From assembly GCA_028279885.1 (NCBI GenBank), contig JANQMX010000064.1, positions 62,001 through 126,000 of the forward strand: DNA of 64,000 nucleotides, read 5' to 3'. Position numbers and translations under genes: made by a program. Under the pieces are notes generated by a model. The model was not told where the DNA came from. It worked only from the letters and a program-made list of their open reading frames with translations, and searched no databases. Origin of the DNA: Rhodovibrionaceae bacterium (GTDB taxonomy: Bacteria > Pseudomonadota > Alphaproteobacteria > Kiloniellales > DSM-21159). Shown here piece by piece: positions 1 through 64,000 of this stretch; position 1 is the first letter of the stretch; each line of letters starts with the position of its first letter.

Positions 1-3255
<3,255 letters not shown>

Positions 3256-3264
3256 GGCAACGAA

Positions 3265-3292
3265 AAAGGCCGGCTCCAACGAGCCGGCCTTT
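3265..3292. terminator. Bidirectional intrinsic terminator between oxoprolinase and petC
   Basis: A perfect 12-bp stem (AAAGGCCGGCTC / GAGCCGGCCTTT) with a 4-base CAAC loop lies between the convergent oxoprolinase (stop at 3255) and petC (stop at 3316). A-rich and T-rich ends flank the GC stem, so it can work in both directions. Confidence 0.85.
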
Positions 3293-3315
3293 CACATGAA
3301 ACTCTGTACTGACGG

Positions 3316-4197
3316 TCAGTGCAGCTTGGACCAGACCTGGCGCTTGATGGCGTAGAACAGGGCCGTCAGCACCACCAGGAAGATCAGGACCTTGATGCCC
3401 ATGCGCTTGCGGTCTTCCAGCATGGGCTCTGCGGTCCACATCAGGAAGGCGGAAACGTCCTCGGCCATCTGCTCGACGGTGGCCGGGGTGCCGTCCTGAT
3501 ACACCACGCTGTCTTCCCACAGAGGCTGCGCCATGGCGATCAGGCCGCCGGGGACGGGCTCCAGAATGGGCTCGCCGGTCTCGTCGTCGATTCGGCCCGT
3601 GTCGACCGTGAGGGTGCCAGGGAAGTACCGGTTGTAGTGCAGAGCGCCGACATCGACGCCGGCCGGCGGATCGATATAGCCGGTCAGCAGGTAGTAAATG
3701 TAGTCGGCGCCGCCTTTCCGTGCCTTGGCCATCAGCGACAGGTCCGAGGGATAGGCGCCGCCGTTGGCGAACTCGGCCGCCTGCCGGTTGGGGAAAGGCG
3801 AGGGATAGTGGTCGAAGGGCAGACCGGCCCGCTCGAACATCTCGCCTTCGTCGTTCGGCCCGTCGACGATCGTGTACTCGGCGGCGAAGGCCTTGACCTG
3901 CTCTTGGGTGTAGCCGAGGCCACCGCTGTTGTTGCCGCTGTCCGGTCCGTCGCCGAGGTTGCGGAAGCTGATCAGCCGCAGGCCGTGGCAGACCGAGCAG
4001 ACCTCCCGGTAGACCTGGAAGCCGCGCTGCAGCTGCATGCGGTCGAAGGTCCCGAAGATCCCATCGAAGGAGAAGTCGTGGTCCGGGACATCGATGGCGC
4101 CGGCGGCCTGCGCCGCTTGAGGCACGCTCAGGCCGAGGCTGAGCACAGCGGCAGCGAGCAAGCGGCCGGAGCCAGATTTAAACAAACGGCGGTTCAT
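3316..4197 (-). CDS. petC: Cytochrome c1 of the bc1 complex
   Basis: Haem-c subunit of ubiquinol:cytochrome c oxidoreductase; it passes electrons from the Rieske centre to soluble or membrane cytochrome c on the periplasmic face. The 293-residue protein has a Sec signal peptide (about residues 1–32, ending AAQA), the haem-binding CSVCH at about 67–71 followed by [12 protein letters not shown], a likely axial Met in LIAMAQPLW, and one C-terminal membrane anchor ([15 protein letters not shown]) near the end. This is the standard bacterial plan. Its ATG overlaps the petB stop (ATGA, 4194–4197), so it is the last gene of petABC and probably translationally coupled. The gene is separate from petB, not the fused fbcH form. 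Confidence 0.96.
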
Positions 4198-5540
4198 CGC
4201 ATGGTCTCCGGTGACTGCTCTGTTGATACCCCAGACGCCCCCTCAGGTGAGCGGGCCGGGGCCGCGGCCATGCCTCCGCCGCCAAGGACGGGTTCGCTGA
4301 TCGAGGCCGGCAGCGGCATGGGCCGCTCAAGCCGGCTGAGCAGTGGCAGGATGACCAGGAAGTGGAGGAAGTACCAAGCCGTCGCGACTTGGCCGATCTC
4401 GGTGTAGGGGCTCTCCGCCGGCATGGCGCCGATGTAGCCGAGCACCAGACAGTCGATCACGAAGATCCAGAAGAACCACTTGAAGTACGGGCGGAAGCGA
4501 CCGCTGCGGACCGGCGAGCTGTCGAGCCAGGGCAGCACGAAGAGCACGGCGATCGAGGCGAACATGGCAATCACGCCACCGAGCTTGGCATCGATAAGGA
4601 CGATGCCGGTGAAGGGGATGCTGATGTCGAAGGTGATCGCGCGCAGAATCGCGTAGAAGGGCAGGAAGTACCATTCCGGCACGATGTGCGGCGGGGTCAC
4701 CAGCGGATTGGCTTCGATGTAGTTGTCCGGGTGGCCCATGTAGTTGGGCGCATAGAAGATGAACGCCGCGAAGAAGATGAAGAAGACGCCGAAGCCGAAG
4801 AGGTCCTTCGTGGTGTAGTAGGGGTGGAAGGAGATCTTGTCCTGCGGCCCCTTGGCGTCGATGCCCAGCGGGTTGTTCGAGCCGAAGCGGTGCAGCGCCC
4901 ACATGTGCAGCACGGCCACGGCCGCGATCACGAAGGGCAGGAGATAGTGCAGCGCGTAGAAGCGAACGAGGGTTGGGTTGTCGACCGCAAAGCCGCCCCA
5001 CAACCAGGCCACGATCGCGTCGCCGATGCCCCAGGGAATGGCCGAGAAGAGGTTGGTGATCACGGTTGCGCCCCAGAAAGACATCTGACCCCAGGGCAGC
5101 ACATAGCCCATGAAGGCAGTGGCCATCATCAGCAGCAGAATGATCACGCCGAGCGCCCACAAGATTTCGCGCGGGGCCTTGTAAGAGCCGTAGTAGAGAC
5201 CGCGGAAGATGTGGATGTAGACGACAATGAAGAAGAACGAGGCGCCGTTCATGTGTATGTAGCGGATCAGCCAACCGTAGTTGACGTCGCGCATGATGCG
5301 TTCGACGGAGTCGAACGCCATGTCCACGTGGGCGGTGTACTGCATGGCCAGCAGAATGCCGGTGACGATCATGATCACCAGGGCGATGCCGGCCAGCGAG
5401 CCGAAGTTCCACATGTAGGTGAGGTTACGCGGCGTCGGATACTCGTTGAGCTCTTTGTTCATCATCGTGAAGATCGGCAGTCGATAGTCGATCCACTTGA
5501 TGACGCCGCTGCCGATGCCGTTGCTGCTGGTGCTGCTCAT
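4194..5540 (-). CDS. petB: Cytochrome b of the bc1 complex
   Basis: Membrane core subunit carrying the two b haems and the Qo and Qi quinone sites. The 448-residue protein begins [12 protein letters not shown]; a longer in-frame extension to 5666 would run through petA and has no family match, so the ATG at 5540 is chosen. Eight or more hydrophobic helices are visible, with family motifs [17 protein letters not shown] (Qo region), [15 protein letters not shown] (the PEWY loop) and paired His in the helices ([38 protein letters not shown]). The C-terminus (about the last 35 residues) is Pro/Ala-rich and poorly conserved. It lies 11 bases after petA and overlaps petC by 4 bases. Confidence 0.96.
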
Positions 5541-5551
5541 AACGCGCGCTC

Positions 5552-6100
5552 CTAGCCGATCTGTACGACGGTGTCTTGGATGAACTCGTAAGGCGGCACC
5601 ACCAGGTTGGTCGGCGCCGGGCCCTTCCGGATCCGCCCGGAGGTGTCGTAGTGCGAGCCGTGGCAAGGGCAGAACCAGCCGCCGTACTCGCCCTTCTCCT
5701 CACCGACCTTCTGGCCCGAGGGGATGCATCCGAGGTGCGTGCAGACGCCGACCATCACCAGGTATTCCGCTTTGATCCGTCGCTCTTCGTCGGTCTGCGG
5801 ATCGCGCAGCACGTCCATCGGCACGACCTCGGCTTCGGAGATCTCTTCCACCGTACGATGGCGGATGAAGACCGGCTTGCCGCGCCAGGTCACCGTGATG
5901 GCTTGGCCGACTTCGATTGGCGAAACGTCGACTTCGATCGACGCCAATGCCAAGACGTCGGCGGAGGGGTTGAGGGAGTCGATAAGCGGCCAGGCGACAA
6001 TGCCAACACCTACCACGCCGGCAGCGCCGCCCAGCAGATAGATGAAATCCCGTTTACCTTCGTCCACGTCGCCCCGCGGCGGGTTCGTCGCTTCTGCCAT
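5552..6100 (-). CDS. petA: Rieske iron–sulfur subunit of the bc1 complex
   Basis: Carries the [2Fe-2S] cluster that takes the first electron from ubiquinol at the Qo site. The protein is 182 residues: a short cytoplasmic tail, one N-terminal anchor ([20 protein letters not shown]) that acts as an uncleaved Tat-type signal, though the preceding GKRDF has only one Arg where the Rieske Tat signal is usually RRDF, then the cluster-binding boxes CTHLGC and CPCHGS in the C-terminal third, followed by GPAP. All Cys and His ligands and the disulfide Cys are present. First gene of petABC on the minus strand, divergent from trmL. The start at 6100 matches family length. Confidence 0.96.
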
Positions 6101-6384
6101 CGTCTCTGGTATCCTTTTCCGATCTGGCTGATCGTCTTTAATTGATTCAGCCGCCGAACGATTGAACGGCGGTCATTGTTGCATATCCCTGCTATACATC
6201 TTGCTGACTGCCGGGGAAATTCTCCGCGACACGCTGCCGCATTCCGAAAGCCCGGAGCAGTTTTACGAGCTTGGCTTTGACTGCACGGCCGACCAGCCTT
6301 TTCGTTGTTCGCCAAGCGGTATAGATGACGGCAGCCCATGGCGTAAAGCCTACGTAAGTCGATCCCAAAGCGCCCGTCTCTTCC
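6101..6384. other. Divergent intergenic region petA / trmL with a small dyad
   Basis: These 284 bases separate petA (minus) from trmL (plus) and should hold both promoters. A 6-bp inverted repeat CCGCCG / CGGCGG (6151–6156 and 6167–6172, 10-base loop) would lie in the pet leader if transcription starts upstream of it. No pair of -35 and -10 boxes with normal spacing was convincing. Short ORFs on both strands here show no family features. Confidence 0.4.
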
Positions 6385-6873
6385 ATGCGCCTCGCTCTCT
6401 ATCAGCCGGATATTCCTCAGAACACGGGGGCGGTCTTGCGTCTGGCGGCCTGCCTGGGTGTCGGCGTCGACATTATCGAGCCGTGCGGCTTTCTGCTCGA
6501 CGACCGGAGGATGCGGCGGGCCGGCATGGATTATCTCGAGGCGGTGGACTGGCGCCGGCATCCCGGCTGGGATGCCTTTCGCGCGGAAGTCAGGCGCGAC
6601 GCCGGCAACCAGCGCTTGATCTTGCTGACGACTGGCGCTGAGATTTGCCATCACGAGTTCGCCTTTTCGGCGCGTGACGTGTTGCTGTTGGGCCGGGAAA
6701 CGGCGGGGGTGCCGCCGGAGGTCCATGCCGCCGCCGATGCGCGCATTCGCGTGCCCATGCGTCCGGGCCTGCGTTCGCTCAACCAGGCCACGGCGGCCGC
6801 CCTGGTCTTGGGCGAGGCCTTGCGTCAAACTGGCGGATTTCCGGAAGACGGGGTTGGAGGGAAGACGGAGTGA
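6385..6873 (+). CDS. trmL: tRNA (cytidine/uridine-34-2'-O)-methyltransferase
   Basis: SPOUT-class enzyme that 2'-O-methylates the wobble base of leucine tRNAs using S-adenosylmethionine. At 162 residues it has the usual single-domain length. It opens with the family start [19 protein letters not shown], and the C-terminal trefoil-knot SAM site is visible as [10 protein letters not shown], then [20 protein letters not shown]. The Arg and Asn of the first motif and the SLN motif are the conserved catalytic and cofactor residues of the family. hemF starts at its stop codon (GTGA overlap, 6870–6873), suggesting one transcript although the two functions are unrelated. Confidence 0.94.
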
Positions 6874-7745
6874 GCGAGCAGGTTGAACAGCGCAAGGCGC
6901 AGGCGGCGGCGTGGTTCGCTGAGCTGCGCGACGGCATCTGCGAGGCCTTTGAAGCTTTGGAGGATGAGCTCGAGGGCGCGGTGGAAGAGCGTATGGCCGG
7001 CGTCGCGCCCGGGCGTTTCGAACGCAAGGACTGGCAGCGGACCGACAGCGACGGCTCGCCTGGCGGCGGTGGCACCATGGCGGTGATGCACGGCCGCGTG
7101 TTCGAGAAGGTGGGCGTCAACGTCTCGACCGTCCACGGCCGCTTCTCGCCGGAGTTCGCCAAGCAAATACCGGGCGCCGACGAGGACCCGCGCTTTTGGG
7201 CCAGCGGCATCTCCCTGGTCGCGCATATGCAGAACCCACTGGTGCCGGCGGTTCACATGAACACCCGCCACATCGTCACCACCAAAAGCTGGTTCGGCGG
7301 CGGCTCCGACCTCAATCCCATGTTCCCTAACGAGAAGGACACGGCCGACTTCCATGCCGCCTTCAAGGCGGCCTGCGACCGCCACGACCCGGAGTACTAT
7401 CCCCGCTTCAAGGCCTGGTGCGATGAGTACTTCTTCATCAAGCACCGCAACATGGCGCGGGGCGTCGGCGGCATCTTCTACGACTACCTCGAGAACGACT
7501 GGGCGGCGGACTTTGCCTTCACCCAAGATGTCGGCCGGGCCTTCCTTGAGATCTACCCCGCCCTGGTGCGCCGCCACATGAACACGAGTTGGAGCGAGCA
7601 CGAGCGTCAGCATCAGCTCGTTCGTCGCGGCTACTACGCCGAGTTCAATCTGGTCTACGACCGGGGCACCAAGTTCGGTCTGATGACCGGCGGCAACGTT
7701 GAAGCTATTCTGATGTCCCTGCCGCCCGTCGCCACCTGGCCCTAG
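6870..7745 (+). CDS. hemF: Oxygen-dependent coproporphyrinogen III oxidase
   Basis: Catalyses the O2-dependent oxidative decarboxylation of coproporphyrinogen III to protoporphyrinogen IX in haem synthesis. The 291-residue protein has conserved segments such as [44 protein letters not shown] and [20 protein letters not shown], close to textbook HemF. A GTG start at 6870 overlaps the trmL stop. The oxygen-dependent form, rather than radical-SAM HemN, indicates haem synthesis under aerobic conditions, in line with the nearby bc1 operon. No other haem genes are in the window. Confidence 0.96.
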
Positions 7746-7765
7746 ACACTGTCACGAACTCCGCA

Positions 7766-9223
7766 ATGGCAGACTCCACGCATCACGATCTCCTGTTCCG
7801 CAACGCGCTGCTGCTCGACGGCACCGGCGGCCTCCCCATGACCGGCGATCTCGCCGTCTCCAGCGGGCGGATTGCCGCGATGGGCGACCTCTCCGGCGAG
7901 ACGGCGGAGGAGACCGTTGACGCCACCGGCCTGGCGCTCGCGCCCGGCTTCATCGACGTCCATACCCACGATGATCGGGCAGTCCTCGCCGGGCCGGACA
8001 TGACGAACAAGGTCAGCCAGGGCGTTACCACGGTGGTTGCCGGCAACTGCGGGGTCAGCCTGGCACCCTACGATTCGCCGAAGGCGCCGCCGCCGCCGAT
8101 GAACCTGCTGGGCAGCCCGAGCGACTATGCCTACCCCACGGCTGACCGTTACTTTCAGGCCTTCGAGGCGCGTCCGGCTGCGGTCAACGTCGCCTTGCTG
8201 GTCGGCCACACCACCTTGCGCGCCTGCGCCATGGATGCCCTCGACCGGGCGGCCACCGCGGACGAGATCAACGACATGGGAAGCCGGCTGGACGCGGCGC
8301 TCAAGGCCGGCTGCATCGGACTGAGCAGCGGCCTTGACTATCCGCCAGCCGTGGCGGCGCCGACCGAGGAGGTGATCGCGCTCGCATCGCGGGCCGCGCC
8401 CTTCGGCGCGCTCTATACGACCCATATGCGCAACGAAGGCGATGAGGTGCTGGAGGCGATCGAGGAGACGGTGCGCACGGGCCGGGCGGCCGGGCTGCGC
8501 ACGGTGATTTCCCATCACAAGTGTGCCGGCAAGCGCAACCACGGCCGCAGCCGGGAGACCTTGGCGCGCATTGCCGAGGCGCAGAAAACCATGACGCTCG
8601 ATCTCGACGTCTATCCCTACATCGCTAGCTCGACCGTCCTCATCCCGCGCTTTCTCGACCGCGATCCGGACCGAGTGCTGGTCACCTGGTCGGATTCTCA
8701 TCCGGAGATGTCGGGCCGCGATCTCGCCGAGATCGCCGCCGAGTGGGGCCTCCCGGAGGCAGAGGCGGCGGAGAAGCTGGCCCCTGCCGGCGCCATCTAC
8801 TTCCAGATGGCCGACGACGACCTGGAGCGCATCATGACCTATCCGGGTGCCATGATCGGCTCGGACGGCTTACCGCACGACCGCCACCCGCACCCCCGGC
8901 TGTGGGGCACCTTTCCCCGCGTGCTCGGTCGCTATGTCCGGGATCGGAAGCTGATGAGCCTGGCCGAGGCGGTGCATCGCATGACCGGCAAGTCGGCCGA
9001 GGTCTTCGGCTTTGCCGAGCGCGGCCTGCTGCGCCAGGGCTTCATCGCGGACCTGGTGCTGTTCGACCCTGAAACGGTGGTCGACAAGGCCGACTTCGCG
9101 ACGCCGGCCGAGCCTGCCGAAGGCATTCAGCAGGTGCTGGTCGGCGGCACGGCGGTGTGGCGCGATCAGGCCACCACGGGCGCCCGGCCGGGTCATGTCC
9201 TGCGGCGAGGGCAGCCCAACTAA
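7766..9223 (+). CDS. N-acyl-D-amino-acid deacylase / D-aminoacylase (amidohydrolase superfamily)
   Basis: Zinc-dependent hydrolysis of N-acyl-D-amino acids is the family reaction; side-chain preference cannot be read. The 485-residue sequence has the amidohydrolase metal motif FIDVHTHDD (about residues 65–75), the GNCGVS segment that marks D-aminoacylases (with the metal-binding Cys), THMRNEG, VISHHKC and the late IGSDGLPHD with the catalytic Asp. The C-terminal strand domain (ADLVLFDPETVVD) is present. It begins 20 bases after hemF, but the functions differ. Its TAA overlaps the stop of the convergent cca gene by 4 bases (9220–9223). Dihydroorotase- or hydantoinase-type activity is unlikely given the NCG signature. 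Confidence 0.9.
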   Translation: MADSTHHDLLFRNALLLDGTGGLPMTGDLAVSSGRIAAMGDLSGETAEETVDATGLALAPGFIDVHTHDDRAVLAGPDMTNKVSQGVTTVVAGNCGVSLAPYDSPKAPPPPMNLLGSPSDYAYPTADRYFQAFEARPAAVNVALLVGHTTLRACAMDALDRAATADEINDMGSRLDAALKAGCIGLSSGLDYPPAVAAPTEEVIALASRAAPFGALYTTHMRNEGDEVLEAIEETVRTGRAAGLRTVISHHKCAGKRNHGRSRETLARIAEAQKTMTLDLDVYPYIASSTVLIPRFLDRDPDRVLVTWSDSHPEMSGRDLAEIAAEWGLPEAEAAEKLAPAGAIYFQMADDDLERIMTYPGAMIGSDGLPHDRHPHPRLWGTFPRVLGRYVRDRKLMSLAEAVHRMTGKSAEVFGFAERGLLRQGFIADLVLFDPETVVDKADFATPAEPAEGIQQVLVGGTAVWRDQATTGARPGHVLRRGQPN

Positions 9224-10446
9224 CCGGTTTGCGTAATCAGTGTCTTAGCGCGTTCCAATAGCGCGTCGCGGTCTGGCCGAAAGCTCTCGGCAATCCACCA
9301 CTCTTCCAGCTCGCGCAGCAGACGGCCGAGGCTCGGTCCCTTCGTGGCGCCGAGCGGCAGCAGGTCGCGGGCGGCGACCGGAAAGCGTCGCGGCTCCCAG
9401 GCGTCGACGAAGGTCAGAGCGGCTGTCAGGCCATCGGCGTCGCCGCTTGCGGCGGCCGAGAGCTGCAGCAGGTCCGAGACGTGCTCCTTGCCGTGGCGGT
9501 AGCAGGCGGTCGCCAAGACGGCCGGCGTCGAGCTGGCGCCGATGGAGAGCGGTGGCTCGGCAAGAAAGACCAGGCGGTCTTTCTGCGCGTTGGACAGCCG
9601 CAGGTCTTCGGCCATGTGGCGCGCTTGTTCCGCCGTTTCGCGCAGCATGGCCGCCAGCCGCAGGATGGGATCCGGCTTGCCGCTTTCCAGGTGGATGAGG
9701 CGGTCGAGCGTTCCCAGCGTCCAGATGGCGCGGAGGTGTCCGGACAGAATGCCGTGGCTGTGCATCAGCCTCAGCACGGGGACGGGATTGGGGGCTTCCA
9801 AGAGGCGCAGCAGCTCGTCGCGAACCCGTTCCGCCGAGATGCGGATGAGCTTCGGCGCCGCGGCCACCGCCGCAGCCAGGCCGGCGGGGTCCGGCGTGCC
9901 ATGGCCGTAGTGCGCCTCGAAGCGAAAGAAGCGCAGCAGGCGCAGGTAGTCCTCGGCGATGCGCTTGGCCGGGTCGCCGACGAAGCGCACGCGTCCGGCC
10001 CGGGCATCGGCGACGCCGTCGAAATAGTCGGTCACCTCGCCGCCCGGGGTGGCGAAGAGCGCGTTCATGGTGAAGTCGCGGCGCAGCGCGTCCTCCCGCC
10101 AGTCGTCGGTGAAAGCGACGACTGCCTGGCGGCCGTCGGTTTCCACATCGCGCCGAAGGGTGGTGATCTCGAAGGGGCGCTTGCCGGAGATGGCGGTTAC
10201 CGTGCCGTGCTTGAGGCCGGTCGGCACGGCTTTCAGCCGGCTCCCCTCGATGGCCTGCAGCACCGTCTCCGGCGGGGCCGGGGTGGCGAGGTCGATGTCG
10301 CGCACCGGCCGCCCGAGCACGGCGTCGCGCACGCAGCCGCCGACGAAGCGCGCCTCGATGCCTTGGGCGGAGAGCGCTGCCAGCACGGCCTCTGTCGCCG
10401 GGGCGGTCATCCACGGCTGATCGGTCAGGCGAAAAATCTCGCTCAT
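9220..10446 (-). CDS. CCA tRNA nucleotidyltransferase (class II, poly(A) polymerase family)
   Basis: Adds or repairs the 3'-CCA end of tRNA without a template. The 408-residue sequence has the class II nucleotidyltransferase core: GGCVRDAVLGRPVRDIDLAT with the DxD metal ligands (about residues 36–55), the RRDFTMNALF motif and the RIAEDYLRLLRFFRFEA head/neck motif. A C-terminal helical region follows that is typical of the alphaproteobacterial subgroup. There is no visible HD phosphohydrolase domain, unlike the E. coli enzyme. It is the last gene of the minus-strand run DUF1285–Nudix–small membrane protein–cca. That order is common in alphaproteobacteria and points to a housekeeping operon. 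Confidence 0.93.
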   Translation of the reverse strand: MSEIFRLTDQPWMTAPATEAVLAALSAQGIEARFVGGCVRDAVLGRPVRDIDLATPAPPETVLQAIEGSRLKAVPTGLKHGTVTAISGKRPFEITTLRRDVETDGRQAVVAFTDDWREDALRRDFTMNALFATPGGEVTDYFDGVADARAGRVRFVGDPAKRIAEDYLRLLRFFRFEAHYGHGTPDPAGLAAAVAAAPKLIRISAERVRDELLRLLEAPNPVPVLRLMHSHGILSGHLRAIWTLGTLDRLIHLESGKPDPILRLAAMLRETAEQARHMAEDLRLSNAQKDRLVFLAEPPLSIGASSTPAVLATACYRHGKEHVSDLLQLSAAASGDADGLTAALTFVDAWEPRRFPVAARDLLPLGATKGPSLGRLLRELEEWWIAESFRPDRDALLERAKTLITQTG

Positions 10447-10459
10447 GCGAAAAGAAGGG

Positions 10460-10678
10460 TCAGAAACTACCGTCGTAGATGAAACGATGTGCGACCAGTG
10501 CCACCGCGCTCAGCATAACGCCACTGAAGACTAGCAAAGTCCAAGGCGCGTTGGCCCAGCTCGGCAAGGTGCCCGCCTCCGTCCGCTTCGCCTTCCAGCG
10601 TGCCAGCAGGGCATAGACCCCGAACACGATCAGCGGGGCCATCAGAGGGAGCACAACGAAGAGGAATTTTTTCAGCAT
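10460..10678 (-). CDS. Small inner-membrane protein, DUF6111-like
   Basis: A 72-residue protein with two predicted membrane helices (about residues 4–22, LFVVLPLMAPLIVFGVYAL, and residues 45–62, TLLVFSGVMLSAVALVA) separated by a basic loop (RWKAKRTEAG). Size, topology and the position between a CoA-type Nudix gene and the CCA transferase match the alphaproteobacterial family I know as DUF6111; no function is known. The ATG at 10678 is chosen over an upstream in-frame start because it begins 5 bases after the Nudix stop and directly precedes the first helix. Confidence 0.7.
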   Translation of the reverse strand: MLKKFLFVVLPLMAPLIVFGVYALLARWKAKRTEAGTLPSWANAPWTLLVFSGVMLSAVALVAHRFIYDGSF

Positions 10679-10683
10679 GATCC

Positions 10684-11382
10684 TCAGGTTTTGGTCTCGT
10701 TGAGCCACTCTGCCAGGTTGTTGAGCATGCCGGCCGTGGCCCCCCAGATATAGTAGTCTTCATAGGGATAGACGAAGAAGCGCCGCTCCTCGCCACGCCA
10801 CTGGCGGCTGTGAATCTCGCGGGAGCTGTCGTTCAGAAAGAAGGCCAAAGGCACCTCGAAGATCTCGGCCACCTCGAAGGGGTCGGCCTTGAGATCGAAC
10901 GGCGGGCGAACCAGGGCGACCAGCGGGGTAACCTCGAAGCCGGTGCGCGTTACGTAGATGTCGAGCTGCCCGATGATATCGATGTGCTTGGGGGCCAGGC
11001 CGATCTCCTCCCGGGTCTCGCGCAAGGCGGCTTCCCGCGGGCCGGCATCCTGCGGCTCGACTCGCCCGCCGGGAAAAGCGATCTGGCCGGCATGGTCGGT
11101 AAGGTGTTCGGTGCGTCGGGTGAGCAGGACCTGCGGCTCTTCCCCTTGCAGCACGATGGGGACGAGGACAGCCGCGGCGCGCAGTCTCGCGCTCTCATCG
11201 TAAAGCCCAGGGTTGAGCTCATGATCGCCCCGCAGCGCGTCGCCGGTTTTGGCCTTGCCTTGCACGGGCAGGGCCGTGCGCCGACCCGGCGTGCGGCGCC
11301 GGCCCAAGCGGCGGAGAATCTCGGCCTCGCTCAGCAAGCCGGAGCCGGGGGGGCGAGAGCGAAGAACTGATTGCTGCTCCAT
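10684..11382 (-). CDS. CoA pyrophosphatase-type Nudix hydrolase
   Basis: Predicted to cleave CoA or related nucleoside diphosphate derivatives into 3',5'-ADP and a phosphopantetheine. The 232-residue protein shows the UPF0035 motif characteristic of CoA-specific Nudix enzymes (LLTRRTEHLTDHAGQIAFPG) directly before the Nudix box, which is seen as GGRV…AALRETREEIGL at about residues 105–130. The box has Asp where the general consensus has the first Glu, as often in this subfamily. The chosen ATG (11382) overlaps the end of the DUF1285 gene by 52 bases; a later start would shorten the N-terminal extension only. It belongs to the run that ends in cca. Confidence 0.85.
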   Translation of the reverse strand: MEQQSVLRSRPPGSGLLSEAEILRRLGRRRTPGRRTALPVQGKAKTGDALRGDHELNPGLYDESARLRAAAVLVPIVLQGEEPQVLLTRRTEHLTDHAGQIAFPGGRVEPQDAGPREAALRETREEIGLAPKHIDIIGQLDIYVTRTGFEVTPLVALVRPPFDLKADPFEVAEIFEVPLAFFLNDSSREIHSRQWRGEERRFFVYPYEDYYIWGATAGMLNNLAEWLNETKT

Positions 11383-11921
11383 ACGCCGAACCGCTCCTCC
11401 CCTTCTTGCTGGTCCCACTGACCTTCTTCGATCAAGTGGTAGTAGGCGGAGCGCGCGACGCGCGCCTCCATACCGTCCTTCACCATGATATAGGGACGCG
11501 GCTCGCCGCTTTCCGGGTCTATCGCGACGCGCAGCGGATGTTTCGGGCCAACGACCACCCAGTCGTTCAAGTTGGTGCGCAGAGACAACCGCCGGTCGCG
11601 GCCGCTGCCTTCCCCCGCCAGCTCCACCGCGACGAAGGGAACGTCCTCGACATCGATCTGTCCGCGCTCAACCGGCGTCACCAGCCAATAGCTGCCGTCA
11701 TCTTCCCGCCGCAATACACTCGCAAAGAGTTTGACCAGAGGCAGTCGGTTTATCGCCGACCCGCGATAGTACCAGGTGCCATCCCGGGCAATACGCATTT
11801 GCAGGTCCTGGCCGGGTAAATTCCCGGTGATCTGATCCGTGATTTGAGCGAAACGCGACTCGTCTGAATGATCATACTGACCTATTCTCTGAGAGTGCTG
11901 CCGGACTTGATCGTCGCTCAT
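11331..11921 (-). CDS. DUF1285 family protein
   Basis: Conserved protein of unknown biochemical role, about 196 residues, all soluble. Family features visible: DLQMRIARDGTWYYRGS near the start, LVKLFASVLRREDDGSYWLVTPVE in the middle, VEDVPFVAVEL, and HPLRV…GEPRPYIMVKDGMEARV toward the end. Structures of the family show a PH-like double-barrel fold, suggesting ligand or protein binding rather than catalysis. The start at 11921 fits the family better than the upstream ATG (11948), whose extra residues are not conserved. It is divergent from moxR with only 47 bases between starts, so the two operons probably share a control region. Confidence 0.85.
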   Translation of the reverse strand: MSDDQVRQHSQRIGQYDHSDESRFAQITDQITGNLPGQDLQMRIARDGTWYYRGSAINRLPLVKLFASVLRREDDGSYWLVTPVERGQIDVEDVPFVAVELAGEGSGRDRRLSLRTNLNDWVVVGPKHPLRVAIDPESGEPRPYIMVKDGMEARVARSAYYHLIEEGQWDQQEGEERFGVWSSNQFFALAPPAPAC

Positions 11922-11968
11922 CTCACGCTCGTACTGTCCCGTCCGCATCAACCATCAAGGAGTGGCCC

Positions 11969-12988
11969 GTGACCGTTACGACCCTGGCCGACAAGAACGC
12001 GGAGGAGGCTGCTGAGGCCCTTGCCGGTTCGTTCGAAGCCCTTGCCGACCGCATGGCGGAGGTGCGCCGTAGCATCGGCAAGGTGATATTTGGCCAGCAA
12101 ACGGTCGTCGATCAAACCCTTATCTCGCTTTTGGCAGGGGGCCACGTGCTGTTGGTCGGCGTGCCCGGTTTGGCCAAAACGCGTCTCGCGGAAACCCTCG
12201 GCACGGTATTCGGCTTGAGCGAGCGGCGCGTCCAGTGCACGCCCGATCTGATGCCGGCGGATATTCTCGGCTCCGAAGTCTTGGAGGAGAACGACGCCGG
12301 CAAGCGCCAGTTCCGCTTCATCGAAGGGCCGATCTTCACCCAGCTCCTGATGGCCGACGAGATCAACCGGGCCAGCCCGCGCACCCAGTCGGCGTTGCTG
12401 CAGGCCATGCAGGAGCACCGCGTCAGCGTGTCGGGCAAGACCTATGAGCTGCCCTCGCCCTTCCATGTTCTGGCAACCCAGAACCCCTTGGAGCACGAAG
12501 GGACCTACCCCTTGCCGGAGGCGCAGCTCGACCGCTTCTTCATGGAAATCCAGGTCGACTACCCGGACCTGGATGCCGAGCGCCAGATGCTGATCACCAC
12601 GACGGGCCTGGAACAGGCCTCGGCCGACCCGGTGATGAGCGGCGAGGAACTGATGGCGGCGCAGAAGCTGGTGCGCCAGGTTCCGGTCGGCGAAACCGTG
12701 GTCGAGGCCATTCTGGGGCTGGTGCGCCGCGGCCGGCCCGACGAGAGCGATTTGCCCGAAGTGCGGGCCCAGGTGTCCTGGGGACCGGGCCCCCGCGCCA
12801 GCCAGTGCCTGATGCTGGCGGTGCGCGCCCGCGCCCTCATCGAGGGCCGCTTGGTGCCCTCCGTTGACGATGTGCTGGCGCTGGCGCCGCCGGTCCTGCG
12901 GCACCGCATGGGCTTGAGCTTCGCCGCGCGCGCCGATGGCGTCACCTTGGAGCAAATGATCGACCGCCTCGCGGCGCCTTACGCATAA
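11969..12988 (+). CDS. MoxR-family AAA+ ATPase
   Basis: Chaperone-like ATPase thought to help metal-cofactor insertion or assembly of protein complexes, usually with a DUF58 and VWA-type partner. The 339-residue sequence has Walker A GVPGLAKT (about residue 58–65), Walker B LLMADEINRA, sensor-type NPLEHEGTYPLPEAQLDRF and a helical lid, all typical of MoxR. GTG start at 11969 has AAGGAG six bases upstream, one of the clearest ribosome sites in the window. It is first in a four-gene operon with a DUF58 protein and two large membrane proteins. The client of the complex is unknown. Confidence 0.93.
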   Translation: MTVTTLADKNAEEAAEALAGSFEALADRMAEVRRSIGKVIFGQQTVVDQTLISLLAGGHVLLVGVPGLAKTRLAETLGTVFGLSERRVQCTPDLMPADILGSEVLEENDAGKRQFRFIEGPIFTQLLMADEINRASPRTQSALLQAMQEHRVSVSGKTYELPSPFHVLATQNPLEHEGTYPLPEAQLDRFFMEIQVDYPDLDAERQMLITTTGLEQASADPVMSGEELMAAQKLVRQVPVGETVVEAILGLVRRGRPDESDLPEVRAQVSWGPGPRASQCLMLAVRARALIEGRLVPSVDDVLALAPPVLRHRMGLSFAARADGVTLEQMIDRLAAPYA

Positions 12989-13010
12989 GGACGGTCCGAG
13001 CGACGCGGGT

Positions 13011-13916
13011 ATGAACACAGCGGAACAGCTCCATCTGCAGCAAGACAGCGAGCTTTTGGCGGCGCGCTTGCCGCCGCTGCTGCTGGCCGCGCAACGTGTG
13101 GCCGCCACGGTCGCGCAAGGCGTGCATGGACGCCGGCGGGTGGGCCAGGGCGAGACCTTCTGGCAGTTCCGCCCCTACGAAGTGGGCGACACGCCGCAAA
13201 GCATCGACTGGCGGCGCACGGCCAAGAGCGAAGGGGTCTATGTCCGCCAGATGGAGTGGGAAGCGGCGCAAAGCGTCTGGCTTTGGCGCGACCCGGCGCC
13301 CTCCATGTCCTGGCGCTCCGGCAAAGCTCTGCCGCTGAAGCGCGAGCGCGCCGAGTTGCTGCTGCTGGCTCTTTCGGTGCTTCTGCTGCGGGCGGGCGAA
13401 CGGGTTGCCTTGCTCGGCGGAGAGCGGCGCCCCTCGGGCAGCAAGGAAGCCGTCGCGCGCCTGGCTGCCGCGCTCTTGACGGAACCGCAGCCGGGCGCCG
13501 ATGAAAGCCCGGCGGTCGGGCTTCCACCGGAGATGCCGTTGCCGCGCTTCGGCCAGGTCATCCTGATCGGAGACTTCTTGGCGCCGCTCGATCAGATCGA
13601 GGCGCGCATCTGCCGTTTCGCCGAGCGCGGCCTCAAGGGCTTGGTCCTTCAGGTGCTCGACCCGGCGGAGGAGACCTTGCCCTACGAGGGGCGCGTTCGC
13701 TTCTTCGGCATCGCGGAAGAGAGCGACTGGCTGGTCAGCCGGGTCGATGAGGTGCGCCACGCCTATCAGGAACGCCTTGCGGCGCAGCAAGCCGGCTTGC
13801 TCGAAATCCTGCAGCGTGTCGGCTGGCGGACGACCTTTCACCGCACCGATCATCCGGCGCAGACGGCCCTCCTGGCAGCCTATCAGGCTCTCTCCGTCGA
13901 GGAGGGCCTCGCCTGA
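13011..13916 (+). CDS. DUF58 domain protein (MoxR partner)
   Basis: A 301-residue protein with the DUF58 signature near the N-terminus: GVHGRRRVGQGETFWQFRPYEVGD, then IDWRRTAKSEGVYVRQMEWE. The rest resembles a degenerate VWA-like domain (IGDFLAPLDQIE, GLKGLVLQVLDPAEE). No transmembrane helix is evident, which suggests a cytosolic or peripheral adaptor between the ATPase and the membrane proteins downstream. The start ATG lies 22 bases after moxR and the stop overlaps the next start (TGATG at 13914–13918). Function is inferred only from the conserved MoxR–DUF58 pairing. Confidence 0.9.
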   Translation: MNTAEQLHLQQDSELLAARLPPLLLAAQRVAATVAQGVHGRRRVGQGETFWQFRPYEVGDTPQSIDWRRTAKSEGVYVRQMEWEAAQSVWLWRDPAPSMSWRSGKALPLKRERAELLLLALSVLLLRAGERVALLGGERRPSGSKEAVARLAAALLTEPQPGADESPAVGLPPEMPLPRFGQVILIGDFLAPLDQIEARICRFAERGLKGLVLQVLDPAEETLPYEGRVRFFGIAEESDWLVSRVDEVRHAYQERLAAQQAGLLEILQRVGWRTTFHRTDHPAQTALLAAYQALSVEEGLA

Positions 13917-16678
13917 TGCTCAGCCTTGGCGCCCTGGCCTTTGCCAGCCCTTGGTTTCTCCTCGGCCTGCCGCTCCTGCCGCTGCTCTACTGGCTGCTTC
14001 GGGTGACGCCGCCGGCGCCCGCGCGCGTGAGCTTTCCCGCCGTACGCCTGCTTCTCGGTCTGCGCCCGCAAGAGGAAACGCCAGCGCGTACACCGCTCTG
14101 GCTGGTCCTGCTGCGCATCGCCATTGCCGCGCTGATCATCCTGGCGCTGGCCCGGCCGCTGCTCAATCCCAGCGGTCTCGGGAGCGGCAGCGGCCCGCTG
14201 CTGCTGGTGATCGACAACGGCTGGACCGCCGCGCGGCAGTGGACGAGCCACGTGGACGAGGCGGAGCGCATCCTGGCCCAGGCGGAGCGCTCGGGCCGAC
14301 CGGTCTATCTCCTGACCACGGCGGTTGACCCTGGCAGCGGCGATCAGCTGCTCGAGCCGCTGCCGGCTGGCGAGATCCGCTCGCGTGTCAGTGGTCTTCA
14401 ACCCAGGCCCTGGGCGGTCGATCATGTTGCCGCCGCGGCGCGCGTGGAGACCCTCGAGCAGGGCACCCAGTCGATCTGGCTGTCCGATGGCCTGGAGCAC
14501 GAAGGCACGCAGCTTCTGGCCGAGCGCCTGATGGACATTGGCGGCGTGACGATTTTCCGCGAGGAGGGCACCGACCTGCCCCGGCTGGTGGCGGCGCCGG
14601 AGAGCGAAGGCCTTGCGCTGCGTCCGCGGGTCAGCCGTGCCGGGGCCGGCGCAGAAGAGACGGTGACGCTGCTGATCAGCGGTGCCGGCGGCGAGCCGAT
14701 CGGCGCGCTCGAGGTCGTCTTCCCGGAGGGCGAGACGGAGGCAACCGGCGAGTTGAGGCTGCCGGCCGATCTGCGCAACCGCATCAGCAGCATCGCCTTG
14801 GAAGGCGAGAGCGGTGCTGCCGCGCGCTATCTGCTCGACGAGGCTTGGCGCCGCCGCTCGGTGGGGATCGTTGCGCCGGGCGGCAGCGAAGCCCCGCAGC
14901 CGCTGTTGAGCGAAATCTACTATCTGCAAAGGGCTTTGGAGCCCTTCAACGACATGCTCCGCGGCGATGCCGAGGAGCTTCTGGAGCAGGAGCTGTCGGT
15001 CGTGCTGCTGCCGGACGGCGGGCAACTCGATCAAGCGCAGCGCTCCGCCCTAGAGGATTGGGCGGAAGCCGGCGGCATGCTGGTCCGCTTCGCCGGCCCG
15101 ATGCTGGCCGAAGAAGCCGACGATCTGGTCCCGGTGCAATTGCGCGGCGGCGGCCGCACCTTGGGCGGCGCCTTGACCTGGGACACGCCGGCACAGCTCT
15201 CACCCTTCGAGGACGGCAGCCCCTTCAGTGGTCTGGCCGTTTCGGACGAAATCGCCGTGACCCGTCAGGTGCTGGCCGAGCCGACCTTGGATCTGCCGGA
15301 ACGGACCTGGGCCAAGCTGACCGACGGTACGCCGATCGTCACGGCTGAGCCGCGCGGTGACGGTTGGCTGGTGCTGTTCCATACCTCCGCCAACACCGAG
15401 TGGTCGAACCTGCCGCTCTCCGGCCTCTTCGTCGAGATGCTGCGCCGCCTGGTCGATCTCAGCCAGGGCGTGGCCAGCATCGAAGAGGGCGGCCCGCCGC
15501 TGGTGCCGCTGCAGGTGATGGACGGCTTCGGCCGTTTGGCACCAGCCACGCCTTCTGTCCTGCCGATCGCGCCGGAGGACCTCGTCGCCGGCCGCTTCTC
15601 GCCGGAGCATCCGCCTGGGCTCTATGGCGAAGAGGGGGCCAGCCGCGCGTTGAACATCGGCGATGCGGAGCAAGAACTGCTGCCGCTCAGGCCTCTGCCG
15701 GCGCGCATCCAGGAGGAAAGCTATCGCCAGACGGCGGAGACCGATCTCTTCGCCTGGCTGCTGCTGGCCGCTCTTCTGATCGGCCTGGTGGACTTCGTCA
15801 TCGGCCTGCGCCTGCGCGGTCTCGGCTGGCGTCCCGAGCCCTCTGCCGGGTCTGGGGCTGCCGCAGGGCCGGCGTCCGCGACCACGGCGCTTTGCCTGCT
15901 CGCCTTGCCGCTGCTTGCGCTGGCGCTCTCGCCGACGGCCGCCAAGGCGGCGGACGAGGACATTGTCGAGGCCTTGCGGGAAACCCGCTTTGCCTATGTC
16001 GTCACCGGGATTCCGGCCCTGGACCGCATGAGCGAGGCGGGGCTGACCGGCCTGTCGCGCTTGCTGCGCCAGCGTACGGCCATCGAGCCGGGCGATCCGC
16101 AAGGCGTCCGCCTCGGCCGCGATGAGCTGGCCTTTTATCCGCTGCTCTACTGGCCGATCTCTCCTGAGCAGCGGACCCTGGACAGCGCCGCCCGCGAGGC
16201 TTTGAACGAATATCTGCTCTATGGCGGCACCATCCTGATCGATCTGCGTGAGCAGAGCGCGGCCGGCCGCGGTGTGCTTGGCGACCGCAGCCAGAACGGC
16301 CAGGCGCTCAGGCGTTTGACGGCCGGCATCGATGTTCCTCCGCTGACGCCGGTTCCGCCCGATCATGTGATGACCAAGGCCTTCTATCTGCTTCAGGACT
16401 TCCCCGGCCGCTTCGACGGCGGCTCGCTTTGGGTGGAAAGCCCGGACCGGGCGGACAACGACGGCGTCGCCTCGGTCATCATTGGCAGCAACGACTGGGC
16501 CAGCGCCTGGGCGGTCGACGAGTACGGTATCCCGCTGGCGGCCGTGGTTCCCGGCGGCGAGCGCCAGCGCGAGATGGCTTTCCGCTTCGGAGTCAATCTC
16601 GCCATGTATGCGCTGACCGGCAACTATAAGGCGGACCAGGTGCACGTGCCCTTCATCCTTGAACGGCTGGGGCAATAG
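13916..16678 (+). CDS. BatA-like / DUF4159 membrane protein
   Basis: A 920-residue protein with two recognisable parts. The N-terminus carries the aerotolerance BatA-type segment: a helix (WFLLGLPLLPLLYWLLRV), PARVSFPAVRLL, then a second helix (LLRIAIAALIILALARPLL) and a VWA-like stretch. After about residue 600 come further helices (LLLAALLIGLVDFVIGL; ALCLLALPLLALALS), then the DUF4159 domain (FAYVVTGIPALDRMSEAGL through FPGRFDGGSLWVE), which resembles a class I amidotransferase-like fold and probably faces the periplasm. The central region lacks a clear MIDAS DxSxS motif, so metal-dependent adhesion is doubtful. Third gene of the MoxR operon; no biochemical role is established. Confidence 0.85.
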   Translation: MLSLGALAFASPWFLLGLPLLPLLYWLLRVTPPAPARVSFPAVRLLLGLRPQEETPARTPLWLVLLRIAIAALIILALARPLLNPSGLGSGSGPLLLVIDNGWTAARQWTSHVDEAERILAQAERSGRPVYLLTTAVDPGSGDQLLEPLPAGEIRSRVSGLQPRPWAVDHVAAAARVETLEQGTQSIWLSDGLEHEGTQLLAERLMDIGGVTIFREEGTDLPRLVAAPESEGLALRPRVSRAGAGAEETVTLLISGAGGEPIGALEVVFPEGETEATGELRLPADLRNRISSIALEGESGAAARYLLDEAWRRRSVGIVAPGGSEAPQPLLSEIYYLQRALEPFNDMLRGDAEELLEQELSVVLLPDGGQLDQAQRSALEDWAEAGGMLVRFAGPMLAEEADDLVPVQLRGGGRTLGGALTWDTPAQLSPFEDGSPFSGLAVSDEIAVTRQVLAEPTLDLPERTWAKLTDGTPIVTAEPRGDGWLVLFHTSANTEWSNLPLSGLFVEMLRRLVDLSQGVASIEEGGPPLVPLQVMDGFGRLAPATPSVLPIAPEDLVAGRFSPEHPPGLYGEEGASRALNIGDAEQELLPLRPLPARIQEESYRQTAETDLFAWLLLAALLIGLVDFVIGLRLRGLGWRPEPSAGSGAAAGPASATTALCLLALPLLALALSPTAAKAADEDIVEALRETRFAYVVTGIPALDRMSEAGLTGLSRLLRQRTAIEPGDPQGVRLGRDELAFYPLLYWPISPEQRTLDSAAREALNEYLLYGGTILIDLREQSAAGRGVLGDRSQNGQALRRLTAGIDVPPLTPVPPDHVMTKAFYLLQDFPGRFDGGSLWVESPDRADNDGVASVIIGSNDWASAWAVDEYGIPLAAVVPGGERQREMAFRFGVNLAMYALTGNYKADQVHVPFILERLGQ

Positions 16679-16687
16679 GGGGCGGCC

Positions 16688-18775
16688 ATGCTGGACAGTC
16701 TCAGCATTACCTTCGCCCCGCTCATCCCCGTCTGGCTGCTGTGGCTTGCCGCGCTGCTGGGCGCCGCTGTCGTGATCTGGGCCGTCTGGCTACGGGCGCG
16801 CGGCTGGCCCTGGCGGGCGATCTTCATCGCCGCTGCGGTGTTGGTGCTGGCCAATCCGGCCTTCATTTCCGAAGAGCGGGAAGCCATTCCCGACCTCGTG
16901 TTCGTGCTGTTGGACGAGAGCCAAAGCCAAAACGTCGAGCCTCGGCCGGAGCAAAGCGAAGAGGCTCTGAGCGAGCTGCTGGAGGAGCTCGACGCCTTGC
17001 CGGACACGGAGGTCCGCGTGCTGCGCGCCGGCGCTACCGGGCCGGAGGGAACGGCCGCGGGCACGCAGCTTTTCTCGGCACTGCGCCAGGACATGGCCGA
17101 AGTTTCGCGCCAGCGCATTTCGGGCATCTTCATGATCAGCGACGGCCAGGTGCACGATGTCCCGGCCGAATTCGAGAGTCTCGGTATCGATGCGCCGGTG
17201 CATCTGCTGCGCAGCGGCAGTGGCCAGGAGCGCGACCGCCGGGTCACCGTCACGCAGGCGCCGAACTTCTCGATCATCGGCCAGCCGGCCTCTCTCCGCC
17301 TCAGGGTCGACGACCTGCCGGAAGCGGCCGTTGGCGGCACGGTGGCACTGCGCGTGCGGGTCGACGGACGGGCGCCCGAGTTCATCGACGTCACCGTCGG
17401 TGAGGAAGCGGAGATCCCCATCGTGCTGGAGCGTCGCGGGCCGAGCGTGGTGCAGGTGCAGGTCGATGCCCTGCCGGACGAGCTCAGCTTGGCCAACAAC
17501 GCCGTCGCCGTGGTGGTCAACGGCGTGCGCGAGCGCCTACGGGTGCTGCTCGTCTCCGGCGAGCCTCACTCCGGCGAACGGGCCTGGCGCAACATCCTGA
17601 AGTCCGATCCTTCGGTCGACCTGGTGCATTTCACCATTCTGCGGCCGCCGGAGAAGCAGGACGGCACGCCGATCCGCGAGCTTTCGCTGATCGCCTTTCC
17701 CACCCGCGAGCTCTTTGAGGTCAAGCTCGACGAGTTCGATCTGATCATCTTCGACCGCTATCGCCGGCGCGGCGTGCTGCCGGGCCTCTACCTGGAGAAC
17801 ATCGCCCGCTATGTGGAAGAGGGCGGGGCGGTGATGCAGGCGGCGGGTCCCAGCTTTGCCAGCCCGCTGTCGCTCAGCCGCACGCCGCTCGGCCGTCTCT
17901 TGCCGGCGCAACCGACGGGCGACGTGATCGAGGAAGGCTTCAAGCCAAATCTGACCGACACCGGCTGGCGCCATCCCGTCACCACGGGACTGCGCGGCGC
18001 ACCACCCGAAGGCACCGATATCCAACCGGCTTGGGGCCGCTGGTTCCGTCAGATCGAAACCCAGTCTCAAGGCGGTGACGTGCTGCTGTCCGGCGTCGCC
18101 GAACGGCCCCTGCTCATCCTGCAGCGGGTCGGCGAGGGGCGCGTGGCGCAGCTCTTGAGCGATCAGATCTGGCTTTGGTCGCGGCACTTCGAGGGCGGCG
18201 GCCCGCAGTCGGAGCTGGTGCGCCGCATCTCGCACTGGCTGATGAAGGAGCCGGACCTGGAGGAAGAGAGCCTGCGCGCCGAAGTGCGCCAGGATAGCCT
18301 GCATATCGAGCGGCGCTCGCTCTCCGAAGCGCCGGTCAGCGTAACGGTCACTGGCCCGGACGGGGAGACTCAGGAGCTCGAGCTTACTCCCCGCAGCGGC
18401 GGGCGTGCCACGGCCGACCTGCCGATCGAAGACTTCGGTCTTTACGAGGTCAGCGACGGCATCCGCACCACCTTGGCCGCGGCCGGTCCGCTGAACCCCA
18501 TCGAGTTTCGCGATCTGCGCGCTACCGACGCTCTGCTGGAGCCGGTGGTCGCCGGCAGTGGCGGTGCTTTCTGGCACTTGGCCGAGGGGCGCGACATCGC
18601 CGTGCGCAAGGTCGGCGCCGGCCGCGACCGCCATGGCCGCGACTGGCTGGGCATCGTCGGGCAGGACGCCTACCGCGTCGTCGGCCTGCGGCAGTTCCCG
18701 GTGATGCCGGCGCTGCTCGTCGCCTTGCTGACGCTGGGTGGCCTGTTGATCGCCTGGCGCCGCGAAAGCGCCTAG
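16688..18775 (+). CDS. Large membrane protein of the MoxR operon, glutamine-amidotransferase-like
   Basis: A 695-residue protein with two N-terminal helices (about residues 9–50: WLLWLAALLGAAVVIWAVWL and IFIAAAVLVLANPA), a long extracytoplasmic region and one C-terminal helix (LLVALLTLGGLLIAW). The soluble part starts with a degenerate VWA-like stretch (VFVLLDESQSQN, FMISDGQVHD) and continues with a stretch similar to the GATase1-like domain of the MoxR-linked family (LLVSGEPHSGERAWRN, DLIIFDRYRRRGVLPG). It starts 9 bases after the DUF4159 gene and closes the operon. Its stop overlaps the convergent GNAT gene by 4 bases. Role unknown; assignment rests on gene context and topology. Confidence 0.8.
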   Translation: MLDSLSITFAPLIPVWLLWLAALLGAAVVIWAVWLRARGWPWRAIFIAAAVLVLANPAFISEEREAIPDLVFVLLDESQSQNVEPRPEQSEEALSELLEELDALPDTEVRVLRAGATGPEGTAAGTQLFSALRQDMAEVSRQRISGIFMISDGQVHDVPAEFESLGIDAPVHLLRSGSGQERDRRVTVTQAPNFSIIGQPASLRLRVDDLPEAAVGGTVALRVRVDGRAPEFIDVTVGEEAEIPIVLERRGPSVVQVQVDALPDELSLANNAVAVVVNGVRERLRVLLVSGEPHSGERAWRNILKSDPSVDLVHFTILRPPEKQDGTPIRELSLIAFPTRELFEVKLDEFDLIIFDRYRRRGVLPGLYLENIARYVEEGGAVMQAAGPSFASPLSLSRTPLGRLLPAQPTGDVIEEGFKPNLTDTGWRHPVTTGLRGAPPEGTDIQPAWGRWFRQIETQSQGGDVLLSGVAERPLLILQRVGEGRVAQLLSDQIWLWSRHFEGGGPQSELVRRISHWLMKEPDLEEESLRAEVRQDSLHIERRSLSEAPVSVTVTGPDGETQELELTPRSGGRATADLPIEDFGLYEVSDGIRTTLAAAGPLNPIEFRDLRATDALLEPVVAGSGGAFWHLAEGRDIAVRKVGAGRDRHGRDWLGIVGQDAYRVVGLRQFPVMPALLVALLTLGGLLIAWRRESA

Positions 18776-19308
18776 CCAACCTTCTCAAACATGTCGCCGT
18801 TGGAGTCGGGCGCGGCTGTGCCCGGGCCGATCAGACCGCTGACGCCGTCCAGCGCGCCGGGCGTCATCTCCAGCACCTGGAAGCGGCGCGGGTCGACCGG
18901 GCCGGGCAGCACCAGGCCACGGGGCATGGCTTCGATGAAGCCGAAGGGCTGGTAGTATTCCGGTTCGCCGACGACGACGCAGAGGTCATAGCCGAGGGCC
19001 TTGCCCCGGCTGAGACCGCGGCGCACCAGCGCCCGTCCGACTCCGCGCCCTTGCAGGCTCGGCTCGACCGCCAGAGGACCCAGGAGGATGGCGGGCGTGC
19101 CTTCGATCTCGATGGGCCAGAAGCGCAACGAGGCCAGCAGTTCGCCGTTGTCGCCCAAAGCGACCTTGGACAGGGCTGGGATGGCCTCAGCCTGTTCCCG
19201 CAGGCGATAGACCGTTTTGCCGAAGCGCTCGGGCCCGAAGGTCCGGTTCAGCAAACAGTCGATAAGGGGCAGGTGGTGAGATGCTTGGACGACGATTTCG
19301 AAATTCAT
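18772..19308 (-). CDS. GNAT family N-acetyltransferase
   Basis: A 178-residue acetyl-CoA-dependent acyltransferase of the YhbS-like branch. Motif A for acetyl-CoA is clear: LGPLAVEPSLQGRGVGRALV (about residues 77–96), followed by YDLCVVVGEPEYYQPFGF, the usual substrate/cofactor strand of this branch. The acceptor is not predictable. An upstream in-frame start at 19353 exists, but the family begins close to MNFEIVVQASHH, so ATG 19308 is used. The stop overlaps the convergent membrane-protein gene by 4 bases (CTAG). It appears to be transcribed alone. Confidence 0.88.
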   Translation of the reverse strand: MNFEIVVQASHHLPLIDCLLNRTFGPERFGKTVYRLREQAEAIPALSKVALGDNGELLASLRFWPIEIEGTPAILLGPLAVEPSLQGRGVGRALVRRGLSRGKALGYDLCVVVGEPEYYQPFGFIEAMPRGLVLPGPVDPRRFQVLEMTPGALDGVSGLIGPGTAAPDSNGDMFEKVG

Positions 19309-19476
19309 GACGATGACCCATGACCGGCGGATGACGAAGGCGGTTGCCGCCATCGCGCCTTTGGGCGGATGCGGCTAACGGCAAAACTCCAACGGTCGTC
19401 GTCGCAAGGTCATGACAGGCTTTCGTCGCCAAGTTCGTTTGATGTCAGCAGCATATCCGGCCTTCGCGGCCCTGCG

Positions 19477-20382
19477 TCAAGAGAAAACGCGTCCCCCGAC
19501 AGCGTCCCTGCGGCTTTCCAACGCCCCGGCGAGCAGAACCAGCAGGCAGCCTGCGGCTTCGCGCCAGCCGAAGGGCTCTCCCGCGATCAAGGTGGCGGAG
19601 ACGGCCGCGACGGGGATCTCCAGCAACAGAATGATGGAGACACGCCCGGCATCGATGCGGCCGGCGCCCCAGAGCATGAGCCAGGTGGCGGGCAGGATCC
19701 ACAGCACGCCCACCAGGGTGGCGGCGAGCAGCAGGAGCGGCGAGATCGCGATCAGGCTTCCCGCTTCGCCGCTCAGGAGCATCAAGGCGGCGCTGCCGAG
19801 GGCGACGACCGCAAAGCAGGAGAGCGTCAGTGGAAGGCCGGAGATAACGGGCCAGCGCCGGGTCATCACCAGGCTGCCGGCGAAGAGCATGCCAGAGGCA
19901 AGCGCCAACCAGTCCGCCGTCTCCCGCGGCATCGGCCAGCCTCCACCGTGTCCGCTCAACACGATCATGGCGCCGGCCAGCCCGCAGAGCACGGTCGCCG
20001 CGCGACTTGGGCCGAAGCGGATGCGCAGGAACAGCACCGACAGAATGCTGGCCCAGATCGGCGCCAGATAGAACAGCAGCGAAACGCGCACCACCTCGCC
20101 CCACAGCAGGGAAAGGTTCCAAGCCAGCAAAGCCAGGCCCATCAGGAGGGTCGCGAAGAGGAACGGGAGGGCGTGGGTTTTCAAGGCCCCCCGCCAGCAA
20201 TGCCTGAGATAGGGCACGGCCACCAGCGCCAGAACCAGATAGACCGACAGGTTGACCTGAAAGCCGCTCATGCCGGCGTCTTCCAAGCGTCGCAATGGCA
20301 ACCACCAGACACCCCACAGCAGGGCCGAGCCGGCCACCGCCGCGGCGGCCAATCCGGCCCAGCGCGTGTCCTGCCCGCTCAT
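19477..20382 (-). CDS. EamA/DMT-superfamily transporter
   Basis: A 301-residue inner-membrane protein with about ten hydrophobic helices arranged as two EamA repeats, the drug/metabolite transporter layout. Repeat 1 runs from about residue 12 to 140 ([39 protein letters not shown]), repeat 2 from about 155 to 285, ending with the typical [19 protein letters not shown]. Substrate cannot be inferred; members export amino acids, metabolites or nucleosides. It is divergent from wrbA, separated by 177 bases that contain a dyad close to wrbA. Confidence 0.9.
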
Positions 20383-20447
20383 GCGACAGAGCCGCCGTTA
20401 GGGGACGTCTCCAAAGGCATGGATTACGCCGATGCTCCGATCATAAT

Positions 20448-20466
20448 TGTTTCGTATTTAGAAACA
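20448..20466. promoter_or_regulatory. Inverted repeat upstream of wrbA, candidate operator
   Basis: TGTTTC–N7–GAAACA is a perfect 6-bp dyad inside an AT-rich patch in an otherwise GC-rich region, 94 bases before the wrbA ATG. Its size and spacing suit a dimeric repressor. No regulator gene is adjacent, so the factor is unknown. Confidence 0.5.
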
Positions 20467-20559
20467 GAAAGTTCATATGAAGCCGTATTTTCCTCTGAGA
20501 GGCATCACTTACATCAACCACAACAACCGACACAATGCGCCAACAGAGGAGGCGGCGAG

Positions 20560-21159
20560 ATGACCAAGGTTCTGGTTCTTTACTACAGCATGTACGGCCA
20601 CATCGAGACTTTGGCCGAAGCGGTTGCCGAGGGCGCCCGGGAGGTCGAGGGCGTCGAGGTCACCATCAAGCGGGTTCCCGAAACCATGCCGCGTGAGGTG
20701 GCCGAGAAGGCCGGTGCCAAGCTGGACCAGGCTGCGCCGATCGCCGAGCCCTCGGAGCTCGACCAATACGACGCCATCATCCTCGGCACGCCCACCCGCT
20801 TCGGCAACATGGCCGGACAGATGCGCACCTTCCTCGATCAGACCGGCGGCCTCTGGGTCAACGGCAAGCTGGTCGGCAAGGTCGGTAGCGTCTTTACCTC
20901 GACGGGCACCGGCGGCGGGCAGGAAACCACGATCACCTCCACTTGGAACACCATGATACACCACGGGATGGTCATCGTCGGCCTGCCCTACGCAGGGCCT
21001 GAGCTGGCCGACATCAGCGAGCTCAAGGGCAGCAGCCCTTACGGCGCGGCGACCATCGCCGGGGCTGATGGCAGCCGCCAGCCGATCGCAAAGGAGATCT
21101 CCCTGGCCCGCTTCCAGGGCAAGCACGTGGCGGGCATCGCCGCCAAGCTCGCCGCCTGA
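20560..21159 (+). CDS. wrbA: NAD(P)H:quinone oxidoreductase WrbA
   Basis: Flavodoxin-like FMN enzyme that reduces quinones by two electrons, avoiding semiquinones. The 199-residue length matches the family. The FMN phosphate loop is [15 protein letters not shown] (about 8–22), with [19 protein letters not shown] and [13 protein letters not shown] forming the flavin site, and the family-specific PYAGPEL late. The frame stays open far upstream, but the start is set at 20560, where an AGAGGAGG ribosome site precedes ATGACCAAGGTTCTG. It sits 40 bases before the hydroquinone reductase gene, making a plausible quinone-defence pair. Confidence 0.94.
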
Positions 21160-21199
21160 CGCGGCCGAGCTAGATCCAACTCGAAGCAAGGAGACGACT

Positions 21200-22195
21200 A
21201 TGGGCCTCTTGATCGACGGTGTCTGGCACGACCGCTGGTACGACACGAAAGCCTCCGGCGGCCGATTCCAGCGGCAGGACAGCAGCTTCCGCAACTGGGT
21301 GACGCCGGACGGTGCGCCCGGCCCGAGCGGGGAGGGCGGCTTCAAGGCGGAGGCGGGTCGCTACCACCTCTACGTCTCTTACGCCTGTCCCTGGGCGCAT
21401 CGCACCCTGATCTTCCGGGCTATGAAGGGGTTGGAAGACGCCATCACCGTCGACGCGGTGCATTGGCACATGGCCGAGCAAGGCTGGCCCTTCCGTCCCG
21501 ACGAAGAGAGCGGCGAGGACCTGGCGGACCGCCTCTACGGCAGCGCCTTCCTTCATCAGATCTACACCCGTGCGAAGCCCGACTACACCGGGCGGGTCAC
21601 CGTGCCGATCCTCTGGGACAAGCAGCGCGAGACCATCGTCAGCAACGAGTCCTCAGAGATCATCCGCATGCTGAACAGGGCGTTCGTCGGGGTTGCCGGC
21701 AACGACCGGGATTTCTATCCGGAGGCGCTCCGGTCCGAGATCGACGAGATCAACGACCTCGTCTACGGAACGGTGAACAACGGCGTCTATCGGTCCGGCT
21801 TCGCCACCACGCAGGAGGCCTACCAAGAGGCAGTGACCGCGCTCTTCGCGACGCTCGACAAACTGGAGGCCCGCCTGGCCGATCACCGCTATCTGGTCGG
21901 CGATCAGATCACCGAGGCCGACTGGCGGCTCTTCACCACCTTGCTGCGCTTCGATCCGGTCTACGTCGGGCACTTCAAGTGCAACCTGAGGCGCCTGGTC
22001 GACTATCCCAACCTCTGGGCCTACACCCGGGAGCTCTATCAGGTGCCCAGTGTGGCCGAGACGGTGAACATGGCGCACATCAAGAGCCACTATTACGGCA
22101 GCCACGGCACCATCAATCCGACTGGCGTCGTGCCGCTCGGTCCGGAGATCGACTTCACGGCACCCCACGGTCGGGATAAGGCGCTAGCAGCTTAA
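21200..22195 (+). CDS. Glutathionyl-hydroquinone reductase (xi-class GST)
   Basis: Reduces glutathionyl-hydroquinones to free hydroquinones through a catalytic Cys. The 331-residue protein matches the YqjG/PcpF/ECM4 family: the active-site Cys is in YVSYACPWAHRTLIFR (about residue 60), followed by VPILWDKQRETIVSNESSEI for glutathione binding, and a C-terminal helical domain with YLVGDQITEADWRLFTTLLRFDPVY. The ATG at 21200 has AAGGAGA upstream; longer in-frame starts lie inside wrbA. Its partner wrbA would supply hydroquinones, so the two could act in sequence. The stop overlaps the convergent small secreted gene by 4 bases (TTAA). Confidence 0.94.
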   Translation: MGLLIDGVWHDRWYDTKASGGRFQRQDSSFRNWVTPDGAPGPSGEGGFKAEAGRYHLYVSYACPWAHRTLIFRAMKGLEDAITVDAVHWHMAEQGWPFRPDEESGEDLADRLYGSAFLHQIYTRAKPDYTGRVTVPILWDKQRETIVSNESSEIIRMLNRAFVGVAGNDRDFYPEALRSEIDEINDLVYGTVNNGVYRSGFATTQEAYQEAVTALFATLDKLEARLADHRYLVGDQITEADWRLFTTLLRFDPVYVGHFKCNLRRLVDYPNLWAYTRELYQVPSVAETVNMAHIKSHYYGSHGTINPTGVVPLGPEIDFTAPHGRDKALAA

Positions 22196-22542
22196 TTGCC
22201 GTGCAGGGACGGCGCCAATTCGCTTTCGAAAAGCATCAGGCGCGCCTGAACATCCGGGTCCTCGCAGCCGCGGCGGAAGATCAGGTCGTTCATGCTCTTC
22301 TTCGCTTCCTCGACGATGGTCAGCCGCTTGCCGGCCCCGATGGTGCCGTCGATCGCGAAGTTGATCTCCTCGCCCAGGGCGTTCTGCTCGGCCGGTGTGA
22401 ACTCGCGTTTATCGCAGCGCTGCGTGGCCTGGATGGCCTCCTGATAGGCGCGGTACTTGGCTTCCATCTCGGTGTCGTCCGCTGCGACGCCTCCGGTCCA
22501 GAGCATCGTAGCGGCGGCGATTAGGCAGAGTCTCTTGATCAT
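22192..22542 (-). CDS. Small secreted protein of unknown function
   Basis: A 116-residue protein with a Sec signal peptide (MIKRLCLIAAATMLWTGGVA, cleavage likely before ADD). The mature part is about 95 residues, charged and probably helical, with two cysteines (TQRCDKREF and RRGCEDPD) that could form one disulfide in the periplasm. I do not recognise a family. ATG 22542 is chosen because it starts the signal peptide; upstream in-frame codons show no conservation. It has GAGAGAG directly upstream. It lies 32 bases after the DUF924 gene on the same strand. Confidence 0.7.
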   Translation of the reverse strand: MIKRLCLIAAATMLWTGGVAADDTEMEAKYRAYQEAIQATQRCDKREFTPAEQNALGEEINFAIDGTIGAGKRLTIVEEAKKSMNDLIFRRGCEDPDVQARLMLFESELAPSLHGN

Positions 22543-22574
22543 GCTCTCTCTCCTAGAGTGGGGCATTCGGTCGA

Positions 22575-23144
22575 CTAGAAGCCGGCACCGGGCTGCGCGA
22601 GATAGGCATCTTCCTCGGGCGTGCATTGCCGGCCGAGTATGGCATTTCGGTGGGGAAAACGCCCGAAGCGGGCGATGAGGTCCCGGTGCCGTTCGGCGAA
22701 GTCGAGCCAGTCAGGATTTTCGTCCAGTTGGCTTATCAGCTGGCAGCCAAGCTCCTGGTCGGCCAGCTCTTCGCTATGTTCGAAGGGCAGGTAGAGAAAG
22801 ACGCGTTCGATTTGGCGGAGTTCGCGGTCGAGTCCGGCGTCCACCGTCTCGCGCGCCACACGCCGAGCCTGCGGGTCGCTGGCGTAGGCTTGCGGTGTTT
22901 GGCGATAGATGTTGCGCGGTACCTGGTCGAGCAGAAGAACCAAGGCCAAGGCACCGCGTGGAGTCGCGGCCCAATCGTCGAGCGCGCCCGCGGACCCCTG
23001 CCGATGCAGGGGGCCGAGGGCTTCTTCGACCAGGTTGTCGAAGTCAGGCCCGCCGTTGAACCATTGCTCCTTACGTCCTTCGGCGAACCAGAAGTCCAGC
23101 ACCTCTTCGGCGCTGCCGGCCGCGCCATTCGTCAGCGACTCCAT
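22575..23144 (-). CDS. DUF924 family protein
   Basis: A 189-residue soluble protein of the DUF924 family (TPR-like helical fold, function unknown). Visible family features: EEVLDFWFAEGRKEQWFNGG at the start, LALVLLLDQVPRNIYR in the middle, FLYLPFEHSEELADQ and the C-terminal RHRDLIARFGRFPHRNAILGR. All main blocks are present and length is normal. It is divergent from purS, with 177 bases between starts that must include both promoters; no riboswitch-like element was recognised there. Confidence 0.9.
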   Translation of the reverse strand: MESLTNGAAGSAEEVLDFWFAEGRKEQWFNGGPDFDNLVEEALGPLHRQGSAGALDDWAATPRGALALVLLLDQVPRNIYRQTPQAYASDPQARRVARETVDAGLDRELRQIERVFLYLPFEHSEELADQELGCQLISQLDENPDWLDFAERHRDLIARFGRFPHRNAILGRQCTPEEDAYLAQPGAGF

Positions 23145-23321
23145 GCTTTCCCGTCGAGCAATCGCGTCTACATTCGAGAGACAGCTATAGCCCTTTGCGG
23201 AGGAGGGGCAAGGCGCCTTGTCCCGACCGCGCAGACAACCCGGTTCCGGCCGTTGCTTTTGCCACGGGCATGGGATAGTCCGGCGCTATCGGAGTCTGAG
23301 CGGGTAGGGGCCGGAGCGACC

Positions 23322-23564
23322 ATGAAAGCCAAAGTTCACGTCACGCTCAAACCAGGCGTCCTCGACCCTCAAGGTAAGGCCGTAGAAGGCGCGCTCGCCG
23401 CGCTTGGCTTCGCCGGTGTGGAGAGCGTCCGCCAAGGCAAATTCCTGGAGATCGAGCTGGCCGGCGACGACAGGGACGCGGCCGAGCGGCAGGTTGCCGA
23501 GATGTGCGAAAAGCTGCTCGCCAACACCGTCATCGAAAAATACGACGTCGAAATCGGAGACTGA
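23322..23564 (+). CDS. purS: Phosphoribosylformylglycinamidine synthase subunit PurS
   Basis: Small structural subunit that bridges PurQ and PurL in the fourth step of purine synthesis (FGAR to FGAM). The 80-residue protein has the family pattern [18 protein letters not shown], a middle strand FLEIELAG and the end [14 protein letters not shown]. An ATG with GGAGCGACC upstream is the start; the frame opens further upstream but shows no conservation. PurQ begins 4 bases after the stop. Having PurS, PurQ and PurL as separate genes is the Bacillus/alphaproteobacterial form, unlike the fused PurL of enterobacteria. Confidence 0.96.
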
Positions 23565-23568
23565 CCGC

Positions 23569-24260
23569 ATGGGCCTGCGTTCCGCCGTCATTGTCTTCCC
23601 AGGTTCCAACTGCGACCGCGACGTGGCGGTGGCGCTGGAGCAGTCGACCGGCCAGGCGCCCGCCATGGTCTGGCACAAGGAGAGCGACTTTCCCGAAGTC
23701 GACCTCATGGTGCTGCCGGGTGGCTTCTCCTACGGCGACTATCTGCGCTGCGGCGCTATGGCCGTGCACTCGCCGGTCACCCGCGAGGTCAAGCGTCGGG
23801 CCGAGGCCGGCGTGCCGACCTTGGGCATCTGCAACGGCTTTCAGGTCTTGACCGAGATGGGCCTGCTGCCCGGCGCGCTGCTGCGCAACGCCGATCTCGA
23901 TTTCGTCTGCCGCGACGTGCACCTGCGGGTCGAGAACACTCAGACGCTCTTCACCCACCGCTACGCCAGCGATCAGCCCATCCGCATCCCCGTCGCCCAT
24001 CACGACGGCAACTACTATGCCGACGAGACGACCTTGGACGCGCTGGCCGACAACGGACAGATCGCCTTCCGCTACGTCGACGAAGAGGGCGAGGTCACAT
24101 CAGGCGCAAATCCCAATGGCTCGCTGAAGAACATCGCCGGAGTCTTCAATGCCTCGAAGACCGTGCTCGGCCTGATGCCGCACCCCGAGCGGCTGAGCGA
24201 CCCGCAGCTCGGCGGCAATGACGGACGGCCCCTGTTCGACGGCCTGGTCGAGGCCTTGCA

Positions 24261-24264
<4 letters not shown>
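23569..24264 (+). CDS. purQ: Phosphoribosylformylglycinamidine synthase subunit PurQ (glutaminase)
   Basis: Class I glutamine amidotransferase that makes ammonia for PurL. The 231-residue protein has the oxyanion and nucleophile motifs: [18 protein letters not shown], the nucleophilic Cys in [18 protein letters not shown] (about residue 87), and the late His/Glu pair in GLMPHPERL. All catalytic residues are present. The ATG lies 4 bases after purS, and the stop overlaps purL by 4 bases (ATGA, 24261–24264), so stoichiometric co-translation is likely. Confidence 0.97.
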
Positions 24265-26492
<2,228 letters not shown>

Positions 26493-26531
26493 GTCCGTAA
26501 GTCAAAAACGCTTGAAGGGAAGCCATCCGCC

Positions 26532-26771
26532 ATGCCGATGAATCCGGCTGAGATCGAAGAGCTGATCAAGACGGGCATTCCCGACGCCAAGGTTACCATC
26601 GAGGATCTTCGCGGTGACGGAGATCACTACGCTGCCTACATCGTTTCCGAGGCCTTTCGCGGCAAGAACCGGGTGCAGCAGCATCAGATGGTCTATTCCG
26701 CCCTGCAAGGACGCATGGGCAACGAGCTGCATGCGCTCGCGCTGCAAACATCGGTTCCGACGGAGGAGTAA
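26532..26771 (+). CDS. BolA family protein
   Basis: Small [Fe-S]-cluster partner of monothiol glutaredoxins, involved in iron homeostasis and cluster trafficking. The 79-residue protein has the BolA fold signature: [20 protein letters not shown], then [19 protein letters not shown] and [25 protein letters not shown], including the conserved His residues used for cluster binding (DHY and QQHQ/LHAL). It is placed directly before the CGFS glutaredoxin (8-base gap), a conserved pairing that supports a shared [2Fe-2S] complex. Confidence 0.95.
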
Positions 26772-26779
26772 GCAGAACA

Positions 26780-27133
26780 ATGGACGGCCATACCATGGAT
26801 AATCCGGTCTTCGAGCGGATTCGCCAGGATGTCGGCGAGAACGACGTGGTGCTCTACATGAAGGGAACGCCCGTGTTCCCGCAGTGCGGCTTCTCTGCCG
26901 CCGTGGTGCAGGCGCTGACGCACCTGGGCATCAAGTTCCGCGGCATCAACGTGCTGGAGGATCCGGGCCTGCGCGACGGCATCAAGGAGTATTCCAACTG
27001 GCCGACCATTCCGCAGCTCTACATCAAGGGCGAGTTCGTCGGCGGCTGCGACATCGTGCGTGAGATGTTCCAGAGCGGTGAGCTCTCCGAGCTGCTGGCG
27101 AGCCACGGCATCGACGCGCGCCCGGCGGCCTAG
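26780..27133 (+). CDS. grxD: Monothiol CGFS glutaredoxin (Grx4 type)
   Basis: Binds and transfers [2Fe-2S] clusters with glutathione, usually with BolA. The 117-residue sequence has the active-site [11 protein letters not shown] (single-Cys CGFS, Cys about residue 38), the preceding VLYMKGTP with the glutathione-contacting Lys, the cis-Pro in [20 protein letters not shown], and the GGCD helix start. Length is normal for single-domain Grx4. The start could be ATG 26780 or ATG 26795 (MDNPVFERI). It forms an apparent operon with bolA. Confidence 0.95.
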
Positions 27134-27205
27134 CCTGGCATCCGTCTGCGGCCCCGCTGCTTTTGCACGTGGGGCACATCATTTGTGACTGTGAGGAGAC
27201 CCGGC

Positions 27206-28372
27206 ATGACCGCCTGCATCGTCGGCTGGAGCCACGCGCCGTTTGGCAAGCATGAGGATGACGACGTCGAGTCCTTGGTCGCAAAGGTCGCGACCCAGGC
27301 GGTTGCCGATGCCGGTTTGAGCCCGGAGGAGATCGACGAGATCTACCTCGGCAACTTCGGCGAAGACTTCTCGCCTCAGGGCTTTCCCGCCTCGCTGGTG
27401 CTGCAGACCAACGACGCCTTCCGCTTCAAGCCGGCGACCCGGGTGGAGAACGCCTGCGCCACCGGCAGTGCGGCCGTCCACCAGGGCCTCAAGACCATTG
27501 CCGCCAAGCAGGGCCGCTTCGTGCTGGTGGTCGGCGTCGAGAAGATGACGGCGCTGGGCGGCAAAGAGATCGGCAACACGCTGCTCAAGGCCTCCTACGT
27601 CAAGGAAGAGTCGGATATCGAAGGCGGCTTCGCCGGCGTCTTCGGCGTGATTGCCAACAACTACTTCCAAAAGCATGGCGACCAGTCTGATGCGCTGGCC
27701 GCCATCGCGGCCAAGAACCACCGGAACGGTGTCGCCAATCCCTATGCCCAGATGCGGCGCGACCTGGGCTACGACTTCTGCCGCAACGAGTCGGAGAAGA
27801 ACCCCTTCGTCGCCGGGCCGCTGAAGCGCACCGATTGCTCGTTGGTGTCGGACGGGGCCGCCGCGTTGGTGCTGACCGACGTCGACACGGCGCTTGCCAT
27901 GGACAAAGCCATCGTGTTCCGCGCGGCGGCACAGGTGAACGACTTCCTGCCGCTGTCCAAGCGTGACATCACGCTCTTCGAGGGGTGCGAGCAGGCTTGG
28001 AAGCAGGCACTCGGTCAGGCCGGGGTCGGTCTCGAAGACCTGTCTTTCGTCGAGACCCACGACTGCTTCACCATTGCCGAGCTCTTGGAGTACGAGGCCA
28101 TGGGCCTGACCCCGCGCGGCCAAGGCGCCAAGGCCGCCTTGGAAGGCTGGACGGAGAAGGACGGCAAGCTGCCGATCAATCCCTCCGGCGGCCTCAAGTC
28201 CAAAGGCCATCCGATCGGCGCGACCGGCGTGTCGATGCATGTGATGAGTGCCATGCAACTTTCCGGCACAGCGGCCGACATGCAGGTGCGCGACGCCAAG
28301 CTGGGCGGTGTTTTCAACATGGGTGGCGCCGCCGTGGCCAATTACGTCTCCATCCTAGAGCCGCTGCGCTAG
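27206..28372 (+). CDS. SCP2-type thiolase / acetyl-CoA acetyltransferase
   Basis: Thiolase-fold enzyme expected to act on acyl-CoA thioesters; direction and chain length are not known. The 388-residue protein has the nucleophile region RVENACATGSAAVHQGL (Cys about residue 85), ETHDCFTIAEL, which is typical of the SCP2/SCPx branch, and the C-terminal GGLKSKGHPIGATG with the catalytic His. The last active-site block is GGVFNMGGAAVANYVSIL, where classical degradative thiolases have a second Cys; here it is replaced (FNMGGAA), as in many SCP2-like thiolases. ATG 27206, preceded by GAGGAG, is chosen over the upstream start at 27185. No DUF35 partner gene is adjacent. Confidence 0.88.
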   Translation: MTACIVGWSHAPFGKHEDDDVESLVAKVATQAVADAGLSPEEIDEIYLGNFGEDFSPQGFPASLVLQTNDAFRFKPATRVENACATGSAAVHQGLKTIAAKQGRFVLVVGVEKMTALGGKEIGNTLLKASYVKEESDIEGGFAGVFGVIANNYFQKHGDQSDALAAIAAKNHRNGVANPYAQMRRDLGYDFCRNESEKNPFVAGPLKRTDCSLVSDGAAALVLTDVDTALAMDKAIVFRAAAQVNDFLPLSKRDITLFEGCEQAWKQALGQAGVGLEDLSFVETHDCFTIAELLEYEAMGLTPRGQGAKAALEGWTEKDGKLPINPSGGLKSKGHPIGATGVSMHVMSAMQLSGTAADMQVRDAKLGGVFNMGGAAVANYVSILEPLR

Positions 28373-28490
28373 CCTCAATTCTCTTATCCGTACACGCACG
28401 TCCCTTCGTCGCCGGGTGGGCTTGCAACTTTGCCGCGCCTCGCTTCTGATAGGCGCGGCTTACGTGTGCGTGGATTGGGAAGGGTAGGGC

Positions 28491-29474
28491 ATGTTCAAGG
28501 CGCTTTTGCTGGAGAAGACCGACGACGCGGTCACATCGCGCATCGCGGAGATCGAAGACTCCGCGCTTCCTGAAGGCGACGTACTGATCGACGTCAGCCA
28601 CTCGACCTTGAATTACAAGGACGGGCTTGTGCTCAACGGGCTGGGCGGTCTGGTCCGCGACTATCCCCACATTCCCGGCGTCGACCTGGCAGGCCATGTC
28701 GCGGAAAGCAGCCATCCGGACTACGAAGCCGGCGATGTGATCGTCTCGACCGGCTGGCACGTCGGAGAGCGGCACTGGGGCGGCTATGCCGAAAAGGCGC
28801 GGCTGCGCGGCGACTGGCTGGTCAAGCTGCCCGAAGGCCTGTCGGCGCGACAGGCGATGGCCATCGGCACGGCCGGTTTTACCTCGATGCTGGCGGTCAT
28901 GGCCTTGGAAGAGCACGGCGCGACACCGGAGGGCGGGCCGATCCTGGTGACCGGTGGGGCCGGCGGCGTCGGTTCGGTCGCCATCGCCGTCCTTGCCAAG
29001 CTGGGCTATGAGGTCACCGCCTCGACCGGGCGCGCCTCGAGCCACGACTACTTGAAGGACCTCGGGGCCAGAGAGATCATCGAGCGAAGCCTGCTCTCCG
29101 ACGGCCCCAATCGTCCGCTGGACAAGGCGATCTGGGCCGGCTGCATCGATGCGGTGGGCAGCACCACCCTGGCAACCGCGATCTCTCAGATGAAGCACGG
29201 CGGCGCTATTGCCGCGGTCGGTCTTGCTGGCGGCAACGACCTGAACACCACGGTGATCCCTTTCCTGCTGCGTGGCGTCAAGCTGCTCGGCATCGACTCG
29301 GTGCTTTGCCCCAAGCCGAGGCGGGAAGCGGCCTGGCAGCGCTTGGCCAGTGATCTGCCGCTCGACAAGCTGGAGGCGATGATCTCAACGGCCAGCCTGG
29401 AGGAACTGCCTGGGCTGGGCAGCGACATCCTCAAAGGCCAGGTCAAAGGCCGGGTCGTCGTGGAACTGAATTAG
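28491..29474 (+). CDS. AcuI/YhdH-type NADPH-dependent quinone oxidoreductase (acrylyl-CoA reductase family)
   Basis: Zinc-free medium-chain dehydrogenase/reductase; family members reduce acrylyl-CoA to propionyl-CoA in DMSP or 3-hydroxypropionate metabolism. The 327-residue protein has STLNYKDGLVLNG (about 34–46), IPGVDLAGHV, VSTGWHVGERHWGGYAE, which is a strong YhdH/AcuI mark, and the nucleotide loop VTGGAGGVGSVAI (about 152–164). The catalytic zinc ligands of alcohol dehydrogenases are absent, as expected. No acuH, dddD or dddL gene is nearby, so a general acrylyl-CoA detoxification role is the more careful reading. A hairpin follows 35 bases after the stop. Confidence 0.88.
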   Translation: MFKALLLEKTDDAVTSRIAEIEDSALPEGDVLIDVSHSTLNYKDGLVLNGLGGLVRDYPHIPGVDLAGHVAESSHPDYEAGDVIVSTGWHVGERHWGGYAEKARLRGDWLVKLPEGLSARQAMAIGTAGFTSMLAVMALEEHGATPEGGPILVTGGAGGVGSVAIAVLAKLGYEVTASTGRASSHDYLKDLGAREIIERSLLSDGPNRPLDKAIWAGCIDAVGSTTLATAISQMKHGGAIAAVGLAGGNDLNTTVIPFLLRGVKLLGIDSVLCPKPRREAAWQRLASDLPLDKLEAMISTASLEELPGLGSDILKGQVKGRVVVELN

Positions 29475-29509
29475 GTTTCTTGGGCGCTGGTGCTGAAGAA
29501 AAGGGAAAT

Positions 29510-29535
29510 CCGCTCTCAGCGGTCGCTGAGAGCGG
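29510..29535 (+). terminator. Hairpin after the AcuI-type gene
   Basis: Perfect 11-bp stem CCGCTCTCAGC / GCTGAGAGCGG with a GGTC loop, 35 bases after the stop at 29474. No T-run follows, so it may be a Rho-assisted terminator or an mRNA 3'-end stabiliser. Confidence 0.6.
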
Positions 29536-29643
29536 AGGCTGCACAATCCCTTAAAATTATGTTACAATTGGCTCAAATTCCTGACGCATCGTGCCGGGTC
29601 GGCAATGGGGTGTTGTGTCTTTGGGTGGCTACGGGGCCGGGTG

Positions 29644-29910
29644 ATGAGACAAGCAATAAGCCGCACAGGCGTTCGATTGATACTCTTTGGAGTGCTGGCC
29701 GGCGGGCTCGTCGCCTGCGGCTCGTCGGAGCCCAACCTCAATTGGTCAGCGCCCGTGCCGGGCAAGGGGTCGGCCATCGCCCAGTGCTATCGGACCCTGG
29801 CCGAGCCTGACTGCTCGACGACTCTCCTGCCAAATCAAGCAAGCCGTGCCGTCGGCTGGTTCGACGACGGGCGGCAGAGCGGCACACCACCGGCAACGCA
29901 CACGCAATGA
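29644..29910 (+). CDS. Small lipoprotein of unknown function
   Basis: An 88-residue protein with a lipoprotein signal: basic start MRQAISRTGVRLI, hydrophobic core LFGVLAGG and lipobox LVAC (Cys about residue 25), followed by GSS, which suggests outer-membrane sorting. The mature part is short, with two cysteines (QCYRTLAEPDCS) and a Pro-rich tail. No family recognised. The ATG at 29644 is chosen as it begins the signal. It overlaps the Sel1-repeat gene by 4 bases (ATGA, 29907–29910), implying the two exported proteins are made together. Confidence 0.75.
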   Translation: MRQAISRTGVRLILFGVLAGGLVACGSSEPNLNWSAPVPGKGSAIAQCYRTLAEPDCSTTLLPNQASRAVGWFDDGRQSGTPPATHTQ

Positions 29911-30611
29911 TGCCACGGTTTTCGGTTGCCGTGCAGCGGTTGCTGCATAGCGCCTTGCTGAGTCTCTTTGCGCTCGGTGCCCTTGTCTTGCCTGCTTTGG
30001 CGCTGGCCGAGCCGGCGTCGCGTTGGGAAAGCCTGCCCTGGGACGATCGCATCGGTGCTTCCTGGTTCGAACGCCAGGCGGAAGCCGGCGATGCCAATGC
30101 TCAGTATCGCCTGGGCGAGATCTACGAAGCGGGGCTCGGCGATACGGCGAGCGACGAAGCCTTGGCGATCGCCTGGTACGGCAAGGCGGCGGAACAGGGG
30201 CACGCGCGGGCGGCCTTCCGGCTGGGTCGGCTGCTCGAACGGCAGTCCGGTCAGGCAGAGGCGGCCGCGGTTGCCTATCGCCAGGGGTCTCGCGCCGGCC
30301 TGCCGGAGGCTACCTACAATCTGGCGCGCCTCCATCGCGACGGAGTCGGCGTCGAACGTGACCTTCGCCGCGCTGGAGAGCTCTATCGGCAAGCCTATGC
30401 CGAGGGGTTGTCGCGGGCCACCCTCGACTTGGCGCAGCTTGCGCTTGTTGGCGTCGAGCGGGACGAGGTCGTGGCTCTGGCCTGGGCCTTGCGCGCGGAC
30501 GAAGAGGGCGTACCCGGCGCTGCGGACTTTGCCGAACGCTTGAGCGCTCTTCTCGCGCCGGAGGCGCGGGAGACAGCGGCTCGGCTGAGCGGCGACCTGC
30601 CACGCCCGTAG
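29907..30611 (+). CDS. Secreted Sel1-repeat protein
   Basis: A 234-residue exported protein. A signal peptide spans about residues 1–35 (LLSLFALGALVLPALALA, then EPA). The mature chain is built from Sel1-like TPR repeats of about 36 residues: AEAGDANAQYRLGEIYEAGLG, AAEQGHARAAFRLGRLLER, GSRAGLPEATYNLARLHRDGVGV and AYAEGLSRATLDLAQLALVG. Such proteins act as binding scaffolds in the envelope. It is translationally coupled to the upstream lipoprotein gene. Ligand unknown. Confidence 0.87.
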   Translation: MMPRFSVAVQRLLHSALLSLFALGALVLPALALAEPASRWESLPWDDRIGASWFERQAEAGDANAQYRLGEIYEAGLGDTASDEALAIAWYGKAAEQGHARAAFRLGRLLERQSGQAEAAAVAYRQGSRAGLPEATYNLARLHRDGVGVERDLRRAGELYRQAYAEGLSRATLDLAQLALVGVERDEVVALAWALRADEEGVPGAADFAERLSALLAPEARETAARLSGDLPRP

Positions 30612-30618
30612 AGGACGG

Positions 30619-31386
30619 CTATCCGAAGAGGCTCGGCTCCCTCTCCAGCTCTTTCGGCGCCTCGCCGGTCTCGGGGTAGGGCGGGCCCGCTGGTGCGATC
30701 AGGCTGGAGTCCGTGGAGTCGCACTTCGGACTGCCGACTTGAGACGAGATCGGCAGGGCCTGCATGGTCTCGGCCGGATAGGGCGCAAGCAGCCGGGCGC
30801 TGTCCTTGTCTCCCGCGGTGAGCCATTGCTCGTAGTCCTCTGGGGCCAGGATAACCGGCATGCGCTGCTTGGGGTGCAACTCGGCAACAAGGGCGTTGGC
30901 CTGCGTGGTGATGATGGTGAAGGTCAGGCGCGACTCCTCACCGTCGGGGCTGCGCCACAGCTCCCATAGGCCGGCGAAGGCGAAGGGACCGTCTTCCTTC
31001 AGCGCAACCCGGTAGTACTGCTTGCCGCCGTCGGCCAGGGGCAGCCGCTCGTAGAAGCCATCGGCCGGCACGAGGCAACGACGCCGGTGGAAAGCTTCAC
31101 GGAACAGGGGCTTGTCGGCCAGCTCCTCGCCACGCGCATTGAAGGTGGCGTAGCGCAGAGTGGCCGTCTTGGACCAGTGGGGCACCAGCGACCAACGGGC
31201 CAGGACCAGCTCGGGCTTGGGAGCGCCCTCGGCTATGGCTCCGTCCGCCGGCTTGGCCAAGCGAACGATCGGTGCCGGGTCGGTCGGTGCAATGCGATAG
31301 CTCGGCGGAAAGTTCGGTAGCTCCGCAACATCGAACAGCCGGCGCATCGCGTCCGGGTTGCTGGTCATCTGATAGAGATTGCACAT
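30619..31386 (-). CDS. SOS response-associated peptidase family protein (YedK/HMCES type)
   Basis: Forms a covalent, protective crosslink with abasic sites in single-stranded DNA through its N-terminal Cys. The 255-residue protein starts MCNLYQ, so Cys2 becomes the first residue after Met removal. Other active-site pieces are present: ATFNARGEELADKPLFREAF, CLVPADGFYE (catalytic Glu) and ELHPKQRMPVIL (His). The C-terminal 40 residues (PAGPPYPETGEAPKELE) are an added Pro/Glu-rich tail. The start is fixed at 31386 because the reaction needs Cys at position 2; the frame continues upstream without family similarity. Confidence 0.93.
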   Translation of the reverse strand: MCNLYQMTSNPDAMRRLFDVAELPNFPPSYRIAPTDPAPIVRLAKPADGAIAEGAPKPELVLARWSLVPHWSKTATLRYATFNARGEELADKPLFREAFHRRRCLVPADGFYERLPLADGGKQYYRVALKEDGPFAFAGLWELWRSPDGEESRLTFTIITTQANALVAELHPKQRMPVILAPEDYEQWLTAGDKDSARLLAPYPAETMQALPISSQVGSPKCDSTDSSLIAPAGPPYPETGEAPKELEREPSLFG

Positions 31387-31418
31387 GCCGGCATTGTGCC
31401 GCTTATGCCGTCGCGAGG

Positions 31419-31895
31419 CTAGCTCCGCTGCGGGCCGGTCCAAACCGTAAGATTGGTTTCCAGGGTGGTCCAGCGGTCGATGTCGGGCGCGCCGAAGCTG
31501 TGCAGCTTGAGCAGGTGGCCGACCTCGCGATAGCCGAACAGTTGCTTGTACCAGTCGATCTCCGCGGGAAGATCGCAGTTTGTGGTCAAGGTCTCGGCAC
31601 CCGCGGCCTTGGCTGCCGCCATGCAGCACTCCTGCAACTGCTGACCGATAGGGCTGCTGCGATAGTTGGGATGGACTGCCAGCAGGGTGGTCTTGGCTGC
31701 GTTCGGACAGGTCATCTTATAGCCGCCGATGCCGGCGAGACCTTCGCCGTTGCGGGCGACAAAGGTGGTTTCCAGCGCAAGACCCGGCATTTCCGGCGAG
31801 GGAATATGGTGAAGATTGGCCGTCTGCAGCAGGCACAGCATGCCGGGCCAGTCCAAGGGGTCGGCGGTCTCTATAACGAAATCGGGCATAGCCAT
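31419..31895 (-). CDS. GNAT-like N-acetyltransferase
   Basis: A 158-residue protein with the GNAT layout: strand pair FVARNGEGLAGIGGYKM, then the acetyl-CoA region KTTLLAVHPNYRSSPIGQQL, in which the usual RGxGxG is degraded to RSSPIGQQ, and a final YKQLFGYREVGHL. The altered loop makes catalytic competence uncertain, though SPIGQQL is used by some active members. Acceptor unknown. It lies 32 bases upstream of the YedK-like gene on the same strand and may be cotranscribed with it. Confidence 0.75.
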   Translation of the reverse strand: MAMPDFVIETADPLDWPGMLCLLQTANLHHIPSPEMPGLALETTFVARNGEGLAGIGGYKMTCPNAAKTTLLAVHPNYRSSPIGQQLQECCMAAAKAAGAETLTTNCDLPAEIDWYKQLFGYREVGHLLKLHSFGAPDIDRWTTLETNLTVWTGPQRS

Positions 31896-32078
31896 TGCAG
31901 GCTAACATTCGTGGCTTTCTGCTTCGCTAACAGACAATTGTATGTCAGCAACGCTTGCCATTGGTGGCCAAGCCTTCATAGACTTCACGGAATGAGAGGT
32001 CGGTCGGTCGCTAATTGGCGATAACTCGTCGCATCACCCCCAAAGCGACAGGCGCTCATCGCGACATAAAAGACACTT

Positions 32079-32127
32079 GCCCCGACCGGCGTTCCAGAAT
32101 GGAGCGTCGAACAACAACAATCGGGGC
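32079..32127. promoter_or_regulatory. Inverted repeat in the leader of the peptide-type ABC operon
   Basis: GCCCCGA (32079–32085) and TCGGGGC (32121–32127) form a 7-bp dyad around 35 bases, ending 24 bases before the binding-protein ATG. It could be a leader stem or a chance pairing in GC-rich DNA. Confidence 0.3.
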
Positions 32128-32151
32128 GGGAAACGGACAGGAGGCTCAAGG

Positions 32152-33738
32152 ATGAACGTCAAAGATTTGCAAGGGCTCATTTCGCGCGGGCAGATGTCGC
32201 GGCGGGATTTCTTGGCCCGAGCGAGCGCCATGGGCTTGACGCTTTCGGCCGCCGGCGCCCTTGCCGACCAGGCCCTGGCTGCGACACCCAAGCAGGGCGG
32301 CCGGCTGCGCGCCGGGCTTGCCGAAGGCGGCACCACCGACTCCCTCGACCCCGCCACCTACACCGACATCTACATGATCTCTGTGGGCTTCGGCACCCAC
32401 AACAGCATCACGGAGATTGGCCCCGACAACCAACTGACCGGCGACGTCGCCGAAAGCTGGGAAGCGACGCCGGATGCCAAGACCTGGACCTTCAAGCTGC
32501 GCAAGGGCATCGAATTCTCCAACGGCAAGACCCTGACGGCGCAGGACGTCATCGCCTCGCTGAACCACCACCGGGGCGAAGATTCCAAGTCCGCGGCGAA
32601 AGCCAACGTTGACCCGATCAAAGATCTGAAGGCGGATGGCGACCAGGTGGTGGTCATGGAGCTGCACGGCAGCAACGCCGATTTCCCCTATCTGCTCGCC
32701 GACTATCACCTGCTGGTCATGCCCGAGGTCGACGGCAAGGCCGATTGGAAGAACTACGTCGGCACCGGCGCCTATGTGCTGCAAGACTTCGAGCCTGGCG
32801 TGCGCACCTTCCTGACACGCAACCCGAACTACTGGAAGGAAGGGCGCGGCAACTTCGACGAGGTCGAGCTTTTGGTGATCGCCGACGTTGCCGCGCGGCA
32901 ATCGGCGCTGACCTCCGGCGAAGTCGACGTCATGAGCCGTGCCGACCGCAAGACGGTTCACCTCTTGGGCCGCACGCCCGGCATTGAGATCGAAGAGCAG
33001 ACCGGGTTCTTGCACTACACGGCGCCGATGATCACGACGCGGGCGCCCTTCGACAACAACGACCTGCGGCTCGCTCTCAAGTACGCTGTCGACCGCGAGC
33101 AGCTGATGAGCACGATCCTCCGCGGTCACGGCACCCTGGCCAACGATCACCCGATCGCGCCTTCGGTGCCCTTCGCGGCGACCGATATCCCGCAGCGGGC
33201 TTACGATCCGGACAAGGCGAAGTTCCACCTCAAGAAAGCCGGATACGACTCGATCCAGCTCGATCTCTCGGCGGCCGATGCCGCCTTCGCCGGAGCCGTC
33301 GACGCCGCGGTTCTGATGAAGGAACAGATGGCGCCGGCCGGCATCGACATCACCGTGGTGCGCGAACCGAATGACGGCTACTGGTCGAACGTCTGGATGA
33401 AGAAGCCCTGGAGCATGTGCTATTGGGGTGGCCGGCCGACTTGCGACTGGATGTTCTCCACCGCCTACGCCGAAGGCGCCAACTGGAACGATACCTTCTG
33501 GAGCAACGAGCGCTTCAACAAGCTCTTGATGGAAGGGCGCTCCGAGCTCGACAATGCCAAGCGCGCCGAGATCTACGGCGAGATGCAGCGCATCATCCAC
33601 GACGACGGCGGTGTCATCGTCTGGGGCTTCGCCAACTACCTTTCGGCGCGCTCAGACAAGGTCACCCACGGCCCGGATGTCGCCTCGAACTGGGAATTGG
33701 ACGGAGGGCGGTACGTGGAGCGATGGTGGATGGCTTAG
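32152..33738 (+). CDS. ABC transporter substrate-binding protein, family 5 (peptide/nickel type), Tat-exported
   Basis: Periplasmic solute receptor of a peptide/nickel/opine-type importer. The 528-residue protein has a Tat signal: SRRDFLARASAMGL (twin Arg about residues 17–18), a hydrophobic core and ADQALA as cleavage site. Family 5 blocks follow: SWEATPDAKTWTFKLRKGIEFSNGKTLTAQDV, YVGTGAYVLQDFEPG, RNPNYWKEG and DLRLALKYAVDREQL. Tat export of this receptor suggests folding or ligand loading before transport. ATG 32152 with ACAGGAGG upstream is chosen over an earlier in-frame ATG at 32077. It heads a complete four-gene importer operon. The ligand cannot be read. Confidence 0.93.
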   Translation: MNVKDLQGLISRGQMSRRDFLARASAMGLTLSAAGALADQALAATPKQGGRLRAGLAEGGTTDSLDPATYTDIYMISVGFGTHNSITEIGPDNQLTGDVAESWEATPDAKTWTFKLRKGIEFSNGKTLTAQDVIASLNHHRGEDSKSAAKANVDPIKDLKADGDQVVVMELHGSNADFPYLLADYHLLVMPEVDGKADWKNYVGTGAYVLQDFEPGVRTFLTRNPNYWKEGRGNFDEVELLVIADVAARQSALTSGEVDVMSRADRKTVHLLGRTPGIEIEEQTGFLHYTAPMITTRAPFDNNDLRLALKYAVDREQLMSTILRGHGTLANDHPIAPSVPFAATDIPQRAYDPDKAKFHLKKAGYDSIQLDLSAADAAFAGAVDAAVLMKEQMAPAGIDITVVREPNDGYWSNVWMKKPWSMCYWGGRPTCDWMFSTAYAEGANWNDTFWSNERFNKLLMEGRSELDNAKRAEIYGEMQRIIHDDGGVIVWGFANYLSARSDKVTHGPDVASNWELDGGRYVERWWMA

Positions 33739-33758
33739 CCACCGCCTGAGCGCACGCT

Positions 33759-34715
33759 ATGGCACAGATTCTCAAGATGGTGGGCCAGCGCCTTTTGCTG
33801 GGCTTGCTCACCCTTTTCGTCGTCTCCCTGATCATCTTTCTGGGCGTCGAGTTGCTGCCCGGCGATTTGGCTCAGGCGATCTTGGGCCAGGCTGCCACCC
33901 CGGAAACGGTGGCTGCCTTCCGCAGGGAGCTGAAGCTCGATCTGCCGGCCTACGAGCGCTACTTCGAGTGGCTCGGCGGGATGCTGCAGGGGGATTTTGG
34001 CCGGTCGCTGGCGAACCAACGTGAGATATCGGAGCTGCTCGGCGCGCGGCTGGAGAACACCTTGTTCCTGGCCGCCCTTGCCGCCGTCATCTCGGTTCCC
34101 CTTGCCCTGACGCTCGGCATCCTGGCGGCGCTCTATCGCAACACCCTCTACGATCGCACGGTCAACGTCGTGACCTTGACGTCGATCTCCTTTCCCGAGT
34201 TCTTCGTCGCCTACATTCTCATCCTCTTCCTGGCCATCCAGGCCGGCGTCTTCCCGAGTATCTCGAACATCGGGCCCGACATCGGCTTTTGGGAGCGGGT
34301 CTATCGGACCATGCTGCCGGCGCTCACCCTGACCTTGGTGGTCGTTGCCCACATGATGCGGATGACGCGGGCGGCAATCATCAACCTCTTGGCCAGTCCC
34401 TATATCGAGATGGCGCGGCTCAAAGGACTGTCGCCCAGCCGCATCATCATCCATCACGCGCTGCCGAACGCCTTAGCGCCGATCATCAACGTGGTGGTCC
34501 TCAACATCGCCTACCTCATCGTCGGCGTCGTGGTGGTCGAGGTGGTCTTCGTCTATCCCGGCCTCGGGCAGCTCTTGGTCGATTCGGTATCCAAGCGCGA
34601 CCTTCCCGTGGTGCAGGCCTGTAGCTTGGTCTTTGCCATGACCTTCATCCTCCTCAACCTTCTGGCCGATGTTTTGTCCATTGTGACAAACCCCCGGTTG
34701 CTGCATCCCCGGTGA
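33759..34715 (+). CDS. ABC transporter permease, DppB/OppB type
   Basis: A 318-residue membrane subunit with six predicted helices. The N-terminal block QRLLLGLLTLFVVSLIIFLG and the ELLPGD motif are typical of the DppB branch. The EAA-like coupling loop that contacts the ATPase is seen as IEMARLKGLSPSRIIIHHALPNAL (written here over about residues 210–232). It begins 20 bases after the binding-protein gene and 9 bases before the second permease. Confidence 0.93.
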   Translation: MAQILKMVGQRLLLGLLTLFVVSLIIFLGVELLPGDLAQAILGQAATPETVAAFRRELKLDLPAYERYFEWLGGMLQGDFGRSLANQREISELLGARLENTLFLAALAAVISVPLALTLGILAALYRNTLYDRTVNVVTLTSISFPEFFVAYILILFLAIQAGVFPSISNIGPDIGFWERVYRTMLPALTLTLVVVAHMMRMTRAAIINLLASPYIEMARLKGLSPSRIIIHHALPNALAPIINVVVLNIAYLIVGVVVVEVVFVYPGLGQLLVDSVSKRDLPVVQACSLVFAMTFILLNLLADVLSIVTNPRLLHPR

Positions 34716-34724
34716 GGTTGAACC

Positions 34725-35552
34725 ATGGCTGCTGCACTCAAACTGCTTCGCCAAGCACCCCTGACAGCCAAGTTCGGGTTGCTGGTCATCTTCACCTACA
34801 TCTTCGTCGCCCTGTTCGCCCCGGCGATCGCCCCCTACGGCGAGACCGAGGTGGTGGGCCAAGAGTACGAGGAGTCGAGCCCCGAGTTCCTTCTCGGCAC
34901 CGACAACCTCGGCCGCGACATGCTCACCCGGCTGGTTTACGGGGCGCGAAACACGGTCGGTATCGCCTTTGTCACCACCTGCCTCGCCTTCCTGGTGGGT
35001 GGCATCTTGGGCTTGCTCGCCTCGACCCTGGGAGGTTGGGTCGATCTGGGCTTGGGGCGTGTCGTCGATGTCTTGATGGCCATACCACAGCTCATCTTCG
35101 CGCTGATGATATTGACCATCGTCGGCACCTCGGTCACCTCGCTGGTGCTGGTCATCGCGCTCTTGGACTCGACCCGCGTCTTCAGATTGGCGCGCGCCGT
35201 ATCCATGAACATCGTGGTGATGGAGTACGTCGAGGCGGCCAAGCTGCGCGGCGAGGGGCTCTGGTGGATCATCCGGCATGAGATCCTGCCGAACATCATG
35301 CCGCCGCTGGTCGCCGAGTTCGGCCTGCGCTTCTGCTTTGTCTTTCTCTTCATCAGCGCGCTGAGCTTCCTTGGCCTCGGCATCCAGCCGCCGACAGCGG
35401 ACTGGGGCAGCATGGTGCGCGACAACGCAACCCTCATCACCTACGGCATCACCACGCCGCTTCTGCCGGCGGGTGCCATTGCCCTCCTGACCGTCGGCGT
35501 GAACTTCGTCGTCGACTGGTTCCTGCACAAGACGAGCGGACTGAAAGAATGA
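34725..35552 (+). CDS. ABC transporter permease, DppC/OppC type
   Basis: A 275-residue membrane subunit, partner of the DppB-like permease. It has the N-terminal helix FGLLVIFTYIFVALFAPAIAP, the family motif LGTDNLGRDMLTRLVYGAR (about residues 56–74), several helices, and the ATPase-contact loop YVEAAKLRGEGLWWIIRHEIL. C-terminal FLGLGIQPPTADWGSM is the usual DppC block. Its stop overlaps the ATPase start by 4 bases (35549–35552), indicating tight coupling. Confidence 0.93.
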   Translation: MAAALKLLRQAPLTAKFGLLVIFTYIFVALFAPAIAPYGETEVVGQEYEESSPEFLLGTDNLGRDMLTRLVYGARNTVGIAFVTTCLAFLVGGILGLLASTLGGWVDLGLGRVVDVLMAIPQLIFALMILTIVGTSVTSLVLVIALLDSTRVFRLARAVSMNIVVMEYVEAAKLRGEGLWWIIRHEILPNIMPPLVAEFGLRFCFVFLFISALSFLGLGIQPPTADWGSMVRDNATLITYGITTPLLPAGAIALLTVGVNFVVDWFLHKTSGLKE

Positions 35553-37210
35553 GCGACAGCAGCAACGGCAAGAAAGGCGATGTCCTGCTTGAGATGCGCG
35601 GCTTGCGCATCGAAGGCCGCGCCGAAGAGCAGTGGAGCGAGATCGTCAAAGGGGTCGACATCACCCTGCGCCGTGGGGAGGTGCTCGGCCTGATCGGTGA
35701 GTCCGGCGCCGGCAAGTCGACGATCGGCCTGGCGGCCATGGGCTTCGCCCGCGACGGCTGCCGATTGTCCGGCGGCACGATCGACTTCGACGGCATCGAT
35801 CTCATGACGGCGAGTGAGGATACCAAGCGGCATCTGCGCGGGGCGCGTATTGCCTATGTGGCGCAGAGCGCCGCAGCCGCCTTCAATCCGGCCCATCGTT
35901 TGATCGATCAATACAGCGAGTCGCCGACCCAGCACGGAGTCTTCGGCCGGGCGCAAGCGGAGGCCGACGCCAAGGAGCTCTATGGCCGCCTGCAATTGCC
36001 CAACCCCAATGAGATCGGCTTCCGCTATCCGCACCAAGTCTCGGGCGGACAGCTGCAGCGTGCCATGACCGCCATGGCCATGTCCTGCCGGCCCGATCTG
36101 ATCATCTTCGATGAGCCGACCACGGCGCTGGACGTCACGACCCAGATCGAGGTGCTTTCGGCCATTCGCGACGTGGTCGATCAGTTCGATACCGCGGCCA
36201 TCTACATTACCCACGACCTGGCGGTGGTGGCCCAGATGGCCGACCGCATCATGGTGCTGCGCTACGGCAATCTGGTCGAGGAGTCCGATACGCGGGACAT
36301 GCTGTTCAATCCCCAGGAGGATTACACCAAGTCGCTCTGGGCGGTGCGCAGCTTCCGTAAGGAGCCGGTGACCGAGCCCAAGGCTCAGGTGCCTATCCTG
36401 GAAGTCGACAACGTGACGGCTGCCTACGGCGATACCCCGGTGCTGTTCAATGTCGGCTTCGCTTTGGAGCGGCGGCGCACGGTGGCTGTCGTGGGCGAGT
36501 CCGGTAGCGGCAAGAGCACGACGGCGCGGGTCATCACCGGCCTGCTGCCGCCGAGTGAGGGGCAGATCCTCTATCAGGGGGAGGCCCTACCGAAGGACTT
36601 CCGCCAGCGCAGCAAGGACCAGCTGCGGCACTGTCAGATGATCTATCAGATGGCGGATACGGCGCTGAATCCGAAGCAGCGGGTGCGCGATGTGATCGGC
36701 CGGCCGCTCGAGTTCTACCTCGGTTTGAAAGGGGCTGAACGCGAGAAGAAGGTGATCGAGCTGCTGGACATGATCGAGCTGACGCCCGATTTCGCCGGAC
36801 GCCTGCCGAGCGAGCTGTCCGGCGGTCAGAAGCAGCGTATCTGCATTGCACGTGCCTTGGCTGCGGAGCCGGAGATCGTGATCTGTGACGAGGTGACCTC
36901 CGCGCTCGACCAGCTGGTCGCCGAAGAGATCCTCAAGCTGCTCGACCGCCTGCAGCAGGAGCTGAATCTCGCCTACATGTTCATCACCCATGATATCGCC
37001 ACGGTGCGCGCCATCGCCGATGAAATCGTGGTGATGCTGCAGGGCCGAGTGGTGGAAAAAGGCGAGAAGGACACGGTGCTATCGCCGCCGCACCACGAGT
37101 ATACCGAGTTGCTGCTGTCTTCGGTGCCGGAGATGGATCCCGACTGGCTGACCCAGCTCTTGGAGCAACGCGCCCGCGGCGAGGTGGTGTCCTCGGCGCC
37201 CGCGGCCTGA
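35549..37210 (+). CDS. ABC transporter ATP-binding protein with two nucleotide-binding domains (DppD–DppF fused type)
   Basis: One 553-residue polypeptide supplies both ATPase sites of the importer. Domain 1 (about residues 8–275): Walker [10 protein letters not shown], signature VSGGQLQR, Walker [13 protein letters not shown]. Domain 2 (about 288–540): Walker [10 protein letters not shown], signature LSGGQKQR, Walker [13 protein letters not shown]. Both have the switch His ([18 protein letters not shown]). In domain 2 the usual DEPTSALD is DEVTSALD, a variant seen in the family. The first domain ends with the oligopeptide C-terminal extension. Last gene of the operon; 4 bases separate it from the convergent M48 gene. 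Confidence 0.94.
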
Positions 37211-37214
37211 GAGA

Positions 37215-38711
37215 CTAAGACGTCACCACCTTGATCTCGTCTACGCCGGCGAGAGTGTCCCTTTCGCCGAGATCGTTGATCAGGCGGAAAACGTCGTCGT
37301 TGAAGCGGCCGTAGGGCATGGTGGATGCTAGGCGCTCGACGCTGTCGCTCTGGTCAACCGGCACGACGATCACGCGGAAAGGCTTGATTTTACTGGCTTC
37401 CTCGGCGCTCAGGCGGCGGAAGCTGTAGACCGAGTCACGGATTGACGAGTCGAGCTGGCCGGCGACGGACACCGGCGTGGCATAGAGCATGCGGTAGACG
37501 CGCCCGCGGTCGGCTTCGATGGCGACCAGTCGGAAGGAGATGTCTCTTCCGTTCTGGCGCTGCCGCACCGTCGCCGTCGCCCCTTGCAAGCCGTTGACGG
37601 TGATCGCCTGCTCGTTGCCCAGGTTGGCGCCCTTGGCCCATTCGTTGCGGATATAGCTGACCGGATCGCGGCTGTTCTGCATGCGCGCCATGGTGAAGAC
37701 CATCTGGGCGCCCTGCGGTCCGCGGGCGATCACCGCGTTGGGCTGATTGATCAGGCTATAGCCTTGCGGCGCGTCAAAGGCGAAGCGCAGCTCCGGGTGT
37801 TCGAAGCTGTTGCCGCGGACGATGCCCTGCTTGGGGGAATCGCCGTAGATCATGCCGTTGATTTCTTGGAGATACTCGGCACGATCGAGACGGCCGTCGG
37901 GGATATAGGCATTTGCGGCCAGGCTGGTCGCTTGGCGCACGCGCTCGGCGGGCTGCGGATGGGTTGCCATGATGTCGAAGTCATCGACATCGTCCGGCGA
38001 ACGGCCGGCCATCTCGGCATCGAGTCGGCTGTTGTCGCGCAGGGTGGCCAGGAATTCGACCATGGCCTCGGGGTCGTAGCGGGCGCGCGACATGTAGCGG
38101 ATGCCGAGCTCGTCGGCTTCCAGCTCCTGCGAGCGGGAGTAGCCCTGGATGGCGACAGTGGCAGCGGTGCCGGTGAGCTGCTGTCCGGCCTGCGCGCCGA
38201 GGCTGCCGCCCAGCACGGCGCCTAGGATGGTGGCCCCCATGACGCCAACCTGTGCCGCCTGGGCGCTGGCGATGCGCTGAGCCGTATGGCGGGCGGTGAC
38301 ATGGCCGACCTCGTGCGCCAGCACGCCGGCCACCTCGGCCTCGTTGCTGGCCAGTGCCAGCAGGCCGCGGGATATGGCGATCTTGCCGCCGGGCAGGGCG
38401 AAGGCGTTGACGATGGGCGAGTCCAGCACCGTGAACTCGTAGGGCAGGTCGGTGACCTCGGAGCGGGAGGCCACGTCGTTGCCGATGCTGGTGATATAGC
38501 TTTGCAGGCGCTGGTTCTCGTAGGCGCCGCCGAACTGAGCGACCAGCTTGGGGTATTCCTGCTGGCCCAGGCGAATCTCATCGTCCTGGTCCATGAAGCC
38601 CGTGAAGCTGGTGTCGCCTGTCGCCGGATTGGTGGTGACGCAGCCGCAAAGCGGCACGAAGGCGGCTCCCGCCAGGAGCGCTTTGTTGAAATGCCTGCGA
38701 CTGCAATTCAT
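37215..38711 (-). CDS. M48-family zinc metalloprotease, secreted
   Basis: A 498-residue exported protease of the BepA/YfgC-like M48 group, probably acting in outer-membrane protein quality control. The N-terminus has a twin-Arg-like stretch (SRRHFNKALLAG) and a lipobox-like LCGC (about residues 21–24), so it may be a lipoprotein. The zinc site is LAHEVGHVTARH (HExxH about residues 133–137), with the third ligand in QELEADELGIRYM. The C-terminal half (from about residue 285) carries FRVIVVPV and is not protease-like. The downstream context is an unrelated importer. The start ATG at 38711 fits the signal. Confidence 0.9.
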   Translation of the reverse strand: MNCSRRHFNKALLAGAAFVPLCGCVTTNPATGDTSFTGFMDQDDEIRLGQQEYPKLVAQFGGAYENQRLQSYITSIGNDVASRSEVTDLPYEFTVLDSPIVNAFALPGGKIAISRGLLALASNEAEVAGVLAHEVGHVTARHTAQRIASAQAAQVGVMGATILGAVLGGSLGAQAGQQLTGTAATVAIQGYSRSQELEADELGIRYMSRARYDPEAMVEFLATLRDNSRLDAEMAGRSPDDVDDFDIMATHPQPAERVRQATSLAANAYIPDGRLDRAEYLQEINGMIYGDSPKQGIVRGNSFEHPELRFAFDAPQGYSLINQPNAVIARGPQGAQMVFTMARMQNSRDPVSYIRNEWAKGANLGNEQAITVNGLQGATATVRQRQNGRDISFRLVAIEADRGRVYRMLYATPVSVAGQLDSSIRDSVYSFRRLSAEEASKIKPFRVIVVPVDQSDSVERLASTMPYGRFNDDVFRLINDLGERDTLAGVDEIKVVTS

Positions 38712-38909
38712 GGCTGCCTCCTCACCCCTGCAGCGTATAATCCCGTCACCGCGCAGTCTGCCGCGAGATTGGGGCCGAATCTAGAACCCCAGCGGTTTGT
38801 TGTACTACGGTCGTATGCTCGGATTTCTCCCTATCGCCGGCCACCCTGGTGACGGAGCTTGGCCCACGAAGCGCTTGCATCGCCTCGCGTCTTGCGCTGA
38901 GTGAACGCG

Positions 38910-40046
38910 ATGACGAGCGAAGCGGGTCCCCAGGTGAGCGAAGCGGGTGCGCAAAGGCTGCCGAAAGCGGCCGGCGGCCCGCATACCTGGGTGTTGATGG
39001 GCCGCAAGGAGGGCGACAATCGCCAGCTCCAGGCCCTGGTCGAGATGCTCGGTTGGGCTTACGAAACCAAGCGCTTCGCCTATCGCCGGAGTGAACTGCT
39101 CACCAACCTGCTGCTTGGACCAAACCTCCACGGCATGCGTGCTGGCGAGTCGAGCCCCCTCAACCCGCCCTGGCCCGATCTGATCTTGACCGCCGGCCGG
39201 CGCAACGAGCCCATCGCCCGCTGGATAAAGCGCCAGTCCGGGGGGCGCACGAAGCTGGTTCATCTCGGCCGTCCCTGGGCTCGGCCGGAGGCTTTCGATC
39301 TCATCGTCACGACGCCGCAGTATCGTCTGCCGCCGCGCGCCAACATCCTGGAAAACGAAACGGTTATCCATGGCTTGGAGCCGGAGCGGCTCGCGGAAGC
39401 CGGAGAAGCGCTTGGGCGCAGGCTGCCCGACATGCCGCGGCCGCTGATCGCGGTGCTGGTGGGCGGCAGTGCCGGGCCCTTCACGCTCGATGCCGAGAGT
39501 GCGCGTCGCTTGGCGCAGGACGTAAAGGCGCTCGCCGAAAGGGAAGGCGGGACGCTGCTGGTTACGACCAGCGCCCGGACGACGCCGGAGGCCGCCGAGG
39601 CGTTGCAGCAGGCGCTGCCCGATGCCGGCCTGTTTCACCGTTGGCGGCTTGGCGATGCGGAGAATCCCTATCTCGGCCTGCTGGGATTGGCCGACATCCT
39701 GGTTGCGACGGGGGAGAGCATCTCCATGGCGACCGAAGCCTGCGCCACCGGCAAGCCAGTCTATCTCTTCGATATGGGGCGCAGCTGGTTTTCCATGCGC
39801 CGTCCGGCACGGCTGCCCGCCCTGCGCGAGCTGTTCGCCGACTACGATCGCCGCGCCCTGGTCTACCGTCTGGCGCTGGCCTTCGGGCCGCGGCGCTTGG
39901 TGCGCGACCTGCAGGTGGTGCCGGAGCGGCTGGTGGCCAGCGGTCGAGCGGCCTGGCTCGGCGATCCGGCGCCACAGGGCAGCCCGCCACCCTTGCGCGA
40001 CCTAGAACGGGCCGCGGAAGCTGTGAAGACGCTGTTCGCGGATTGA
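38910..40046 (+). CDS. ELM1/GtrOC1-family putative glycosyltransferase, copy A
   Basis: A 378-residue protein of the family named after plant mitochondrial fission factor ELM1; bacterial members look like GT-B glycosyltransferases and are linked to surface polysaccharides. Visible blocks: TWVLMGRKEGDNRQLQALVE at the start, PWPDLILTAGRRNEPIARWI, KLVHLGRPWA, LIVTTPQYRLP and the C-terminal ADILVATGESISMATEACAT with GKPVYLFDM, resembling a nucleotide-sugar site. ATG 38910 is chosen over GTG 38901. The first residues contain a repeated SEAG coded by a 13-bp direct repeat. A paralog lies at 43688–44779. Activity is inferred. Confidence 0.82.
   Translation: MTSEAGPQVSEAGAQRLPKAAGGPHTWVLMGRKEGDNRQLQALVEMLGWAYETKRFAYRRSELLTNLLLGPNLHGMRAGESSPLNPPWPDLILTAGRRNEPIARWIKRQSGGRTKLVHLGRPWARPEAFDLIVTTPQYRLPPRANILENETVIHGLEPERLAEAGEALGRRLPDMPRPLIAVLVGGSAGPFTLDAESARRLAQDVKALAEREGGTLLVTTSARTTPEAAEALQQALPDAGLFHRWRLGDAENPYLGLLGLADILVATGESISMATEACATGKPVYLFDMGRSWFSMRRPARLPALRELFADYDRRALVYRLALAFGPRRLVRDLQVVPERLVASGRAAWLGDPAPQGSPPPLRDLERAAEAVKTLFAD
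38915..38948. repeat. 13-bp direct repeat at the 5' end of ELM1 copy A
   Basis: GAGCGAAGCGGGT occurs at 38915–38927 and 38936–38948, a period of 21 bases (seven codons), so the repeat keeps frame and encodes a repeated SEAG. It looks like a recent small tandem duplication. Confidence 0.8.
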
Positions 40047-40142
40047 CCATAATACGCCGCTAGAACGTGCTAGTATTCCCTACAAAGAGTGTATCGCCCA
40101 CGCGTTGAGCGCGTAGGGGCGCAGAAAGGGAGGGACGAGACC

Positions 40143-40895
40143 GTGATCATCTATCCCGACATCGAGCTTATGGACGGCAAGTGCGTCAACGTTGCCCGCG
40201 GGCGACATGAAGAGCCTTTCGTCTTTCATGTCGATCCGATCAAGACAGCGCTCGACTTTCAGGAAGCCGGCGCGGAATGGCTGCATGTCGTCGACTACGA
40301 CGGCGTCTACGAAGGTGGCCGTCACAATGCCGAGTTGATCTGCGATATCATCAAAGCGGTGGAGATCCCCGTGCAGGTCGGCGGCGGCATCCGCACCACG
40401 GCCAGTGTCGAGTGGTGGTTTGAGCACGGCGCCGCCCGTCTTGTGCTCGGCACCGCCGCCGTAAAGGACCGGAACTTCGTCAAGGCCGTCTGCACCCATT
40501 ACCCCAAGCAGATCGTCATCGCCATCGACAGCCGGGGCGGCCACGTCGTGGTCGAGGGCTGGCAGGAAGAGACCATCTACACGCCGCTGGAGGTGGCTGC
40601 GGACTTTCAGGAGAGCGGTGCGGCCGCGATCATCTACACCGACATAGACCGCAACGAGGATCTCCCCGAAAGCGCCTTCGCCGGCACCACGGATCTCGCC
40701 TGCAGCCTCTCTATCCCGGTGATCTCGAGCGGCACGGTGCAGAGCCTGGACGACATCGCACGGCTCAACAACCTGCCGAACATCGCCGGCGCCGTCGTCG
40801 GCCGCGCCCTCTTCCGCAAGACCTTCAGCTTGGAAGAGGCGATCGCCGTCGCAAGCCAGAAGCCGACCCAGGCGGAGTTCGTGCGGACGCTTTAG
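40143..40895 (+). CDS. HisA-like phosphoribosyl isomerase paralog
   Basis: A 250-residue (βα)8 barrel of the HisA/HisF family. Like HisA it starts with IIYPDIELMDGKCVNVARG and has VQVGGGIRTTASVEWWFEHG, VLGTAAVKD, IAIDSRGGHVVVEGW and GAVVGRALFRKTFSLEEAI. Acid residues that match the two catalytic Asp of HisA (DIEL near the start; AIDSR mid-barrel) are kept. Two parts differ from true HisA: the usual SRDGT-type loop is DIDRNEDLPESAF, and the SSGG phosphate loop is ISSGTVQS. No other his gene is near. GTG 40143 follows GGGAGGG. So it may be a second HisA or a barrel with a new substrate. Confidence 0.75.
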   Translation: MIIYPDIELMDGKCVNVARGRHEEPFVFHVDPIKTALDFQEAGAEWLHVVDYDGVYEGGRHNAELICDIIKAVEIPVQVGGGIRTTASVEWWFEHGAARLVLGTAAVKDRNFVKAVCTHYPKQIVIAIDSRGGHVVVEGWQEETIYTPLEVAADFQESGAAAIIYTDIDRNEDLPESAFAGTTDLACSLSIPVISSGTVQSLDDIARLNNLPNIAGAVVGRALFRKTFSLEEAIAVASQKPTQAEFVRTL

Positions 40896-40915
40896 GCAAA
40901 CTCTCGCTACCGGTA

Positions 40916-40971
40916 TTGCTGCTCTCACTAATTACCAATATATAAGATATGTTGGTAATTAGTGAGAGCAG
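40916..40971 (+). promoter_or_regulatory. parDE promoter embedded in a perfect 20-bp inverted repeat (operator)
   Basis: Arms at 40919–40938 and 40952–40971 are exact reverse complements (20 bp each, 13-base spacer). A -35-like TTGCTG (40916–40921) and a -10-like TATATA (40939–40944) are 17 bases apart, so the left arm fills the promoter spacer and the right arm starts at about +1. The ParD start lies 5 bases after the dyad. This is the layout expected for an autorepressed toxin–antitoxin promoter. Confidence 0.85.
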
Positions 40972-40975
40972 TGTT

Positions 40976-41227
40976 ATGGCGAAAACCACATCTATCGCCC
41001 TCGGCGAGCATTTCGAGAAATTCGTCGGGGGCCGTGTCGCTCAGGGTCGCTACGGTTCGGCCAGCGAGGTGGTGCGGGCCGGGCTGCGCCTTCTGGAAGA
41101 ACACGAGATGCGTTTGGAAGCGCTCCGAGCCGCTCTGGTCGAGGGTGAGGAAAGCGGCGAGCCGGAGGCCTTTGACAGCGACGCATTCCTGACGGAAATG
41201 CGTGCGCGCTATGCCGCGAAGGACTAG
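40976..41227 (+). CDS. parD: ParD-type antitoxin (ribbon-helix-helix)
   Basis: An 83-residue antitoxin that should bind its own promoter through an N-terminal ribbon-helix-helix and wrap the toxin with its C-terminal tail. Visible: [39 protein letters not shown] (about 3–41), the usual CopG/ParD DNA-binding unit, then an acidic linker ([15 protein letters not shown]) and a basic end. ATG 40976 sits immediately after the dyad; an upstream start at 40949 would be inside the operator. The toxin gene overlaps its 3' end. Confidence 0.92.
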
Positions 41228-41513
41228 CGGATACAGGCTGCTTCCCCGGGCTCGGGCGGATCTTGTAGAGATCTGGCGCTACAGCTTCGAAACTTGGTCG
41301 ATGGAGCAAGCGGATGACTACATCAGCAGGCTTGTCGAAGCCTTTGAGGCGGTAGCCGACGGCAGCAGAATAGGACGTCCGGCCGACCATATCCGGGAAG
41401 GCTATTTGAGCCTTCCCGTTGGCTCCCACCTAGTCTTCTACCGGACCGTCTCTGCGGAGATCCAAATCGTCCGCGTTCTCCACCAGCGCATGGACTTTCA
41501 GCGCCATCTTTAG
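41211..41513 (+). CDS. parE: ParE/RelE-superfamily toxin
   Basis: A 100-residue toxin of the ParE type (DNA gyrase poisons in characterised members). It has [34 protein letters not shown], then [25 protein letters not shown] and [18 protein letters not shown], the classic ParE strand pattern with HQRMD near the C-terminus. ATG 41211 overlaps parD by 17 bases; GTG 41202 is an alternative. The overlap implies coupled translation. Its TAG overlaps the stop of the convergent glycosyltransferase-like gene by 4 bases. Confidence 0.92.
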
Positions 41514-42427
41514 GCGAACAGCGGTTTCATCTCCAAGGTCGGTGTGCGCTCGACCACCTGCAGGGCATCGTGGCGCACATGGTTGTGCTGCATCTCATGC
41601 TGCAGCATCTCCTCGGTGACGATGCCCTTCTCCAGGCACTCGCGCAGCAGGCCGAAGAAGAAGCGCTCCTGATTGGGATCGGGGTGTGGGCGGTAGTGGC
41701 CGAGCAGGCCGTAGTCGCCGAACAGGCGCCGGCGCAACCGCATCAGAGCGCCCCAACCGGGCAGGAGGCGGACCTTTTCGGCGGGGATGAAATCGACGGG
41801 GAGGCCGGTCTTCCAGGGCTGTGTCTTGCGCTTGGTGTTGTGCAGCAGGCGGGTTTCCGGGGTCAGCTTGTCGAAGTCGTTCCAGTAGGTCTCGAACTGC
41901 CCAATGGTCTCCGGATCCTCCATGCGCAGGGAAATCCAGGACAAATAGTCGCGCTTGCCTTCGAAGAGCTCGGGAAACTCGCGCTCCGGGTCCCAATGGG
42001 TCAGCTTGGCGCAGTCGAGCAGCATGACGCTGGAGGCGAAGGCGCCCTTGATCGCCTGCCCGCGCCCGCGCATCCGGCACATGATGGCTTTGCCTTGCAT
42101 GTCGCGGGTGAGCAGCGGGTAGATGTCGCCGGCGGCGAAGATGTCCGGGTCGATGACCACGGCGCGTCCCTGGTAGCCCATCAGCTTGGGCGGCATGAAG
42201 CGCAGCGGGGTGAAGGACTGCAGGTCCTCCATGCGCCAGGTCCGGGTCGTGCCGCCGCGGCGGAACTCCTGACCCTCGCGCGCGCTCATGAAGGGATAGT
42301 CCTTGGTGTGGATGAGGGCGACGTCGAACTTGTCGGCATTGGGCGAGTTGCGCTTCAGCGCGTACTCAGCGACCAGCGCGCCAACGATCTGCTTGTGGTT
42401 GGTGTGGATGAAGACGCAGGGTTTCAT
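41510..42427 (-). CDS. Unassigned protein with a GT-A-like DPD motif, possible glycosyltransferase
   Basis: A 305-residue soluble protein. The start KPCVFIHTNHKQIVGALVAEYALKR and the segment GRAVVIDPDIFAAGDI (about 100–115) resemble the nucleotide-sugar-binding strand and the DxD metal motif of GT-A transferases of the GT8 kind. Further on are WISLRMEDPE, HNTKRKTQPWK and HYRPHPDPNQERFFFGLL. I do not recognise a named family. The ATG at 42427 begins just before the first strand; ATG 42457 is also possible, neither with a strong ribosome site. It follows the sulfotransferase gene on the same strand by 84 bases, so the two may act on one surface glycan. Confidence 0.6.
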   Translation of the reverse strand: MKPCVFIHTNHKQIVGALVAEYALKRNSPNADKFDVALIHTKDYPFMSAREGQEFRRGGTTRTWRMEDLQSFTPLRFMPPKLMGYQGRAVVIDPDIFAAGDIYPLLTRDMQGKAIMCRMRGRGQAIKGAFASSVMLLDCAKLTHWDPEREFPELFEGKRDYLSWISLRMEDPETIGQFETYWNDFDKLTPETRLLHNTKRKTQPWKTGLPVDFIPAEKVRLLPGWGALMRLRRRLFGDYGLLGHYRPHPDPNQERFFFGLLRECLEKGIVTEEMLQHEMQHNHVRHDALQVVERTPTLEMKPLFA

Positions 42428-42511
42428 GGCCTTACGATCTTTGTTGCTGTGCAACATGTCGGTTAACAAATGGGCCGGGATCTCGCAAGATCGAGCCCAG
42501 GATGAAAAGCT

Positions 42512-43471
42512 CTATGCCGTTGCCCGTTGACGGAGAGCCGGCTCCTCGGCATCGCCAGCGGTCTCGTGCTTTAGGTAGCCGAGGCCGGGCAGCAGGCGGC
42601 TTTCCACCAGCGCTTCCATCTCGGCCAGCTGCTCTTCGCTGAAGTAATCGCGATAGCCGCCGACCTTGGCCCGGCGCACCTTGAAGCTGTTCGGTTCGTT
42701 CTTGTCGCCCGGGGTCATGCGCCGTCCATCGAGCCAGAACACTTTTTTCTGCTCCATGTTTCGCATGTTCTCGACCGAGGCGAAACGCACAGCTTCGGCC
42801 ACCTCCTCGGCATTCGGTGCCTGTTCCATGAAGTTCAGCACCCGGGTCAGCTCACCGGCCGTATCGGCCCGCAGATCCTCGTAGCGCACGATCAGCACCT
42901 CGCCGACCGCCTCGGCCTCCCGCAGCCAGAGGTTCAGGAAATCGACAACCGTCGGCAGGCCGCCGAACGCCCCCATGACGAAGTCGAAGAGCGCAACCTC
43001 ATCGCCGTGCGGCGGGTAGCCGTTCAACAGCTTTTTGACCGGCCGCATGCGGTGCTTCCACTGGAAGTACTGGGAGACGGCCGTGTCGTAAGGGTTGCGC
43101 ACCAAGAGGACGACCTTCTTGCCGTAGAAGTCCGCCTTGCTGTCGGTGTTGCCGCTATAGTCCTTCAGATAGTTGTCGTGCGTGAAGAAGAACCGCGGCG
43201 CGGCGGCGTCCTTGCGATGGAAATTGTCGAAGCCGATCAAGGTCTGCTCCGGCATGCCGAAGCGCAGCTGGAAGAAGCGTGACAGCAGAATGCGCATCCA
43301 GGTGCGCCCGCTCTTGCCGAAGGACGCAATCACGAAATCGGTGTTGCGCAGTTTGCGGTGCTCCTCCCGCCCGCGCACCCAACGGTCGAGGGCGATGCGA
43401 CGTTTTGTCGGCAGGAAGAAGCACAAGCGGGGCAGAAGCTCACGCAAAGCCCGATCGAGCAGATAAGACAT
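42512..43471 (-). CDS. PAPS-dependent sulfotransferase
   Basis: A 319-residue enzyme of the sulfotransferase-1 superfamily, which moves sulfate from 3'-phosphoadenylyl sulfate to a hydroxyl or amine. The 5'-phosphosulfate loop is FVIASFGKSGRTWMRILLSR (about residues 46–65), the 3'-phosphate site is VLLVRNPYDTAVSQYFQWKH, and YEDLRADTAGELTRVLNFM plus VGGYRDYFSEEQLAEMEAL complete the pattern. No signal peptide or membrane helix is seen, so it is cytosolic. It lies between an ELM1 copy and the GT-like gene, all minus strand, which points to a sulfated envelope glycan or lipid. Confidence 0.9.
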   Translation of the reverse strand: MSYLLDRALRELLPRLCFFLPTKRRIALDRWVRGREEHRKLRNTDFVIASFGKSGRTWMRILLSRFFQLRFGMPEQTLIGFDNFHRKDAAAPRFFFTHDNYLKDYSGNTDSKADFYGKKVVLLVRNPYDTAVSQYFQWKHRMRPVKKLLNGYPPHGDEVALFDFVMGAFGGLPTVVDFLNLWLREAEAVGEVLIVRYEDLRADTAGELTRVLNFMEQAPNAEEVAEAVRFASVENMRNMEQKKVFWLDGRRMTPGDKNEPNSFKVRRAKVGGYRDYFSEEQLAEMEALVESRLLPGLGYLKHETAGDAEEPALRQRATA

Positions 43472-43497
43472 GGCGATCGCTTCTCATAAAACCGGGT

Positions 43498-43525
43498 GGT
43501 CTCTCGCATTACGCAACGAGGGACC
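43498..43525. repeat. Inverted repeat upstream of the sulfotransferase
   Basis: GGTCTCTCG (43498–43506) and CGAGGGACC (43517–43525) pair with one mismatch around a 10-base loop, 27 bases before the sulfotransferase start on the minus strand. It could attenuate, mark transcript processing or be an operator. Confidence 0.35.
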
Positions 43526-43687
43526 GTTAAGAGGTGCCTGTCGAAAAGGCCACGAACGGCGTCAGCGACCTTGCCGCAGGGTCTATAGCTCTGCGCACCG
43601 TGTCTGGCAACGCAAGCCTGCTTCGTCGGCCCATCTGAGGGTCCGTTTGAGCGTTGCCCCGCCAAGACGGTTCTGTTCCGGTTCCTA

Positions 43688-44779
43688 TCAGAAGAGGGCG
43701 CGAATACGCTCAGCAACCGCAGGCAACTCCGAGGGCAGGCAGTTGCCGCCGGCCGGACGTCTATCGCCAAAGGGAACGGCGTAGCCCTCTTCGATCAGGC
43801 GGGCATGCAGCGCCGAGAGGTTTCGTGGATAGCTGGCCAAGCCAAGGCGATAGAGCAGGCGCCCTGCTGGCCGTAATGCTGGGTGTCCCGTTTCTTCATC
43901 GACGGCCCGGCCAACGAGCTGCAGGCCGCGACGCCAGGGGTTGCTCGGTGGCGGCTGGCGATAGATCGCCAGTGGCCGCCCGAGGCCGGCAACCTCGACC
44001 AGCATGGAGATGCTGTCGCCGGTCACCACAAAGGCATCGCCGTGCGCCAGCAGGCCGAGATAGGGGTTCTCTTGCGCCTCGGGGGTCCAGCGGTGGAAAT
44101 GGGCTTCGGCCGGCATGGCTCGGGCCAAGGCTTCGGCAATATCCGGCGGCGTGCGGCGGCTGGTGCTCACATACAGGCTGCCGGACTCGGCGCGTGCCAG
44201 AGCCGCCGTGCGGTTCAACAGATCAAGCGCCAGTCCGCTGTCGAAGCGCAGAACCCGTTGCGGCCCGCCGATCAGCAGCACGACGAGGGGCTTGGGCAAG
44301 CCCGCCAGCCGGTTCTGCCAGGCTTGCTTGGCGCAGGTCAGCGCCGCTTCCTCGATACGGACCAGCGGATAGGCGAGCGGCATAACGTTCGGCGCAGAAG
44401 GCACGCGGAACTGGCTTGGTGCGATGACCAGGTCAAAGCGCTCGAGATGGCGCTGCGGTCGCCCAAGGTAGACAATGCGTGTTCGGCCGCCTGATTCGGC
44501 CTTGAGCCACAATAGGACCATGGCCATGCGCCGGCCCGCCGCGATCGCCAGCTTGGGCCAAGGCGGGTGAAGCTGGGCTGCGCTGGCTGGTTCGATATGG
44601 TCCAGCGAAGGACGCATGGCAGGCTTGGTGAACCGGAAGCGCTCTCGCACTGCTATTGGGACTTCAGCGGTCGTCCAGCCGAGCGCATTGGCGATCAAGC
44701 GGGCTTGCGCCGTATCGCCGAGTTTTTCACTTGTCAGGAGCCATGTCTTGGCAGGAGCAGGCATCAAGCGGTAAGCCAT
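43688..44779 (-). CDS. ELM1/GtrOC1-family putative glycosyltransferase, copy B
   Basis: A 363-residue paralog of the protein at 38910–40046. It shares the block order: TWLLTSEKLGDTAQARLIAN, PWPKLAIAAGRRMAMVLLWL, RIVYLGRPQ, LVIAPSQFRVPSAPN and the late HGDAFVVTGDSISMLVEVA with GRPLAIY. Similarity to copy A is clear over the C-terminal nucleotide-sugar-like region and weaker at the N-terminus, so these are old paralogs, not a fresh duplication. It starts a minus-strand run with the sulfotransferase (216 bases downstream) and the GT-like gene. Divergent from lptF. Confidence 0.8.
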   Translation of the reverse strand: MAYRLMPAPAKTWLLTSEKLGDTAQARLIANALGWTTAEVPIAVRERFRFTKPAMRPSLDHIEPASAAQLHPPWPKLAIAAGRRMAMVLLWLKAESGGRTRIVYLGRPQRHLERFDLVIAPSQFRVPSAPNVMPLAYPLVRIEEAALTCAKQAWQNRLAGLPKPLVVLLIGGPQRVLRFDSGLALDLLNRTAALARAESGSLYVSTSRRTPPDIAEALARAMPAEAHFHRWTPEAQENPYLGLLAHGDAFVVTGDSISMLVEVAGLGRPLAIYRQPPPSNPWRRGLQLVGRAVDEETGHPALRPAGRLLYRLGLASYPRNLSALHARLIEEGYAVPFGDRRPAGGNCLPSELPAVAERIRALF

Positions 44780-44876
44780 TGGCGGAGAAACACCCGGCTA
44801 TCATGGGCCGATTGCTGCCACAAGCCGGTGGCAAGGTCCGCCATATGTTGGACAACGATTGCGGGAGCGCCCGCTC

Positions 44877-46064
44877 TTGAGCACGATCGATCGATACATT
44901 CTTGGCCGAGTCGTCTGGAAGACGGGGGCGATCCTGGCGGTTGGCCTGCTCATTCTGATGAGCGAGCGGCTGCTTCGGCTGTTCGACCTCTTCTCCGGAC
45001 CGGATGACGTGGTGCGCTATTTGGGGCGGATGCTCGTCCTTCTCATGCCCCACTACATCGGCATCGTCCTGCCGGCGGCTTTCTTCTTCGCTGTGCTCCT
45101 CACCTTTTCGCGCTTGAGCAAGGAGCAGGAGCTCTCCGCCCTGTTGGCATCCGGTACCTCCGTGCCGCGGTTGACCAAGCCGGTCGGCTTGCTGGCAATG
45201 GGCATGGCCTGCTTGGCCGTCGTCCTGCTTGGCTATGCCCAGCCTCACGCGCGCTACGCCTACCGCTCGATCAAGCACAACTTGGCGCAGACCTCGCTTG
45301 GCCTTGCAGTCAAAGAGGGGTCTTTCCTGCAGATCGACGGATTGACCTTCTTTGCGGAGGCATCGCTCGACCAGGGCAACCGTGTGCGCCTGGCGCGCAT
45401 TTTCGTGCTCGATAGCGAGAACGGTCAGGATCAACGGCTGACCACAGCGCGGGAAGGCGAGCTGATCCCGGCCGGCGTGGCAGGTGACCCGGTGCTCCGG
45501 CTCGATGACGGCCTGCGCCTCGATTTCGAGCCGGACGGCAGCATGTCGATGGTCGATTTCGAGGAGTTTCGCTGGCCGCTGGCGCGCAGCCCCATTTCCG
45601 ATTATCGAGCACGCGGCGGCGACCCGCGCGAGCTGACCTTCCCGGAGCTCTTTGCTGCCTCCGTCGACCCGCCCAGCTACCTTACTCCGGCGGAAATCAG
45701 CGCCGAGCTCAACTCCCGCCTGATCATTATCGTGTCGACTTTGGTGCTTGCGGTCCTTGCGGTGGCCATGGGGGTAGGGCGCGGTTGGCGTCAGCGCGAT
45801 CTCAGCGCCTTTATCGGCCTGGTTCTGCTGATCGTCTACAATGAGTCGCTCGAGTTCGGTGAAAGCTTGGTGAAGCGGGATCAGGCGCCGGCGTGGCTGG
45901 CCCTCTGGGTTCCTTTCTTGCTGCTGACGACGGCGACGATTCTGGCCTATCGTGAGGCAGCCTTCCGCTTGCCGGCCGGGCGAACCAGCTTCAGCAACCG
46001 ACTCATCGACCGAATAACGGCATGGCGTCAGGCCTGGCTCCAGGCCGCGAGGCGGCGCGCATGA
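44877..46064 (+). CDS. lptF: LPS export permease LptF
   Basis: Half of the LptFG membrane pair that, with LptB ATPase, extracts LPS from the inner membrane and hands it to LptC/LptA. The 395-residue protein has the family start STIDRYILGRVVW, three N-terminal helices, a periplasmic β-jellyroll segment (about residues 120–260) and three C-terminal helices (LIIIVSTLVLAVLAVAMGVG). FSRLSKEQELSALLASG matches the coupling-helix region. The TTG at 44877, preceded by GGGAG, gives the usual N-terminus; TTG 44859 is the alternative. It overlaps lptG by 4 bases (ATGA). Confidence 0.92.
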   Translation: MSTIDRYILGRVVWKTGAILAVGLLILMSERLLRLFDLFSGPDDVVRYLGRMLVLLMPHYIGIVLPAAFFFAVLLTFSRLSKEQELSALLASGTSVPRLTKPVGLLAMGMACLAVVLLGYAQPHARYAYRSIKHNLAQTSLGLAVKEGSFLQIDGLTFFAEASLDQGNRVRLARIFVLDSENGQDQRLTTAREGELIPAGVAGDPVLRLDDGLRLDFEPDGSMSMVDFEEFRWPLARSPISDYRARGGDPRELTFPELFAASVDPPSYLTPAEISAELNSRLIIIVSTLVLAVLAVAMGVGRGWRQRDLSAFIGLVLLIVYNESLEFGESLVKRDQAPAWLALWVPFLLLTTATILAYREAAFRLPAGRTSFSNRLIDRITAWRQAWLQAARRRA

Positions 46065-47182
46065 GCTGGATCTTCAGCCGCTACATCGCGGCGCTGCTTC
46101 TCGGCCGGCTCGTTCTCATCGCCGGCGGCATGACAGCTGTCGTGGTTTTCCTCGATTTTCTCTCCGACGGCGATCAGGTGATCGCCCAGAGCGATGAGCT
46201 GTTCCTTCCGATCTTACGCTATTCGGCTTTGCGTCTCCCCATCATTCTCGCCCAAGTGCTGCCGATCTCGGCCTTCTTCGCCGGATGCTTCACCTTCGCT
46301 CAGCTCTCGCGCAACAGTGAACTGGCTGCCCTCCATGCCGCTGGCGTGCCAAAGGCCCATCTTGCGGTGGCGGCGCTGCCGGCGGCGCTCCTCGTTGCCG
46401 TCTTTCAGTTCATGATCGAGGATCTGGCCGTGCCCCGTGCTACCGCCGCCCTGCAGTCCTGGGGCATCGGCGACTACGTCAGCGGCGGGGAGGGCGAGGA
46501 GCAGGCCTTCTGGCTGCGCCGTGGCGACGACATCCTGCGCTATCGCGGAGCGGACGCCACCGATCATGTCTTGCTCGATGTCACGATCTTCCGCCGCGAT
46601 ACCACGGGCAACCTGACGGAGCGCATCGATGCGCCGACCGCGCTCTACGACAACGGACGCTGGCTGCTGCAGGATGCAGAGGTGACCTCCGCCAACGACG
46701 TGACGCGGAGGAGTTACCCAAACTATTACTGGGACACGTCCTTGTCGCCGAGCCTGCTGGAGGCGGTCGCATCCCATCCGAGAGTTGCCTCACTTTCGGC
46801 TTTGCTCCAGGCGCAGTCCCAAAGTGGAACCGGCAATCAGCCGGACTACGTCTTCCGGGTCTGGCTCCACGAACGCATCTCGCGCCCGATTTCAACCGTC
46901 CTGTTGGTCCTTCTGACGATCGCTTTGGCGCGACCCTCAGGTCGTGGACCGGGTGGCGGCTGGTGGATTGCCATTTCGATGGCAATCGGCTTTGCGCTCT
47001 GGTCGCTGGACGGCCTGATGCTGAAGCTGGGCGAGCACGGCCTCTTGGTCCCCTGGGTCGCGGCTTGGGTTCCGACCTTCGTGATCGCTCTGACCGCCGG
47101 ATGGGTCGCCCTTTACGTCGAGCATCAAGCGAGTTGGCGCGATGGTCGCGCGCCGCCGTCATCCGTTGCCAGACGCGCCTGA
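46061..47182 (+). CDS. lptG: LPS export permease LptG
   Basis: Partner of LptF in LPS extraction. The 373-residue protein starts MSWIFSRYIAALLLG and has the same layout: N-terminal helices, the coupling region FAQLSRNSELAALHAAGV, a periplasmic domain with TERIDAPTALYDNGRWLLQDAEV, and C-terminal helices (TVLLVLLTIALARPSG; WWIAISMAIGFALWSL). The start ATG overlaps the lptF stop, so the pair is coupled. No lptA, lptC, lptB or lptD gene is in the window. The gene is followed by a GCCGG tandem repeat, not a clear terminator. Confidence 0.92.
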   Translation: MSWIFSRYIAALLLGRLVLIAGGMTAVVVFLDFLSDGDQVIAQSDELFLPILRYSALRLPIILAQVLPISAFFAGCFTFAQLSRNSELAALHAAGVPKAHLAVAALPAALLVAVFQFMIEDLAVPRATAALQSWGIGDYVSGGEGEEQAFWLRRGDDILRYRGADATDHVLLDVTIFRRDTTGNLTERIDAPTALYDNGRWLLQDAEVTSANDVTRRSYPNYYWDTSLSPSLLEAVASHPRVASLSALLQAQSQSGTGNQPDYVFRVWLHERISRPISTVLLVLLTIALARPSGRGPGGGWWIAISMAIGFALWSLDGLMLKLGEHGLLVPWVAAWVPTFVIALTAGWVALYVEHQASWRDGRAPPSSVARRA

Positions 47183-47196
47183 CCGAAGTGCCTGCT

Positions 47197-47225
47197 GCCG
47201 GGCCGGGCCGGGCCGGGCCGGGCCG
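47197..47225. repeat. GCCGG tandem repeat between convergent lptG and phnF
   Basis: Five complete GCCGG units plus GCCG run in an unbroken tract in the 47-base gap between the two stop codons. Units include self-complementary GGCC, so folded structures are possible. Length is likely to vary by slippage. Confidence 0.85.
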
Positions 47226-47229
47226 TGGT

Positions 47230-47946
47230 CTAGGACTCGAAAATGATCTGGACCCGGTCCGAGGCGAAGCGTGCGATACCGAACTCTATAGGAGTCTCGG
47301 CTTTGTCCACGTTGACGCTCTCGGTTACCAGAATCGGCCGACTCCGCGGCTGCTCCAGAGCCGCTGCTTCGCTGGCATCGGGCAGGCGGGCGATCACCCG
47401 GGTGGTTCGCCTGCGGTAGTCGGCACAGCCGAAGGACGCCAGCGCCTGACTGATCGAGAGCTCGCCCTTGAGCTTGTCCGGAAGCTCAGGAAAACGGGCA
47501 CAGGGAAAATGATGGCTGGCGAAGGTGATCGGTCGATCGTCGGCTTGGCGCAAGGTATTGATGCAATAGCAAGCTGCGCCATTCTCGATACCGAGGTGCC
47601 GCGCCAGTTCAGGCCCCGCCTCGATCACCTCGCTCGACAGCACGCGGCCGACCAGGCTACGCGCCTGACTGCCGACAATCTCGCTGAAGCGGGTCCGGGC
47701 GCCGATCAGGTAGTCGAGAATATGCTCTTCGACGAAGCTGCCGCGCCCTTGCTCGACACGGATAAGGCCTTCTTCAGCCATGGTCGAGAGCGCACGCCGA
47801 ACCGTATGGCGATTGACCGAGAAGCGCTGGGACAGCTCGGATTCGCTCGGCAGCTTGCTTCCGGGCGGGAACCCCCCACCTTCGATTTCCTCGGTCAGCG
47901 CGTTGTAAATGTAGCGCCAGAGTGTGAGGCCGGCTTGCCGTTCCAT
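47230..47946 (-). CDS. phnF: GntR/HutC-family regulator of phosphonate use
   Basis: Predicted repressor of the divergent C–P lyase operon. The 238-residue protein has an N-terminal winged helix (LWRYIYNALTEEIEGGGFPPG, LPSESELSQRFSVNRHTVRRAL, EGLIRVEQGRGSFV; about residues 9–75) and a C-terminal UTRA effector domain with chorismate-lyase-like fold (PITFASHHFPCARFPEL, ILVTESVNVD). This matches PhnF in structure and position. ATG 47946 is chosen; an earlier in-frame start at 47979 adds residues not typical of the family. The effector is not known, and control by the general phosphate regulon could act in addition. Confidence 0.88.
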   Translation of the reverse strand: MERQAGLTLWRYIYNALTEEIEGGGFPPGSKLPSESELSQRFSVNRHTVRRALSTMAEEGLIRVEQGRGSFVEEHILDYLIGARTRFSEIVGSQARSLVGRVLSSEVIEAGPELARHLGIENGAACYCINTLRQADDRPITFASHHFPCARFPELPDKLKGELSISQALASFGCADYRRRTTRVIARLPDASEAAALEQPRSRPILVTESVNVDKAETPIEFGIARFASDRVQIIFES

Positions 47947-48035
47947 TGCATCCACCGTCCAGAAAAGACGTGTCACCAAAGCTTAAAAAAGCCGAGGTTC
48001 CAACTTAAGCCGCATTCTGATAACCACTATGTTAG

Positions 48036-48075
48036 ATATCCGGACAACTATACAGATTGTCAATAGGTATATCCG
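48036..48075. promoter_or_regulatory. Candidate PhnF operator and phn control region
   Basis: GACAA–N9–TTGTC (48043–48047 and 48057–48061) is a dyad centred on CTATACAGA, similar in size to sites of HutC-type regulators. Two direct copies of ATATCCG (48036–48042, 48069–48075) flank it, 33 bases apart. The second copy touches the first possible phnG start. Confidence 0.5.
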
Positions 48076-48558
48076 ATGACTTGCAGTACTCGTGGAGAGG
48101 TCGCATCCGATGAGGGCCAGATGCGGCGTCAGGAATGGCTTTCCATCCTGGCTCAAGCCTCCCCTAAGGCGGTGGCCGATGCCGTGCGCACCGTCACGCC
48201 TCAGCCCTCCTACAAGCTGCTGCGCGCGCCTGAAAGCGGCATGATCATGCTGCGTGGCCGTGCCGGTGGCTCGGGTCGTCGCTTCAATCTCGGCGAAGCG
48301 ACCCTCACCCGCTGTTCGGTGAAGGTCGATGGCGGTTCGATCGGTCATGGCTATGTGCTTGGCCGTAGCCCGCAGCATGCCGAGCAAATCGCTTTGCTCG
48401 ACGCCTTGCTACAGGACCCTTCGCACCATCAGGACCTGTGGGACGCGGTGATCGCACCGCTGGCCAAGGCGCGGGCTGCCGAAAAGGACAGCAAGGCGCG
48501 CAAAACCGCGGCCACCAAGGTCGATTTCTTCACCATGGTGCGAGGCGAGAGCGAATGA
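48076..48558 (+). CDS. phnG: C–P lyase complex subunit PhnG
   Basis: Subunit of the PhnGHIJ core complex that turns phosphonates plus ATP into ribose triphosphonates. The protein has RRQEWLSILAQASPKAVADAV, the LLRAPESGMIMLRGRAGGSG block, FNLGEATLTRCSVKV, GYVLGRSPQHAEQIALLDAL and the C-terminal KVDFFTMVRGESE, matching E. coli PhnG throughout. The start at 48076 gives 160 residues; ATG 48121 (GAGGG upstream) gives 145, close to the family. Both are possible. It overlaps phnH by 4 bases (ATGA). Confidence 0.94.
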   Translation: MTCSTRGEVASDEGQMRRQEWLSILAQASPKAVADAVRTVTPQPSYKLLRAPESGMIMLRGRAGGSGRRFNLGEATLTRCSVKVDGGSIGHGYVLGRSPQHAEQIALLDALLQDPSHHQDLWDAVIAPLAKARAAEKDSKARKTAATKVDFFTMVRGESE

Positions 48559-49175
48559 CGGCGCATCCCGACTCGGCCGTTGAGATTGCCGCGGGCTTCC
48601 CCGATCCCGTGCTGGACAGCCAAGCGGCGTTCCGTGCGATCTTGGATGCCATGGCGCACCCTGGGCGCATCGCGACTGTTGGAATGCAGCTCAGTCCGCC
48701 AGCGCCGCTTGCGCCGGCCAGCTTGGCGTGCGTGCTCAGCCTCTGCGACCATGAGACGCCGCTTTGGCTCGACGACGCGGCAAGCAGTCTCGCCGCATCG
48801 TTCCGCTTTCACTGTGGGGCGCCGCTTGTCGGTGCGCCCGATAGGGCGGCCTTTGCGCTCTGTTGCGGCCCTCTGCCCGCGCTTGCCGGCTTTGGACAGG
48901 GGACGGCCGAATACCCCGAGCATTCGACCACGGTGATCTGTCAGGTTTCGGCGCTTGGGGACGGTGTGCCGATGACCTTACGCGGCCCGGGAATTGACGG
49001 CGGCCAGCAGCTCTCGGTTGCCGGACTGCCGGATGATTTCTCTGCACAATGGGCTGCCAATGGCGCACTCTTCCCCCAGGGCGTCGATGTCATCTTGACC
49101 CAGGGGCAGCGGCTCGTGGCCTTGCCGCGCAGCGTTAAGATCGAACCGGAGGTTGGGACATGTATGTCGCAGTAA
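48555..49175 (+). CDS. phnH: C–P lyase complex subunit PhnH
   Basis: Core subunit with a PLP-transferase-like fold lacking PLP, part of PhnGHIJ. The 206-residue protein has DPVLDSQAAFRAILDAMAHPG and the family pattern LCDHETPLWLDD, TAEYPEHSTTVICQV and LRGPGIDG, then LFPQGVDVILTQGQRLVALPRSV near the end. All blocks are present. It overlaps phnG by 4 and phnI by 16 bases. Confidence 0.94.
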   Translation: MTAHPDSAVEIAAGFPDPVLDSQAAFRAILDAMAHPGRIATVGMQLSPPAPLAPASLACVLSLCDHETPLWLDDAASSLAASFRFHCGAPLVGAPDRAAFALCCGPLPALAGFGQGTAEYPEHSTTVICQVSALGDGVPMTLRGPGIDGGQQLSVAGLPDDFSAQWAANGALFPQGVDVILTQGQRLVALPRSVKIEPEVGTCMSQ

Positions 49176-50266
49176 AAGGCGGCGAGCAGGCCATCGACAA
49201 TGCCCATCGCCTGCTGGCCGAGGAGCGGCGGGGCAACCCTGAGCAACAGGAGATCTCCGTCGCTCAGATCTCAGGACAACTGGCGCTGGCCGTCGATCGG
49301 GTGATGGCCGAGGGCTCGCTCTATGACCGGGAACTGGCGGCGCTGGCCATCAAGCAGGCGCGCGGCGACATGATCGAGGCGATCTTTCTGCTTCGTGCCT
49401 ACCGCACCACCTTGCCACGCTTCGGCTACAGCGAGCCTTTGCGCAGCGACCGCATGCAGGTGCGGCGGCGAGTCTCCGCCACTTTCAAGGATTTGCCCGG
49501 CGGCCAGCTGCTCGGCCCGACCTTCGACTATACCCATCGTTTGCTCGACATGACCTTGTTGGACGATGGCGAGCCGTCGGCCCAGCCTGCGGCCGAAAGG
49601 GTAGGTGAAAGCAGCGACGGACCTCTGCCGCGAGTCGTCGATCTGCTGAACGACGAAGGCTTGATCGAGACGGAGACACCGGCGGATGAGCGCGACGTCG
49701 GCGATTTAACGCGAGAGTCCCTGACCTTTCCGGCCGGCCGCGATCTGCGGCTGCAGAACCTGGCGCGCGCCGACGAGGGCTTTTTGCTCGGGCTCGGCTA
49801 TTCGACCCAGCGCGGCTACGGCAACAACCATCCCTTCGCCGGCGAGATACGCATGGGAGAGGTCGCCGTCGAGTTCGTGCCGGAAGAGCTCGGCTTTCCG
49901 ATCGAGATCGGCGAGATCACCGTCACCGAGTGTCAGATGATCAACCAGTTCCAAGGTTCGGAGCAGGCGCCGCCGCAGTTCACCCGCGGCTATGGGCTGG
50001 TCTTCGGGCAGAGCGAGCGCAAGGCCATGTCCATGGCGCTGGTCGATCGCGCTTTGCGGGCATCCGAACTGGGCGAGGAGGCGGAGAACCCGGCACAGGA
50101 TGAGGAATTCGTGCTCTATCACAGCGACAATGTGCAGGCGACCGGCTTCGTCGAGCACCTGAAGCTGCCTCACTACGTCGATTTCCAGTCCGAGCTGACG
50201 GTGTTGCGCCGGCTGCGCGCCGACTTCGAGACAGCATCGGGACCGGTACCGGAGGCCGCGGAATGA
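49160..50266 (+). CDS. phnI: C–P lyase complex subunit PhnI
   Basis: Nucleosidase subunit of the C–P lyase core; with PhnG, PhnH and PhnL it displaces adenine from ATP with the phosphonate. The 368-residue protein opens MYVAVKGGEQAIDNAH and has LALAVDRVMAEGSLYDRELAALAIKQARGD (about 39–68), then FLLGLGYSTQRGYGNNHPFAGEIR and DNVQATGFVEHLKLPHYVDFQSEL. These match the family. The start overlaps phnH by 16 bases and the stop overlaps phnJ by 4. Confidence 0.95.
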   Translation: MYVAVKGGEQAIDNAHRLLAEERRGNPEQQEISVAQISGQLALAVDRVMAEGSLYDRELAALAIKQARGDMIEAIFLLRAYRTTLPRFGYSEPLRSDRMQVRRRVSATFKDLPGGQLLGPTFDYTHRLLDMTLLDDGEPSAQPAAERVGESSDGPLPRVVDLLNDEGLIETETPADERDVGDLTRESLTFPAGRDLRLQNLARADEGFLLGLGYSTQRGYGNNHPFAGEIRMGEVAVEFVPEELGFPIEIGEITVTECQMINQFQGSEQAPPQFTRGYGLVFGQSERKAMSMALVDRALRASELGEEAENPAQDEEFVLYHSDNVQATGFVEHLKLPHYVDFQSELTVLRRLRADFETASGPVPEAAE

Positions 50267-51198
50267 ACGCCCCGACCTCCGCCAAATCCCTCGCCATGCC
50301 CGCCGAGACCAAGTCCGCCGAGACCAAGCCTGCCGAGGCCAAGCCGCGGCAGGAAGCCGGCTACAACTACGCCTATCTCGACGAGCAGACCAAGCGCAGC
50401 ATCCGCCGGGCGCTGCTGAAGGCGGTCGCCATTCCCGGCTATCAGGTTCCCTTCGGCAGCCGCGAGATGCCCATGCCCTATGGCTGGGGCACCGGCGGCG
50501 TTCAGGTGACCGCCAGCGTCCTCGGTCCCGACGATACGCTGAAAGTCATCGACCAAGGGGCCGACGACACGACCAACGCCGTCAGCATCCGCCGCTTCTT
50601 CGCCAAGACCGCGGGCGTCAAGACGACGACGCGGACGGAGGAGGCAAGCGTCATCCAAACCCGCCACCGCATCCCGGAAACGCCGCTGAAAGCCGGCCAG
50701 ATCGTCGTCTTCCAGGTGCCGATTCCCGAGCCGCTGCGCTGGCTCGAGGCCAGCGAAGCCGAAACGCGCAAGATGCATGCGCTGGAGGAATACGGCGTTA
50801 TGCACGTCAAGCTCTATGAGGATGTCGCGCGCTTCGGCCGTATCTCCGTGGCCTACGACTATCCGGTCAAAGTGGATGGGCGCTACATCATGCGGCCGAG
50901 CCCCATTCCCAAGTTCGACAATCCCAAGCTCGATCGTTCGCCGGCCTTGATGCTGTTCGGCGCGGGGCGGGAGCAGCGCATCTATGCGGTGCCGCCCTAC
51001 ACCGAGGTGCGCAGCCTGGATTTCGAAGATCATCCCTTTGAAGTCGAGAGTTGGCCGCGGTGCTGCGCCCTTTGCGGCGCCAAGGACAGCTTCCTCGACG
51101 AGATCATCGTCGACGATCAGGGAGGGCGGCAGTTCGTCTGCTCCGACACCGATTACTGCGAAGCGCGCCGCGCGGCTGGGCACAGGGGGCCGGCATGA
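50263..51198 (+). CDS. phnJ: C–P lyase PhnJ (radical SAM enzyme)
   Basis: Catalyses cleavage of the carbon–phosphorus bond of ribose-1-phosphonate-5-phosphate, yielding the alkane and a cyclic phosphate. The 311-residue protein has the unusual cluster motif near the C-terminus: CX2CX21C in the segment CCALCGAKDSFLDEI…FVCSD, plus a further Cys in TDYCE, equal to the E. coli arrangement. A conserved GYNYAYLDEQTKRSIRRALLKA starts the family domain after a Lys/Ala/Glu-rich leader of about 25 residues (SAETKPAEAKP). It overlaps phnI and phnK by 4 bases each. Confidence 0.96.
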   Translation: MNAPTSAKSLAMPAETKSAETKPAEAKPRQEAGYNYAYLDEQTKRSIRRALLKAVAIPGYQVPFGSREMPMPYGWGTGGVQVTASVLGPDDTLKVIDQGADDTTNAVSIRRFFAKTAGVKTTTRTEEASVIQTRHRIPETPLKAGQIVVFQVPIPEPLRWLEASEAETRKMHALEEYGVMHVKLYEDVARFGRISVAYDYPVKVDGRYIMRPSPIPKFDNPKLDRSPALMLFGAGREQRIYAVPPYTEVRSLDFEDHPFEVESWPRCCALCGAKDSFLDEIIVDDQGGRQFVCSDTDYCEARRAAGHRGPA

Positions 51199-51971
51199 CT
51201 GAGACGCCGCTTCTCCAGGCGACCGCGCTGACGCGGATGTACGGCAAGCGGGTCGGTTGCCGCGACGTTTCCTTCGATCTTTGGCCCGGCGAGGTCCTCG
51301 GTGTCGTCGGCGAGTCCGGCTCCGGCAAGACCACTTTACTGAACTGCCTTTCGGCGCAGCTCGAGCCGAGCGGCGGTGAGATCCTCTATACGCGACGAGA
51401 TGGGCGTCAGGTCGACATCTTTGCCCTCTCGGAAGGCGAGCGGCGCCTGCTGCTGCGCACGGAATGGGGCCTGGTGCGGCAAAATCCGCGCGACGGGCTG
51501 CGCATGGCGGTGTCGGCCGGCGCCAACGTCGGCGAGCGGCTGATGGCAGTGGGCGCGCGCCACTATGGGGATATTCGTGGCCAGGCGCGGCACTGGCTGA
51601 CCGAGCTGGAGATCGACGCGGAGCGCATCGACGACCTGCCGCGCAACTTCTCCGGCGGCATGCAGCAGCGCCTGCAGATCGCGCGCAACTTGGTGACTTC
51701 GCCGCGGCTGGTTTTCATGGATGAGCCGACCGGCGGGCTGGACGTTTCGGTCCAGGCGCGCCTGCTCGATCTCATTCGCCGTCTGACGCGCGACCTCGGC
51801 CTGGCCTGCATCATCGTGACCCACGACCTGGGCGTGGTGCGCATGCTGTCGCACCGTCTTTTGGTCATGCGCGGCGGCGAGGTCGTCGAGGCGGGTCTGA
51901 CCGATCAGGTGCTCGACGACCCTCAGCATCCCTACAGCCAGATGCTGGTTTCCTCCATTCTGCCGGTATGA
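51195..51971 (+). CDS. phnK: C–P lyase-associated ABC protein PhnK
   Basis: ABC-type ATPase that binds the PhnGHIJ core and is thought to drive its opening, not transport. The 258-residue protein has Walker A GESGSGKTT (about residues 40–48), Q-loop LVRQNPRDGLRM, signature FSGGMQQRLQIARNL, Walker B LVFMDEPTGGLD and switch IVTHDLG. The LVRQNPRDGLRM block is characteristic of PhnK rather than peptide ATPases. The start overlaps phnJ, the stop overlaps phnL (ATGA). Confidence 0.94.
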   Translation: MTETPLLQATALTRMYGKRVGCRDVSFDLWPGEVLGVVGESGSGKTTLLNCLSAQLEPSGGEILYTRRDGRQVDIFALSEGERRLLLRTEWGLVRQNPRDGLRMAVSAGANVGERLMAVGARHYGDIRGQARHWLTELEIDAERIDDLPRNFSGGMQQRLQIARNLVTSPRLVFMDEPTGGLDVSVQARLLDLIRRLTRDLGLACIIVTHDLGVVRMLSHRLLVMRGGEVVEAGLTDQVLDDPQHPYSQMLVSSILPV

Positions 51972-52687
51972 GCGCAATGACGGAACAAACGGACCCCATG
52001 ATCGCTATTCAGGGGCTTCACAAGACCTTCACCTTACATACACAGAACGGGGCGACGATTTCTGCTTTACAATCCCTCGACTTAACGGTGTCCGGAGGGG
52101 AATGCGTCGTCGTGCGCGGCGCATCGGGGGCAGGGAAGTCCTCTCTTTTGCGATGCGTGTACGGCAACTATCGCGCCGGAGGTGGTGCGATATGGGTCCG
52201 TCACCAAGGAGCGATGGTGGACGTGGCAAAGGCGGAGCCGCGGACGATTCTGGACATGCGGCGTACGACCATGGGGTTCGTCAGTCAGTTTCTGCGCGTA
52301 ATCCCGCGTATTCCGACCTTGGATCTCGTCATGGAGCCGCTGTTGACGGCGGGCCGAAGCGCCGAAGAGGCGAGAGAACAGGCGGGAACCATCCTGACGC
52401 ATCTCAACCTGCCGCAGCGCCTATGGTCCTTGGCGCCGGCCACGTTTTCCGGGGGGGAGCAACAGAGAGTTAACATAGCTCGCGCCATGGTATGGGATTA
52501 TCCTGTGCTGCTCCTTGACGAGCCCACGGCATCCCTGGATAGGGAAAACCGCGCTGCCGTTGTCGAGCTTATCCTGGCTGCGCGGTCCAGGGGCGCAGCC
52601 ATTCTCGGCGTCTTCCACGATCGCGAAGCGGGAGACGCGGTGGCAACAGACACGATTGAACTGAGAGCGAACCGGTTGGCCGCATGA
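51968..52687 (+). CDS. phnL: C–P lyase-associated ABC protein PhnL
   Basis: Second ABC-type protein of the pathway, needed with PhnGHI for the nucleosidase step. The 239-residue protein has Walker A GASGAGKSS (about 51–59), Q-loop FVSQFLRVIPRIP, signature FSGGEQQRVNIAR, Walker B VLLLDEPTASLD and switch VFHDRE. Its codon use differs from its neighbours: three TTA Leu codons (52034, 52067, 52082) and rare AGA, AGG and ATA codons. It overlaps phnK and phnM by 4 bases. Confidence 0.94.
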   Translation: MSAMTEQTDPMIAIQGLHKTFTLHTQNGATISALQSLDLTVSGGECVVVRGASGAGKSSLLRCVYGNYRAGGGAIWVRHQGAMVDVAKAEPRTILDMRRTTMGFVSQFLRVIPRIPTLDLVMEPLLTAGRSAEEAREQAGTILTHLNLPQRLWSLAPATFSGGEQQRVNIARAMVWDYPVLLLDEPTASLDRENRAAVVELILAARSRGAAILGVFHDREAGDAVATDTIELRANRLAA

Positions 52688-53844
52688 TTCCAGAGCGCGT
52701 TTCCTATCCCGAGATCAACATTTCCAACGCCACCCTGGTCTTGAAGGACCAGGTGGTTCGCGGCTCTCTGTCCATTCGGGACGGCTGGATTGCGGCGATC
52801 GACGGGGGTTCTCTCTCCCGCGCGCCGCATCACGATATGCAGGGCGACTACCTCCTGCCTGGCCTCGTCGAGTTGCACACCGACAACCTGGAAGGTCACC
52901 TGGTGCCGCGGCCGAAGGTGGCCTGGCCGCCCCTACCTGCGGTGCAGGCCCACGACGCCGAGATCACCGCGGCCGGTATCACCACGGTGTTCGACTCGCT
53001 GCGGGTCGGCGATGAGCCAGGCGACGACCACTGCAAGCGCCTGCTGCGCGCAAGCCTTGAAGGTATCGAAGCGGCAGAGCGGGCCGGCGCCCTTAGGGCC
53101 GATCACCACATTCACCTGCGCTGCGAAGTCGGCTGCCAGGACGTGGTGGAGGACTTCGCGGCTGTGGTGGACAATCCGCGCATTGGCCTGATCTCGCTGA
53201 TGGATCATACGCCCGGCCAGCGGCAGTTCGCCAATCTCGACGCCTACCGCACCTACTACCAAGGCAAGATGAAGATGAGCGATGAGGAGATCGAACGCTT
53301 CATCGAACGGAAGATTGCTGAGAATACCCCGCGGGTCGAAGTGAACCGCCGCCAGGTCGCGGAGCTGGCACGTGAAAAAAGCCTCATCCTGGCCAGTCAC
53401 GATGACGCCACTCAGGCGCATATCGAAGAGGCTATCGAGTTCGGCGTCACGCTAGCGGAGTTTCCGACGACGGTCGAAGCTGCTGAGGCCGCCCATCGCT
53501 TCGGCCTCTCCAACCTGGCCGGGGCACCGAATCTTGTGCGCGGCAAGTCGCACTCGGGCAACGTGGCGGCGCGGGATTTGGCCGCGCGCGGCTTGCTGCA
53601 CGGCATTGCCTCCGACTATGTGCCGAGCTCTTCCTTGCTGGGCGTGCTCAAGCTGCATGACGACGAAGGTTGGGGCTTGCCGGAAGCTGTCGCCACGGCG
53701 AGCTCGGCGCCGGCCCGCATGGTGGGCCTGGATGACCGGGGCGAGATTGCGCCTGGCCAGCGCGCCGATCTGGTGCAGATCAGCCGCCATGGTAGCGGTG
53801 TGGCTGTGCGCTCCGTCTGGCGCCTCGGCGAGCGCGTTCTCTGA
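52684..53844 (+). CDS. phnM: Triphosphonate diphosphohydrolase PhnM
   Basis: Amidohydrolase-superfamily enzyme that removes pyrophosphate from ribose-1-phosphonate-5-triphosphate. The 386-residue protein has the metal motif LLPGLVELHTDNLEGHLVPR (about 55–74), the PhnM mark VAWPPLPAVQAHDAEITAAG, ISLMDHTPGQRQF, LASHDDATQAHI and GIASDYVPSSSLLGV. Metal-binding His and Asp are in place. The start overlaps phnL; the next gene follows after 12 bases. Confidence 0.95.
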   Translation: MIPERVSYPEINISNATLVLKDQVVRGSLSIRDGWIAAIDGGSLSRAPHHDMQGDYLLPGLVELHTDNLEGHLVPRPKVAWPPLPAVQAHDAEITAAGITTVFDSLRVGDEPGDDHCKRLLRASLEGIEAAERAGALRADHHIHLRCEVGCQDVVEDFAAVVDNPRIGLISLMDHTPGQRQFANLDAYRTYYQGKMKMSDEEIERFIERKIAENTPRVEVNRRQVAELAREKSLILASHDDATQAHIEEAIEFGVTLAEFPTTVEAAEAAHRFGLSNLAGAPNLVRGKSHSGNVAARDLAARGLLHGIASDYVPSSSLLGVLKLHDDEGWGLPEAVATASSAPARMVGLDDRGEIAPGQRADLVQISRHGSGVAVRSVWRLGERVL

Positions 53845-53856
53845 CGGCGGCAGCGG

Positions 53857-54525
53857 ATGGCTGCCGTGTCCCAGAAAACAGAGGCCGTGGCCCGCGCCGC
53901 TGTTTACTTCACCCCTGCTGAAAGCAGTCTGCTTGCCGAGCGGGCCCGCAGCTGGTTCGAGGACCGCGCCACGCAAGAGATTACCGGCTCGCCGCGGCAC
54001 TACGGCTTTCATGCCACCCTGAAAGCGCCCTTCCGCCTGGCAGAGGGGGAGGCTATTGAGCGCCTGCTCAATGCGGTCGAGCGCTTCGCGGCCGCCCGTC
54101 GCTGGGTCGAGGGGCCGCTCTTGCGCGTCGGTGCGTTGGGCGAGTTTCTCGCCCTCGTCCCTTTTGCTCCCGACCCTCGTCTGGACGCGCTTGCCGCCGA
54201 TTGCGTTCAGGCCTTCGAACCCTTTCGCGCACCCCTGTCGGCGGCCGAGCTCGCCCGCCGTCGGGCGGCCGGGCTCAGCCCGCAGCAAGACCGCTATCTG
54301 CAGGAATGGGGCTATCCCTATGTCATGGAAGAGTTTCGCTTCCACATGACCTTGACCGAGCGCTTGGCGACGCTCGAGCGGGCGCACTGGAAAGCCGTGC
54401 TGGAGGCCCATTTTGCACCGCTAGCCGACCAGCCTTTGGTGCTGGATGGTCTCTCCGTCTTTGTTCAAGACAGTCTCGACAGCCCCTTTCGGCACTTGGC
54501 GCGCTACCCCTTCGAGGCCCGCTAG
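53857..54525 (+). CDS. DUF1045 protein, 2H phosphoesterase of phosphonate operons
   Basis: A 222-residue member of the 2H phosphoesterase superfamily (mlr3352-like), often found at the end of phn operons. The two catalytic HxT/S motifs are visible: HYGFHATLKAPFRL (about residue 52) and FRFHMTLTERLATL (about residue 156). The fold hydrolyses cyclic phosphodiesters, which fits a role on the 5-phosphoribosyl-1,2-cyclic phosphate made by PhnJ. No phnP gene (metallo-β-lactamase type) is present in the window, so this protein may replace PhnP; that is inference. It starts 12 bases after phnM. Confidence 0.85.
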   Translation: MAAVSQKTEAVARAAVYFTPAESSLLAERARSWFEDRATQEITGSPRHYGFHATLKAPFRLAEGEAIERLLNAVERFAAARRWVEGPLLRVGALGEFLALVPFAPDPRLDALAADCVQAFEPFRAPLSAAELARRRAAGLSPQQDRYLQEWGYPYVMEEFRFHMTLTERLATLERAHWKAVLEAHFAPLADQPLVLDGLSVFVQDSLDSPFRHLARYPFEAR

Positions 54526-54651
54526 CACAATCCAATAGGACAACTGCCGGGTGCGGCCGGATTTCCCTTGCCAAGCGGGGGCTTCGGCTTTCCGATCCCC
54601 GGACCCTGTCGGCGATCAGCCGGCGGACGACATGGGTGTAAGAGGACAGGA

Positions 54652-57600
54652 ATGATATTCGAGCAAGATTGGCCGGTTGCGAGCCCGCTTCGTGCGGCGC
54701 TCCGCGCCGATACCCGCGCCGACGAGACCGAGGTGGTCCGGCGCTTGGCCGATGAAGCGGCTTTCACCAGCGAGCAGCGGGACCGGATTTCCGAGCACGC
54801 CCGCCGCTTCGTCACGGCGGTCCGCGACACCCGGGTCGGGCAGGGCGGCATTGATGCCTTCCTGCACGAGTACGAGCTCTCCTCCAAAGAAGGCGTCGTG
54901 CTCATGTGCCTGGCCGAAGCCATGCTGCGGGTTCCCGACGCCTACACCGTGGACAAACTCATTCGCGATAAGATCGGCACGGCGGAGTGGGAGCGGCATC
55001 TGGGCAAGAGCGAATCGCTCTTCGTCAATGCCTCGACCTGGGCGCTGATGCTGACCGGGCGCGTCGTGCGGCTCGACGAGGGCGACCGGCGCGACCTCAC
55101 CGGCACCCTTGGACGTTTGGTGCACCGTAGCGGCGAGCCCGTTATCCGCAACGCGATCAACCAGGCGATGCGCATCCTCGGGCGCCAGTTCGTCATGGGC
55201 CGCAGCATAGAGGAAGCGCTGAAGCGTGCCGAAGCGGACGAGGCGCGCGGTTACAGCTATTCCTACGACATGCTGGGTGAGGCGGCGCGCACCATGGCCG
55301 ACGCCGATCGCTACTACCAAGCCTACCGCGAGGCCATCGAGGCCATTGGCAAGCGCGCGAAAAAGGATGTCGACGCCAACCTCAACCCCGGCATTTCGGT
55401 GAAGCTCTCGGCGTTGCATCCCCGCTACGAGTTTGCCCAACGGCGGCGCAGCCTCGACGAGATCGTGCCCAAGCTGGCGGAGCTTGCCGCGCTCGCCAAA
55501 GCCAACAACATCGGCCTCTGTGTCGATGCGGAGGAAAGCGAGCGTCTGGACCTGTCGCTGGAGATCATCGAGGCCGTCTCCGCCATCGAGCAGCTGGCCG
55601 GCTGGCAAGGCTACGGGCTGGCCGTACAAGCCTATCAGAAGCGCGCCTCGCGGCTGATCGACTGGCTCGCCGACATGGCCGAGCGGCACGGGCGCCGGCT
55701 CAACGTTCGCCTCGTGAAGGGCGCCTACTGGGACAGCGAGATCAAGCACGCGCAAGAGCTTGGCCTGCCCGGCTACCCGGTCTTCTCGCGCAAGGTCTCG
55801 ACCGATGTTTCCTATCTCGCCTGCGCGCGCAAGCTGCTGGCGCAGCCGGAGCGCTTCTATCCGCAGTTCGCCACGCATAACGCCCACAGCCTGGCGGCGG
55901 TGCTGGAACTGGCGGGCAACCGGCCGCGTGAGACCTTCGAGTTTCAGCGTCTGCACGGCATGGGCCAGGCGCTCTACGAGGAGGTGGTCGGCGAGGAGAA
56001 ACTCGGCGTGCCCTGCCGCATCTACGCGCCGGTCGGCCGTCACGACGATCTCTTGGCTTACCTGGTGCGGCGCCTTCTGGAGAACGGCGCCAACACCTCC
56101 TTCGTCAACCGCATTCAGGACGATCACTTGCCAGTCGATGAGATTATCGCCGACCCGGTGGCCCAGATCGCGCGGTTGGACAGCATTCCTCATCCGCTCA
56201 TTCCGGTGCCCCGCGATCTCTACGGCGAAGAGCGGGCCAATTCGGCCGGCTTCGACCTGGCAGCACCCGACGTTCTCGAGCCCTTGGCGAAGGACATGGA
56301 GGCTGCGGCGCGGCAACCCTGGCAAGGCGGGGCGCTGATCGGCGGTCGTCTTGCCGGCAGCAAGACCGTCCAGCTGCGCAATCCGGCAGACCGGCGCGAG
56401 GTCGTCGGCCAGGTCGGCGAAGCGAGCCCGGAAGACGCCGAGCGGGCGTTGTCCCGCGCTCTACGCGCCTTCCCGGATTGGTCGCGCAGTGCGGCGGATC
56501 AGCGCGCCAGCGCCCTGGAACGGGCCGCCGACCTGATGGAGGCGCGCTCCGCCGAGCTGATGGCGCTTTGCGTCAAGGAGGCCGGCAAGACCTTGAACGA
56601 CGCCATCGCCGAGGTGCGGGAGGCGGTGGACTTCCTGCGCTACTACGCGGTCCGTGCGCGCAAGGACTTCTCGGAGCCAGAAAGCCTGCCGGGACCGACG
56701 GGCGAGCGTGACGAGATCTCGCTGCACGGGCGCGGTGTCTTCCTCTGCATCAGCCCCTGGAACTTCCCGCTGGCCATCTTCACCGGGCAGGTGTCGGCTG
56801 CCTTGGCCGCCGGCAACTGCGTGCTGGCGAAACCCGCCGAACAGACGCCCCTGATTGCCACCTTGGCCGTCCGGCTGCTGCACCAGGGTGGGGTGCCGGA
56901 AGACGTGCTGCACCTCTTGCCCGGCGACGGAGCGAGCATCGGCGGACGGCTGGTCGCCGACCCCCGGATTGCCGGTGTGGCTTTCACCGGCTCCACCGAG
57001 ACGGCCCGGGTCATTCATCGAGGGCTGGCGGAGCGCGACGGCCCCATTGTCCCCTTGATCGCCGAAACCGGCGGGCAGAACGCCATGATCGTCGACTCTA
57101 CGGCGCTGCCCGAGCAGGTGGTGCGGGACACCATCGACTCGGCTTTCCGCTCGGCCGGCCAGCGCTGCTCGGCACTGCGCGTGCTCTACCTGCAGCAGGA
57201 GGTGGCGGACAAAACCCTGACCATGCTCAAGGGCGCCCTCGCCGAGCTCAAGGTCGGCGACCCGGCCTGGCTGAAGACCGATGTCGGGCCTGTGATCGAC
57301 GAAGAGGCGCGCGACATGCTGCTCGGGCATGCCAAGCGCATGCAGAACGAAGGGGCGCTGCTGGCCAGCGCCAACCTCGGTGACGACTGCGAACAGGGCA
57401 CCTTCGTCGCGCCTTCGGTCTTCGAGATCGACAGCCTGAGCCGCCTGCAACGGGAAGTCTTCGGCCCGATGCTGCACGTGATTCGCTACCAGGCGGATAA
57501 GCTGGACAACGTCATCGAAGCGATCAACGGCACCGGCTATGGCCTGACCCTCGGCGTGCACAGCCGCATCGATTCGACCGTCGACTACGTGCGTCAGCGG

Positions 57601-57816
57601 GCGCACGTCGGCAACATGTACGTCAACCGCAACATCATCGGCGCGGTGGTCGGCGTGCAGCCCTTCGGCGGCGAGGGCCTGTCAGGTACAGGCCCCAAGG
57701 CCGGCGGCCCGCGCTACCTGCACCGTTTCGCCACCGAGCGCGTGATCTCCATCGACACCACGGCGGCCGGCGGCAACGCCTCCCTCATGTCGATGGAGGA
57801 GGCATTGCCGGTTTAG
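54652..57816 (+). CDS. putA: Bifunctional proline dehydrogenase / L-glutamate γ-semialdehyde dehydrogenase PutA
   Basis: Oxidises proline to glutamate in two steps. The 1054-residue protein lacks the N-terminal ribbon-helix-helix DNA-binding domain of E. coli PutA (about 1320 residues), so it is the minimal type A form and does not repress its own gene. The FAD proline dehydrogenase barrel spans about residues 150–470 (SVKLSALHPRYEF, RLVKGAYWDSEIK, FATHNAHSLAAVLELA). The aldehyde dehydrogenase domain follows at about 530–1000 with PWNFPLAIFTGQ, FTGSTETARVI, the general-base Glu in AETGGQN and the nucleophile in SAGQRCSALR. ATG 54652, after AAGAGGACAGG, is the start. Confidence 0.96.
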   Translation: MIFEQDWPVASPLRAALRADTRADETEVVRRLADEAAFTSEQRDRISEHARRFVTAVRDTRVGQGGIDAFLHEYELSSKEGVVLMCLAEAMLRVPDAYTVDKLIRDKIGTAEWERHLGKSESLFVNASTWALMLTGRVVRLDEGDRRDLTGTLGRLVHRSGEPVIRNAINQAMRILGRQFVMGRSIEEALKRAEADEARGYSYSYDMLGEAARTMADADRYYQAYREAIEAIGKRAKKDVDANLNPGISVKLSALHPRYEFAQRRRSLDEIVPKLAELAALAKANNIGLCVDAEESERLDLSLEIIEAVSAIEQLAGWQGYGLAVQAYQKRASRLIDWLADMAERHGRRLNVRLVKGAYWDSEIKHAQELGLPGYPVFSRKVSTDVSYLACARKLLAQPERFYPQFATHNAHSLAAVLELAGNRPRETFEFQRLHGMGQALYEEVVGEEKLGVPCRIYAPVGRHDDLLAYLVRRLLENGANTSFVNRIQDDHLPVDEIIADPVAQIARLDSIPHPLIPVPRDLYGEERANSAGFDLAAPDVLEPLAKDMEAAARQPWQGGALIGGRLAGSKTVQLRNPADRREVVGQVGEASPEDAERALSRALRAFPDWSRSAADQRASALERAADLMEARSAELMALCVKEAGKTLNDAIAEVREAVDFLRYYAVRARKDFSEPESLPGPTGERDEISLHGRGVFLCISPWNFPLAIFTGQVSAALAAGNCVLAKPAEQTPLIATLAVRLLHQGGVPEDVLHLLPGDGASIGGRLVADPRIAGVAFTGSTETARVIHRGLAERDGPIVPLIAETGGQNAMIVDSTALPEQVVRDTIDSAFRSAGQRCSALRVLYLQQEVADKTLTMLKGALAELKVGDPAWLKTDVGPVIDEEARDMLLGHAKRMQNEGALLASANLGDDCEQGTFVAPSVFEIDSLSRLQREVFGPMLHVIRYQADKLDNVIEAINGTGYGLTLGVHSRIDSTVDYVRQRAHVGNMYVNRNIIGAVVGVQPFGGEGLSGTGPKAGGPRYLHRFATERVISIDTTAAGGNASLMSMEEALPV

Positions 57817-57824
57817 CAGCGGCC

Positions 57825-58886
57825 TTACTGCGCAGCGGCGGAAAGCGGCGGGGCAAGCCTGTCTTCAGCCACCCGGTCGGCAGCCAGCGAGGTGGCGACG
57901 CCGTCTTGCTCGGCCCGCTCGAAGATCGCCAGCAGCGTTTCGTGAATCCGGTCCACGTGCTGCATGGCGAGGGCTTCGTCATAGGCTGGGCCGCCCGGGC
58001 GGGTCTCGTGGGCGATGACGATCACACCGCCCGCGTTGATGGCGTAGTCCGGTGCATAGAGGATGCCGGCCTGGCGCAGCGCCTCGCCGTGGCGTTCCTC
58101 GGCGAGCTGGTTGTTCGCCGAGCCGGCGACGATGCTGGCTTTCAGGCGTGGAATGGTCTCGTCGTGGATGGTGGCGCCCAGCGCACAGGGCGCATAGACG
58201 TCGACCTCCTGGTCGTAGATCGCCTCGGGCGCGACGGCCTCCGCACCGAATTCCTGGACGCAGCGCGCGATCGCCTCCTGATTGATGTCGGTGACGACCA
58301 GCTTGGCGCCCGCAGCATGCAGCAGCCGGCATAGGTGGTAGCCGACGCTGCCCAGGCCCTGCACCGCGACGCGCAGACCGGTGAGATCGTCGCGGCCCAG
58401 CTTGGCCTTGACCGCGGCCTTCAGGCCCATAAAGACGCCGCGCGCCGTCGCCGGCGAAGGATCACCGAAACCGCCGGCACGGGTGCCCGCCACATGCGGT
58501 GAGACTTCCGCCATGACCTCGACGTTCTCGACGCTGATGCCGACGTCCTCGGCAACACGGTACTGGCCGCCTAGGCTGTCGACCAGCCGGCCCATGGCGC
58601 GGAAGAGCGCCGGCGACTTGATGTCGGGTGTGCCGAGAATGACGGATTTGCCGCCGCCGAAAGGCAGGTTGGCGAGGGCGGACTTGTAGCTCATCCCACG
58701 AGAGAGCCGCAGCACGTCCGTGAGGGCATCTTCGTCGCGTGCGTAGTTCCAGAGGCGGCAGCCGCCGACGGCCGGGCCGCGGGTGGTATCGTGGATGGCG
58801 ATGATTGCCTTGAGACCGGTGACGTGGTCGTGGCCGAACAGGACTTTCTCGTGGTCGTCGAATTCCGGATGATCAAAGAGCCACAT
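57825..58886 (-). CDS. Leu/Glu/Phe/Val-type amino-acid dehydrogenase
   Basis: NAD-linked oxidative deamination of a branched-chain or aromatic amino acid, reversible. The 353-residue protein has the catalytic-Lys block SYKSALANLPFGGGKSVILG (about residues 67–86), AEDVGISVENVEVMAE, GFGDPSPATARGVFMGLKAA and the Rossmann loop VQGLGSVGYHLCRLL (about 178–192). The length and the GGCRLWNY and PFGGGKSVI motifs favour leucine dehydrogenase over glutamate dehydrogenase. ATG 58886 gives the usual MWLFDHPEFDDHEKV start; a longer start adds non-conserved residues. It is convergent with putA, 8 bases apart. Confidence 0.9.
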   Translation of the reverse strand: MWLFDHPEFDDHEKVLFGHDHVTGLKAIIAIHDTTRGPAVGGCRLWNYARDEDALTDVLRLSRGMSYKSALANLPFGGGKSVILGTPDIKSPALFRAMGRLVDSLGGQYRVAEDVGISVENVEVMAEVSPHVAGTRAGGFGDPSPATARGVFMGLKAAVKAKLGRDDLTGLRVAVQGLGSVGYHLCRLLHAAGAKLVVTDINQEAIARCVQEFGAEAVAPEAIYDQEVDVYAPCALGATIHDETIPRLKASIVAGSANNQLAEERHGEALRQAGILYAPDYAINAGGVIVIAHETRPGGPAYDEALAMQHVDRIHETLLAIFERAEQDGVATSLAADRVAEDRLAPPLSAAAQ

Positions 58887-59073
58887 CGGTCGTTTCCTCA
58901 CGCAGTATTCGGTCTCAATAGTATGAGGATCGCCTGACTCTGTTAGGTATTCAATTAAAACCACCGGCATGTGATCAGAAAGACGGAAATAGTCGCCAAG
59001 TCCGGCGACAATCGACAGGAAGTTGCCGCCGCGGCCGACCGATGGTCAGGATCTTAGTTTACCAAATGAGGCG

Positions 59074-60267
59074 CTAAGCGATGCGCCCGGCGGCTTCCAG
59101 GTCGCCGGCGATGCAGGCCTGCATCAGAGGCGTCAGGTTTCCGGGGGTGAGCGGTGTCGGGTTGCTGCCCGCTGTCGGATCCTCGGCCGCCATGGCGGCC
59201 AGCTCTTCCGTGCGGGAGGTTTCGACGCCGAGGCTGGCGAGGTCGTTGTCGATGGCGAGGACCTCCCTCAATGCCAGGACCCAGGCCATGAAGCTCTCGA
59301 AGCTCGGATCCGGAAGGCCAAGCCAGGCGGCCAGCCGGGTAATCTTCGCTTCGATGACCGGGCGGTTGAAGGCCAGGACGTAAGGCATCACCACGGCGTT
59401 GGTCAGGCCATGGTGGGTGTCGTAAACGGCGCCGACCGGGTGGGAGAGGGCGTGAATGGCGCCGAGTCCCTTCTGGAAAGCGGTGGCCCCCATGGAGGCG
59501 GCGGCCAGCATGCAGCCGCGGGCATAGACGTCGTCGCCGTTTTGGGTCGCCACCGGCAGCCAGTCCTTGACCAGACGCATGCCCTCCACGGCGATGCCTT
59601 CGCACATGGGGTGAAAGCCGGGGGCGCAGTAGGCCTCCAGGCAGTGGGCCAGGGCATCCATGCCGGTGGCGGCGGTGATGTGCGGCGGCAGGCCGACAGT
59701 CAGCTCCGGGTCGGAGACGACGATGGCCGGCAGCATGTTGGGGTGGAAGATGATCTTCTTGGTGTGGTCGCGCTCGTCCAAGATCACGCCGGCGCGGCCG
59801 ACCTCGGAGCCGGTGCCGGCTGTGGTCGGCACGGCGATGATCTTGGGTATGTCCGGGTTGGCTGCCTTCCAGTCGTCACCTCGGTCTTCGAAGTCCCAGA
59901 TCGGCCGTTCCTGAACGGCAGCGAAGGCGATCACTTTGCCGGCGTCGAGCGCGCTGCCGCCGCCGAAGGCAATGACACCATCGTGCCCCCCCTCTTTGTA
60001 GGCGGCGACTCCGTCTTCCACGTTCTGCCCCACCGGGTTGCCCTTCACGGCACTGAACAGGCCGGTGGGGACGCCGGCTTCCCCGTTCCGCGAGACGACG
60101 TCCTGCACCATGGGAAGCGCAGCCAGCCCGGGGTCGGTGACCAGCAGTGGGCGTTGCATGCCGAGGCTCTGACAGGCGCGCGGCAGGCCGGCGATGGCGC
60201 CCGCCCCAAAGCGAACCTGGGTGGGGAAGCTCCAGAGGGATTTCAGGCTGCTCGGGTCCTTGGTCAT
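59074..60267 (-). CDS. Iron-containing alcohol dehydrogenase
   Basis: NAD(P)-linked oxidoreductase of the group III (iron-activated) family; substrate is not predictable. The 397-residue protein has the nucleotide loop FGGGSALDAGKVIAF (about residues 100–114), PTTAGTGSEVGRAGVI, and the metal site formed by Asp in VVSDPEL and His in GMDALAHCLEAY, GLGAIHALSHPVGA and YDTHHGLTN. All four ligands are present. The gene follows the iron permease by 70 bases on the minus strand, which may mean a shared transcript. Confidence 0.92.
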   Translation of the reverse strand: MTKDPSSLKSLWSFPTQVRFGAGAIAGLPRACQSLGMQRPLLVTDPGLAALPMVQDVVSRNGEAGVPTGLFSAVKGNPVGQNVEDGVAAYKEGGHDGVIAFGGGSALDAGKVIAFAAVQERPIWDFEDRGDDWKAANPDIPKIIAVPTTAGTGSEVGRAGVILDERDHTKKIIFHPNMLPAIVVSDPELTVGLPPHITAATGMDALAHCLEAYCAPGFHPMCEGIAVEGMRLVKDWLPVATQNGDDVYARGCMLAAASMGATAFQKGLGAIHALSHPVGAVYDTHHGLTNAVVMPYVLAFNRPVIEAKITRLAAWLGLPDPSFESFMAWVLALREVLAIDNDLASLGVETSRTEELAAMAAEDPTAGSNPTPLTPGNLTPLMQACIAGDLEAAGRIA

Positions 60268-60337
60268 GGGCGTCGCTTTCTTCTCTCGATTGTTGTTGCT
60301 TGGTCTTGCTGGAAGCCTTGGTGGCTCCCCTTGGTTT

Positions 60338-62038
60338 TCAGTGGCCGCGGCCGCCGCGGCGGGATCGCATGATGGTGCGTGACAGTAGAATCACGGGAAG
60401 CAGGCCGGCGCCGACGATCATCAGAGACGGCGTCGCCGCTTCGGCCAGACGTTCGTCGGAAGCCAGGCGGTAGGCCTGCACCGCCAGGGTATCGTAGTTG
60501 AACGGCCGCATGATGAGAGTCGCCGGAAGCTCTTTCATGACGTCGACGAAAACGAGCAGCAGGGCGGTCAGCACGCTGCCGCGCATGAGCGGCAGCAGCA
60601 CCCGGCCGAAGGTGCGGGTCGCGCCGGCACCGAGGGTCACGGCGGCATCGTCCATGCTGCGGGAGATCTTGCCGAAGCTGGCCTCGACGGTGTTGAGCGA
60701 GACGGCAAGGAAGCGGACCACATAAGCGAAGATCAGGGCGGCGATGGTGCCGGTAAACAGCAGGCCGCTGGAGACCCCGAACTCGGCGCGCAGCCAGCGG
60801 TCCAGGGCGTTGTCGAAGCCGGCCAGGGGGATCAGGATGCCGACGGCGATCACCGAGCCCGGCACGGCATAGCCGAGGCTGGCGATGCGCGTTGCCAGGC
60901 GGGTCGGCCAGATGGGCAGGCGCCGCAAGCTGTAAGCGAGAAAGAGCGAGACGCTGACGGCGACCACGGCGGCAATGCTGCCCAGGGTGAAGGTGTTGCC
61001 GAGCAGGGTCAGATAGCGCGGGCTGAAGATCTCATGCTCGTTGATCGCATGCAGATGCAGCATCAGGCCGACCGGCAGGAGAAAGCCGAAGGTGACCGGT
61101 AGGGCGCAGATCACGAAGGCCGCCGCCGCCTTCCAGCCGCGCAAGCGAAAGCGCGGCAGGTCGCGCACCACGTTGGTGGTCTCGTGGTACTTGGCGACGC
61201 CCCGCTGATGCCGTTCGAGCCACATCAGCACGGCGACGAAGAGCAGCAGCAGGCTCGCCAAACGGCCGGCTGAGACCGGGTCGCTCATGTCGAACCACGC
61301 CCGGTAGATCCCTGTGGTGAAGGTCGGGACCCCAAAATGGGCCACGGTGCCGAAATCGGCCAAGGCCTCCATCAGCGCCAGGGCCGTGCCGGTGGCGATC
61401 GCCGGCCGGGCCAGCGGCAGGGCCACCTTCCAAAAGCTGGCCCAGGCGCTGCGCCCAAGGGTCCGGCTCGCTTCCAGCACGCAGATCGACTGCTCGAGAA
61501 AGGCCGCACGGGTCAAAAGATAGACGTAGGGGTAGAGCACCAGCGTGAAGACCACCACCGCCCCTTCCAGGGAGCGGATGTTGGGGAACCAATAGTCCCG
61601 CGGCCCGAGGCCGGTGACATCGCGAAACAGGCTCTGCACGGCCCCGGAATGCTGCAGGAAGTCGGTATAGACGTAGGCGATGATGTAGGCGGGGGCTGCC
61701 AGCGGCAGGATGAGCAGCCATTCGAACCAGCGACGTCCGGGAAAGCGGCACATGGTCACCAGCCAAGCCGTTGCGACGCCGCCGAACAGCACGCCCAGGC
61801 CGGTGAAGAAGACAAGGCGAAAGGTGTTGCCGATGAACTGCGGCAGGTTCTGATCCAGCACGCGCGACCAGCTGTCGCCCCCGGGCTCGAGGAAGCTCTC
61901 GAGCACACCCAGGACAGGCAAGGAAAGCAGGCCCGCGACGGCTAAGGCGGCCAGCGCCGTCAGCAGCCTGCGCCGGCTGCGGCGGACTGCAGAGGGGCCG
62001 CTTCCGGTGGGTTGGTAGCCGATGGCAGGTGCGCTCAA
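60338..62038 (-). CDS. Iron(III)-type ABC transporter permease (FbpB/ThiP-like)
   Basis: A 566-residue inner-membrane protein with about twelve helices in two homologous halves, the layout of FbpB/SfuB. The first EAA-like coupling loop is seen at VLEASRTLGRSAWASFWKVALPLARPAIATG, given here by its ends, at about residues 187–217; the second at DDAAVTLGAGATRTFGRVLLP, in the last quarter. FbpB is usually encoded with a binding protein FbpA and ATPase FbpC; neither lies next to it here, so partners must be elsewhere. It is divergent from cheA. Thiamine or putrescine transport is less likely because of the doubled length. Confidence 0.88.
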   Translation of the reverse strand: MSAPAIGYQPTGSGPSAVRRSRRRLLTALAALAVAGLLSLPVLGVLESFLEPGGDSWSRVLDQNLPQFIGNTFRLVFFTGLGVLFGGVATAWLVTMCRFPGRRWFEWLLILPLAAPAYIIAYVYTDFLQHSGAVQSLFRDVTGLGPRDYWFPNIRSLEGAVVVFTLVLYPYVYLLTRAAFLEQSICVLEASRTLGRSAWASFWKVALPLARPAIATGTALALMEALADFGTVAHFGVPTFTTGIYRAWFDMSDPVSAGRLASLLLLFVAVLMWLERHQRGVAKYHETTNVVRDLPRFRLRGWKAAAAFVICALPVTFGFLLPVGLMLHLHAINEHEIFSPRYLTLLGNTFTLGSIAAVVAVSVSLFLAYSLRRLPIWPTRLATRIASLGYAVPGSVIAVGILIPLAGFDNALDRWLRAEFGVSSGLLFTGTIAALIFAYVVRFLAVSLNTVEASFGKISRSMDDAAVTLGAGATRTFGRVLLPLMRGSVLTALLLVFVDVMKELPATLIMRPFNYDTLAVQAYRLASDERLAEAATPSLMIVGAGLLPVILLSRTIMRSRRGGRGH

Positions 62039-62330
62039 AGCCGCTCTCTTTTCCCTGTCAGTGCGAAGCGTTCGTAAAGGAGATGCTTACTGTCTTGGAC
62101 AACCACGATCAATCGCCAGGGGCTGTGCGGCGGCTTCGCTGATAACCATGCAACTTTACCGGTTAAATCGGGGACTTGCATGGTTGATGAGGCGGCACGG
62201 CGAACGCTTACCAAATCGCTTAAGTAAGGCGTTCTTAATTACTCTCTGAGAGGCTCGGCACGGTCATTTTTCGGGCCGAACTCCGCCACTCTTTGGCGGC
62301 CTCAGGCAACAGCGCTGGATAGTTCATAGC
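62039..62330. other. Divergent intergenic region between the iron permease and cheA
   Basis: These 292 bases hold both promoters. An imperfect dyad, GAACGCTTAC (62202–62211) with GTAAGGCGTTC (62224–62234), one bulged base, is followed by TTAATTACT. It could be an operator, or a terminator for a short upstream transcript. A short open frame (62022–62249) shows no protein-family features and is not called. Confidence 0.4.
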
Positions 62331-64000
62331 ATGGATGATTTGCTGGCTGAGTTCCTCACGGAGAGTAACGAAGGTCTCCAGGTTCTCGACAACGAGCTTG
62401 TTAAGCTCGAGCAGAACCCGAATGACCCCGAGCTCCTGTCCAACATCTTTCGGCTGATGCATACCATTAAGGGAACCTGTGGTTTCCTTGGTCTGCCTCG
62501 TCTGGAAGGTGTCGCGCATGCCGGGGAGAACGTCCTCGGCAGGCTGCGCGATGGCGAGATCACTGTCTCGCCGGAGATCGTCTCTCTTATTCTGGAGTGC
62601 CTCGATCGCATTCGCGAGATTCTCGCGGCGCTCGAAGCCACCGAGAGCGAGCCGGAGGGAGACGACGCGGACCTGATCGCCCGTCTCAACGCGGCCGCAG
62701 AAGGCAAGGCGAGTGCGCCGGAGGCACCCGCAGCCGACGAACCCGCGCCCGAGCCCGTCGAGATGGTCTCTGAGGAAGAGAGCCAGCCCGGCGACGCCTC
62801 AGAGCCTGAAGCGGTCGAAACCGAAGCCGCCGCTGAGGCCACCGTCGAGGCTGCTCCCGAGAGCGAGGCGCCTGTCGAGCCGACACCGGAGACACCGGAA
62901 GCGCCGAAGCCAGCGGCAAGCGATGCGCCACCCGCCCCAGCCGCCAAGGCCGAGGCCAAGGCGACCAAGGAGTCGGCCGTCGCCAATCAATCTATCCGCG
63001 TCAACGTGGACTTGCTGGAAGACCTGATGACCATGGTCTCCGAGCTGGTGCTGACCCGCAACCAGCTGCTGCAGATCCTGCGGACGCAGAAGGAAAGCGA
63101 GTTCGGCGGTCCCCTGCAGCGGCTGAACCATGTGGTTTCCGAGTTGCAGGAAGGCGTGATGAAGACGCGCATGCAGCCGATCGGCAACGCCTGGGCCAAG
63201 CTGCCGCGTCTGGTTCGCGACCTGTCCCACGAGCTGGGCAAGAAGATCGAACTGGAGATGCGCGGCGCCGATACCGAGCTCGATCGTCAAGTGCTCGATC
63301 TGATCAAGGATCCGCTGACCCACATGGTGCGCAACTCGGCCGACCATGGCCTGGAGCGTACCGAGGACCGGGTGTCGACCGGCAAGTCCGAGACCGGGAC
63401 CATCGTCCTTGAGGCCTATCACGAAGGTGGCCAGATCATCATCAAGATCTCCGACGACGGCCGCGGCATCAATGTCGATCGGGTCAAGGAAAAGGCCATC
63501 GTGAATGGCTTGGCCACCGAGGCAGAAATGGAGATGCTGAGCGATCAGCAGATCAATCAGTTCATCTTCAAGCCGGGTTTCTCCACGGCTGAGGCGGTGA
63601 CGGCCGTTTCCGGCCGCGGCGTCGGCATGGACGTGGTGCGCACCAACATCGAGAAGATCGGCGGGACCATCGAGCTGACCTCGACGCAGGGCGAGGGCAG
63701 CTGCTTCACCATCAAGATCCCGCTGACGCTGGCCATCGTGTCTGCCCTGATCGTTGCCTGCGCCGGCGAGCGCTTCGCCATTCCGCAGCTTTCCGTGGTC
63801 GAGCTGGTGCGCGCCTCCGGCGCCTCCGAGCACAGCATCGAGCGTATCCAGGATACGCCCGTCTTGCGGCTGCGCGACAGGCTGCTGCCGCTGGTGCACC
63901 TGCGCGACCTGCTGCACCTCGAAAACGACTTCACCGAGCTCACCGAGGAGCAGGAAGACGTTCGCCGCGACGATTTCATCGTCGTTACCCAAGTGGCGAA
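62331..64000 (+). CDS. cheA: Chemotaxis histidine kinase CheA, 3' end beyond the window
   Basis: Central kinase of chemotaxis; it phosphorylates CheY and CheB in response to receptors. Read directly from ATG 62331, the frame stays open to the last base (about 556 residues). Domains: P1 with the phospho-acceptor HTIKGTCGFLGLPRLEGVAH (about residue 45), an Ala/Glu/Pro-rich linker (about 125–220; APEAPAADEPAPEP, PTPETPEAPKPA) in place of a clear P2, the P3 dimerisation region (RVNVDLLEDLMTMVSELVLT), P4 kinase with N-box HMVRNSADHGLE, G1 SDDGRGIN, GF box PGFSTAE and G2 GRGVGMDVV, and the start of the CheW-like P5 domain (about 470 onward). The start follows a normal spacing and matches the family. 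Confidence 0.95.
   Translation, partial: MDDLLAEFLTESNEGLQVLDNELVKLEQNPNDPELLSNIFRLMHTIKGTCGFLGLPRLEGVAHAGENVLGRLRDGEITVSPEIVSLILECLDRIREILAALEATESEPEGDDADLIARLNAAAEGKASAPEAPAADEPAPEPVEMVSEEESQPGDASEPEAVETEAAAEATVEAAPESEAPVEPTPETPEAPKPAASDAPPAPAAKAEAKATKESAVANQSIRVNVDLLEDLMTMVSELVLTRNQLLQILRTQKESEFGGPLQRLNHVVSELQEGVMKTRMQPIGNAWAKLPRLVRDLSHELGKKIELEMRGADTELDRQVLDLIKDPLTHMVRNSADHGLERTEDRVSTGKSETGTIVLEAYHEGGQIIIKISDDGRGINVDRVKEKAIVNGLATEAEMEMLSDQQINQFIFKPGFSTAEAVTAVSGRGVGMDVVRTNIEKIGGTIELTSTQGEGSCFTIKIPLTLAIVSALIVACAGERFAIPQLSVVELVRASGASEHSIERIQDTPVLRLRDRLLPLVHLRDLLHLENDFTELTEEQEDVRRDDFIVVTQVA

Follow-up and report, generated by a model that had tools for sequence, protein, structure and literature searches.

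The window, a stretch of 64,000 nucleotides from a Rhodovibrionaceae bacterium, contains a gene encoding a HisA-like protein, with a potential ribosome-binding sequence directly before it:

40128-40133, + strand, Shine-Dalgarno-like GGGAGG, 9 nt 5′ of the GTG (a consensus match only)
40143-40895, + strand, HisA-like paralog coding sequence, 250 amino acids plus stop, GTG start

An alternative in-frame GTG at 40089 is possible; relatives, however, align from residue 1 of the 40143 start. Comparison of the gene with the same-genus copy L036, from a Rhodovibrionaceae MAG, by the NG86 method gave a dN of 0.048 and a dS of 0.503, a ratio of ~0.10. The full set comprised five pairs, three of them usable, one lacking a usable dS and one with saturated dS; the two further pairs gave ratios of 0.04 (0.021/0.482) and 0.11 (0.049/0.425). 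Judged from its sequence, the gene is real and under purifying selection. A pseudogene reading was dropped on account of the dN/dS of ~0.1.

The neighbouring genes in the window encode an ELM1-like protein, an M48 protease, ParD/ParE, a sulfotransferase, LptF/G and phn products. Two genes matching PF06258 (mitochondrial fission ELM1-like) lie within 5 kb, at 38901-40046 (+) and 43688-44779 (-), and a GntR/UTRA regulator adjoins the phn (C-P lyase) genes, including PhnI, at 47230-50266. An inverted repeat (25 nt, 96% complementary, 3 nt apart) at 40919-40971, just upstream of the ParD/ParE pair (40949-41513), is probably a ParD/ParE operator or a bidirectional terminator. ABC-transporter-type families excepted, L036 is the one locus compared that shares the window neighbours. 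Across 15 loci (the window and L036-L049), no partner gene common to the family was found beyond pairs of close relatives. A function read from the window neighbours was dropped, as these genes are common only to the same-genus locus. At L047 and L048, the paralog lies upstream of pyruvate dehydrogenase genes, named by sequence reading. The loci L039 and L043, whose HisA-like proteins are 83% identical, share a 91-amino acid frame with 100% identity (L039 5937-6209 and L043 9369-9641), possibly a conserved RNA or a very conserved small gene.

The protein matches PF00977 (His_biosynth) at 203.6 bits over residues 3-228, well above the cutoff of 23.6, which makes it a member of the superfamily. 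Against TIGR00007, the HisA equivalog model, it scores 214.4 bits, below the cutoff of 228.95. Membership of the related families was discarded on scores below their cutoffs: TIGR01919 (PriA), 124.8 against 306.45 bits; TIGR00735 (HisF), 71.8 against 294.55; TIGR00734 (HisA/HisF-related), 27.2 against 179.85; WbuZ, 76 against 300; and AglZ/HisF2, 72 against 310. An AlphaFold2 model of the protein has a mean pLDDT of 91.4 and a pTM of 0.89, with lower confidence at loop 6 (residues 171-180, average pLDDT 61) and in the C-terminal tail. The closest solved structures are PriA/HisA (2y88, Z 33.8, rmsd 1.7, 234 aligned residues; 5a5w, Z 33.2, rmsd 1.8, 237 aligned), with HisF structures a few Z units lower (1h5y, Z 29.8). 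A fold common to HisA/PriA and the paralog is no proof of function.

A genome-wide profile search of the assembly (5.6 Mb, 100% complete by computed estimate) located a canonical hisA adjoining hisF on contig C45, away from the window contig. This HisA scores 263.9 bits with TIGR00007, above the cutoff, and is 44% identical to the window protein. hisB is nearby, also on C45, and hisI is on contig C29, while the 64-kb window holds no PF00977 match besides 40143-40895. As the C45 HisA lies above the TIGR00007 cutoff and the window protein below it, the window gene is a second, non-canonical copy, and the reading as the organism's only HisA was dropped. The first-pass annotation had called the gene a HisA paralog outside any his operon; both parts of that description hold, and the presence of hisA beside hisF on C45 speaks against its being simply HisA. 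The barrel of the window protein derives from HisA, but the organism's own HisA is the C45 protein.

The same coexistence is seen in other carriers of the paralog. A TIGR00007 search of 62 carrier genomes, a list that excludes G004, which was recognised as a carrier afterwards, gave matches in all 62 and a canonical hisA above the cutoff in 61. Among the matches listed, paralogs scored 137-221 bits and canonical copies 252-273 bits. The one carrier without an above-cutoff HisA, G318 (L121, L199), has a paralog at 191 bits; its other match, at 141 bits, is presumably hisA or hisF in a divergent form.

Genome G001, of the same genus, has the nearest copy (91% identity). Among named genomes, a scan found at least 14 family loci at 47-91% identity, with canonical HisA then following at ≤47%; they belong to Rhodovibrionaceae, Pelagibius, Kiloniellaceae, Aestuariivirgaceae, other Hyphomicrobiales and unplaced alphaproteobacterial MAGs. 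Family-profile matches of at least 290 bits were present in 7 of 385 genomes sampled evenly from the class (best other match 278), and matches of at least 300 bits in 6 of 398 genomes of a phylum sample, all from the same class. At least 6 of the 98 nearest relatives carry a copy, a count in which divergent copies overlap HisA scores and may be missed. In the genome family f30, which we infer to be Rhodobacteraceae, 53 of 198 genomes match an f30 copy at E 1e-60. Plasmid searches with the window protein and with an f30 copy yielded ≤46% identity among the matches listed. In a tree built by a quick method from 32 of the 52 paralogs, 42 of 99 HisA and 5 HisF sequences, the paralogs form a single branch (100 SH-aLRT) apart from both HisA and HisF, with a stem length of 0.82 changes per column. 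The branch may have originated inside alphaproteobacterial HisA or before it. No paper on this HisA-like subfamily was found in the literature searched, most subscription journals being outside its coverage.

To compare active-site residues, 52 paralog family members were aligned with 99 canonical HisA. The latter derive from 102 canonical loci, reduced to 100 rows by removal of near-duplicates; L022 (genome G004), initially a HisA row, was transferred once the tree had shown it to be a paralog, which left 99 and 52. Both sets were collected by similarity to the window protein and are therefore not a random sample. Mt and Se residue numbers were transferred via alignment offsets to residues named in excerpts of PMC13055916, PMC9088769 and PMC7591586. 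The positions concerned are, in the window:

40164-40166, + strand, Glu8 codon, where solved HisA/PriA and the genome's own HisA have, by alignment, their first catalytic residue, an Asp (Se D7, Mt D11)
40188-40190, + strand, Asn16 codon, replacing the loop-1 Arg (Mt Arg19)
40392-40394, + strand, Arg84 codon, retaining a gripper of the distal phosphate (Mt Arg85, Se R83); R in 47/52
40452-40454, + strand, Thr104 codon, likewise retaining a gripper of the distal phosphate (Mt Thr105, Se S103); T or S in 50/52
40527-40529, + strand, Asp129 codon, retaining the Asp of beta-5 (Mt D130, Se D129); D in 51/52
40560-40562, + strand, Trp140 codon, retaining the stacking Trp of loop 5 (Mt/Se W145); W in 52/52
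40641-40679, + strand, altered loop 6 (DIDRNEDLPESAF), with the Asn171 codon at 40653-40655
40725-40736, + strand, altered loop 7 (SSGT for the ASGG of the genome's own HisA), the reacting-side phosphate motif

In the available excerpts of PMC13055916, PMC9088769 and PMC7591586, Asp11 and Asp175 (Se D176) are the catalytic residues of HisA/PriA, Arg19 recruits Asp175, and Trp145 stacks on ProFAR. The distal (second) phosphate is held by Arg85/Thr105 (Se R83/S103) (PMC9088769, PMC13055916, excerpts), and the other phosphate motif is that of beta-7/alpha-8 (PMC7284861, excerpt).

The reacting side of the pocket differs throughout the family. At the Mt Asp11 position, the paralogs have E (50), A (1) or Q (1), against D in 99/99 HisA; at the Mt Arg19 position they have S (26), N (20) or T (6), against R in 99/99. 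The Gly following the loop-6 Asp is present in 99/99 HisA and 0/52 paralogs, and the second loop-7 Gly, again invariant in HisA (99/99), is V (20), T (15), L (15), I (1) or M (1). These four residues are replaced in 52/52 paralogs and in 0/99 HisA, so the changes are not due to chance. Two residues past the second loop-7 Gly, R, K, Q or H occurs in 51 paralogs, compared with mostly S or A in HisA, and the Tyr224 position is F in 50 of 52. Of the 52 members, 45 retain the Asp of loop 6, the second catalytic one (Mt D175, Se D176); by alignment, the window copy has Asn171 at this position, and its sister has Ser. Residues 171 and 172 are both changed in the window copy, whose loop 6 reads DIDRNEDLPESAF compared with DIERDGALEGPNV in the genome's own HisA. 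With Asn171, the window copy is, on this alignment, a less typical family member. The first-pass annotation was thus right about the alterations in loops 6 and 7 and mistaken in stating that the two Asp positions of HisA are kept: Glu8 and Asn171 occupy the catalytic Asp sites, and Asp129 alone is retained.

On the distal side, beyond the residues listed above, the Thr170 position (Thr166 in the window protein) is T or S in 50 of 52 paralogs, and the loop-8 Arg is kept in 52/52. Some distal positions drift, position 103 being G in 38, A in 10 and S in 4 of the 52. The G318 paralog has also lost Asp129. In alignment, then, the reacting half of the pocket is changed and the non-reacting half largely kept.

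The best reading of these patterns is a neofunctionalised paralog that would hold a phosphoribosyl ligand at the non-reacting half-site and perform other chemistry, or none; loss of the reaction-site parts together with a retained grip on one end of the substrate makes a different job probable, one carried out across many related bacteria. We give roughly even odds to a specific version, in which the HisA barrel, neofunctionalised after an old duplication, would have kept distal ribotide binding and catalyse a reaction other than ProFAR isomerisation. In this alphaproteobacterial family the old duplication is established from the sequences, and the change of function is what we propose. The distal half of the pocket, gripping through Arg84, Thr104, Trp140, Asp129 and Thr166, would bind a 5′-phosphoribosyl compound (AICAR-like or another monophosphorylated ribotide), and the Glu8/Asp129 pair would act on a head group that is different, smaller or without phosphate; the paralog would then be an enzyme of another reaction, with chemistry distinct from the Amadori rearrangement. 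That Glu8 and Asp129 are nearly invariant suggests that acid-base chemistry has been retained, and favours an enzyme over a sensor for the family overall; given Asn171 in the window copy and Ser in its sister, such chemistry may be weaker in the lineage of these two copies. Conservation of the distal site may partly be fold inertia. The earlier proposal of a substrate other than ProFAR, or of a regulatory role, is the likeliest reading. Its suggestion of a ligand with possibly one phosphate would fit, with the altered clamp placed at the reacting-side loop 7 and the distal grippers (Mt Arg85, Thr105) kept. A broader formulation is a class-specific family with a split pocket, the AICAR-ribotide half kept and the reacting half rebuilt, serving many Alphaproteobacteria as an AICAR/ZMP sensor or as a new ribotide enzyme of central metabolism; this is possible, and we advance it tentatively.

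A non-catalytic regulatory barrel, sensing an AICAR/ZMP-type ribotide or a histidine-pathway intermediate and acting via a protein partner, is in our judgement rather unlikely. Replacement of both catalytic Asp residues in the window copy, the retained distal ribotide grip and the lack of a consistent enzyme partner gene are all in keeping with it, and solved structures of the D7N, D176A and D11N variants of HisA/PriA contain ProFAR or PRFAR as ligand (structure titles; PMC9088769, excerpt). Yet Glu8 in 50/52 and Asp129 in 51/52 members look like kept catalysis, the loop-6 Asp is present in 45/52, and no partner or DNA-binding domain was seen. The paralog might instead be a second ProFAR isomerase, an isoenzyme or backup HisA using Glu as its base, since the fold and most distal substrate contacts are retained and the Pfam and HisA models match strongly, though under equivalog cutoffs. 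The Glu-bearing family could still slowly isomerise ProFAR; as the role of the protein, however, this is improbable, given paralog scores under the TIGR00007 cutoff, the changes at Mt Arg19, the loop-7 Gly and the post-loop-6-Asp Gly in 52/52 members, the alteration of both residues 171 and 172 in the window copy, and a canonical hisA in 61/62 carriers searched.

The remaining explanations carry still less weight. A role in fatty-acid synthesis is suggested by gene order in f30: of 33 loci, 24 have acpP on the same strand ≤2 kb upstream, 20 have fabF ≤2 kb downstream, and 19 have both. This linkage may be functional or may reflect positional inheritance, which is possible because other genes also occupy the acpP-fabF gap: a GNAT acetyltransferase or arginase-family gene sometimes lies there (L182-L186, L192, L194, L204-L206, L214), so the gap may be an insertion site. 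With neither gene near the paralog in 8/33 f30 loci, no tight gene overlap, and the arrangement absent from the window and from other lineages, we consider such a role very unlikely. That the gene is a decaying duplicate without function, as loss of the canonical catalytic residues might suggest, is scarcely credible: the frame is intact, dN/dS is ~0.1, and the paralogs form a single old clade with near-invariant residues of its own.

HisA, PriA and TrpF are a textbook case of enzymes changing substrate. The family studied here shares the HisA (TIGR00007) barrel, with PDB matches up to Z 33.8, and keeps Arg84/Thr104, Trp140, Asp129 and Thr166; it differs in having Glu for the catalytic Asp and in lacking the loop-1 Arg, the post-loop-6-Asp Gly and the second loop-7 Gly, and in the window copy, which lies outside a his operon, the Asp of loop 6 is missing as well. 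Because the strongest model matches are to HisA, database entries of the family probably carry the name ProFAR isomerase, which, if so, would mislead pathway reconstruction in Alphaproteobacteria. HisF and the AglZ/WbuZ HisF2 proteins belong to the same superfamily, with profile scores far under their cutoffs and HisF on a separate tree branch. Orf17/MJ0703, which we take to be the TIGR00734 HisA/HisF family, represents another subfamily, with which the window protein scores 27 bits (cutoff 180). It nonetheless offers a parallel, as a PF00977 protein with a non-histidine role that coexists with hisA/hisF: in Methylorubrum it is needed for methylofuran and occurs beside a complete hisA/hisF pair (PMC8141765, excerpt). 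PriA (the bifunctional HisA/TrpF of Actinomycetota), SubHisA, SubTrpF and AdeK are likewise HisA-derived barrels with a changed substrate, and structures of this group match the paralog model well (2y88, 3zs4, 4x2r); in contrast to the paralog, Asp11 and Asp175 are still marked catalytic there, in the available excerpts. SubTrpF2 has lost the distal grip (Arg85, Thr105 and Trp145 replaced; PMC13055916, excerpt), the reverse of the paralog. The present family has replaced the first Asp and the reacting-side clamp, has kept the distal grip, and coexists with canonical hisA.
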